Below are positions 1 through 64,000 of a DNA stretch of 64,000 bases, piece after piece. Every line of letters starts with the position of its first letter. Position 1 is the first letter of the stretch. The position numbers and the translations under genes are program-made. The notes under the pieces were generated by a model that did no database searches, was not told the DNA's origin, and saw only the letters and a list, made by a program, of their open reading frames with translations. Source of the stretch: Siniperca chuatsi (lineage: Eukaryota > Chordata > Actinopteri > Centrarchiformes > Sinipercidae); NCBI RefSeq assembly GCF_020085105.1, contig NC_058052.1, positions 23,569,733 through 23,633,732 of the forward strand. Direction: 5' to 3'.

Positions 1-197
1 GTTAATGGTGTAAATGCTAAAACTCCAGGATTAGCTGAGTGTAAAGTAATTGATCAGTAAATGAATAAATGTATGAAGGCATGTAATCTGTAGACAGATG
101 TGTTTTGTTGCAGGAATAATTTTTAGAGTTTAAAATAAATAATGACTGGCCTAAATAACAATAAATGTAAGAGACATCCTGAAGCAGTTTCAGTTGT

Positions 198-896
198 TTT
201 ATTTTCAACTGGAATCAAAAGCCAAATAACCAGCTTTACTGGCTGACAGTCTACAACCATAAGATAAAAAGAGAAGAAATTTCAACTTTTAAAAATTTCC
301 ATAGAAAGAAAATACCCTCACAAAGGCCACTTTACTTACTCAGGCCTTATCTAAGTACATTCTTTCCATCTCCCATATCACTTAAGTATAACATTTATCT
401 ATAATAATTTTACATAAAAAATAAGATGACATGTTTTATAATATAAATAAATACATAATCAAATATAATTTAAGTTGGTGAGTTTGCTGTAACAGTATCT
501 AGAGTCAAATGTGTGTGTGGGTCAGTTATAAATAGTTCACCACCACAACACTCGACTTAAAGAAGAGTAATACTTGGTGTAAAACAAACAAGATTAAAAC
601 TGCAGACCTGCTTCTTTGCACTTTGCAGATTACTGTACATTGAATGCATGAGCTGATACATATGAGGGTATGCTGCCTCTCTACTGACAGAGCTGAATTT
701 TTTTAGGCTTAAAACTGAAGATAGCCAGCAGGTGGAGTATTTTTACCAAAGCTGGAAGATCAACTCACTGTTATAGAGTCGACAATGTCTCTTGTTTCCT
801 TATAGTCCTTCACACTTATGGAGTATTTGAATCCTGCATTAACTGCAATAGGTGGTAGATTAAGCATTAAGTGTAAATGTGTGCAGAGATCACACA
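198..896 (-). other. aftph: aftph 3' UTR (approximate)
   Basis: The sequence follows the TGA at 897-899 on the minus strand. It is AT-rich with no further family similarity. A minus-strand AATAAA lies at 198-203 and is a candidate polyadenylation signal, but other AT-rich sites exist and the true 3' end may lie elsewhere or outside the window. Confidence 0.35.
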
Positions 897-3800
897 TCAC
901 TGTCGTTTAGGGGAACTGCATTCTTTGGGTACAAGGATGCTTGGGAACATGAGGACCTTGGCCTGCATGAAAGACAGGTTAGGCAGGCCAGAGATCACCT
1001 GGCCAGCCTCTGCACTCAGCGCTTCATCCCGCTGAGGTTTCCTGATAAAGAAGACACACAGAGTGAGTATTTAAAGATTAAGATACACATAGATGTTGCA
1101 TTATTAATACAGTGAGAGAAGCTTGTGTGTGATTCTGATTTTTGTTTCACTGTATGAATGCTTTAAAATGAAAATAAAATATGCAAAGTACATGGATGTT
1201 ACAACTGAGCTGACCTGACTGAAGTGCTGGTTTTCTCTACAGTGGACATCAGGCGATTCAAAGTGTCCTCCATGTGGCTACTGTTAGCTCCCGTTTCCAG
1301 TTTGCTGATGGTCAACTCATACAGCTCACGGTCAACTCCTTTACATGTGAGTGTGTATAACAAACACACATAAAACATGTCATAAAAGGGACAAAGCACT
1401 CAATGAGTGTCAAGAGGACTTACACACCCACACCACACGCTAAATTTAGCAACAGTATACTGAATTGCTTGATATCGGTGGCTGCTCTGTGGCTGTTTCT
1501 TATAATATAAACCTCATAAATGACAATAAAATCTACATTTCTGCAGTTTCACATGCTGACCTGGAGGAGGACTGCTGCTGCTGCTGCAGGATCTGCTCTC
1601 CTCCTCAGGACCAAAATAATCCAGGTTGAGAGCAGAGCAGCCTGTGCTAACAAGAGGAGACAGTGGCTGAGGATTGTTGTGGGGTGAGGAGGGACGGGGG
1701 AGCTTGATTTCTTATTCATAAAAGGAGAATGAGCATCTACTTGTGATTGATGTTTTCTCCTTTTCCTGAGACAGCAGGAAGACCGAAAGAGTGACAGACA
1801 CAGCAAACAAAGCTCAAGAAAGCAATGCAAAGCTTTTGTTATCCAGCATCTTTTTAGATTCAGATTCAGGGGGCCCTTAACCATAAAATATCCAAGCCAC
1901 CACTTAGCATGAGGTCACTGAAACAATCTGCACATGGAAATAACATGACTCAGGTGACAGGTGGTCCAAACAGCCTCAGTATGTAGTTTGTCAGCTGAAG
2001 TATGACTTCCACCTTGATTCTATGCAAAAATAGAAAAAATCAGACACTTGAGTTTGATTTTGTTGTTGTGAAAGATGGTCTCAAGTCTCAATAGATCATT
2101 TTATATACTCTTCCTTAACACTTTCAATAATCTAGAAGTTACCTGTCATAATAAATGTTTGCTGTCCCAAAGTGCACCAGTTTAAAAAAGGGTGGACTTA
2201 GAGGTGTCTAGGAAATCTAAACGGTTTTGTATCCTTTGTCTTATAAAAACAGCAAAGTGACACCAAATCCCTGCAAGCTGTGTAGTTGTTTGAATACTCC
2301 AACTTTGCATTCAACCACAGAGAAAAGTGATACAGCTTCCGATAAGAGAGAAAAGTTGAGGGAAGAGAGGCGAAACCAAGCAGAAAGGATCAACTGATTT
2401 ATTTCAGTATTTACAAGGATTTCCCACAAGTCCTTATTGTAGTGCAGTAAATCTGAAGAAATAATAAAAACAGCTTTTTGTCAACAAACTATAAAGATAA
2501 TTTCACCACTTTTTAAGAAAATAATTGCTGGCATAAAGGCACAACTCATTATGAAAAACTGTAACTGCAGTTACAGTTGTAGAAACACTTTTGATTGCTA
2601 ATAAAATACTGACATGTGGATTTCAGGTATGATTTTTTTGGAAATAAACACTCCTATATCCTATTCTGCATGCTCATACAGTATATGAGTCAGTGCACAG
2701 GGAGTAAAAAAAGACAAACAATAAAAGCAGCATAAAGTGACAGCAGTAATCAGGACTGCAGCCTTATGTTTGGCTCCTGTTTTAATTGTGAAATGATGTC
2801 TAAGATAGATAATTTCTTTCTTTTATGACAAAAATGCCCCAAACATGTTAACCTAATCACAGAATAAATCAAAACCCCAAAGACAGATTTCATATAACCA
2901 ACCATATGAAAAAATAATGACATTAAGAAATAAATAATACAGGCTTTTAAATATATGAAGTACATATCCTTTTGTACTAGTGGCTGGTTGCACAGTTTAA
3001 AATTACTTAAATTATTTTGATGTGTTCCTACAGTAAATGTGTTTTGACCTTTTTGCTGCACTCAGCACCACCTACAGAGAATACGCTGCCCTCTGCTGTG
3101 CATACTTTACTATTACAACACTGTTCTGTTGGCAATATTTGGTATTTATTGACTTGATGTCATCTAATCACTGAACATTTGTCTTCTTTGGGTTGTTGAA
3201 CTGAACATAAACGATTTTGTCAAACACGGAAAGAAGATTTTTTTTAACTCAGGAGGGTGCTACTGTTGAATCTAAATGTTAATGTTGTTTATATCTGTGG
3301 ACTCAACTCATCTAGATGTCTTCTAGGAAATTACCAGTAAGTTAATGAAATAGATTTATCAGCTGTTCATCTCCATCTAACGACAATGTGTCAGCTTGCA
3401 TGCTACAAACCAGAGCTAAAAATCAAACATGTCAGCATGCTGACAAATCAACAGTGCAATACTAAATGTGGAACTGACAATCAGGCAAACAGTTCCTATA
3501 GCCTTGAGTAAAAAAAGTTACTTTTACCAATTCTTTCTATTTTTTAAGTTAGTGAATTATCTTTATGAGCAGTATTTATGCTACAAAGTTTTTCTTAATT
3601 AAAAGAAATTCTTTATACTTTTGTGTCACCCACTTCAAAAACATGAAGCCGCAAAAATGTGCTGTGCTGCAAAGTCTGTTGTAAGTGACTGTCCTGAAAA
3701 GGTCACCTCAGGGCCAATTAATATTTAACCTTTTTTTTTTTACTAGCAGCATTTTATCTGCAACAACAAACTATTTTTAAAGATTTTCCATAAGAAAATC

Positions 3801-6800
3801 GTGAGGACACCAAAAACAAGCTAAATTGTGCATGCTTTTTCTGGTCTTTTTTTGTGATTTTGTTAGATTTTTTTTATCCCATTTGTTAGATCTTGGTAGG
3901 CTCCTTGATCATCTGTCATTAACTGACAAATCCATATATGAAGCTTTATTACCTCCGTGAATTATATTTAACACACTCCATATACAGTAATTTCACGATA
4001 TCATTATAACAATAATTTTCAGAATTCAAGTTTTACAATGATCTTATTAAATCAAATTAGTACATTTTTCCTGAGCAAATAATGACTCTGATTATCTGTG
4101 TAGTTTTCTTTTTAAAATGTTTTCTTTACCAAAAGGTGTCTAACATAACTGAGGGGACCATGAAACCATTTAAAAGCAAATATGAACAAATAAATAGTTT
4201 CACACACTTAAGTGTGAAATAAAAGCAAAATTTTGGATGATGCTGTGATATTTATAGGCTAAATCTAAGTGCTTAATATAGTCATGCATTGGGCAAAAGT
4301 CAGACTATTATTAACACTGGAAGAGTTAGGAGTTCAACCTTCACAGTGGCCACCAATAAATAAAAATAAAATGGTCCTTTACACATCCATTAAATGAACA
4401 TGCAGTGCTCTGCAAATGTGACATTAATTTAGCATTACCTTCACATTTTTTGTGTTGTAGTTTTAAAAAGAAACTTCAGAATCATCAAGTAGCACAATAA
4501 CAGTATGCACATCTTGTTTTCAGTAGCCTTTACCCATATCAGGATGGACACCACAATGTTTCCCCATAACAACTGGTACTGATAAATACTGAGATAAATT
4601 CTTTGTAAAAAGTGGCAGCAGATAAAGGTGAGACACCAGAGTAGCTGAAGGAGGGAGAAAAGGGAAGTCAGTACAGTGTTTCCCCTGTAATTGTTCTGGA
4701 ACAATTGTGATTGATGGGTAATTTTTCTGTTTGGTTGCACATCTGTCTTACTTTGAGACCCAGTTTTGGGTCTGTTAGATGTTATATCTCTGAAAGTGTT
4801 CTTGTTTGGACAAATTATAATGCCAACAACATGATTTCTGAACACTGGGTCTACTTCATGTGTTATTCATGAGAGGAAATTCATTTAAATCACAATGTCT
4901 TATTTTCACAAAATGCTGTGGTCACCCACTACTGCTGAATAAATAGAGGGGAAACACAGTGTAAACTAAAAGAAGCAGACCATGCCCTGGAGGAAGTGAG
5001 GAGGAGTCCAGAGGAGCCCAGAGTAAAAAAGTTTTGGCTCATTAGAAGAAGCCACGCAGGGGATGGCTGATACTGTAGTCTACTTCCGGCCCCAGAAGTG
5101 AGGGGCTCGGCGAGGGGACGTACCGTCCTGAGAGCTGCTAAGGCCACGGCTGCTCCAGTCCAGCTGGCTGGAGGGGAGTGCCTCCTATACAGAGAGAAGG
5201 AAACAGCATTTAAAACTGTCACTTATCAGAATGCAACAGCAGAGCAAGTTTTATGGTGTCATCAGTAAAATACATGTCTTTAGTAACGGGCCATTTCCCA
5301 CACAGTAGCTGCATGTCTTATCCTCTAGTCTAATACAGCTGTAATAAGTCAAATAAAATCAAAAAGACCAATTTACCTGCATGGAATCTGGTGAGGGGTC
5401 TAGTATGTCCTGGGGCCCTGGAGGTGATTGTGCTGTGACTGCCGTGTGTCCTGGAGAACAGACAGCTGGCACAGAGTCTTTGGTGGGCTCTAGCATTCCC
5501 TGATGAGTGAGTAAACAAAGGATGGGATGGAAATTCAAAAACAAGGTTTGGAACAGGGACTGTCAATGGTAACAGCAAGAAAAAAAAAGTATGACAACTG
5601 AAACTGCTCATCTTATGCTTCTTCTTCCCAATAAGGCCAAATAAATTTAGTTCACATGTCCTGCAGTTGACTCACCAGGCTGGATGCAAAAGCAGGCACA
5701 GCCACTGGCTGCTTCTTCATGCCAATGAACACCTTTCAAAAAGGTAAAGACACACAAAAACAACTTATAATTAGTGCAACAGTATAATGATGATACGCTC
5801 AATGTTACAAGCAGCCAACAGGAGTGTAACAGCTTGTAATTCTGCCATTACAGAATTTTTGTCATATTTTAACAAGTCAAGTAGATTGAGCAGGCCTTAG
5901 ACTCACTATGGGGGACATTGCCTTGACTTAATGTTGTAGTAATAGCTTGTTAACTCAGTTACTGGAGAAGATGCTGTTTGGATCACTAATATACAGTAGT
6001 TTTTATGTTTTGCCAAACTCACAATGTTCCTTGTGTCCATACCAAGGCACCTGAGCAGAGTCCTGTTTGTATGAGAACCTCCCCACTGAAACTGGAGGCC
6101 AACTGCACTGTGGAGGTCCTGGTGCGGCCACCACACCCCCTGCTGAATCCTGAGAAATGGTGACAAAATAACAAAGTAACATTTTGGTGTATTCAGAGAC
6201 AATATTAATTAAAAAGGGGATAGGGAAAACTGCTAGTTTAGAATAACTGCTGTAAATCTGAAATGTTAAGGACGGCAACATTTACATTGACAAAACTATT
6301 TTCACATCACTTCATTTGAAAATCTAGATTCTTCTTGGCCATTAAAGAGTTGCTACTGATAACTATGATAATGAGCAGTCCACGTTCACAACTGATCTGA
6401 ATTAACAAACCAAAAAGATGCAAAAAAACGAAGAAAAAAAACCCAGTTAAAAATGGCACGTTATTTATTGACCTAATTTTCCATTCAGACTTTTGTTTTC
6501 TGTGCTGAAAAAATGCATAAAGATTGTTTTGTGTCAGTGCACTGGTTCATATCAAAGTGTTTATTGCCCATTTTGTTTGTCATTTCTACTACTGGAGGCA
6601 AATCAAACCATCAGTTCATCTGTACTGTAACATGTTTTTGCTTGGATTTTCTGTGATAAATTAAAAACTTTAGTAGGTGGTGCACTTTTCCCTCAGAGAC
6701 TCAGTCATGGGGCCAAATACCTCTCCCACTAACTCCCCAGTTCATACAGCACTTCTGTATTGTGTTGGCTATTTTTTTTCCAGGAAAGCCCTTCCAGATA

Positions 6801-8833
6801 TCAAGATTTGATGAGCTGGATATAGCTTTGATCACGATTTGTGTTGTAATCATTTGAAACAGAGTTATAAAGCAGATTTTTTTTTAATATTTTATATCCA
6901 TCATCATCATCACCACCACCACTGCCATGAAGTCATCCTCACCACTGAGATTGGGGACATAGTTCTGGTATCTCCTCCTCGTCCCTCTCAGGGAGGTGTT
7001 GGGCATGAAGCAGAGCGCCGAGGCTGAGCACCTCCTCCTCACCCTCCACAGCTAGGACCTCTACCTCGGGAAAACTGGCCAGGAGAAGCTGTTGCACACG
7101 GCAGGAAAATGACGCCTAGCCAGAAAATAAAGAGAGAGGGTTCATTTTGCATAATTTTAAGCTTTTACTGTTGTCATTTTATTGCCTGTGAAGCACTTAG
7201 AAATGTCTGTCAGGCATGTGACAAACAAGTAAATAAAATATTGACAAGAAAAGGAATACATAAACAAGCCCTGAAAAAAAACAATAAAGCCAGTTTTTAG
7301 CGAAACATCTCCCACCTGACAACTGTTCCTCCTGGAAACCCCATATTGCCCTGCCCTGTCCTGCTCCTCCTCAGTGCTCCCATCAGTCTGCAGGCTGCTG
7401 ACTTGCTCTGTGAACTGTGTCCAAGTTTTCCCTTCCTCCTCAGCCCTCTGGTCCTTAAACTCCGCCCACGACCCCTCTCCATCCTCCTGTGTGGGCGCTG
7501 AGCAGAAATCTGCAAAGCTGTCACTCTGTGGGAGGTTTCCTAGACTCTGCACCTCTGAATCAGCTGTTTGGACATGTCCTTGGTCCTTGTGATGCTCAAA
7601 ACTACAGTCTTTGAAGTCTGCAAATTTGTCTTCTGTATGTGTTCCAGATTGTGATTTGTTGGAGGTAGAAGAAGTTTCCTGAGTCACAGATTGGTCGCAA
7701 TAATGAAAACCCTTCTCTGCCTGTCTGAGATTTGTCATGCTGTTGTTGACAATAGAGTCAGAACGCCTGTAGTTTCCCAGTTCTTCTTCCTCATCATCAG
7801 TCTGGTCCCAGTCAGTCTGATCCTGTTGTGAAGCAAGAGATGAAATATTTGGTTCCAAGTCCGCAAAGGGACCCTCAAATGACAAATCATCACAGAAGGA
7901 TGCCAGGTCCTCTGAAGCAGACTCATACACACTGAATGTTTGGGGGACAGAAGAAATGCTCTTTTCTCGATCTTCTCTGTCTTCTTCTGACTCTCCATCC
8001 TCCTGCACCTCTGTGGTTTGTAAAGAATTAAAACTACGCCTCCTTTCCCTCTGACCGTCCCCAGGGTTGCCTAACTCCTCCTCTCCAGAATGAGGCTCTT
8101 CAGATGGAAAATCCAAAGCGGCTGCAGCTTCCTGAGGCTGATGGTGGTCCTGAGATGGTTGCACGAGTGCTGCATCTCTTTTCTCACAGTGCTTGACCTC
8201 AGTGCAAACATTTTCTTTTGCCTTATATGCACAACGAGATCTGGGCTCAGAGTCCATAATAACCTCCTGTCCTGGATCACAGATTTCTTCACCCAAGCTG
8301 TTTGTCCCATTTGCTCTGCCATCCCATTGCTCTGTGCTGCCCAAGGGAGTGAAGCCACAGCACCAGGGATGTGCTGCCTGCTCTGTAAACACAGTGAAAT
8401 CAGCAAACCCTGTTTCTTCCCTGGGAGAGCATGCACCCACTGCAGAGGCTATGTGGGTCCCAGAGTTGTGGTCTCTCTCAGAGTACCGATTTGTGAGGTG
8501 CACACGTGATTCAGCATTACAATCCTGCCCTTCCACGTGTATCTGGCCCCTGCCGGACCCTGAGTTCAAAGTGGAAGTGGGTTGGAATTGTTCAGCTGGG
8601 GGATTAAAGCTGCAGTTGGGTTGATGGGTGGCTGGCTTTATGGTAGGAGAAGGATATCTGAGGCTTGATGGTGAATCAGAAGAATCAGCAAAGCCAGGAG
8701 GCAAGCAGGACCCCCCAACAGAGAATCCCCCATAGTCCCCAAACTCGTCCTCCTCTGATCCCGTCTCCCCATCACTATCATCATCCAGTGGAGGGGGGGA
8801 GGAGGAGTGCAATGGCATGATGTCTGGCTCCAT
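897..8833 (-). CDS. aftph: aftiphilin (clathrin/AP-1 accessory protein), nine coding exons
   Basis: Coding exons in transcript order: 7316-8833, 6943-7115, 6023-6149, 5676-5732, 5377-5499, 5124-5184, 1561-1641, 1215-1338, 897-1041. All joins are GT/AG and phase-consistent, and the total of 2409 bp gives 802 aa plus TGA. The start MEPDIMPLHSSSPPPLDD and the C-terminal parts FQWGGSHTNRTLL, GVDRELYELT, RLMSTVEKTSTS and VISGLPNLSFMQAKVLMFP match aftiphilin as I know it from mammals. The first exon (506 codons) is acidic and disordered. It carries repeated clathrin-adaptor peptides: EFGDYGGF (residues 30-37), GFADF, KFADF, SFADF, WAEF and WTQF, the FxxPhi/WxxF type that binds AP-1 gamma-ear and AP-2. 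The last eight exons hold the conserved clathrin-binding region. Family role: endosome/TGN trafficking with p200 and gamma-synergin. The 19-codon exon 5676-5732 and the 3.5-kb sixth intron are notable. The family call is secure; single splice sites could shift by a few bases. Confidence 0.93.
1642..5123 (-). other. aftph: large aftph intron 6, no recognised feature
   Basis: This AT-rich 3.5-kb intron lies between the exon ending SSSQD and the exon encoding LNLDYFGPEEES. The short open frames inside it have no family similarity or splice context. I did not recognise a repeat here. Confidence 0.5.
6898..6923. repeat. (CAT)/(CAC) trinucleotide run
   Basis: CATCATCATCAT is followed by CACCACCACCAC, just beyond the donor of the aftph exon 6943-7115. 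Read on the plus strand it would encode a spurious polyhistidine. Confidence 0.8.
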
Positions 8834-8868
8834 GGGTTCTCCTAGCAGGACCTGAAGGCCTCATGCAC
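8834..8868 (-). other. aftph: aftph 5' UTR part of the first coding exon
   Basis: On the minus strand a pyrimidine-rich tract ends in CCCAG at 8869-8873. This is a good acceptor 35 bases before the ATG at 8833, so the start codon lies in the second exon. The upstream donor candidate is at 10632-10634. Confidence 0.6.
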
Positions 8869-10633
8869 CTGGGAGAGGAAAGTGGACAGGAAGAGGAGCC
8901 TAAAGAACAACAGCTTTTTGGGAATCAGAGAAAATGTTTCAGTGTGTTGATGATGGTAATTACTCAGCACAAGATTGTCGGTCTTTTCTAGCACTCTGAG
9001 TGTGTTAGGAGAGAAATACTGGTGAAATATTGTCAGAATGAATTTTTCTTTTTGTGTAGACTGTTGGGAAAATTTGCCTGGATTGAGCAAACTATGAAAG
9101 TTAGGGTAGGTGGTGTAGCCTTGTCTTTTGGCTAGTCTGTCAGAGCAGTTGTACTATGATGAGATGGCATCCCCTTGACATGCATGCAGAATGAGTGTAA
9201 GCAGCTTATCATTGCTAGCTGACGCCTGTATAGACCTTCAAGACTGCCTCAATTGACATCATATTACACACTGACAGCATTACTCTAGTTTTAGCATCCT
9301 TACATTGGTTTTGGGTTTGATTTGGGAATCTTACTGATTACTATTAAGGCTAAATTAATGTATGTAATCTAGGTTGGAAACTGATGGCCAAAATAGCTTG
9401 GATTGGAGAGCACTACATTGAAAACAAAAAGTGGCACATGGTTCACTGCGGCCCAGAGGATCTCATGCTTGCCCAATTACTATCATCTTTTTAACTGTTT
9501 TACATGCTATGCAATCTTGGATTTTATGATTAGTTTTAATGATATTGTTTTTCTCTTTTTATTCCTTTTTCATGTGAAGCACTTTTGTTGGTTTTGATGG
9601 TTGCTATACAAACTTAATCATCATCATATATCAAAGTGTTAAACCCCATATATCGGAGACAATACTAGAATATGTAACTATCAGTTTCATGCTTGCTTTT
9701 TTTGGAAGTATAAATTTGTTACATATTGATAATTTCCTGGTTTATAGGTGAGGCACTACTGGTTTTGGTTCAGTTCAGACTTTCAGCAGACTGTTAAAAA
9801 TAGAGGAACCTGCACAAATGATTGTTCCGCATATTAGAAAAAACAAATCTGAACTTTATAAATCTATTGCACCATCTCATCTGTTCACACATCCTCTTTT
9901 TGTGTCTCTTAAAAATCATTTGTCAAATGTTTACATCTAACTGAGATATTACCAGCTCTATGACTCCCCTTCTGGTGCTGATCCTGGAGTGGAAAAAGTG
10001 GCCAGTACTGGCCGCAGTCAGTAAACTGATACAGGAAACATTATCCGCAGCTTTGTGCTACTTAGCTGAACAGTTCAAACCAATTCCTACGCCTACAGCA
10101 GCCACTTCAGGATCATGGATTAGTGCCTGTATTAAACCTTCAACATAAACACACAAGGACTGCTCCCTTGTGTGTAAAGGAAAATAACACGCTGGCTGAA
10201 TTCAACATCCCTAATAGCTATTTTTACACAACAGATTAACATAAATCTCTGGCTTTGTGAATAATCCGTAAAACAATTACTGACGTCCTGTCATTTTATC
10301 CAGTCTCTTATTCCTGGACAGACAGGTGACATGTCATGTCATGACATGGACATGAATGTGAAGCCATGTAAACACAAGTTGTTAGTGAAATGTAAAGCTA
10401 GATATTTGTGTTTAATTAACTGTTTAGGTTTAAAATAAGGTGAAAAACCCAAATCGCATTCCGCTACCTTGTTACAACACAGCAACTGATTAGCTTACAT
10501 TACCACCAGCTAGCTAGTGTAGCCGGTATCTAGCTTAACGTTAGCTATCCGTCAAAAGCAACCAAACGTTGACGTGCTATTTAAATGAGGCTAACAGCTA
10601 GCTAAAAATACAAAGTGCCAGATGTGTATTTAC
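8869..10633 (-). other. aftph: aftph first intron (5' UTR intron), nothing else recognised
   Basis: This is the stretch between the inferred non-coding exon and the first coding exon. I see no exon-like reading frame. A 14-bp perfect palindrome built on CATGTCATGACATG sits at 10335-10348. Short TAGCTAG/GTTAGC-rich text at about 10500-10560 is typical of fish non-coding DNA. Confidence 0.5.
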
Positions 10634-10850
10634 CGACACTCATTCACTTAGCCTTCTCGTCACTTCTTGTCTCTCAGTGCCGCAGCATTGCTCTCCATCA
10701 TCTGCCAACATCATTCTCCCCAAGTGTTAAATGGGACGCGTAAAGAGTGAGGAGCTCTCACTGTGTCCCGTTTCCAGGTGCTGTAATTACTCATCGCGAA
10801 CGGCAGTTGGGAAAATACCCGGGGTCCATTTTACAGACCAGAAAGTGACT
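10634..10850 (-). promoter_or_regulatory. aftph: aftph promoter and non-coding first exon (approximate)
   Basis: A minus-strand donor reads GTGTCG|GTAAATAC, with its exon boundary at 10634. The preceding 200 bases are GC- and CpG-richer than their surroundings and include GCGAAC and CCCGGGG near 10795-10822, as expected for a TATA-less housekeeping promoter. The transcription start is not determined, so the upper limit is a guess. Confidence 0.45.
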
Positions 10851-11021
10851 CCTTTTAAAAATAGACGATCTGTGTGCGGACAATAGCACCTCCTACTGGG
10901 GAGACTTCGTCCTACACCTCTCTCTTTTTTTAAGCCTTCAACAGTTTATTCTGCTTCTTTACGGTTATGGTTATGTTTTTTCATAGTTATAATAAGTAGC
11001 CTCAGTATAGTAGTAGTACAT

Positions 11022-11515
11022 TTTATTTAGTCAAATAAAGAAATGTAATGTGACATTTGGGAATCTAGACATACAGTGTGTTCCTGTCTCTGTGCTGCGA
11101 TCAATACCAGTGATAGACAGCTCTGGTTCATTTTAGGGTAAGATGGAGCAGTAATCAATGTACCACCCGATACACATGGATCCAAAATTAAGGTATTAGA
11201 ATTAAAGAGATTATGCTAAAAGATAGTTGTACTGTAATTACTGTTTAACACTGAATCATTTTTGGCTTCTAATGTTGGATCCATGCTTTTCATTGTAACA
11301 GTCTACAAGTATCACAAAAAGCTCTTTATCATTACAAAATAGGAAAAAAAAATGTATTTTGTTAACAAAGTAGTGCTAGATAACCATTAAAACAGGTCAG
11401 GCTTGAAGTGCAGAGATCTGCAATGCACCAAACCAACAAAACTTCAACAAAGAAAACTGAAGTTTTGAAGTAATCAAGATAACTTGGTCACCACATTGAT
11501 ATTATCGAGAACAAA

Positions 11516-11559
<44 letters not shown>

Positions 11560-12037
11560 ACAAGTGCTGCTGTGAAATGTATTCATTACTCAAACTGCCA
11601 AGATCCAAATTAGGCTAGGCTTCAGCTGTCAGCAGAGTTGCTGGATGTCCTAACATTTCCTCAAGCGACAATCATTTCATCAGTCTTCAATTATTCATGT
11701 CCTACTTACAGTCTCAATAAAGAAAGCTTTAATTGGACTAGTCACACTCCTTCACACACACTGCTTTAAAACACCAAACAAAACTTTGTTGCACCCCTGA
11801 TCACTGGATTCAAAAGGTTGTGGTCTGAAACAGGAGACATTTTCTCAGACAGCTGTGATTGTTTTTCTTTTTCCTCTGAACGGTCTCCATGTTGGTTTTC
11901 GGACAGTGTGAGCGAGCCTGGTTCCAGACCTGTGAATCACCGTTTACATTTTTGATTTGTTCAGATTCAGATAATGAATAACAAATAATGAATATAGTGA
12001 AACAAATGTCAATTTAGTCTGATGGTCAGACAAAAGG
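11022..12037 (-). other. 3' flank/UTR of the first zinc-finger gene
   Basis: This is the gap between the stop codon at 12038 and the aftph promoter near 10.85 kb. It carries a CT/CA microsatellite. A minus-strand AATAAA at 11022-11027 is a possible polyadenylation signal, which would put the end of this transcript within about 200 bp of the aftph promoter. No other gene was seen. Confidence 0.35.
11515..11562. repeat. compound (CT)n(CA)n microsatellite
   Basis: About ten CT units are followed by about fourteen CA units, without interruption. Confidence 0.95.
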
Positions 12038-14350
12038 TTACACAATAGTGTAGGGTTTCCTGGCTTCATGGATCTTCTTATGGACACGCAGGTTTGAAGC
12101 TGTGTGAAATTTTTTACCACAAACCAAACAGCAAAATGACTTCTTCTCTTTGGGCGCCGTCGTACCACAGGTTTTGAGATGGTAGCTATGGGCGACCATT
12201 TTCCCACACGATTTGCAAAAATATGGCTTTTCCCCTGTGTGCGTCCTCAAGTGTACATTGAGATTTGAATTTTGAGCAAATGATTTCCTACAAAAAGAAC
12301 ATGTGTGTGGCCTTTCACCTGTGTGAATTCTTAAATGCACAGCCAGATGGTCCCGACGGGCAAACTTCTTGTCACATTCGGAGCATTTAAAGGCCTTTTC
12401 TCCCATGTGAATCTCATCCACGTGCCTGATCAGATCAGAGTCCCTGTGAAACTGCTTGCCACAGAAACGGCAAGCCTTTTCATCCTTCTGGGCTTGTTCC
12501 TGCTTCGTAAAAGCAGTGTCACCGAGCCTCGGACCACAAGAGGGTGAGCCATCGCTCCCATGCCATTCATCATCTTCATTCAATGTCACAGTTATAGCGC
12601 TGAAAGTTGGGAACAGCTGGCAGTCTGTCTGACTAGTTGTTTCTGATTGAGTGAGTCTGACTTTGACATCCTCAGAAGAATCATCCTCCAGGTGTGGAAT
12701 AATACAGAGATCCACCTTCTCTTCTTTCACCTGATGGGAGTCACGGGTCTCATTTTCCTCCACAATAGGAAGCTGGTCAGGCTGCTGTGAAGGCAAAACC
12801 TCCTCAGAGACCGACTGGGTGTCTATAAGACAGAGAAGGCACATGCTATAACCTGTTAAATAACCCAGTTACAGCGGTGGAATATAACTAAGTTTACTTT
12901 ACCTGAGTATTTTAATCTAATGCCACTTTCTACTTCTACTCCACTCTAATTCAAAGGGAAATACTATACTTTTTACTCCACAACATGTATTTTACAGCTT
13001 TAGTTATAAGTGATTTTACAAATTAACATTTTTACATACAAAACACATGAAAATGTAAAAGTAGAGCTGAAACAATTAGTTGAATGACAAATTAATTGGC
13101 AACTATTATGATAATCATTTTTCATGCAAAAACATTTCATGGTTCCAGCTTCACAAATGTGTGGATTTCCTGCTTTTCATTTTAATTATTAGGCATGTGG
13201 CAAAGGACCAAAAAGCAGGAGAATATACAGACCCCGGATTTGCATGATTCACGTGGGTCACATTTTCAGGTTAGAAAACCCAGAACTGCTGATTAATCCA
13301 GAAGAATCACATCCCTAAATTATTTAAATGTATTGTTAAAAAATGTTTAGGTTTAGACTATTGGTTGGACATAACAAGCATTGTGAAGATGTCTCTTTTG
13401 GTTCTGATGATGAGCTTGTGATGAGCACTTCCCACTGATTTTTTACAAACCAAACAATCAATCGATTAATCGAAACAATAATAAGCACAATAATCTATAA
13501 TGAAAATAATCATCAGTTGCAGTCCTATTTAAAATGGTTAAAATTAGCTCCACCTCAAACAACTACAACAGTTACATACCGTTTTTATATTAATACATGA
13601 GTAATAAATAATCTACTGATATAATACATAATAATATATCAGTCACAGGGGCCATTTTTCCGGATTATAATAACAAACGTCTACTTGAGTAACATTTTCA
13701 CGACGTTTACTTGTAATGGAGTATTTTACAGTGTTGTGTTAGTACTTAAGTAATGGATCTGAATACTACCTTCACCACTGGTTATATTTAAGACAAAGAT
13801 GCTGTATTTGTACAAGTGCAAGTAAGACGTGTTTTAGTCAGATGTTTTCAAAGCGCCAAATGTGGGAGGATCAACTTAATTTTTACAGCCATTACAGTTT
13901 AATCTGTGTTCATGAAGTTGCCTTGATTTCCTCCAGCGACTTAGCTAAAATGTCACATAAAGTTGGGAAGTACGATATGGGCTGATCCATCAAAAATATC
14001 TTTATGGAGTTGTAGGATGCTAATTATCTACTAGCTGACAACTTTAGCTGCTGTGTTTGCTAATGTCACTAGCTGTAGCCAATCTGTTGCCTAGCAACGA
14101 TTTACGGCTTCTTAGCAACCAGCCAGAGGCTACATTAAAGACGACACAAACCTGCTCTGAATAATATCACTTTAGGGTTTAAAACGGTCAGCTGCTCGAG
14201 CTGCTTTTTCAGCTGGTTGACTTCTCTCTTGGAGCGGGCAGCTTCATCCTGATACTCTGCTATCGTCTTTTCAACAAGTCCAAAGATTTCCTCGGCAGCC
14301 GCTGCCAGTCGCTCGTTGACCAGCAGTCTGAGCAGCTGCGTCCCCGACAT
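12038..14350 (-). CDS. C2H2 zinc-finger protein, array copy 1
   Basis: Two coding exons: 14152-14350 (MSGTQLLRLLVNERLAAAAE..., 66 codons plus 1 base) and 12038-12822. The donor CAG|GTTTGTG and acceptor TTATAG|AC join in phase 1 to give 327 aa. Exon 1 is the leucine- and charge-rich coiled-coil N-terminus common in teleost zinc-finger genes and is thought to mediate protein contacts. Exon 2 begins with an acidic linker containing a sumoylation-like VKEEK. It then has five fingers: CRFCGKQF..H..H, CSECDKKF..H..H, CSFCRKSF..H..H, a degenerate CKSCGKMV..H..C (CCHC spacing), and CLVCGKKF..H..H, joined by HTGEKP-type linkers. It is probably a nuclear DNA-binding protein; the target is unknown. The 1.3-kb intron is lengthened by a 909-bp transposon missing from copy 2. 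An in-frame upstream ATG at 14395 is less likely, because the family usually starts at MSGTQ-like sequence. Confidence 0.85.
12872..13780. mobile_element. hAT-like non-autonomous element in zinc-finger copy 1 intron
   Basis: The ends read CAGCGGTGGAATATAAC and, inverted, CAGTGGTGAAGGTAGTA. Text such as TACTTCTACTCCACT and GTACTTAAGTAATGGATCT is shared with copies at 53427-54970 and 62288-63020. GTTA flanks both sides (12868-12871, 13781-13784). The matching intron of copy 2 reads CCCAGTTATATCC with no insert near 16240, giving the insertion point. No transposase frame was seen. Confidence 0.75.
13062..13535. repeat. ATTAATCGATTAATCG-type dispersed repeat, nested
   Basis: Starts with GCTGAAACAATTAGTTGAATG and ends near ATAATCATCAGTTGCAGTCC, with ATCAATCGATTAATCG close to its right end. 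It is a very common fish repeat. It sits inside the hAT-like element, which accounts for much of that element's length. Related copies lie at 19878, 30665 and 59975. Confidence 0.65.
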
Positions 14351-14880
14351 GATGGAGCACCGACTAACGTTACCGGTAAATGTGGAGGGTGGCACGCGGA
14401 CTTTAAAATAAGGAAATAAACTATTCGGGAACCGAAAGCCGCACAGTTAAATAAACTAACCACGGATGTATAATAACACCAACTAACCAATGGGGCAACG
14501 TGAGTTGAATATTTCCAGTACAACGTCATGACGTACAGGATTAATTCTCACCAGCGCCCCCTGCTGCCGTGGATGGCTTTCTGTTTCCAAATGTGCGAGT
14601 TATAACCATACACCATGTATAAAACAAGTTATAACAAATACTGAAAAATTAATTAGAGAAAAAAGATACATGTTTGCATTACAAATTTTGAGAGGGCTTG
14701 CTAAAAAATGTATAATAATAAAAACATATGTAGCTACTGTACAAACCAAAAATGAGTTTGTTTTATTTTATAAAGACAAAGTATGAAAAAACAACTTTTA
14801 CATTTTATTTGTCTTCTTTAAAAGAATTGGTTATTTTATGAACAAAGTGTGAAACTGCAAACCCTCAGAAGAAGTTTGAG
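13785..14880. repeat. tandem duplication unit, left copy
   Basis: The segment from TGTACAAGTGCAAGTAAGA through exon 1 of copy 1 and its upstream flank matches 16256-17232 almost base for base around the exon, less closely further out. It ends in the shared AAACTGCAAACCCTCAGAAG. Confidence 0.85.
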
Positions 14881-15352
14881 AACAAGTTTGAGACACTGAA
14901 TGACAAAATGTGGACACACATAAGTGGATCATGGCAAAGCTGCTTCACTGCTCCTCTTCCCATCCATTTCCCTCATGAGCTCTCTTTCTCCTAAAGAAAA
15001 TAATTCTGAGCAGATAACAGAAGTACAAAGTGGAGGGGAGGATGGAGTGAGGGTGGAGGTGTTCGTCTCGTGGGACAGTTTTTCAGGCTCCACCATAAAT
15101 GAAAAAAAAACATTAGTTCCAGATGTAGCAGTCAACTCATAACTGACACAGCCAAATATTTTTATTATATCCACAGAAACAATGAAACAATTTCTTACGC
15201 AGATAAATTTCAACATATTTACAAATATATTGCTTTTGTGAGAGATTGTAGCTGAAACAGGCCATTCCTAAATACTGGATGTAAGTTTTATTTATTCATT
15301 TTTGAAAAACACATTTGGTGTCACAAAGACTCTGACGTTCTCTCATACAGAT

Positions 15353-16798
15353 TTAACTTTTCTCTTCTAACTCCTGTCCTTGCAGTTTCTTCCTGATGTA
15401 TCGTTTCCATGACTCGTGAACCTCCATATGCATCTTCAGGTCTGAATCTGTGTGAAAAGTTCTGCCACACGTTAAGCAGCGAAAGGACTTATTTGTGCTT
15501 TTATGTTGTGTCCCTGTGCAGTGTTTAGCATGCTTGCTACTGGCAAACCTCTTGTCACATTTAGCACAAAAATATGGTTTTTCCCCAGTATGCTGTCTCA
15601 TGTGAACAAGTCGACTTGCGTTCTCAACAAAGGTTTTGTCACAGTAATCACATCTGAAGGGCTTTTCACCTGCATGAATTCTTGAATGCAGAACTAGCTG
15701 GTACCTTTGTTCAAACTTCTTGTTGCACTCCAGGCATTTAAAGCCTTTTTGCCCTTTGTGACTCTTGTCTACATGCCTTATAAGAAAAGAGTCCCTCTTA
15801 AAACTTTTACCACAAAAACTGCAAGACTTTTCTTCCCTCGGAGGCTGTTCCAGTTGCACAACAACTTCAAAGCTTTGACTCTGACGAGGCGACGATGACC
15901 CATCACTTTCTTTCTGTTTGTCGTCCACGCTTTCGTTTACACTCACGGTTACAGCAGTGGAAGACAGGAACAGCTCACAGTTAGTGGTTGGTTCTGATTT
16001 AAGAAGTCTGACTTCAGCATCGTTGGAAGTATCAGCCTCCATGTCCGCACTGATACACTGATCCACCTGCTCCTCTTTGACCTGCGGGTGCTGTTGGATC
16101 TCTGTTTCCTCCAGAACGGGAATCTCTTCCACCTTAATGTCACATTGCTGCAGTGAAGGATGAAGTTCCTCAGAGACCGGCTGGGCGTCTAAAGGGCAGA
16201 GAGGACACATGATATAACCTGTTAAATAACCCAGTTATATCCAACACAAATATATTTGTACAAGTGCAAGTAAGACGTGTTTTAGTCAGATGTTTTCAAA
16301 GCGCCAAATGTGGGAAGATCAACTTAATTTTTACAGCCATTACAGTTTAATCTGTGTTCATGAAGTTGCCTTGATTTCCTCCAGCGACTTAGCTAAAATG
16401 TCACATAAAGTTGGGAAGTACGATATGGGCTGATCCATCAAAAATATCTTTATGGAGTTGTAGGATGCTAATTATCTACTAGCTGACAACTTTAGCTGCT
16501 GTGTTTGCTAATGTCACTAGCTGTAGCCAATCTGTTGCCTAGCAACGATTTACGGCTTCTTAGCAACCAGCCAGAGGCTACATTAAAGACGACACAAACC
16601 TGCTCTGAATAATATCACTTTAGGGTTTAAAACGGTCAGCTGCTCGAGCTGCTTTTTCAGCTGGTTGACTTCTCTCTTGGAGCGGGCAGCTTCATCCTGA
16701 TACTCTGCTATCGTCTTTTCAACAAGTCCAAAGATTTCCTCGGCAGCCGCTGCCAGTCGCTCGTTGACAAGCAGTCTGAGCAGCTGCGTCCCCGACAT
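15353..16798 (-). CDS. C2H2 zinc-finger protein, array copy 2
   Basis: Exons 16600-16798 and 15353-16188 join in phase 1 to give 344 aa. The first exon is identical at protein level to that of copy 1 and differs by about one base (near 16769). Exon 2 starts (D)AQPVSEELHPSLQQCDIKVE, an acidic region with VKEEQ, then has five fingers: CSFCGKSF, CLECNKKF, CDYCDKTF, CAKCDKRF (CCHC type, H-AKHC) and CLTCGRTF. Linkers are degenerate in places (HAGEKP). A minus-strand AATAAA run at 15284-15296, about 60 bases past the TAA, is a good polyadenylation signal. The likely role is sequence-specific nuclear DNA binding; the target is unknown. Confidence 0.85.
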
Positions 16799-17232
16799 GA
16801 TGGAGCACCGACTAACGTTACCGGTAAATGTGGAGGGTGGCACGCGGACTTTAAAATAAGGAAATAAACTATTCGGGAACCGAAAGCCGCACAGTTCAGT
16901 AACAGGAAGTTAATGCTTCAATTTCAACGTCATGACGCACAGGATTAATTCTCACCAGCGCCCCCTGCTGCCGTGGATGGCTCTCTGTTTCAAATGAATG
17001 ACTGTCAATTAGAGAAACAAAGTACATGTATGTATTACAAATATCCAGAGGGTTTACTAAAACATTAACATATGTAGCTACTGTACAAACCAAAAATGAG
17101 TTACCTTTATTTTATACAGACAAAGTATGAAAAAACAACTTGTACATTTTATTTTCCTTCTTTACAAGAATTGGTTGTTATTTTATGAACAAAGTGTGAA
17201 ACTGCAAACCCTCAGAAGAAGTTTGAGAAACT
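16256..17232. repeat. tandem duplication unit, right copy
   Basis: Counterpart of 13785-14880. The exon-bearing part is near-identical. The flank beyond about 16895 has indels relative to the left copy but regains similarity at GTAGCTACTGTACAAACC and through to AAGAAGTTTGAG. Confidence 0.85.
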
Positions 17233-17659
17233 TAATGAGCACAGTGGGATTACCACTTTGTTTCTTTCCAAATGTTTTACTTGCACTGTGTGACGATGTG
17301 GTTATTTGTACACATCAGCAACGGTTCCTGACCCAGCCCAAACTCTCTAAAGACAAGGAAAAACCTTTAGGGCAAAGGGGGAAAAAGTGGAAGTATCTTG
17401 GGGAGAGGAACTATAGAGAGAGAGAGATCCCTCCTCCTTGATGGCAACACTTGTTTATTATGCTTGTGTACGATACAACAAGCAAAAACATATGGCTTGG
17501 AATCCATAGGTCATTTGGGACAGTTTATTTGCTTCTCCACCATAAATGAAAAAAATAACATTTGATAACATTTTTGATGACTCTGGATGCACGTTTACTG
17601 ATTCATTTTTGAAAAACACATTTGGTGTCACAAAGACTCTGACGTTCTCTCATACAGCT

Positions 17660-20600
17660 TTAACTTTCCTCTTCTAACTCCTGTCCTTGCAGTTTCTCAC
17701 TGATGTGTCGTTTCCATGACTCGTGAACCTCCATGTGCACCTTCAGGTCTGAATCTGTGTGAAACGTTCTGCCACATGTTAAGCAGCGAAAGGACTTATT
17801 TGTGCTTTTATGTTGTGTCCCTGTGCACAGTTTAAGATGATGGCTACTGGCAAACCTCTTGCAACATTTCTTACAAAAATATGGTTTCTCTCCAGTATGC
17901 TGTCTCATGTGAACAATACGATTAGAGTTCTGAGTGAACGTTTTGCCACAGAAATCACAACTGAAGGGTCTTTCACCGGTGTGAACTCTCGCATGCAGAA
18001 CAAGCTGGTGCTTTTGATTAAAGTCCTTGTTGCATTCAAGGCATTTAAAGGCCTTCTCCTCTTTGTGATTCTCATCTACATTCTCTGTTTCTGGTGCGAT
18101 TTTGCACTCATTCTGCATTTTGCAAAATCTGAAGTGATTGCTCGTGGCAAAACTTTTCCCACATTTCTTACAAAAATACGGTTTCTCTCCAGTATGCACC
18201 CTCATGTGAGCAAGACGACTTGAGTTCTGAGTAAAGGTTTTGTCACAGTAATCACATCTGAAGGGCTTTTCACCTGTGTGAATTCTTGAATGCAGAACTA
18301 GCTGGTACCTTTGTTCAAACTCCTTGTTGCACTCCAGGCATTTAAAGGCTTTGTGCCCTTTGTGACTCTTGTCTACATGCCTTATAAGAAAAGAGTCCCT
18401 CTTAAAACTTTTACCACAAAAACTGCAAGACTTTTCTTCCCTCGGAGGCTGTTCCAGTTGCACAACAACTTCAACGCTTTGACGAGGCGACGATGACCCA
18501 TCACTTTCATTCTGTTTGTCGTCCACGCTTTCGTTTACACTCACGGTTACAGCAGTGGAAGACGGGAACAGCTCACAGTTAGTGGTTGGTTCTGATTTAA
18601 GAAGTCTGACTTCAGCATCGTTGGAAGTATCAGCCTCCATGTCCGCACTGATACACTGATCCACCTGCTCCTCTTTGACCTGCGGGTGCTGTTGGATCTC
18701 TGTTTCCTCCAGAACGGGAATCTCTTCCACCTTAATGTCACATTGCTGCAGTGAAGGATGAAGTTCCTCAGAGACCGGCTGGGCGTCTAAAGGACAGAGA
18801 GGATATAGCCATATACAGGATTTTTGAGGCTATTGATAGTTTTAAAAATATGATAACCACATATTGGCTGATATTAATGTTCTTTACACAACCCATAACA
18901 TAAATTTAAAATATTAATATGGTTCCCTTAAATTTTTGCAACCAAGAAATGTACTACGGAGTACATTTTACAGTTGCAGAATAAACTTGTCACTACTCTC
19001 TGGTGGACAAACTAAATGTTTCAAAACATATCTTTTTCTGTGCTTCAGTTTCTTGTCATTAATCAGCTGACATTTTCACCGATATTGATATATCTGCAAT
19101 GACCGGTCAGGCTCAACTAAAGATATTTGCATATACATAGATTCTGGATTTTTTTAAAGAGGGAGAAGGAGTAGAACCAGTTCATTAAACTTTCTTGTGG
19201 AAAAAAAATCCAGATCAGACACAAATTATTATTCAAAGCAGAGTATTTTATGTCTCAAAACATGTCTGGAGGAGATCTTTAAGTAACTATTATCTACCGT
19301 ACTTTAGCTTGATATGTGTAACCTTTTGTTATGTCAGGTCTCCAGCATTTATGTAAAAACATATCACCAGATGACATTGGTATCTACCTTGGTTTGGTTT
19401 ATTAACAGAGTTTCTCATTCATAGACTTAGATGTGGCAGCTTGTGTTTAAACTGGGACAAAGACAAAGTCATTCATTAAAAAATAAGTGTATTTGGTATT
19501 CTGGTGACCGAATTGTTAAGCTGCAGGCCATATAACTGCAACGTCCCCGGTTCAACCTTTGATGCATGTCATACCCTTTTCTACCTCTCTCCCTCCATGT
19601 TTCCTGTCTGTCTCTATACTTTCAACCGTCCAGTAAAAAAATGCCAGCACTTTCTTTCTGACTACTTTCTGGTACTTTCTCTCTGGGCTTGCAGTGGGAA
19701 AAAAAATAAAAATAGCAGTCCTTACTCCTCACGTCTTACCTTGAGAGGAATGAGAATCCTTGGTCCTGTCGTTTTCTGAATCCTGTTATTATAGGGAAGA
19801 CAAAATGAACACTTTTATCTCTGATTTAAGTACATAACTATTACAAAACAGTGCTATAAATGTGGTTGATCTAGTTTAGGGCTTCAACTAACAATTACTT
19901 TCATTGTAAATTAATTTGCAGATTATTATTATTATTATTGATTAATTATTTAATGGCTGGCCTCTAAAATGTAAGAAAATGGTGAAAAATTCTCTTCAGA
20001 TGTCTTGTTTTTTTTTCCGACCAACAGTCCAAAGATATTCAGTTTACTATCACATAACACATAAGTCAAAGAAAAGCAGCAAATCCTCACAATTTAGAAG
20101 CTCGAACTAGGTAGTATTCAGTGTTTTTGCTTGAAAAATAAATGATTAATCACTTATCTGCTAATCGACTTACTGATTAATCGTTTCAGCTCTAATATAG
20201 TTTGAATGACAATTAAGATAAGATGCATTATTTCAACCACCTTACTGTGCAAATCTGTCGTAAATTTTAAGACTGCTCTTCTCTTTGACTTATAAAATAA
20301 CTTCGATGCACCTGACATTTGGGAGCAGATTTGACGTCTTTGGAGACTGTTTCAAGATGTTATGACAATAATTTACAGCTGACAATTCTGTCATTATCAT
20401 TAACGCTATTTACGAAAATAATCGTCCAGCGGTTGAGTTTTGTAATGTAGCTAATCTAATCTCTTCATAACATGTAAGGTTTCTTACAAAATAAACACAA
20501 GGACAAAATATGATCAATATCAACCTTAGACTCCGTTACACTTGGTTGTAGCTTGCACGAGGTCAGAAAACGGTGCATCGTGTCGGTCCTCGGCTGTACG

Positions 20601-20806
20601 TTAACTGTGTAATGCTCCGGAACAAAATGCTCTGAGCATACAATATATTTCTTCAGCTCGTCCAGGGGCGTATTTACATCGATGTTCAAGGCAAACAGCC
20701 ATAGTTTCAGCCGCTCAGGTTCCCTTAGTGGAAGGCGGTGAAACGACAAAGCAGTGCCAGTCTTTGCTTTATTTCTGCATTTCTTCACAGCGCAGGAGTG
20801 AGGCAT
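17660..20806 (-). CDS. predicted THAP-domain/C2H2 zinc-finger fusion, array copy 3
   Basis: Exons 20525-20806 (94 codons, THAP), 19740-19782 (43 bp, encoding DSENDRTKDSHSSQ) and 17660-18786 (eight fingers). Phases 0, 1 and stop fit exactly: 1452 bp, 483 aa. The THAP zinc module shows C5-x4-C10, HRLP, LKLWLFAL and C-S-E-H-F, i.e. the C2CH ligands plus the invariant Trp; the usual AVP box is altered to LQPSVT. Exon 3 shares the opening AQPVSEELHPSLQQCDIKVE with copy 2. It then has eight fingers, of which two (CKKCGKSF..., CKKCCKRF...) have C in place of the last H. The copy has no MSGTQ-type exon of its own. The donor AAG|GTTGAT of the THAP exon is weak; the bridging exon has good sites (AACAG|G and AAG|GTAAGA). 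Alternative: the THAP exon is a separate gene and the zinc-finger exon is a partial copy. Role if real: nuclear DNA-binding protein with two kinds of zinc module. Confidence 0.68.
18787..19739 (-). other. intron between bridging exon and zinc-finger exon of copy 3
   Basis: The similarity to copy 2 stops almost at the exon border, within about 20 bases past the acceptor. The intron holds a degenerate tRNA-derived SINE near its upstream end and otherwise AT-rich text with no recognised feature. Confidence 0.5.
19500..19735 (+). repeat. degenerate tRNA-derived SINE
   Basis: Contains ATATAACTGCAACGTCCCCG, then GGTTCAACC (B-box-like), then TTTGATGCATGTCATACCC and a pyrimidine-rich body with TTTCCTGTCTGTCTCT. 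This order is familiar from a widespread teleost SINE. The A-box half is damaged. Confidence 0.65.
19878..20198. repeat. ATTAATCG-type dispersed repeat
   Basis: Runs from GGGCTTCAACTAACAATTAC to GATTAATCGTTTCAGCTCT, with CAACAGTCCAAAGATATTCA in between. Same family as the copies at 13062, 30665 and 59975. It lies in the intron between the THAP exon and the bridging exon. Confidence 0.7.
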
Positions 20807-20883
20807 AGTATAACTAACTGCCTCATCTTAATATTGTATGTATGCTAACGTTAGCTTTCTAGCTTAGCTTAGCTTAGCATTAG

Positions 20884-20922
20884 TACTTCTTCTTCGTCTT
20901 CTTCTTTTTCTTCTTCTTCTAT
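20884..20922. repeat. (TTC)n tract, probable LINE 3' tail
   Basis: Imperfect TTC repeats, i.e. GAA repeats on the minus strand, sit directly at the 3' end of the LINE fragment that follows. This is as expected for LINEs that end in short tandem repeats rather than poly-A. Confidence 0.7.
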
Positions 20923-21560
20923 TTTGATTGGCGGTTGGCAACCATCTTGTATGTACATTACCGCCACCTACCGGACCGAAGTGTGGAACAATAGATTGGC
21001 AGACAAATAAGACACACACAAAAAAAGAAAAACTAAATAAAATAAAAAGACAAAAAAATAAAGAAAGCACTTACATTCTTTCTATTAACCCTCTTTCCTT
21101 CAGGTATTTAATTAGGTGATTGTATATTCCTAGTGCCGCATCTCCAAGTATGTTCCCTACAGTGAAACTTAGCTTTCTTTAGTGCTGATGTCAGTTCCTT
21201 CCTTTCTTGTACTCTAGCAGCGCATGCTGGACAGATTCAGGATTTCCAGTGGGTGCATCTACCAGTTGGGTGTTTACCTATTTTATGAAGTGTCTTATTA
21301 AGTCCAGTATGTCCTATCCTTAGACGGTAATGACTGCTTCTTCCTTTCGGTTCCTGCCCAGCCTTCTTCCCGAACCCAACCTGTTTCTGAATATTATAAA
21401 TATGTCTTCCTGTATTGTTTATGTCCCAGCATTCTTGCCATACTTTTTTCATTTGTCTCTTAATGATTGTTTTACCCTCAGCTTGAAGTCTCTCCCTCCT
21501 GCCTTTCCTGGATACTTTCAAGCACAGCAGAGAAGACATCATTTTCAACAGCAACATGAA
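20923..21560 (-). mobile_element. non-LTR retrotransposon (LINE) 3' fragment
   Basis: The minus strand encodes a fragment with KQMKKVWQECW-like text, RHIYNIQKQVG and RLRIGHTGLNKTLHKIGKHP-TGRCTHW. This matches the C-terminal tail of LINE ORF2 proteins just after the RNase H-like region, where the GHTGLN...GKHPTGxCxxC zinc-knuckle pattern occurs. The 3' UTR-like part holds GGCGGTTGGCAACCATCTTG on the plus strand. It is 5'-truncated and not functional. The clade was not assigned. Confidence 0.75.
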
Positions 21561-21599
21561 TGACTCAAACTCCTGATCTAGCCTGAAAAAGAGCAGTGG

Positions 21600-22195
21600 A
21601 CAGAGCTGAGGACGTGATTTCTCGTCATGTGGACTGAAGACTACGGTTTCTCTCCTGTGTGGATTCTCTTACGGACACACAGGTAGGTGGCTCTGGGTGA
21701 AAGATTTGCCGACAAGGTCTCCCTCCGGTGTGGGTTCGCAGGTGCACCAGGAGGTGGTCTCTAAGCAGGAACACCTTGCTGCAGTCGTTGCACTTAAAAG
21801 GCCTCTCATCCACGTGTCTTACAAGGTCAACATCCTTTATAAAGCAAGCACAGCAAATGTGACCTCAGTGTGAGATTGTAAATGATCAGATAAACCTTCT
21901 CTGGTCTCAAATATGTTTCCACAGCAAATACTACCACAGGCTCTGTGAGCTGAGGTACTCTGGGGAACAGCAGCTCATGTTTAGCTGCCACTCTTTTTCT
22001 TCTTTATTTACATGAGCAGCAGCAGAGCAGCACTTTGTTCCACAAAGTTGGAGGGAGCGGCCTCCGGCGTCGCTGTCAGCTCCATTTCTTCCTCTTTGAT
22101 CTGCTGGAATAACTGATCTTGGCTCTGCTGCGGCTCCATGTTGGGATCCCACTCCTGCTGAGGGGGAAACATCTCTTCTGAGACTTCAGAGACAT
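21600..22195 (-). pseudogene. decayed C2H2 zinc-finger exon
   Basis: An acceptor AACAG|ATGTC opens an exon reading DVSEVSEEMFPPQQEWDPN and IKEEEMELTATPEAA, the standard acidic lead of fish zinc-finger genes. After a stretch that has lost its frame, one finger survives (FKCNDCSKVFLLRDHLLVHL, then RTHTGG). The next finger is spread over three frames: CRQIF, then GKSFTQSHL, then VRKRIHTGEKP. It has therefore suffered at least two frameshifts as well as loss of most fingers. No first exon was found upstream. It is probably a dead member of the neighbouring array. Confidence 0.75.
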
Positions 22196-23505
22196 CTGTT
22201 AAACATAAACTAAAAAGAAAACTAAACAAAGAACATTTACTCATTCAGATTTAGTTTTTTTTACTCAAGCTCTGGAATAAAAATAGGTATGTTTGTCCTC
22301 TCTTTCTGTCAGTCATTCTTCATTTTCTGACTCTCTGTTTTTATTGGGAGGCTTACAGTAGAAAAGCCTATTGGTGAAATAAAGCTTGAACAACAACTTG
22401 AACAATTTCCAGGAGAGAACGTGTTCTTCCTTTGGTTTGAAACACTTAAATTATATTTATCAAAAGTTAAACTTTTGACTTCTGAAACATTGAATGTTTT
22501 GAATGATTTGTTTTTCTTTAAGGTTATGAAGATATTTCCAGTTAGGATATGAGACTCGTACTGGTTATTGTCTGATCTGCTTCCTCCAGAGTCCTGTTTG
22601 AATGTTTCTTGTTGATAAAATCACTTTCCCCCCTATTTTCTGTGTTTGACGTATTGTTTGTCTCATTTTAAGGATGTTTTTATCCTTGAATGATGTTGTA
22701 ATTTTCACAGATGTTTGTGATTTGGCTCCCTTTTGATTGGGTGTTGTGTTCTTAACCTATACTCTACCTACCTATAATTATTTATTAATTCATTCATATT
22801 TTGTATTATTATTCTAAATCTCTAAATTAACAAGTAGTAAAAAGTAGGAATATTTGCCTCAAAATTGTAGTGGAGCAGAAGTATAAAGTAGCATCAAATG
22901 GAAATACTCAAGTAAAAGGTGCCTGAGACAAACACCCTGAGCATCTCAGACATGCTGGAGGATGTGAGGAGGAGAAGGGACAGTCAGGTGTGTTGCAGTC
23001 TATAAATATGCCAGTTTAGACCGGAAGTCAGAGGGAGAAAGATGGGATTTATGCTGAGGAGGCATAGATATTTGCACGTGTATGTATCTATGCTGAGGAG
23101 GTAAAGGCAGTTAGGTGAAACGGAGGGATGTTGAGCAGATGCGAGAACCCACAAAGCAGAAATTCTGTGTTGCGTTCAAGGCCCGGCGGAAGAAGCTAAA
23201 TAAATTAAGCTGAATTGCTGAAAATGAAGCGTACAAAAAGTCCACCACCACAATCATCATCACCCCCCCATTTAATTTAATTATTATTGGAGTATATGTG
23301 GAACCCTGAAGCTTTGACTTTACAAGTGTATAAATATTGTAGTAGACATTTTATGAGTGCACTAAAATCTGCAGTAATTTTCACTTTTTCCTTACAAGTA
23401 CTGTAATGTCCCAGTGATGTAGCTACCGGTTTTATGTTGTTTATCTGGGTGACTATTCAGTGTTGAGCATCTGAGGATTTTCAGACAGAGACACTGAGCA
23501 CAAGC
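22196..23505. other. intergenic, mostly unrecognised
   Basis: This AT-rich stretch lies between the zinc-finger pseudogene and the inferred 3' end of lgalsl. About 80 bases at 22845-22922 (AGTAAAAAGTAGGAATATTT, AAATACTCAAGTAAAAGG) resemble an end of the hAT-like family seen at 12872. TATGCTGAGGAGG occurs twice, near 23050 and 23091. No gene was seen. Confidence 0.45.
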
Positions 23506-26500
23506 ACATTCAGATGAGAAGTTTATTGGATTGCAAAGTAGCTGTTTTTACAAAAGCATGAGGAGGGGAAAAAACATTTGGAGAGGTCTAACACAATGGT
23601 AGAATGTACTGTCTTCATCTAAACACTGGTCCAGTGCACATCCTCAATGAGACACAAATTCAGCGTCATGTTGCATCGTGTTGTAAACAAGAGTGCTCCT
23701 CCTGTTTTTTTGCGGAGCAGTTTTTTGTGGCAAACAGAAAGCTGCTCAGCTGGAAAAACAGCCAACATGACGCTTGGTAACATGAAAGACTTTCAGAAGA
23801 TCATAGTCACAACAGTAACAACACCCTGGTGATCCTCAGACTTGGTACATCTCGGGGAAAGAAAAAAAAAAAACAGTCAAAATGATGGTTAACCTTGTTT
23901 TGTGGTTAAAAGAAAATATTTTACCCAATCCTCGTTTTCACACTTTTCCTTGTGTCATACAGGAAAGTACAATATGTAAAGAAACACTTTAACCATTATA
24001 AAAAAATCTCAACTTTTTAAGTTGCCTTCATATAAACAGCAAAAAATTGTTTGTTACCAATACAGTAGGTATGACGTTACCACACACGACCCTGCTGGTT
24101 ACACTGTAATAAATAGAAACAATAACATGATTGTACAACCACACAATACATTAGCAACAGATCAGCCTACTTCTACTCAGAGGACACTTCTTAAATGGAC
24201 ATCATGTTGTAGCCGTTCTTACAACAGTCATGTAGGTTTTAGTACTTTTTATAAAGTCATTGTGTTGTTCTACTTGTTAAAAAGGTTCTGGGGGAAAAAA
24301 GCTCGATTTAGATACTTATGTCCATATTCTTGCTTTGTGCATCCTAATGTTAATGCCAACAGTGTTCAAAGACTGTAATTTGGTAAGTACTAAACTGGAA
24401 TCCTAGGCTATAAAAAGGTAAACAGGTCAAAGGAAAATAAAACGCAACCACGAGGGGAAATCTGCCCTCGAAACACGCCTGATACAGTAGGTGGAAAAAA
24501 AGAAAGAGCATGCTTGACTGGAGCAAAAACTGGCAATACCTCAATCTTCCATGTATACAAAATGCCAGGTACTAGCTTACATGCACAACAGTATCTCAGC
24601 TTGGTATTCCTCACGAAAAAACGAAGCCTGTGAGGCCGCGTTCATAAATATGTACATCCAAAGTCCAAAAGCAGGGTAACATACAGACCTGGGTCAAATC
24701 AATAGTTTCTTTTGCGTCAGACGCCCACAATTTTTAACTGAGTAGGAAGGATGGTCTATTTCACCCTTTACAACTGAAGTATTTAGTTACCTGGGTATTT
24801 ATCATCAGATTACAATCAGGAAGAGAATAACATTCAGTTTTTCAGTTGCATTTTTAAAAAGGGTTGAAGAACAATTAATATAATAGTTAAGAACAAGACT
24901 CATTATGTCCCAGGATTGTTCTTCAAAAGACACGGGATCATTAGGAGATCAGGAACTGGGACGTGTTGTATCTAACACCATAAACACAATATATGTTGGA
25001 GGTTTTCTACGCACATGTATGTACCGAAAATGTTTTTTTACTGGAAGCAGTTGTGAGTCCCTTAAGGGGACACCAAGACTGTTTTTGAAGTGCTTTATAA
25101 AGTGCAACAGTACAACATAAGTAAGCTCAAGTACCATCAGCTTATCATGTACCTGCACTGCACCCAACTGTGCAGAAAACCTAATGGGGAAAACATACTG
25201 CGCTCGTACACAACTGGAAAACCCACAATAGTCTCATAAACAATTAGCTAATACAGAGTTAAACTGTGCTATGTTGAGCAAAACACACACACACATACAA
25301 AACACCCCCTGGTTCGAGCCCTTTAATTCAGGAAGTCTTGAATTGTTCATCTCCCTCCCCCATAATTCCTAGCAACAGAACTACCGCTGCCAGCTGTGCT
25401 CCATGTGCTACAGCTGAGGTGCCAAAAACGTGAACCTGTATTACACTTTAACACACATCTTGTTTCCACATCCATGAAACATACGGCTGAGTTATGGTCA
25501 TATTCTTTACATGGTGTATATTAACATGTTATTACAGGAAACTGTAGCGTTACAAATGGATGGTCATCAGTTAATGGAAAGAACACAAAAACAGTATCCA
25601 ATAACACACCCAGCCAACACAATTACACAGTATTTATACACATTTGTTCTGTTGTAATACTGGAGTAATGACGCAGCGCACCAGCTCACATCCTTTCAAA
25701 ACTGCCCTTCTCACTGCCCTCTCATACTAAACTGTACTCATTTCCTGTTTGTGTCCGAAATATACCAGAGCTTGCCAAGAGAAAACGAGGAACTGAGGAA
25801 GACTCAGTCTGACCAACCAGGAGAAAAAAAGTTCTGCTCCAGAGCAGTCAGTCTTGGAGCAGCGACCTTATTGCTTCGTGAAAGGAGCTAATAAGTACTC
25901 AGTGCATGCATGTATGGAAAGCAACTTCTCTGTATTTTGATGGATGCTGCACACAGCTGCAGCCCACTGTGCGCAGACAATAATGAGATGTTAAAACAAA
26001 GAGGTTTCCTCAAAGATGCCTCAGAAATCTAAAGGAAGCTTCATTAGTGTGAGCAATGCTACGCAACAATTACAGAGAGCCCTGCAGTGAAGTCATGGCT
26101 TACTCCAAATTCACAGCAGCAAAAGGTGATGGGAAAACCTTCATTAGCTTGTTAAGATCAAGTGTAAAAATGTCAAAATCTTAATGGTACTTCTGTGCAG
26201 CCTTGTGAAACGGTCTACCAACAACTACTCTTTGCTTCTTCACTGCGTTGAGCTGCTCAAAAAGTAGATACAAAGCATGACACGTTCAATTTTCTGTGAA
26301 CTACATCATGTGTCTCCAGAGATGATCAAAGCTTCTCCAACCTGGTTCAAGTTTTACTGGCATCTATATAGAACCAGCAGAAATCTGTACCACTTTCTAA
26401 TAAGTCCCCTGTATAAGGGTTTATAGGTTATAAATGTATCTACTATAATCTACTGTATGTGTTCAACTTTACAGAGCATAATGAGTATTGATACTGTAGG

Positions 26501-28264
26501 AGGTGTAAACAGAGCACCTTAAAAACATAATACTTTTAATACTGTGAGTTCTGCTTTGAAGATAACTTCTGCTATTACTTGTAACTTCCTTTCTGCTTCA
26601 GTTAAGGAAAATACGTCCTGTGTCGATTGGAATGGTTATAGAGACAAAACTATTGTAATGCATTTAAGACACAATTGTATTTGTTAGAGTTGTAAAATCC
26701 TGCCGGCTGCAATAAACAAGGATGCTTTGTAAGATCTATCTGCCTCAGTGTGGACAAGACGCTGATGTGGAATGATTCAGGAAACACAAAAAAAGCCATA
26801 AAAAACACATACTGCAGGACTGAAAATGGACTATAAACAGCACCAGCCATACCATCAAATAACCGTGACATTAAGTAATAATTTTGTGCATCACTATATC
26901 TTCTATGCTACTACAGAAACATGAATACTATACATTCAAAATAGCATCAGGATCCGATCCTGCTTCCAAACAACCAACTGACCGTCGAATGTGACTGAAG
27001 ACAGCGAACACCTGCACACTTTGACAGCATTGTTTCTTCTAAATATGGACTGAAGTGAGTGTTTTTTTTATGTGAATAAGTTGCATATCGGTTTAGTGTA
27101 CAATTCAAAGGTTGCATGTTTTCTGTCAGTGTGACAGCAGAGAGCAGAGACCAATTTTCAAACTCATTAAAAAGCCATTTCCCCACTCTCCTTGCTCACC
27201 AGAGTCAGTCACAATTCTACTTCCTGTTCACCACAGGACTTTCTATCAACAGGAGAATGGCTGAAGTGACACACGCAGCGTACAGCATGGGACGCTCTCT
27301 GATACATCTTGTCATGATATAATCCTCGTTTTTGGGTATTTAGGTCGGTGAGACTGCAGCGTGTTACCATGACAACTGGGATAAACCCAAGGGAGGGCAG
27401 GGGAGAGCCTACGGAGTTGGAGATACATCAGCACAGAGAAAACAGGGTGTAACACTGCACTCTATTGTGGTCAGAAGATGGAGTTTTAGAGAATAAGTGC
27501 AACAATAAATACCCATCCGGCTGGGTTGAGTGAAATCAAATCTGAAAGCGTTAAACAACTTGTAACATTCTGCTTTCAACCAGTTTTATCTGATATGAAA
27601 AATCATGTTTCTGCCCTCGTGGGAAATTAGTCAAGGCTCAGATTGAACATCTTAACACTGCTCAGGTCCAATACTGCAGAATTATACAGCATATTAGTTG
27701 AAAATCTTGGTACATTTTTCACAAACTATGCTCATTGTCTCTTTTTAGATTGAGCCACAAGCATGTTTCCAGTTTATCCAAAAGGTTTTGCAAGATTTTG
27801 ACACATAAGCAACAGTTTGCTTTCATATTAGCTGTTAAATGCCAGATATTTTTTCCTGAGTAAGTAACTGGTTTCTGCGACATCTGAGTAATTTTTCCAT
27901 CCTTGAAAAGTACTCCACACCTGCCTCTACCTCGGCATCCCGAAAGGATTCAACATAAAAAATGAATGTGCTATGAATAAGCTGTGAGATCCCTGATCTG
28001 ACAAAACTGGGGCTACAAAGAGGAGAAACATGAAAATGGAGCAAACACATTCACCCTCAAAACAGCATCAGAAAGGAATGGAAAGAAGTGAATGAAATGT
28101 AGCAAAATAACTCTAACTTGTCACCACCGAAGCCTTTTTCCAGTTGCTATGCAGCTGCAGTGTTGCATGATGGGTTATGGATGAAGGCGTATATGTGCGT
28201 GTGGTCATCTGTGGTCAAGTCCTTGCTTCACACACACGACTTGCAGAGCAGGAAGAGTGGGAAG
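23506..28264 (-). other. lgalsl: inferred long lgalsl 3' UTR
   Basis: Downstream of the TAA there are about 4.7 kb with no gene and, unlike neighbouring non-coding DNA, no recognisable transposon. At the end a clean minus-strand AATAAA lies at 23522-23527. The mammalian transcript also has a multi-kilobase 3' UTR (established knowledge, from memory). An earlier polyadenylation site is possible. Confidence 0.5.
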
Positions 28265-33946
<5,682 letters not shown>

Positions 33947-34110
33947 CTTGAGCAGAATAGCATAGGAAGGTTATTATCGGAGCAGAGGCAGCCCTGCCGG
34001 GGAGTCTGGTGTGTCAGCGTCGTGGCACTGACTCAGGAGGATATTCCTGTTCCTGCTCCTGCTCCTATTCCTGGGTCTCCACGTCTGAAACTGGCCTGAC
34101 AGCGAGCTCA
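33947..34110 (-). promoter_or_regulatory. lgalsl: probable lgalsl promoter and 5' UTR
   Basis: GC-richer sequence directly upstream of the lgalsl ATG, with tandem TCCTGC/TCCTGT motifs at about 34045-34070. There is no TATA box. The boundary is approximate. Confidence 0.35.
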
Positions 34111-34679
34111 GCCGCCTAGCAGGACATCCCTCCGCTCCACTGCCTGTCTGAAATGGGTGGATATCTGCTGACGTATGCTTTATAATAATTACAGACTAAA
34201 AGCTTAATCCCCGTCTGTTGGAGAAGGCTAATCAGACAGATTTTCCTCAACCCTTCACCCAATTAGGCAACGTGCTCTTTGGGCTTTTTATTTCTAGATT
34301 TCAACAGCAATCCAGTTTATAATTCAGATTGAATAACTGGTTTGTGTGTGAGCGCCAGACCGCTGCACTCATGTGTGGTCTATTCAGTTCATGTGTGACA
34401 CAGTGTGGCTCTGGCCTAATTGGCCAAAGTATGCACGCTCAATACTTTTGAATGATTAAACAATACTGTAGGCCTCTGAGGCCACAGCGAGTTTTAATTA
34501 GACCAGGTTCTGCTCAGTTGTGAGCCTGGAACATGAATTGCTTTTCAGTCAGTGAAGGAGACATTCATATTGTCTCCCTTTCATTGATTATTGCACAAAC
34601 AACCCCCTGCCTTTCTGCCTTTCTCCCTCTATCTGTCCATTCCTCTGCATGCAAACCCCTCCCCTATCTCTCTCTCATT

Positions 34680-34698
34680 GTGTGTGTGTGTGTGTGTC
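34680..34698. repeat. (TG)n microsatellite
   Basis: Nine TG units following a CT-rich stretch. Confidence 0.85.
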
Positions 34699-35689
34699 TT
34701 TCAGGCTGGTGCCTCGTTTAGTTTAACCGGTTCATCCTGCCCCTCTGTGGACATTTAAAGGCATTACAAGCTGAAGCATCATGTCAGAGTCCTTTTCCAT
34801 AGATGGTTGATGCATCAGCCAGTTAAAAGCTCTTAAAGCCGTTTATATCAGGGGTTTAATACATTCATTTGCATTACACAGTCCCATTAGGAAATCTTCT
34901 TTTATCCCTCTGGACTCTTTTAACGTTTGACATCAGGATTTGACATTTGAGGCGAGAAAACATACATTTTTAACGTGTGGCCACAGTACCATGCTCTACA
35001 CTCAAACAGGTCAAATTAATGTTTAAAAAAAAAGCTGTATGTTGGAGCACTGACACATCCATAGGAGACAGAGACATCCATAAGGTTTTTTCATCCCTTC
35101 TCAGTTTTTTTTTCTGCCAAAGAAAACCCATCAAGAAGTCTTTTTTTCTAATAATACATTTAATTTAAAGCCCCTTTCACATAACCCGCAGACTTTACAT
35201 AAAGACAACAAGTAAAAGAACTACTGTAATAAAAAGATTGACTAAAGAGATTAGTCTTAAACTTAGATTTAAAAACATTATTGGCTGAATATAAATGTCA
35301 AATAAAAATTTTCCCAGTGAGCAAATCTTTTTACAGCAAAGAAACATAAAAAAATTGAATTACCCCAAATGTGCAGTACAGTACACAGTGACTCAATAAA
35401 AAGCTATTAAAAGACAGTTAACAGTCCAATTATGTACATTTCCCTCATTAATCTTTATGGGTGCAACAGCAGCAGCAGACAGAAACATCCTGCTTATTTT
35501 TGACTTAATTACAACAATGGACATCACTGATGCAGACAAAACACTTAATTGTATCTCTACACATAAGTATTTTATAAAATCAAAATAACATGCTTAATCG
35601 ATTGTGAGCCTTTCGTTACTCGTACAACTTTCTGTTCAGTTTTTGTAGTTGCCATTTCCAAGCCTGTGTCTCCTATCACACCCTAGTGG

Positions 35690-35842
35690 CCCGAGAAGGG
35701 GCGATCTCTCTTTGTGGAATTCTTCTTGTCTTCTTAGAGAGCTTTTGGGTTCGCTGGGTTGGGAGCAATTAGCTTTTTTAGGCCTGTAAAGCCTATTTAA
35801 ACAATATGTGATATTGTGCTATACAAATAAACTTGACATGTC
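35690..35842. repeat. dispersed fish repeat, plus orientation
   Basis: The end GTGATATTGTGCTATACAAA followed by TAAACTTGAC is the reverse-complement counterpart of the block at 31640. The body holds GGCCCGAGAAGGGGCG and GGGTTGGGAGCAATTAGC. Confidence 0.6.
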
Positions 35843-37249
35843 ATAGCCCACATGTACAGGGGCCAGAAGTATCCTCTCTCTGTTTGGTCTGGATCTCTCA
35901 GGACCTTACTGAGTCTACCTGTGGTGTTTACCTGTGTCGAGTGTTTCTAAATCTAGTTCATAGAGGATTTCTATGCTGTAAACCCTCATGGAGCAGAAGG
36001 AAGAATTCCAGTGAAGCTGACAACAACGTGTTATTTTGTTCAGATTGATTTCAGGTACTCAACTGATCTGGTTGTATATGATTAATCCACGTTGAGGGAC
36101 TGCTACATGTGTGCTTATTGTGAGCAGCACTTTTTAACCTTTAGTTATCTGTAAAAAAAAAAAGTTTTAAAAAAACAGCTGGGAGGGAAAAGGAGACTCA
36201 TTCATTTGTCCATTTACAATGCTCTGATGGAGACGAACCAAGAGGATTACGAAGTGCACAAATTCAAACATAGAGGCACAGGAGAAATAACTTTTTGCCA
36301 AATGCTTTCCATTATGATCCACCATAAAGGTGTTTCTGCTAGTTTAAGGTTCATGTTTGTATCATTTCAGCCTGAACTAAAGAAAGTAACAGTTAAGGTA
36401 CAGTACTCGAGTAAATTAGTTGCTTTCCTCCTTTAAACATTAATCATCAGTGATTAAAGTCCTTGTGCAGTCTTGTCTGTTATGCAGTGATAAGTCTCTT
36501 GTTTTGTGCTTCCATCTTGTGGTTTCTTTGGGAACTACGACATGATCTGAAACCATATTTGGAAAATAATGTCCTCATCTTTGCAGGGTTTGGATGAGAG
36601 GAGAAATGTCAAACATGCCTGGGATGTAAGAGTGGGAACGTTTTACCTCTCTCAAGATGAACCAGCCTGATAAATCTTCACACCCTGAGGAAATAAAGGA
36701 GAAATGCAACCGAACAAAACCCCTGGCAGCAGACACACAATACTGAAGGCCCTTTGCTAGATGAGATGACTGCAGGCTATCAGTCACTCCTGCAGGCAGG
36801 TTGATTACACTGCAAAAGAAATATCAATCAGAGAGTGTGTTTTTTAAATCTCATAAAATATGTATGTAATGATAAATTAAGATAGTTCCTTTTGTTTCCA
36901 GATTAGTTTCAGTGTAATAAAAAAAAAGTCAAAATGAAACAGACAAAGGCAGATGACTCCACAAAACATTAACATTACACCAACTAAACTCACATGCCCA
37001 ATTAGGCAAATCATTTATTTGAATTAAAGGAAAAATACGGCCAAACTTCACATCAAGCTGCATGTCAAATTGAGCATCAGCCCGTACAGCCGCAGGTTAG
37101 TTCATGTGGTCTGCAGCCCACATACAGCCCAGAAATGGCCACAGAGCTGCTGTAAATTATACAGATCAGAAAAACCTCCAAATTCCAATATTTTTAAGTC
37201 AGTCGTTGCTCTTGACAGTCAGTATTTAAAACAGTTGGTCCAACTTCAG

Positions 37250-37257
37250 TATAAAAA
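37250..37257 (+). promoter_or_regulatory. abch1: TATA-like box upstream of abch1 exon 1
   Basis: TATAAAAA lies 96 bases before the ATG at 37353, a fitting distance for a short 5' UTR. Caution: a pyrimidine tract ending in TTGCAG at about 37311 could equally be a splice acceptor from an unseen upstream exon. Confidence 0.4.
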
Positions 37258-37352
37258 GTCCCATAGCGCATCCATCGCTCTCCCCCTCTCTCTCGCTGTC
37301 TCTCATTGCAGAGACCCAGCCGGCTCTCCGGTCCGCCCTTCTTCCTGCTGCC

Positions 37353-40300
37353 ATGGCCGCGGAGGCTGCCGGTCTCGATGATGCAAAGGCCGGTCTTGCA
37401 GACTGCACCGAGATGGAGGAGAGGGTAAGATGCTTTTGGATCATTTAGGATGCTCTCTTTGCGAAAACGATCAGGATTGAGTGCCTTGACAGCAGGCCTT
37501 TCCAGTCCCTGACGCGCTGCTGCAGCAAGATGGAGAGAGACTCTGAAGGATGCACACCGCCGCAGCGACCGCGACGATTTCTGTTATTTGGTTTTGGCAC
37601 AATATTCTGCTAGACAATTAGGTTTTGAGGGAGGATGAGCTTTATCGTTTAAGCAACTGGGAGATAAGGGGGGAAGCGAGGGAGCGCCGTGCACGCACCG
37701 TACTGCTGCTGCAGAGCTCACATCCTGTGTGACGCGCTGATGTAAAAGGGAGAAGCGAAAGTGCAGCAGCTGGTCGGTAGGCTGTGTTGGCTACCGAGGC
37801 TCAGCTTATAAATAGCCCGACAGTAGCCATTCTTCAACAGTTTGTGTCTCACTCGCCTCGTTTTCTGCCGAGAGAGATTTGAGCGCGCCTGTCAAGCCCG
37901 TTTTCTTCCACTTGGCGGTGACGCAAGTTGGCAACAACTTGGCAGGAAAGGTAAGTTTTTTCCTGATCAACAGAGCCGAGTATGAATGAAAAGAGAGGCT
38001 TTGTTGGGCTCATTAAGGTTATTATCAGAGGAGAGTGTCGAGCAGAAGAGCCTGCAGAAGCGCAATGAGGTGTTTTCTCTAATTATAGACCTGTTCATCA
38101 ATGGGACTGCTACTAAATGCTCTTTATATTATTGATTTTCTAACAATTCTATATTTGGATAAAATAATCAAGCTCTTAAAATGTTAAAATCACAAGTTAC
38201 CAGAGCCCAAAGTGAGCAGGGTTCATTAAGAATGGCAGGCAATAAAACCCCACATTATTCATTTTATGACAGGAAACAGTGTATCAAGTTAATCTGACAA
38301 CTTGTGAAGCTGTAACCATCAAATATTTGTTGTTTTTGTGCAAAAAGGCTACAAAAATTATTTGTTTTTGTTATTTTGATTAAAAAAAAAACACAATACA
38401 TTTTCTTCTGAGTTCTGAGTAAAGCCACCTGTTACAGGCTGTGGAGATGGGTGTCTGTGCATGCATGTGTGTGTGATAGATGGGCATTCTTCTGAGGAAA
38501 GCATCCGTTCTCCACCTGCCGGCCAGCGAAGCTGAACTCGTTCTTCCACTTTGCACTTACTCGACTGATATGTTTGTGCTTGCTGCTCTTTAGTAGGCCT
38601 AGTTGTCTGCAGTCTGCGGACTCACTCATCAGCCGCTCTTCATCCTTTTCACTTCCCCTTATTTGTGTCCATCTTCTCTCTGGGTGAGTGTTGTCTGCTT
38701 CATACGCCATCAAGTTTACATTTTTCTGTAAGTGTGTTTAGACTTGATCTTTTGTGTTATCTAAGTGTTATCTCAGATGTCGCTGATGGATCTTAACTGG
38801 GTTTAAAATCATCTTGAGGTCTAAAATGATCACAACAGAATGAGGGTGAGATCCGTCTTGGTGTATATTTTGCAGATGTAGGCTATAGTGCCAAAGGTAA
38901 GGGCAACTAAATGCGTCAGATTACGCAATGCAATCGCCCTAATCTCCTCACTGGAAAATGAGAGATGCTGGATTAAAGGAGGGAGTTAGTTGGAGACCGG
39001 GGGAAACCCGTGAAAGAAGGCCGTTATTAGAGATTACTGGGCAAAGGATTGTTTTACGACCCAAATACTTTGTCTGCTGAAGCTTGACAAGATGCAAAGA
39101 AACCACCAGGAATATCAGAGTATGCGAGAGCTTTTTCGGTATGCTGTTGTGCCAGAAGTGAGGTTAATCTTGGATTTTTGGGTTAAAAAGCAAACATTCT
39201 GCAATCTTGAAAAAAGCCTAATTTGGTTTCCTCCTGCAGTGGATTGGTGACTGGCTTGCTTAGAAGAATTGTTTGCATTTTTTTTTCAGCTGTTTGCAGT
39301 AAAGCCTTTTTAAAGCACCACCACTCTTACTGATGGAGCTACAAACTTCTGCACAGAAATAAAACTTAGCCGGGAGGCAAATGTTGTTGAATTGTAGTTT
39401 AATTTATTGTTTCTCAGAAAGATTTTCACCCAAATTTTTATTGTAGTTAGCAGTACCAAGCAGCAAATGTTGTGTTGCGAAGAGTCAAGTGTTTGCTGAT
39501 GTGTTGTCACCCTCCATCTGATGAAGCGTTACACTGCTTAAATGCACCTAACATTTTTGATTTGATATGTTACTTTACATCCCTCTTTGATACATGTCCA
39601 GTACAGCAAAAATAGTTAGAGTTCCTGAGAATGTGAATGTGCCATTACTATTTCCATTTTCAACATTAATTTTTATGAAAGTTTTATTTAGGATTGAAGA
39701 TTTTGTAATGAAAATGTTTTTATCTCACCCATTTAGGGTGGTTTATCAGCAGGATAACACATGAAAATCAATGCTCCACAGTATGACCAAACCAGCCAGA
39801 TGTGGTGACATAAACAGGAGGAATCATCAAGTTGAGAGCCTTGTATTAAACCATACAATACATATGATATAATATGATATGATACAATACATTTGTCTGG
39901 TGTTTTGGGGATGATCACTGCAACATGTTATAGTTAGAAAAAAAGCACATTCTTGTCTGAGAGGTTCTTTCACTTTGCATTTTCGCAGTTAATTGAATAT
40001 GTAGGGTTTGTTGTTCCTATGTGGGATTACAAAATAAAGAAGGAGGGAAAATTTCTTCTATGCGTAAAAATACTTGGCCAATAAAGCTGATTCTGCCTCC
40101 GACTGATGTAAATGTTTGCGATATAACGTCTGGAAAAAGCAGGTGTAAAATTTGTTGAAAAACAAAGAGGGAGACTTGACCACGTTGGCCCTTCTTATCA
40201 TTAATAAGTAATGTGTGTATTACAATGAAACCACTTAGACAAAAACAAACATAAAGCAAAATATGCCAGTAAAGTGTAGTGCACTTCAGGAACGCTTTCT

Positions 40301-43300
40301 GTTCAGCACCATAAAACCACATGATCTTTACAAAAAGTTGGGGGAAATGTATCTGTGATTTGTAATCTGGGAGAAACATATGTGGCACTACTGAGTGAGA
40401 GAAACTGAAAAACAAAGACTAGACAACTTTTGCCCTTGTTCTTCATATTTTGGCTGTATTACAATGAAACCACTGCAGTGACTAAAACAAACTGCAGTAA
40501 AAAGATGCATTTTAGGTGCAGCTTTCTGTTCAGCACTACAAAATCTCACTAGAAAGCAGAAGATGAGAAGATGCAACAGTATTATCTTGCTGCTGTCCCT
40601 CAGTTGCCTTTGGTTTAAATTTGTATATTTAATATATTACAGACGGTCAGCTGAGTATATAGTATATTATGATGTCGTATAGTGTTTTGATCGGTTTCCT
40701 GCAGCAATGTTGTCAATGGTATTTTACACCACTCCACTTTACTCCACATCTTAAAAAGTGTTTAAAAAGAAACACTAAAAATCCCCCAGATTGATCTTTT
40801 ACAGTTCCAGGAAGCCTTTTTAATTCAATCAGTGACATTTTTGTCAAGCTGACAACATTATTGAGCTGATATTTCTTCATATAAGACCGACCTTCTTGGA
40901 GGAAAAGTGTATGATTGCAACACTGAAATACATTAATTTGTTCCTGCAACAATATTTCATGTTCCGTGCCAGAAAACTTGCACTTTCTTTTGCTCTAAAG
41001 ATACATGTTAAACAGCCCAGCATCAGGTCCTAAAATCAGCTCAACAGACAAGAGCTCCTGCTGAAGTAGAGCTCGTCCCACAGTGACGAAAAAAATACTA
41101 TTTATAGGGACGTACAGTAAATAATGAAGGACAAGTGCATCATCTCATGAGTTATTATTGTAGTCCTGTGCTGTGATATGATAGAGAGTAATTTCTCTCA
41201 TCAGCCTTGTGAGGTCTTGTTGCCCTTGTGTCACATTTGCTCAGTTTATTTGGTGAAATCTGAAAATAATAAAAGTATATGTCTGCAGACACACAGTCAC
41301 GAAGATTGTTATTGATGTTTAACAAAGTACTGTCCTCTCTTCCAGCTGAAGGACGGTAATATGAAGGCTGATTTGGAGGCTTCTCTGCCTGCTGGACAGG
41401 AGGAATTCGCAATCCGGTGCAGAGATGTGTGCCGGTCGTACGGCAAACTGAAGGTCCTCAGCAACCTCAACCTGACTGTACCACAGGGACAAATGTGAGT
41501 GGAGTGTACTGACTCAAATCTGTCATCAGGGCTGTGATTTCAGACTGCTTTCCTCGATTGATAAGACATTTATCTCTTTATCTATTTGTCAAAACTAAAC
41601 TCAGCTTCAAATGAGTTTTGTTCATGTTACCCAGCCACTTGCAGTGTGGTTGGAAACGACTGATGAGGGCAGTGAAAGTGAAAGAAAACAGTAACTTTTC
41701 AGGCCAGAAAACCAAAACAATTAGGTGAAAGACGCTAAAACGCCACGTAGACCTGAGGGGAACTGCAGAGTCTAGTGATAATTCTCTGTGAGTTCGTCAC
41801 TACAAGCGACACCTTTCACATACAAGAAGTCATTTGATCCGTTGTTATTATAAATATATTGATTATGGTCGCTTTAACACACAGACATGAGAGTGGTATC
41901 ATTTCGGCTAGAGAGGAAAATGTCGAACTAGAAATTCACACAATCTAATTATAGGGCCTCTTAAAAGCACTGGTGTTACACTTCCTGCAATCACTGTTGG
42001 GTTTTATCTAATATAGTCATCTGGTTCTCTTTAGGTGACAGATACAGACAGTATGTATTTCCTTTGTTGAAAATACTTATGAAGAACTCTTTGAGCTCCT
42101 TCCACGCCTGACTGTATGTCTGACAGTTTATCTAGCGTGGTCCACTAGTTTCCATTCAGCTCATTCATAATGACTGAACATGCTAGTTAGACCTGTGACG
42201 GTGTGTTTGTGTCCAGAAGGAAAGTCCAGCATCTGCAACATGCTGTTAACTATAAAAACAGATGATAAACAAACATAAACTCTCAAAACTTTACTAGCAG
42301 TAAAATTGTTCTGAGAGCCCTCTAGTTTTATCTAAAATGCTCTTGATTCTGTGTTGCAGTTATGGCCTTTTGGGGCCCAGTGGATGTGGGAAGACCACTC
42401 TTCTGAAATGCATCTTGGGAACTCTGAAGATCTCGCGGGGTCACATCACTGTGTTGGGGAAGCCACCTGCGTTCCCTGGTCATGACGTGCCAGGGAAGAT
42501 GGTCGGATACATGCCGCAGGTAAACACCACATCTTAATGTTTATCTTTCACACCTTAAAAGGTATATTTGTGTGTATAAGTACATGACATGAGGTCAATT
42601 TATTTTTATTTTCCTGTTGTCCTTATTCTTAGCTGTATGTTCAGTCCGAAAGCTTTCTTTCTCTATTTTGGTTCCTAAACTGATATTAAATTCAATTCAG
42701 GTTTAAGTAGAGTTGAAAAGGTGTTAAAGAGCCTTAATTTTTCCTTTTTTTAAACCTGCAGGTTACCAGTCAAATTTCTCACAGCTCTCTGTTAGCATTA
42801 AGTCCAATTACTCTGTCAGTCAGTTCCACATTTATTGTCCAGCAAAGGTTTGTAAGCACTTCTGTTGGAAAATGCCTACCTCACATCAGGGAGCTGCTCA
42901 TTACAGCCATAAGTAGCAGATGAAGTGCCTTGCTCAGGGACTTCTTTCATTTAGCCTCTGTTGCAGCCAGTGTCCTGTACCTGAGTGTTTCTCATTACCG
43001 TCAGAGTGAATATCTGATGAGGCTGATAACACACATGGAACGTGCCCTCCTGTGTGTAACTCTTAGCATCACATTTGTCACTGTAGGAAGTGATCTGTGT
43101 CCCAGAGGGGAAGAAATGTGACACCTCGTCTGTTCCCCAGCGTGCAACTATAGTACCGCTGTGGAGAACATGGCTTGTGTTTTCTGATGCAGAGAAATTC
43201 ATTGACTCGAAACTTTTGAGTCAAACAGAGAGGCTAGCAATATATAATATATCCTATTCATTTGTTGTTACAGAAAAATGTGTATATGGACCATTATTTA

Positions 43301-46300
43301 AACCCTTAATCTTTCAAGATTAAATATTTTCCTCAAGAAATGCCAGCAGTAATCCTTTAAGTGATGGAGGTACTCTAAGACAATGCAACATCAAAGATCT
43401 CTGCACAAGTGCTAAGAAGGCAACAGTGCAGATATAGATCTGCAAGTAAAACAGATACTCAGTAAATCTACTGTATTTATTTTCAGTTGAAATAGTGTAG
43501 TTGTCTCGAGCTGTGCTGTAAAATGTTTTTGTGATGGAACAGTATTGTGCTATGGGTTACATTTACTTACTGTATTTATTTATTTAGTGATACAACATTA
43601 GAAGTTTAGATTTTTCAAATCAATGTATCAACAAAGGAATAATGTAGTTTTTCAAGCAGGGTAGGAGGGAAATGACCCAAATGCAGACAAGTAGGCAGAT
43701 CAACCATTTAATGATAAGAAACACAAAAAAGGCTTACACCTATTTCAGGCAGTCCAACAGAGGCAAAACAATTCAGACAGGGAGCAGGTAAGCAGGCTCG
43801 AACAAAAGAAACTAAATCCAACAGTGGACAGGCAAAATCCACAAACAGGCAAAGTGCAGGGAACCGACAAACCAGGCCGCTTGACAGCGGTGCAACATAC
43901 AATGAACAAAGGAAAAACTCAGACTAAATACACTTAGGTAGGTGCAACTAATTAGGGTGGGGCAAACAATCAAAACTGGATGGAAAAGCAAACAAAGACA
44001 GGAAGTAAAACAACAAGACACACAAGGAGAGGAGGACACTTCAAAATAAAACAGGAAATAACAGGACAAAAACCCAAAACCATGACAAATAATGGGAGAG
44101 ATGTCATAAGAATAGGGGTCTTAATTTGAATGCTTTTTTGGTACCAATTGAAATGTGTCCGTAACTCAGCGTATCGGAAACTATCAAGTACCGAAAGCTG
44201 GCATCAAATACTTGCTCAGATTCGTACTCTTCTTTACTTATTCTGTGATCAAACAGTTTTGGATTACATTTAGGAAAAGTTTTTGTACAGAACTTGTGTT
44301 TAGACAACATTTATTTAACATTTGATAAGTTTGGCTTCTTTCCTTAGGTGAAAAAAGGGTTTTCTGAGAAGCACATGTTGATATCGCTCAAAGTAAGGTA
44401 TCCGAAAGAGTATTGTTTTTGTATTGGTACGAGTATGGAAAATGTTCAAACTACAACCAGCCATTCACAAGACAGTGATGTCTTGAGATGTGGAGTGTGG
44501 AAGCCACAGATGTATCAATGAAGAGAGGGAGTGTTTGCAACTTATTTGATGCTTTTATCATCTTATTACTTAAGTTCTTTAGTCACTACATTTCCATCCA
44601 CACAAGTATCTTTGTGGGGTGAAGTCAGGTACATGATGAAGGTCCACGGGGGGATCGAAAAGTTGCAGTAACCTGCTGCTATCAAATATGAGTTTCAAGC
44701 AATACCTCTCTTTACACACAACCTTTTAAAACTGTTGCACAGGAGCTGGCGTTGTACAACGAGTTCACCATTAGTGACACCCTGACCTTCTTCGGCCGAA
44801 TCCACGGCCTGACGTCAAAGGAAACCCAGGCACGCATGGATTTCCTCATTGACTTCCTGGATCTACCTCAGAAGCACAGTCTGGTCCGAAATTTCAGGTA
44901 AAACTACATGTAGTAGGTGACAGAATGAGTTTAATATGCAGTGATTTAGAACTGAGCTTCTCCAGAGAGGTGAGTGTTTTCGGGAACATAATACTGTATG
45001 CAGGACTGATTGTAGGTCCATTTTATTGTGCATCATATCACTGTGTTTACACCAGAAGCTGTTTGTGGAACCACTCACCTAAAGTTCTGTAATTTGCTGT
45101 AATTTGCTGCAGGGGAATTTTGGACAACATTATCAGTCAGTAGCCAATTGGACAACAGTACTGTTAGATTTTCAGCAACCAGCTAACCTTGGTGATACGA
45201 TACAAATATAACTACTATCCTTTGAATGATGCAATGAGGTCCCTTATTGAGAAAATAACTGCACACTGAAAAAACATTTATCTTTTTTGTGCAGTTCTTT
45301 GCAGTAGATAATTTTAGACTTTTCGTGCTTAGTGAAACACAGAGTGATATGATTTATAGATGTTAGATTCAGGTGTGGTGAGCTGAAGCCAAATGCGGTA
45401 TATCCCTAGATACAGCCAGTTTATGAAGTGAGGTAAATGTGTTTTTACAGCTGTCTACAGTTGCCTGTGGACTTTGATGCCTGAATTACCTGAATTAATG
45501 TGCACACACAGACAAAGATAAGCCCTTTCTCCTCTACAGGTTGTAAACCCAATGAGCATAAAACAATATGACTTTGTCTAGTAAGGAGACAAATAAAGAG
45601 ACAGCATCCTATTTATCGTAATAATAGCTTTGCTGAATATTCTCACCATACAATCACTGTTATGTTTGCATCAGTGTTTCCAAGTAGCCCAATCAGAGTT
45701 TCAAACCTGCCCAATTGTCATAAAAGTTGCCCAAAATTTAAAATGTTCATTTAGGAGAGGGTTTTTATGTCAGTACAATATGAATATATACTGCAATATC
45801 TTACCTGTAGGGCTATCTATCCATCTAGATTGTTTAGGTGTGAGTTGCCAAGTTTTGGAGATATCAGCCGTAGAGATGTCTGCCTTTTTTTAATATAATG
45901 GGACTATAGTATATGGCTACAGACCACAGACCTGTTGTGAGCCGTTTCATGTAGGAACTAAAAAGAAAATGGTTCCTACATGAAACTGCTCACAACAAAT
46001 ATGTGGATTATCTTGAGTAACCGGGTCATGATTTCTGGAAAGAGACATTGCTGTTGAGTTTTTCAAATGTATTTGTTTGCTACTTTGAGCACCACAAGCC
46101 GAGTGCCATATAGTCCCATTATATTAAAAAAAAAGGCAGACATCTCTACGGCCGATATCTCCAAAACTCTGCAGCTCACACCAAAACAATATAGATGGAT
46201 AAATAGCACTACAGGTAAGAGGAAAAATATGGAATTTTGATTTGGGGGTGAACTGTCCCTTTAAAATAACACACACAGAGCTTGGTCGCAAATACAACAG

Positions 46301-48402
46301 CAAACATTTTACCTCAATAACATTATTGGATTTGTCCTGTGGTGCTGGGTAGGAAATTGGTTAGATCATCCGTGTCAGGAGTGCAAGATGAAAAATAAAG
46401 TGTTGGGCCTAAATGCTCCACCGGTCTTCTGTTTTATTAGTTTAATTATGCAAATCCAAAACCATGGTTACAGTAATTAAAAGCTAAGTCTTTTGAATAA
46501 CGTTACATTAAATGTAAAAAGTCATCACTTAAGTCATAAGAACAGATTTTTACAAGGCTTTTACAGAGCTATGACTTTGTAACCGATTAATAATTTGAAT
46601 ATGAAAGTAGTTAGTAGGCTAATCAACTAAAATTACATTTGGTTTTGTCGGTCATCAGTTATAAGTTACTGTGCGTACTGAACTCAGTCTCAGTCATAAT
46701 AACTGGAGAATAGAAGTGACCGATTCACTGCTGTATCTCTAACTCTTCATTAGGGGAAAACTTCCCAAATAGTAAAAAAAGTAGCCCAAATTTTCACAAG
46801 AACAATTTCAGAAAACTATCCAATTTGGCAACGCTGGTTTGCATGCTTTTGTGTAGCCATCAAGGTAAAAGTTTCAGGAAACATCATGTATTAGTACATT
46901 GCTGTATGTCGTGCAGTTTATATGCTGTAAAGAAGTTTCTCTTTGTGCTGTCAAAGTAAAGCATGCAAGTCCTCCGAGGCTGCCACTCTACATTCAGCCT
47001 CACCCCGGCTTGCATCACCATCCAAAGTCTGAGCTTTAACCAACCTGATCGGCAGCTCAGTTTGCAATATGCAACATGTTTATGGTCCCATTGAGCAAAT
47101 GATCATATCTGCAGAGCCTTGATTGATCAGTTCTCTCACTAACTTTCTGCTTGTAACTACTCTGTTTTGGAAGAAAAACTTTCCACTCAACTGAACTTCT
47201 ACTGTCAGCAATTCACATTTTAATCTTTTCCACAGAGGAAGAAGCTGTAAAGAAAGTCTTGTTCTCAAGCCATAAAAGGAAACGATCGAGCAATACAAAT
47301 TAAAAATAGAGTATTTGGCATTTCACCAGATATTTCTGTTGGAGCTCTGCTTTAATCATTAAGTTGAAAATGTGACTTCATTCTTTATGTGGAATCCAGA
47401 CAACTGTAAGATGTGAGAGAAAACTGACAATGTTGTTGTGATCTCTCAGGCACTGATAGAGATCAGTGAAAGTGATAGATTACTTTATTGCCCTTTTTAC
47501 ATTCTGCAGTTATTGGAGGAAGAATAATAACAGCTCTTGATTCAGATCCCTGATTCATTACAAAGACCCTTCTGTTCCAAAGGAGCCCCTCCAACCAGCT
47601 TTAATTAGCATTTCATGTAATATTTATGTCATGTGTGATGTAGCAGCCTGTCATGTTACTGAGCTGCAACTTCTGGATAAAACTCCTACTGGCAATTTTT
47701 AAAGAGGAATCGCTGTAAAAATTATTTGTGTTATATTTCAGACCTTGGCGTCATCTGTTGTGTTAATGATTTTGCAACACGCTGCAGAACAACAAGTGAG
47801 TTGTTCTGCAGCATTACATGACACACAGGTTGTTGAAACTGTTCACGATACATAATATGAAAGACATTCCTGGTATGAATAAACACACCTTTTAGCACGT
47901 GTGCACATCGTCTGTTTCTGTTTCAAATCATTCTTTCTTTTGTCTTAAATACAATGTGGGATCAGTCAGCTAATGCGTGATACATTAAAAATGTAAAAAA
48001 AAAAAAAAAGATAATACTAATAAAATAAGGTCAGTTTATCAAAATGCCTCTTCCTCCCAATATCCGTCGCTCAGGTCTTGTTGTTTTCCTCCGTGTTGTC
48101 AGGCAGGTTCGTCCTGCAGGTTTTGTCTCTGCTACTTTCGGCTGCCACCACCTCCCTCGGAAGTGATTGGCATGCATAGAGGCGAGGTGGATCATCAGTT
48201 ACGAAACAATTAGGAACGTGGGAGAAAATTCACTGTTGTCATCCTGTGGCTCTTTTTGTTTTCTCACTTCGTTTCCTGTGTGTGTTACAGCGGGGGTCAG
48301 AGGCGCAGGGTGTCTCTCGGAGCGGCTCTGCTTCAGAACCCAGAGCTGCTCATCCTGGACGAACCGACAGTCGGAGTGGACCCTGTGCTCAGGGCCAAGT
48401 AT

Positions 48403-48433
<31 letters not shown>

Positions 48434-51400
48434 TCATAACTGTTTCTTCCCACGGTGGCTGTTATCCAATTTTTGTCATTCTCTGAAAAATACAGCCCTG
48501 TTGTTTACCAAGATGAAAGATGAACAATTCACGTCATTTCACTCATAAAAACATAAGAAACTAAAGGGAGACACTAGATTTACATACATTTCCAGAATAT
48601 ATCCCACTAGTAGTGAACTCAACAGAAGACCTGTATAATCCTGGCAAAATAAGATATGAAAATCTCAATATCCCTAGTGATTAGTAGAAGTATTTAGTAG
48701 TGGACCTTCCAATTCTTTGTATCTTTCATTTTCATAGCATTTGTGACTTACAGCCGTGATGGCTGACAGTAGAGAGTAACAGAAAACTTTTTGAGAGACA
48801 AAGATGACACGTGACCAAAGGTAATCAGCAGGATTAGAAGCAGTGACATTGCAGTTACATGGTAGTAACTACTGTAGGAGTCAGTGATATGGTGCCTGGT
48901 AAAAAAAATCATGAGTAGAGAAATAAGACATTTTATTCAGCAGGAACAGTTGAATGAGTTCGCAAAATAGCATCAGTAAACTGTAATGTATCCTTAAACA
49001 CAAGGAAAAGACAACATTTAGACTGTAACGTGATTAATCAATAGCCAAAATGCTAGAGGAAATCTTTGATATCACAATATTGATGTATTGTATTGTATGT
49101 ATGTAATATTAATGATGTCATATCAATATATTGCCTGGCTGTACTAGCTATGGGAATCAAGATTACTTTCCTGGTAACTCACTTGGCTGTAATTGCTCTT
49201 CAAGAGCTTGTTAGCTTGTTTGATAAGTTTTGCTGTTGTTGCTTGAGAATTGCTTTGATCTTAACTTTCCCCAAAGCTGTTTTTTTGTGACCTAAAATTA
49301 ATCTAGCCTTGTCACATGGCATGCAGGTGAAAATAGCATCTAACAATGTCCACGTTTCTATCTTGGAAACATTGCGGCTTCAATATTACAGCTTGGCAAC
49401 TGGGAAATAATTTGTATGGACAAACTCTACACAACCATTTAGGCATATGTTCAAGCAACCTTTTTGAAAGCATACTGCCCTCCCTCAGTGTGTTGTTCCA
49501 GTCTCATTGTATAATAGCACCACAAAGCCTCATCAGATCAGACGGCTGGCAGGCAAACTGCTGCTGGCGAAGCTGTGAGCTTTTTCAGACTACGATTTTA
49601 GGAAAAATCCATTAACAAGCGGGTCAAGTGTTATGTAATTAATTTGGTTTCTTCGGTCTCTTTCTTCGAGGATCTGGCAGCATCTGGTGGAGATTGTGAA
49701 GACGGGGAAAGTCTCTGTCATCATCACCACACACTACATAGAGGAAGCGAGGCAAGCCGATGTGGTGAGATAATTCATACATGCATGGGGACACACACAC
49801 AGAACCCACATGCATGCACATAATCACACAAGGACAAATTAAGCATAAATACACACTCACAAACAAGAATCAGGGATTCAGCTGCAAAATCAATAGAAGA
49901 AAGCACCACATCCACACTAGTCCTCATGTTTCGCCCCTTCGTAGAAAAACAATGAGTCCATTGATATCTGCACTGTGTCAACATGTTAGATGAAGTTTGT
50001 TCTTTATTAGCTTTGACAGGAGGAACAAAAGTTCGCATTGAATGAGAGACTTCCTATAGAGAAGCTCTCTTGTGTCTTTATTTTACGTTTTACTGACAAA
50101 ACAAAAAGTTTGCTTACATTTTAAGTTTCTTGTTCATTTCGTTTTGTTCAGAATTTCTTCTTTTTGTTCATGAATAAGTTTGAAAGATAAGCCTGGTGAT
50201 CTTCTATATTTTTCTTATTGTCAACAAATCCTATGAAAAAACCCAACAACAATAAATTGATCCGACTAACAAGTTTTGTCTGTGTATCCAAAGCCTAATA
50301 TATCTTATTCCTCTGTGTCATAGAGCTTCTTTATTGTCTAAAAACTATTAAAAACACATCAGTGAGCCACACTGTTGCACTGGATGACATTTTCCTTCAT
50401 TATGATGAACATTGGCACTCTAGTTTAGTTTCAGGTCAAACCCACATACATCGTCCTGCTGCTGTATATTCACTAGGGCACCTAATATGTATTTATCCGC
50501 CACTGAAAATAGTCCCCAACAAATGAACGATTTACAACTGAAATTATTCAGCCTTTTTTTTTTATTTTAACAAAACAATAATGTTTGTGACCCAAACAGC
50601 AACAAAGTGCCGCAGACAGGATAGATGGACTAATACATTTACGGTTTTGGTCTTTTCATGTGATTGTTTAAAGTAAGGAAAATGTAAAATAATGCCAGCT
50701 TTATCCATTAAGTGCAGTCTGTGTAAAAGGATATGTTTTAATGACACTGATACTTATAGTTTTTTTTTATTTACACAGATAAGTAATGGTCATGCTTTTA
50801 TACACAGAAAAATATGAATTACTAGAAAGTACTAGAAGTAATTACCTGAAAGAAGTTTATTGGCTATGACTACATAATTTGTATCATCTGATCATGGTGC
50901 AATAGATTAGATGATTGGTCTGGACATTGGACCTTTGCAGCTGGTGACTCAAATCTGTGCTCAAAACTGTCTGAACCCCACCCAGCGAATATATTGTGAC
51001 AGACAGAAACAGAAGGAGAACAGGAAGTAATGCAGACACACATTTAAAAATTCAGTCACCAGAGAGCTGTTACAGACTTTTTTTGGTTTCATTTGTGCAC
51101 ATAAAGTCACAAATTTCAGGCAGAATCATGTCAAAATACTACTGACAACTAGTAGATTTATGGTAAATGGTCACACACAAGAACAACAGTACAAAGTATG
51201 TGGGCTCTATACATACAGTAAATCTATAGCCCCGCATTTTTACAGTACATTTAACACCCATGTCACCTTCACTGCTGCTCAAACTAATGCTTGACTCAGC
51301 ATAAATCCAGTTATTCCATGAATTCAATCATTGTTTCACCAGTAATCTCCATTGTATGTGAATACCGCTCAGCTAGCTCAGTAATGTCTCCATTCAGGGT

Positions 51401-54400
51401 TAAATGATTGAAGGGTGGAAGAAGATCACACAGACTGAGGGAGAATGAGGTGGATTTGCTGATTTATTTCAGTCTCTGTGACTGTTAAAAGAACTATGTC
51501 AGATGAAGTAGCACACAGTACATCACTGCACTGCCAATACAATAGGTCGATTTTGATCACTTAGCAACTGCAAATTTTGTTTTACCCACTAAAGAGTTTG
51601 ACAGGATAAGTAGGACAGAAATTAATTAAATCACAGGAGACACTTTTGAAAACCAGTTTACTGCTCTGTAACTGGCTTCTTGCTTATATCTGGAAAGTCT
51701 TGATATGATAAAATGATACTCGTTCTCCAAAGAGTTTAACACCAACAGGGATAAAAATGAATTATGTAATCTGTATTTTGGAATAAATAAGAACTGTACA
51801 ATTAGCATGAGAGACATAAAACACTCTAATATTTATTTATTTGTAAGTTATTCCCACGATCAGTTATCACAGTTTTACCAATAGAGAAATTAACCATAGA
51901 GAGTCTAAACTGTGGGTGTAGTTTTGAAAATCTTTTGGAAAATTTTCAGCTGTGAGAACTTGTAGATTTGTTCGAATGTGGAGGGGTGCTGAATTGATTG
52001 GCAGATTGTGTTCTAGTGTACAAAATATTTTTTTCTTTTAAAGTTTTGTACTCTTCATTGAACAATCTAATATATCAATCCTTTATTTGTTGTTATTTGT
52101 AGTATTTTCTTTTTCTTTATTGAGGAAAAGGAAGTTGAGTGTGTTGTTGGACTATTCAGGAACTTTATGGAAATGTTGACTAGATGTTGTTTCTTAAACT
52201 CGAGAACTGTGGTGTCCTTTTTTTGTACGTTTTTTTAGTTATTGTTTTGAGGGGGGTAGTTATGGATTGGAATTGAAGTTTTGATTTATGTGCAGGTGCC
52301 ATGATCTGTTGTTTGATTTAGATTTTTGATGTTGTGTCTCTTCACATACACAGGATGAAATATGTCCTGTCCATAAATAAACTCGTTGCATAGTTCTGCC
52401 CACATTGTTGCTTTAAAAAGACAAGAACATCACCCATAAATAACACTTTTAGTGAACAAATATTCTCTCCAAACCAGGCTCAACACTCCTGTCATTTCTC
52501 CAGGTCGGCCTCATGAGGAATGGCTGTTTGTTGGCTGAAGGTCCTCCAGACGCAGTCATGAAGCAGCACAGTGCAACAGTGAGTACTAATACCCTCATGG
52601 GAGGTATGGACACCCAGGGGTGCGGGTAGTCAGGGCTGGGAGGTTGATGATGGGACCACAAAGCAAAACACTTTTATACTCTGTAGCACATCTTGTAAAC
52701 AATGGCAATTCAAGGTGCTTTATATTCAGTATTATATTAATGATAAGATACATGTTTATAAAAAAGTGAGGTCCCTGGTCCCTGTTGACCCACATTATCT
52801 TCTGCTGCAGACCCTGGAGCACGCCTTCCTGCAGCTGTGTGAGACGTCGGACCAGGTCGTCTCTAAACGGGAGTCCAGTCCGCAGGGTGGGCCGCTGGCG
52901 AACAGCCAGTCATTCGAGAGCGGGCGGGACGAGAGTCGGCCAATTCTCGGGGTCGGACCAGGAGCTGCAGAGGAAGTTCCCAAATATTCAGGTATCATTT
53001 TGAAACACGAAGTACAGGTCTTATTTCAGTTTATTAGATTCCAAAACAAATATGACCATTATCTGAAATCCTTATTGCAGTGTTAATTATCAATAAATCT
53101 CTTCAAAACATATAGGATCCAGTCTGTATGACTGGTTTAGATTCCTCTAACTGTGAAATGGCTGCTTAGAAATGTTTGTGAGGGTATCACAGTGGTCTAG
53201 GGGTCCAAGATGGCATACCACATGACTGCAATGTCCTCAGATGTGTGATAAAAGGGAAAAAATACAAACTCTGTCTTCTTTAACATTTGCATTTTAAAAA
53301 TGATAATGGCAACAACACAAAGTAGGCGTCTTTGGCTGATTAACAGTGGGGTCTTCATTTTTACATTGGCAAATATATATTTGTGGCGTGTAAATATTGA
53401 GCAATGTGAAATACTGTTGAGTTACTCAATGGTGGAGGAAGTATTCAGATCCTTTAGAAGTAAAAGTACTAAAACCACACTGTAAAAAATACTCTGTTAC
53501 AAGTAAAAGTCCTGCATTGAATATTTTACTTAAATATAAGTAAGTATAATCAGGAAAATGTACTTAAAGTATTGAAAGTAAAAGTGCTCCATGCAGAAAA
53601 TGTCTCTTAAAATTAAAAATTTTAAAAATGTTTTAAAATAATTAAATGATTAAAACTTTCGTTTAGTTGATGACCCACAGTGTAACAGGGGAGAATACTG
53701 TTTTTTACCCCAAATACTCTTTGATTTTTAATTTGTTTTTCAGTCCAGAAAAGCGACCCGAGATCATTTTTGAACCACAACTGTGCAATTGGGCTCTAAA
53801 TATTTTGGGAACCCGTTTTTCTTTGGGCCCTCTGCAGTCTACTCAGTGGTTAGATAGGTTTAAATAGGTTTAAACTGTGATTTCAGTCCATAGTATGTTC
53901 AGCTGCTATTCCTGATCCAATTCCAACAGTGCTAACCCCAGACTAACCTACTATTTCTATTTTGAAGTTTTAAGAATAGCTTTGCTAAAGCAACACGCCT
54001 GTTAATTCCAGCTTGTTATTGGCATTATTGTGCACTTGACACTGAAACAGGAACCTGTTCCTATTTAAATCTGCACAGATTTTAATGCTAAGCTTCCAAT
54101 TTAATTTACCAATAACTGCTGATTTCTTATAATCTTATTGAAATGTTGCTCAGAGTTATCTTTGTCTCTTTCTGCCCTTTCAGTTGTCAGTCTGATTGAA
54201 CCATTGTACAGTGTTTTGTTCTCCATGTACAAAACATTACTGTTTTTTGCAAACCCTTCATTCAAAATAACATCTATTTGTGAAGAAGACTTTCTACAAC
54301 CTAAAAGCATTAAAGACCATTGTAAAATACAGAGTATTCTTCTCAGCCATCTGACTGTAACGAATCAGGCTTTTGTGGCAGGCGACTCCAAACTTTTGAG

Positions 54401-57400
54401 TGGTAGTGTACATGTACACACTGTTCCTAACACACTATTGCTTACATACAAATCATTCATAGAGTGAATTGCAGAAGGGCCTCTGGAGCTTTCCAGTCCA
54501 TGTTGTCACTTCCTCTTTGAATTAAGATCATTGCGCAAGTGAGTTATCAGTGGCTGCCATATATTAATGAAGCTGCTCTCATTTCCTTTTATTTTGGAGT
54601 CTTTGCATGGGAAGATTTATCTTTACCATTGCGTTACAGAGAGGTTTTTTCTTGGATCCAGTTAAATAGTATGCATTTTCTAGCTAGGAAAAGAAGTTAG
54701 CAACTTAGATCTACAAGAGTCTCCTGCTTTCGATGGCAGCCCCAGTAAAAACTACCTAGGATCTTTAAAACCTCATATTTTATAAACTCTTTGTAAACTC
54801 TTTAAATCTTAATTTGTAAAGTAACGAGTAACTAAAGCTGTAAAATAATTGTAGTGAAGTAAAAAGTACAATAAGTAGAAAGTGACATAAAAAGAAAAAC
54901 GTAAAGTACAAGTACCTAAAATTTGTAGTACAGTACTTGAGAAAATGTACTTAGTTACATTTCGCCACTCGAGTTACTATTTGCTTGCAACCTTTTAGAG
55001 TGTGTACTTGTTGTGTGTGTTCAGCGGACTGGAAGGTGCGAGCCAGACACGTGCTGCCAAAGTGGAGAAACATCGCTGCCCTGATGATCAAAACAATGGT
55101 GCGGATGAAGAGAATGCCAGGGTATGATGTAGTTAATATTTAATAGTAATAAATAGCAGAAGTTATGATGCTCGACATGTTGGTGCAGAGTTTATGACTG
55201 TTACCCTCTCCCCTGTGCTCGTAGCTCGTTGTGTTTCCAGTTCTTGCTACCCGTCATCCAGGTCTCTCTGATATGTTTGTGTATTGGAGGAGACCCAAAG
55301 GGGATCCAGGTTGCGGTGGTTAACAACGAGACCGCCCCCTCTGCTTACAGCCATTCACTGCTCTCCTTCCTGGACAACTCTAGCGTGCACCAGGTATTTA
55401 TTTGGCCTCGGGAGACGTTAATATTAATACACATCAGGCATGATCACACCCTCTGTTCTCATATTAAGTGTCACGACCAAACAGGAAGTGTGTTTTGTGT
55501 ATCTGAAATGGTTCAGTGCTTCAGAAAGGAAGTAACCAGCCTCTCACCCAGTTGTTATATTTAATGTGGCTTTAAGCAAACAAGTTTCACTTCTGTTCAC
55601 AGCAGAACAAACACTAAGACTTTTATTTTCTAGGAAATCAGCAAAAGGGAAAGGTTGTTTCTCTGTGTGACACTGAACCACAACCTTTCAATATACTGTA
55701 TAAAACACACACAGATACTGTAAAGTGGAGATCAATTATCTAAGTAAATGAGAAATATTTCCCTTCTCTGTCACTAAAATGTTCTTGAGCAAAGCAACCC
55801 CAACAGCTCTAGTGAAGCCGCACAATAACAAACATTAGAAGCTTTGAATGTGTTTTACTGGATACAGATGTGCAGCACAATTTCAGTCTGGTCAGTCAGC
55901 ATTCACTTGATTTAAAATATAGTGTATAATATATAAATGATGTCTGTTCTTTATATATCCATAGGTTCCCTTGTCCTATTCGGATGCTTTCGATGGCATC
56001 TATAACGGAGAGTACTGGGGTGTCATCGGCTTTGGCAAGAACTTCACCAGCTACCTGACAAAAAGGTGAGAGAAACAGGTTATTTTCTGTGCCACAGTCA
56101 TCATTAAATTATTAATCACTAAATGCCAAACAAGGTTACATCATGTCAGGTTGCTGATAGAGTCCAGCTGACACTATAAGCTTCATGTAGAGGTGGTCAG
56201 CCCCCCCTTCACATACTGTAGATGTCTGCCAACATCAGCAACATATAAATGCAAAAATGCAAATAAGAACCCCTGCATTGTGCTCTCTGATTTGCACATA
56301 CATATGTCCTTGCGGAGATAAAAAGGTCCTCAAGTGATTGATACAACAAGAGAGTCATCACTGGGACTTGTAAAACACTTAATGGAAGGACAAATCAAAG
56401 AAGACGCATAATTATGTTGCTGCCTGCTGTAGCGCCCTTTGCTGTAACTTTCAGTTGACACAAATCCACTTATATAGTGTTTGTGTTCACATACTCACAT
56501 ATTGGACATTTTTAGCGAAACACATAATTTATGTCACAGCGTTTAGACACACTGTTCAAAGCAGAGATGTAAAGAGATACTCGATGTGTGTCGAAAAACA
56601 AACTGCGAGCATAGGTTTAAGTAAACTACGGTGGCCCTGAGAGCTAAAAGTACTGCAACACATGCAAATAGACAAAACACAAGCAAATTAAGAAAACATC
56701 TTCACCAATTTTCAGATTTTTTCTAAATGCTGTGCATGTGTTGTCAGATTGGTGAAGATGTTTCCTTGATTTGCTTGTGTTTTGTCTATTTGCATGTGTT
56801 TTCTTAAGATGCAGTGCGTTGAGCTCTCAGGGCCACCGTGCTAAACACTGTCACAGAAAATGCACAACTTGGATTTTCCAGCAAGTCCGCACGTGAATGT
56901 AAAAAACTTCAAAAATGAAGTGCCAGGAGCTTTAGTCTGACATGTTGGTGACTTGACATGTCTTAACATTTCCTCTGCTCTCCCCTCAGGTCACAATTAA
57001 CACACAGCATTGTTTTTGTCCCTGATCTTGCTTTTCCTTCCTCATTTGCCTTACCTTTGATCATTTCTTTTTATACATGTCATAGCTGATACTTATGATG
57101 TTATGCACCTGCAAGGCAATGCTGATTCCAGAAGGCTGTGTTTATGTGCGTCAAAGGGATTTTTACAGAAAAACAGACCAGCCAGAGCAGAGACAAACTC
57201 ATCACACAAAGAAACATGATAAATATATTTGCTTACAACTACATTTTATTATGATAAAAAAAACCAACAACATTTGTTTTACTGCTTATAAATGCTAAAT
57301 AGAGGGGGGTTAAGTATTACCCTTCTTTTTCCTACAAGCATAACGAACTTTGGTTTTTGGGTGTCGTGGTTTTGGGGTTTGTGTTCTGTTATTTCCTGTT

Positions 57401-60400
57401 TTATTTTGAAATAGTCTCCTTCCCTCAAGTGTCTTTTAGTTTTGCTTCCTGTCATGATTGCTGTGATCAGTTTCACCTGTGTCTCGTTGTCTCCCTAACC
57501 AGTGTATTTAAGTATGTGTCCTTTGTTCAGTTGTTAGTTTGTTGTTACACCTCTGTCATGCGCTCTGGTTTGTTGTTTCCCTGTACCGTGACTGTCCACC
57601 GTTGGATTTTGTTTCTTCTGTTTGAGACTGATTATCTGCTGTGAGCTACTGTTGCTTGCCTTCTCCAGTGCAAGCATTTTTGTTACTAAATAGTGATCTG
57701 CACCACCTCTGCCTGCTAGTCTGCATTTGGGTCTTCTTCCCTGGTAGTCCCTGTTTCCCAGCTTTACTAATAACACTGGGTGAAGGAGTTTACCATGCTC
57801 TCTGAAAGCTGACTGAAGCTAAAAGTAAAAGAAAAATGAGGAACTTTAATATATTTTGATGCAGATGTAGAACTTATTTTTTTCACCCCCTTTTCTGTTA
57901 CTTTCTCTCAATTCAACTACGTTGGGCTTTATTGGCATGGGAAACATGCCAAAGCATGTGTAAAATAAAGACAAAAAAGGGCTATTAGAAAAAAATAAAA
58001 ATAAAAAATATATATATATATATATATATATAATGAGATGGAGAGATATATCTATATATAAGTATATAGTAATACATTTTAACTTGCAGTTAAAAATATA
58101 AATACAAGTAAGTGAAAACTACATAAACAAGATTTTGAATTTTTTTATTTTATTTTAATGAATGTGTGTGTAGGTCATTCACTGTCCCTCAGGTTGTGGC
58201 ATTTTGTGGCAGAAAGATATGCCCTGTCTCCTTCTCCTAGGAGTATTTTTAATTTTAAGAGCTCATTTAGCTCTTTGGAATCTGAGATTAAAGAGTTGAA
58301 CTTATTAAAGTAAACGTTTCTTATTTCATTGAATGTTGTACATTGTAGGAGGAAGTGCATCTCCGTCTCAACCTCACCTGTCGAACAGTGACCACATATT
58401 CTGTTTTCTTTTGGTTGCCAGGATTTTTTGTCTTCCTTTTTTGATTGCCAGTTTGTCGTCACTGAGCCTGTACTTGGTTAGGATCTGTCTCTGCTTTCTA
58501 TCGCTTACAGTAGAGAGATATTCTGCCAACTCATAATCTCTTTTTAGGGCCAGATATCATACTGATCTACTTTGGCTTTTAGTTTCTTCTTTCCCATGTT
58601 CCAAGTAGGTTTCTTTACATTGCCTTGTAATTTGGTTTCCTCTGATTGGTGTTTGGAAAGCTGTGTTGTTGTGAGACTCGTCAGAGTGTGTCTGAGGGGG
58701 GACAGTTAGTCTCATCACCAACTGACATAGGGGACTCTTTTCTGGGCTCAGCTTTTGGGTTTGGAGGGTGTCTAGGGCGCTATAAATGTGAGCGCTCTCT
58801 TTTGAATGTTAATTATCAGCAGGTATCTGCCTAATCCTGCTCTACATGCATTTGTTGGTGTTTTGCTGTGTACGTGAAAAATGTATCTGCAGAATTCTGT
58901 TGGATGTTTGTCCCAATGGGTAGAGCTATAATGACTGAGTGGACCCCATACTTCACTACCATACAGCACAATGGGCTGGATGACTCTGTCAAATATTTTA
59001 AGCAAAATTTTAATTGGAATTAGAAAATTATAAAATGTTCTCTTAATTGCATTTAGAGCTCTTTGAGCTTTTTCTTTTAGTGCATTCACTGCCATGTTGA
59101 AACTCCCTGATGCTGGTATAACTCATACTGTGTTCAATGATATGATTATTAATGGTAAACTGGTATTTATTCTCCTGACATCTAGGGCGTTTTTGAAAAA
59201 TCATGACATTGTTTTACGCTGATGACTAACTAGAGACTTCACCTCTTTATCTAGGAGGGAGAGGCCAGGAGCAGCACAATGATCCAACTGTACAGCAAGT
59301 TCATTTATATATACATTAAATAAAGTCGGGCTTAAGTTGCAGCCCTGACGAACACCTCTTTTCTGGGTGAAGGATTCAGTTTGTTTGTCTACAATTTTTC
59401 TCTCTCTCTCTCTCTCTGACTTTGACACACAAACATAAACACACACCGAAATCAAACTCACACCTCATAATTGCCATCATGTGAGTCCTAGAGGATAAAG
59501 GGCACGAGTTGTTGTTGTTGTTTAAGGTGTGAATCACAGTTCTGTGTATACTGTGTGTGTGTGATACCTGGGTAGACAGTCTGGTCCTTCCTGTCCCTGA
59601 CTTACCTGGGCAGGTCACAACTTAGCACCGACCAATCAAACGCTCATTCTTACTGAGTCATGTGCCGTTCATGTGACAGACCTGCCTGAGGAAAACAAAA
59701 CGTGTCTTCTCCTACGTCTCCTGGTCATGTGGAAATGATCTTAACTGTTCAATTAGGGTTATATTATGGCTGATACTCTAATAAACTAGATGTGATTTCA
59801 TAAGGTGAAAGGTTTATTCATTGTCTTAATTATTGTGTGGACAAGGCATGATGGGTAAGGAGTTAATGCAAACCTACCTTGTGATACATTGAGGAAAATG
59901 TAACTGTTATTAAGGGAAAATTCACTGTATATAAATAGTATAGGTGCTTCTCAGATGTGACGATTTGCAGCTTTTCTTTGTCTGATGTGATTATAAACTT
60001 TAAGTTTTAGACTACTGGTTGAAAAAAAAAACAAGCAACTTGAAGACATCACTTTAGGGCAGATAATCAGCAGATTAGTTGATAATGAAATTGCTGTTCT
60101 ACAGGTGGAATTATTCTTATTGGTTAAAAAAAGAAGCTGAGACAAAGAACCACAGCTTTCATGGCTAAATGCCATTTGCCTGCAAGTTCGTCTGTCTTTC
60201 TTTTAGACTTCTTACAAACACTGGAGCGGGACATGGTGGTTATTGCAAAGATATTTAAGGGTTTGTTACAAATTAGGGGAGCAAGGCAAGAAACAATTAA
60301 AATCCATCTCCACTAAAGCAGGAAGAAACTCAAGGCCTGGCTGCTAAACAAGGTTGAATTAGTAGAGTCATGTATGTTCAAAATAAAAGGGAGAGCTTTA

Positions 60401-63238
60401 GAGTTGTTAAAATGTGTGGGTTATGCTACATGCTTCTGAAAACAACTTATTTCTTATCTCCACCCTGTGAGGAGTATTTGTGACATAGTTCAAAACACAA
60501 AACCTGAATATTCAATTGTTACATGTGTTTTGCCTACATAAAGATATGTTTTCACATTTTTAGAGTAAAACTTTCACAAGTGTAGTATTTTGCCCGTTTA
60601 TCATCACATAAATCTACTCTGCTACATCTCTGTCTAGTTATCTTGTAATCTGTCTTGTCTCTCTTATTTTTGCTCCTATTGCAACATTTGCATTCCAGTT
60701 TTATTGATTGTTGCTGAACAATAAATTGATTTGCAAATTGATTATGACCATGTCCCTGATTTTACAGGATGATGCAGCGGCAGGTTTCTAGAGAGGTGGT
60801 TGATGGAGGATCAGTACACGTCTGGCTGGACCTGACAAGTAAGAAGCAAACCCTTCTCATAGTTTGTGGTCTTTTTGCTGAAATGGGTCAATTTCATTGC
60901 ATTGAATAACTGTCATTTCAATGCGTGGCAAACAACTCCTTGGTGCAATTTAAAGTATTATTTATAGTAATATTAGTAATATTCTAGTATGGGTTTTGTT
61001 TGATTTCTTGCCGGAAATCATATTATACTATTAGCATATTTTGGAAATATCAAACATACTGTTTCATTAAATTGTGAGCATTAACGTGTACTGTGCATGT
61101 ACTAAAATATACAAAAAATATACAGAATCCCAGTGGAAATATTGTCATTAACATAACACACTACATCATCTACTGTGAATCTGAGAGGCTGAAGTTGTTA
61201 ATTTTTGCTGTTTATGTTTTGTGTAGATCGACAAATTGCCTTTATGCTGCAGAAGAAACTACATGAGGCCTTTCAGGTATAAACAGATTTGTTTTCTGCT
61301 GTTTGTTTTGTCAACTGGAGCCTTGTGCAAATATTCAGATGGGAGATACAAGCAGAAATCATTCAACACATCCTGAAAACACAAACCCGTCCGTCAACAT
61401 ACAAGTCGTTACAGTATAAACTGACACATGTGCTGTGTACAGGAGACCAAAAACACTCCAACGTAACATAACATACTTGGCTGAGTGTCCTTGCTTTAGG
61501 GCAGCATTATATTTCCCATAGATATTGCATATTGATTTGGCACTTTCTACTATTATGCATTACACAAAACCAAAAAAAAACTTCAATAACAAATTTAGTT
61601 GGTTTTTAATTACAGCTTTGTAATCACATCATGATTACGCTAAAAGTTGATAAAAAATAATACTGAATCATCGCCTAGCCCTAATATATAATAAGTTACA
61701 ATCTGCCATGACACACTAAATATGTTTGACCAGTATTGTTAAAATTGTTAAGATAGTCTCTCTGTCCTCTATTCGCAGGCTTTTGTGGAGAATAAGTTGG
61801 GCAGTATGTCGTACCTGGTCGACCTGCCAATAAAGGTAAAATCACAGTTTATGGCATAATAAAAGAATAAATAAGAGTGTAATAACAACATAGAAATGTT
61901 TGTATTGCAATCTTAAAAGGGACACTACTTTACAAACAAGTTGACAATACATAAATGCTGTATGTGTAGCTTTAATTGTTAGTGTGTTTCTGCTGATGCT
62001 ACATGCCGTTTAATAAAGTTCATTTTAATCCTTTGTTGCAGTTTGAAGAGCCCATCTACGGCAGCCAAAACACAGACTTCACTACGTTTGTGACACCCGG
62101 AGCTGTGCTCAGGTCAGTGTGATGTAGCGGTTGGACAGCTGCTATCGATCAATACAGTAGCTACCAGAATTAGAGTTGAACAAAAGTTTTTATTGATTTT
62201 TCACCCTCCTTTTGTTAATTCATGTACAGTTTGTTTTTAAGAGGAAATGTTTGAGATTGTATTACAACACATGCTAATGGTAAATAGTCAGCGGTGGAAT
62301 GTAAATAGGCAAGTGCAATTTTGAGGTACTCGTATTTTCTTGAGTATTTCCATTTTATGCTACTATGTACTTCTACTCTACTACATTTCAGAGGGAAATA
62401 TTGTACTTTTTACTCCACTACATTTGACAGCTTAAATTACTAGTTACTTTGCAAATTAAAGGTTCTGCACACCTCTAGTCAGGTGCAAGTTGGGTGGAGC
62501 TGTGCTGGGAATAATGTGATGTCACCGAATTCTGTGCACTAAGAATGATAACTGAGTAAATTGCACCTCCCAAACAGGTACAACAAAATCAACATCAAGT
62601 GCGTGGGAGCTGTCAATCAAGCTCAGCACTAATTAGACGACATAAGTGAAACCACAACACAGAGAGACAGAGAAACGCTAAGGTTATGGCACAGGCCGTA
62701 ACAGGACTATGGGTGTGCAGAGCCTTTAAGATCATACATACAAACGATACGATAGCTTAATAAAATATGATGCATCACTGTTTATTAAATTACCAAACAG
62801 TATAATAAGTAGTGGCATTAGCTCCATGCATCAATCAGTAATATATAAAATAATAACACTGACAGGGTCCATTGTGCATAATGCACACTTTTGATAATGT
62901 ATGTACATTTTTCTGATACTTTTACTAAAGTAATATTTTTAATGCAGGACTATACTTGTAACAGAGTATTTTTACAATGAGGTATTACTACTTTTAAGTA
63001 AAGCATCTAAATACTTGTGATTATCAGGTGTCTTTGCTCAGTAACCCTGGGGAATTGAACCAGCAATCCTTTCTAGGAAAGCAGTCTTCTTTAGGTACAC
63101 GACAACCTGCCATTTAACATCCAGTATTTTCTCCTCTCTTGCCCTCCAGTATCACCTTCTACCTGGCCGTGGGTCTAACAGCACTCTCCTTTGTCCTGGA
63201 GAGGAAGGAGGGGCTTTTGGACAGATGCTGGGTCGCAG
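37353..63238 (+). CDS. abch1: ABC half-transporter, subfamily H (5' part, truncated by window)
   Basis: Sixteen coding exons: 37353-37424, 41346-41494, 42360-42519, 44743-44897, 48291-48398, 49671-49764, 52504-52578, 52811-52991, 55025-55121, 55225-55393, 55965-56065, 60768-60838, 61227-61276, 61779-61835, 62042-62112, 63150-63238. All phases agree, giving 566 codons plus one base; the gene runs on past the right edge. The nucleotide-binding domain comes first: Walker A GPSGCGKT (79-86), Q-loop Gln127 (YMPQ), signature SGGQRRR (179-185), Walker B LLILDEPT (Asp202, Glu203), D-loop GVDP, switch His236 (TTHY). A polar linker (about 284-331) precedes the first membrane span [19 protein letters not shown] (about 368-386). 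The following loop has NNET, DNSS and NFTS glycosylation sequons, and a second span starts at about 538. NBD-before-TMD with an ABC2-type membrane part points to ABCG or ABCH; the sequence reads like fish abch1 and insect ABCH, not ABCG. Transported substrate unknown. Confidence 0.88.
37807..37950 (+). promoter_or_regulatory. abch1: possible alternative first exon/promoter of abch1
   Basis: TATAAATA at 37807-37814 is followed about 135 bases later by a strong donor, GGAAAG|GTAAGTTTT, with its exon end at 37950. The stretch between has no ATG. Spliced to 41346, translation would start at the internal Met of [11 protein letters not shown] (ATG at 41361, A at -3), shortening the N-terminus by 29 residues and sparing the ATPase domain. 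Confidence 0.4.
40156..40536. repeat. imperfect tandem duplication in abch1 intron 1
   Basis: Unit A (40156-40310) and unit B (40406-40536) share in order TGAAAAACAAAG, TTTGCCCTTGTTCTTC-like text, TGTATTACAATGAAACCACT, AAACAAAC and TTTCTGTTCAGCAC, with indels between. They are spaced about 250 bp apart. Confidence 0.7.
41690..41875. repeat. dispersed fish repeat in abch1 intron 2
   Basis: Same phrases as the repeat at 29215: AAAACCAAAACAATTAGGTG, GACGCTAAAACGCC, GGGGAACTGCAGAGT, ACCTTTCACAT. It continues to GATTATGGTCGCTTTAA. Confidence 0.55.
42520..44742 (+). other. abch1: abch1 intron 3
   Basis: Contains the inverted-orientation copy of a dispersed repeat (43660-44088) and, after it, AT-rich text with TACCGAAAGCTGG and GTATCCGAAAGAG that may be another old repeat. 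No exon seen. Confidence 0.45.
43660..44088 (-). repeat. dispersed repeat family X, minus orientation
   Basis: Read on the minus strand it runs GGTTTTGGGTTTTTGTCCTG, TTATTTCCTGTTTTATTTTG, then CACTGTTGGATTTAGTTTC and ends in CTGCATTTGGGTC. The same blocks in the same order lie on the plus strand at 57345-57770. Confidence 0.75.
45672..46836. mobile_element. hAT-like non-autonomous element with 8-bp target duplication
   Basis: The flanks carry the identical 8-mer GTTTGCAT at 45664-45671 and 46837-46844. The termini are inverted: CAGTGTTTCCAA on the left and TTGGCAACGCTG on the right (inverse CAGCGTTGCCAA). Length is 1165 bp with no transposase frame. An 8-bp duplication with CAG-type ends is characteristic of hAT transposons. 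Confidence 0.82.
45800..46262. mobile_element. foldback MITE nested in the hAT-like element
   Basis: Long inverted arms: left about 45812-45925 (CTTACCTGTAGGGCTATC, then ATATCAGCCGTAGAGATGTC, TAATATAATGGGACTATA); right about 46103-46221 is its reverse complement with scattered differences. The right end continues to GTCCCTTTAAA, suggesting a TTAA-type terminus; the left end is degraded. An inner hairpin with 25-base arms (45934-45958 and 45972-45996, one mismatch) lies off-centre between the arms. Confidence 0.75.
47781..47812. repeat. perfect 13-bp stem hairpin
   Basis: GCTGCAGAACAAC and GTTGTTCTGCAGC are separated by a 6-base loop. Confidence 0.8.
48406..48434. repeat. (AC)n microsatellite beside an abch1 donor site
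   Basis: About fourteen AC units starting only seven bases past the donor GTATGTA of the exon encoding the Walker B motif. Confidence 0.95.
49765..52503 (+). other. abch1: abch1 intron 6, nothing recognised
   Basis: This 2.7-kb AT-rich intron shows no repeat or exon that I recognise. The neighbouring intron 5 (48399-49670) likewise holds only the AC repeat. Confidence 0.45.
53427..54970. mobile_element. hAT-like element with 8-bp target duplication, internally disrupted
   Basis: GAGTTACT stands on both sides (53419-53426 and 54971-54978). The left end reads CAATGGTGGAGGAAGTATTC, the right end inverted GAGTGGCGAAATGTAAC. The outer about 200 bases on each side carry the AAGTAAAAGTACTAAAACC/TACTTGAGAAAATGTACTTA text of the family seen at 12872 and 62288. 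The roughly 1-kb centre is unrelated, so another element probably inserted here. Confidence 0.78.
54380..54416. repeat. Tc1/mariner-type terminus inside the hAT-like element
   Basis: GACTCCAAACTTTTGAGTGG followed by TAGTGTA resembles the right terminus of fish Tc1-like elements. The matching left terminus was not found nearby. Confidence 0.45.
56627..56840. mobile_element. 214-bp MITE with long terminal inverted repeats
   Basis: The left end TACGGTGGCCCTGAGAGCT and right end, inverted, CACGGTGGCCCTGAGAGCTC lead into arms of about 90 bases sharing CATGCAAATAGACAAAACAC and AAACATCTTCACC. The centre is unique. Flanks GTAAAC and CTAAAC hint at, but do not prove, a target duplication. Confidence 0.82.
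57345..57770 (+). repeat. dispersed repeat family X, plus orientation
   Basis: Runs GGTTTTGGGGTTTGTGTTCT, TTATTTCCTGTTTTATTTTG, CACCGTTGGATTTTGTTTC and ends near CTGCATTTGGGTC. It is collinear with the minus-strand copy at 43660-44088. Confidence 0.75.
57895..59398 (-). mobile_element. 5'-truncated non-LTR retrotransposon (LINE)
   Basis: Minus-strand fragments in order: [20 protein letters not shown] (reverse transcriptase motif region, 59270-59370); then [39 protein letters not shown] and [16 protein letters not shown] (58772-59095); then a zinc-knuckle/C-terminal part with [19 protein letters not shown] (58175-58462). The 3' end carries TTGGGCTTTATTGGCATGGG near 57925 on the plus strand. 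The YADD catalytic block is missing between the first two fragments, and frames are broken, so it is inactive. Confidence 0.85.
58008..58032. repeat. (TA)n microsatellite
   Basis: About twelve TA units inside the 3' part of the LINE fragment. Confidence 0.9.
59398..59418. repeat. (TC)n microsatellite
   Basis: About ten TC units that coincide with the 5' truncation point of the LINE fragment. Confidence 0.85.
59975..60095. repeat. ATTAATCG-type repeat, short remnant
   Basis: GACTACTGGTTGAAAAAAAA, CAAGCAACTTGAAGACATCA and CAGATTAGTTGATAATGAAA match internal text of the family at 13062 and 19878. Confidence 0.55.
62288..63020. mobile_element. hAT-like family copy, right end truncated
   Basis: Starts CAGCGGTGGAATGTAAATAG, continues TACTTCTACTCTACTACATT and ATTGTACTTTTTACTCCACT, and shows the far-end text TTTTAAGTAAAGCATCTAAA near 63000 without the terminal CCACTG. 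Same family as 12872-13780. It lies in abch1 intron 15. Confidence 0.65.
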
Positions 63239-64000
63239 GTCAAAGTTCACACTGCTCCTACAGTGCCACACAAAAGCTGCGTCCCATTTCCATTACTACT
63301 ACTGTACATATTAATTCTATGCAGGTTTTGAGGTTGTAATGCGTCCACACTGTTAAGAGTGAGAAAATTAAGTATACTCAAGGAATCCAGTATGCATATT
63401 AAAACACACTTTTTCCTACACTACAGTGTAAAAAGGAAATGGGGGAGCTTCTCAGCTGCCAAAAAATCTAAATAACAGTGGATATGAGTGAAACAGCTAC
63501 AGGAATATGTTCGAAAACAAACCGAAAAAAGTATTAAATCTTTGAAAAAACATTAAGCTTTCATTCTATTTGACTGGCAGTAGCATTTCGAAGCAGTTTG
63601 ACGTGTATTTTACTTTATCAGATTATTTCCCTTTTAATTTGTCTTGCGTCCCAAGACGTACACTGTTTCACATAAAACAACAAAACAAATACCGAACATA
63701 TTACATCAGACATTACGAAGAAGTGGCTGCTCCCTTTTACATTCAGTGCTCGGTTTACAAAGGTACACTGAGGCCTACTTAGAACCCAAACTCTGATTTG
63801 ACAGAGGAACAAAAGAGTTCCAGTCTTTTCAGTCGAGAACGCTAAATCTTCTGTTTGATGGCAAAGCTGATATTCTTCAAATAAAATATGCGAGGGGTCT
63901 GATGTAATATTACCAGCCAGAGACAACATCCTTTTAGTGTTCGCAGTTTGAAAACTTGACTCAAGCGTTTGACCCACAATCTTTGCGCAGATACGTAGCG

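Follow-up and report, generated by a model that had tools for sequence, protein, structure and literature searches.

The stretch of DNA analysed here, hereafter the window, is C11:23569733-23633732 of the 719-Mb genome of Siniperca chuatsi and has a length of 64,000 nucleotides. On its minus strand, three exons at 20806-20525 (282 nt), 19782-19740 (43 nt) and 18786-17660 (1127 nt) together form a stop-free reading frame, the translation of which predicts a 483-residue protein comprising, in this order, one THAP module, an acidic spacer and eight finger units. The coordinates, lengths, phases and 483-residue open frame had been given in an earlier note on this DNA, and translation confirmed them. 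Exon 1 starts with the ATG at 20806, carries the THAP module and ends in phase 0 at AAG/GTTGAT; exon 2, a linker (DSENDRTKDSHSSQ), is entered in phase 0 and left in phase 1; and exon 3, entered in phase 1, contains the acidic spacer, all finger units and the stop codon, 3' of which a motif search found AATAAA signals at 17529 and 17459 (17529-17454). Two related zinc-finger genes, referred to as sisters 1 and 2, lie on the same strand at lower coordinates. Elsewhere in the window, a 567-residue open frame was observed at 7157-8860 (minus strand), which has no Pfam match at E values up to 0.001 and presumably resembles aftiphilin-type clathrin-binding proteins, together with a stretch at 48214-48483 (plus strand) that by eye is ABC-transporter-like.

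The results from the Pfam search indicate that exon 1 encodes a THAP domain spanning about 20794-20534 on the minus strand (47.9 bits, E value 2.3e-12; cut-off 23.9), with only positions 1-63 of the 87-position profile aligned. When exon 1 is aligned with five paralogous THAP exons from this genome, the remainder of the domain can be seen as well, down to the final invariant proline. The residues invariant in THAP domains are the C2CH set, P, W, F and a final P, and all eight of them (C5, C10, P26, W36, C57, H60, F61 and P88) are kept in exon 1 and are constant across the six-row alignment. The canonical THAP end motif, AVPTIF, is represented by LQPSVT, which keeps the invariant proline and little else; this divergence and the incomplete Pfam alignment weigh against the model. 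Among solved structures, phmmer matched the domain to THAP1 (E values 2.9e-6 and 5.1e-6) and THAP2 (E value 0.002); the THAP1 structures are 2ko0 and 2jtg, and that of THAP2 is 2d8r. The single C2CH THAP module claimed for exon 1 is thus borne out by both the Pfam score and the invariant residues.

THAP modules in general are often transposase-derived, as had been pointed out for this exon. However, when the genome was queried with 601 bases spanning the exon, no further DNA copy came up, and a genome DNA search found none of the 43-nt linker exon, a missing match being no proof of rarity in either case; nor was a transposase noticed in the open reading frame lists of the window. At least 47 other listed matches of the 601-base query, at 75-94% identity, all fell within query bases 1-122, which correspond to an upstream dispersed repeat; the matches cover it between 21000 and about 20886, a few of them reaching 20879. 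By eye this is the 3' end of a LINE (21300-20886, minus strand; the limit at 21300 is likewise by eye), and it stops about 80 bp short of the THAP ATG, which was counted against the fusion model. The closest other THAP protein match in the genome, among the matches listed, shares 51% identity over residues 1-67. We considered whether the THAP exon came from a transposon and set this reading aside, given that no second DNA copy of the THAP or linker exon was found and that the nearest listed relative is 51% identical; an older origin of this kind may nevertheless apply. Farther upstream, at 22186-21644 (minus strand), there are degenerate remnants of a zinc-finger gene, finger-like at 21858-21644 and, by eye, spacer-like near 22186.

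The finger array of exon 3 (F1-F8; 18427-17723, minus strand) was delimited by translation, Pfam and self-comparison. The exon scores 103.8 bits with zf-C2H2 and 132.5 bits with zf-H2C2_2, and HTGEKP or HTGERP linkers join the units in the translation. The earlier note had counted eight C2H2 fingers; eight units are indeed present, but only six (F1-F3, F5, F6 and F8) are canonical C2H2, while F7 is C2CH (C-x2-C-x12-C-x4-H) and F4 is C2CC (C-x2-C-x12-C-x5-C). Fingers F2-F4 and F5-F7 constitute an internal three-finger duplication, for which the comparison of F2-F3 with F5-F6 gives a dS of 0.33-0.45 and a dN of 0.13-0.14. The dN/dS of the internal finger modules is about 0.3-0.4.

Both sister genes start with a coiled-coil first exon situated on a CpG peak. 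In sister 2 this exon (16798-16601, minus strand) ends in phase 1, as found by translation and splice scan, and is followed by a finger exon with five units (16188-15353) that is patchily near-identical to exon 3. Sister 1 has a first exon at 14350-14153 encoding the same 66-residue protein, and a five-unit finger exon (12822-12038) that at the DNA level is about 67-68% identical to the finger exons of sister 2 and of the window's THAP gene model. The first-exon regions with their flanks (13811-14410 and 16259-16858) are identical at 598 of 600 positions, the upstream flank being less similar and rich in indels; this identity suggests recent gene conversion or duplication. As had been claimed, exon 3 lacks the coiled-coil first exon of its sisters: that exon occurs in the window only at the two positions above, and no third copy, including upstream of 18786, was matched at E values up to 5. 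A relative used as a second probe gave one extra match in the window at chance level (E value 3.2). A simple tandem duplication of the segment from finger exon to coiled-coil exon was rejected, since the stretch between the matching blocks is only 38-48% identical per block and the intron end is shared by sisters 1 and 2. These two properties make sisters 1 and 2 look collinear, the extra sequence in the intron of sister 1 being presumably a transposon.

The homology between exon 3 and sister 2 consists of two blocks (94.5% and 87% identity), which begin 17 nt upstream of the acceptor and reach about 77 nt beyond the stop codon. Sisters 1 and 2 have about 49 nt of intron end in common, which are absent from exon 3; exon 3 thus has an upstream intron of its own. 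Block by block, exon 3 is 97-100% identical to sister 2 in its first 500 bp, the later fingers being less similar. Third positions differ in 5 of 176 codons in the spacer, F1 and F2 and in 4 of 56 in F8 and the tail, whereas in F3-F4 they differ in 8, 9 or 14 of 45 depending on the pairing (p from 0.001 to 2e-7 versus spacer, F1 and F2). None of the 63 fourfold sites in the spacer, F1 and F2 differs. The corresponding dS values are 0.02-0.03 for the first part, 0.31-0.41 for the F3-F4 comparisons and 0.06-0.11 for F8 and the tail, on short segments (28-56 codons for F3-F4, modules and tail) picked after inspection of the alignment. In F1-F2 dN (0.029) exceeds dS (0.015-0.024), on six differences. 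The first half of the sister 2 module resembles F2-F4 and the second half F5-F7, so that sister 2 may have descended from an eight-finger array by deletion. The simplest reading of these comparisons is that exon 3 and sister 2 are two old genes patchily homogenised by gene conversion. Exon 3 looks like an old, constrained exon and not a fresh orphan copy, although exchange with other finger genes could mimic its age.

Splice sites were scored with a simple position matrix based on vertebrate frequencies. The 43-nt exon has an acceptor of 7.05 bits and a donor of 10.83 bits, the latter being the best on the minus strand between 17.5 and 21 kb, and the acceptor of the finger exon scores 9.3 bits. 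The good splice sites described earlier are therefore present at these positions, but the THAP-exon donor at 20525 is weak (2.04 bits), compared with 5.8 bits for the donor of the sister first exons. All joins of the predicted fusion gene keep the frame open. An exon with an acceptor of at least 7 bits, a donor of at least 10.5 bits, the right phase and no stop arose in 0.1% of 2000 first-order Markov introns, with thresholds that were chosen after the 43-nt exon was known. On both strands of the window the 43-nt exon is the sole one at these acceptor and donor scores and in the right phase; 4 of 312 window stretches scored for such an exon, and in all four it was the 43-nt exon itself. Lowering the donor threshold to 8 bits or more adds three further such exons in the window.

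An alternative THAP donor, TTT/GTAAGA at 20488, scores 3.83 bits in phase 1 and leads in open frame directly to exon 3. Among paralogous THAP open reading frames, the best donor-like site, a candidate in each case, is in phase 0 in 10 of 12 (binomial p 0.0005). These 12 are the frames, out of 14 listed and read by eye, in which a candidate site reaches a score of 2 or more in the 60 residues that follow C-x2-H, a limit set by the analyst. This habit of the family favours the donor at 20525 as the site of the predicted splice; by the same measure, however, the window's own best donor is in phase 1, since 20488 outscores 20525.

A CpG-rich stretch (20950-20051) covers the THAP exon and the first part of intron 1; its observed/expected ratio rises to 1.11, whereas the median of 1273 sliding windows is 0.33. 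In the 64 kb, a ratio of at least 0.85 is attained by seven merged stretches, of which this is one. Two of the others, 14051-14800 and 16501-17200, cover the sister coiled-coil first exons, and four have no first exon assigned (13451-13850, 33451-34150, 37501-37950 and 63501-64000). The finger exons have ratios of 0.45-0.51, and between 20051 and exon 3 no stretch reaches 0.85. Because the THAP exon sits on a CpG peak as the sister first exons do, it resembles a region in which transcription starts, and it is the nearest such region upstream of exon 3. The CpG peak alone does not single out the THAP exon, since splice and CpG scans reveal a competing first exon in the same stretch (20318-20174, minus strand), with an ATG at 20318 and phase-1 donors at 20246 (5.7 bits) and 20174 (5.4 bits). 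Between 26000 and 18850 there are five combinations of an ATG with a phase-1 donor at 4.2-5.9 bits, above both THAP donors, which fall below the cut-off of at least 4 bits used for this list. Three start from an ATG at 21557, two of these reading partly into the by-eye repeat, and two from the ATG at 20318. We consider these alternative first exons less likely, as no domain was recognised in them by eye and the strong 43-nt exon would be skipped. The scans also revealed a competing terminal exon for a THAP-only transcript (19451-19380, minus strand), with an acceptor of 9.0 bits, an early stop and an AATAAA at 19403.

In the rest of the genome, 20 regions with other THAP matches (16 from one list of at least 100 genome THAP matches that includes that of the window, and 4 from a second search) were scanned with a strict motif roughly 5 to 9 kb downstream. 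None contained a C2H2 array near the THAP match, and two had one isolated C2H2 motif each. By eye, and among the at least 100 THAP matches and the listed part of 357 finger matches, the pair in the window is the only THAP and finger match on one strand within 10 kb; a THAP at C22:23663733(+) has a finger match about 1.2 kb away, on the opposite strand. The coiled-coil first exon has at least 98 listed genome matches beyond the two in the window, many of which share a chromosome stretch with finger matches. The nearest relative of the window's THAP, among the matches listed, is found at C20:17740000-17749900 (minus strand), where MBT-repeat exons (35.5 and 31.8 bits with Pfam MBT) lie downstream of two THAP exons and share their strand, an arrangement that, read from the sequence, represents a possible THAP-MBT gene.

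Taken together, the rarity of the 43-nt exon, the CpG peak, the age of the finger exon and the failure to find second copies of exons 1 and 2 support the three-exon reading, and we regard a THAP-zinc-finger gene of three exons as the best, though partly supported, interpretation of the sequence. The exact fit of lengths and phases, on which the earlier note had leaned, does hold, but it is weaker evidence than was claimed, since there are a second in-frame route from 20488, other phase-1 first exons and a possible THAP-only ending. We therefore propose that this is probably a host gene in which a THAP first exon is joined through the 43-nt linker to a finger exon of the fish coiled-coil C2H2 family, encoding a chimaeric transcription factor. 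A variant of the same fusion would splice from 20488 (a 319-nt exon ending in phase 1) straight into exon 3, yielding 481 residues without the 43-nt exon and leaving the domain build unchanged. Its donor is the stronger of the two (3.83 versus 2.04 bits) and its frame is open through exon 3, but the very strong 43-nt exon would be left unused and phase-0 donor-like sites after THAP are commonest in the paralogues, so that we judge this route improbable.

It is unlikely, although less so than splicing from 20488, that there is no fusion and that two neighbours adjoin, i.e., a short THAP-only gene ending at 19451-19385 and a finger exon that is served by another start, such as the ATG at 20318 or an unseen one, or that is an unexpressed relic. 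The weakness of both THAP donors, the acceptor at 19451 with its nearby AATAAA, and the phase-1 donors of the ATG 20318 exon within the same CpG stretch all agree with such an arrangement, and an internal ATG in exon 3 (MEADTSND...) would still yield all the fingers. Yet the THAP-only protein would add merely 10-15 residues to the THAP module, the ATG 20318 exon would contribute only about 24 or 48 residues, in which no domain was recognised by eye, and the dN/dS of the internal modules speaks against a long-dead exon 3. The least probable of the alternatives is that the finger exon of sister 2 was recently copied, that the stray copy landed downstream of a THAP gene as exon 3, and that its frame is intact from youth. 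The near-identity over the first 500 bp would fit, as would the restriction of homology to the exon and its short flanks; however, third positions or dS reveal much greater divergence in F3-F4 and in the internal three-finger duplication, which a single recent copy does not explain, and the sister 2 array resembles a deletion product of an eight-finger array.

If the proposed fusion gene is expressed, transcription would begin at the THAP CpG peak, and the 43-nt linker would be spliced in so as to correct the phase between the THAP and finger exons. In the protein, the THAP domain, a large C2CH zinc module, might read a short DNA motif and the finger array a longer adjacent one, with THAP standing in for the N-terminal coiled coil of the family. 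The protein would act as a sequence-specific regulator; its targets might be transposons, as has been suggested for other zinc-finger genes of fish. Tentatively, and with rather more doubt than confidence, we suggest that this vertebrate THAP-C2H2 factor is long-lived and that gene conversion has kept its finger exon similar to that of the neighbouring coiled-coil C2H2 gene, in which case two adjacent genes would present nearly the same spacer and first fingers behind two different N-terminal modules. The general view of zinc-finger families is that they diversify through the fingers behind a fixed N-terminal module. Here a second DNA-binding domain seems to have replaced the N-terminal module itself, and the finger exon retains sequence in common with its coiled-coil neighbour; if transcribed, the THAP and coiled-coil pair would constitute a natural domain-swap experiment on similar fingers.

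The human THAP proteins are THAP0-THAP11, and we know of none with a C2H2 array; architectures combining THAP and C2H2 may be listed in domain databases for insects and fish. No vertebrate THAP-C2H2 gene is named in the titles or abstract starts of the open-access literature searched, nor in the papers cited below as far as their text was available. In the portions of these papers available to us, THAP is absent from the main text of a study of metazoan zinc-finger genes (PMC10547256) and from PMC11788884, and C2H2 is absent from PMC10027918. In the accessible parts of a sea-cucumber preprint (PMC13228809), THAP is listed with other zinc fingers and not with C2H2 arrays, while those of PMC5596316 and PMC6146974 give THAP and C2H2 factors as separate families.

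With the fish coiled-coil C2H2 family the window gene shares the finger exon, the acidic spacer, the preceding phase-1 intron, the tandem cluster and conversion-like sharing of sequence, but it would have THAP and a linker in place of the coiled-coil first exon. As in other THAP proteins, its THAP is N-terminal and has all eight invariants, and to this the window gene would add a C2H2 array. In the THAP11-ZNF143-HCFC1 promoter complex, separate THAP and C2H2 proteins act at shared sites, whereas the window gene would join both types in one protein; no HCFC1-binding [DE]HxY motif was seen by eye in the predicted 483 residues. FiNZ and KRAB, unlike THAP, are not DNA-binding modules. According to the accessible part of PMC10547256, FiNZ/KRAB zinc-finger genes combine an N-terminal module exon with a finger-array exon, as would be the case here. 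The TIGD homologues, domain-shuffled genes of cyclostomes and gnathostomes with CENP-B_N, zf-H2C2_2 and zf-C2H2_4 (PMC11788884, as far as its text was available), likewise unite a transposon-type DNA-binding module with C2H2 fingers, that module being CENP-B_N in their case and THAP in the gene predicted here.
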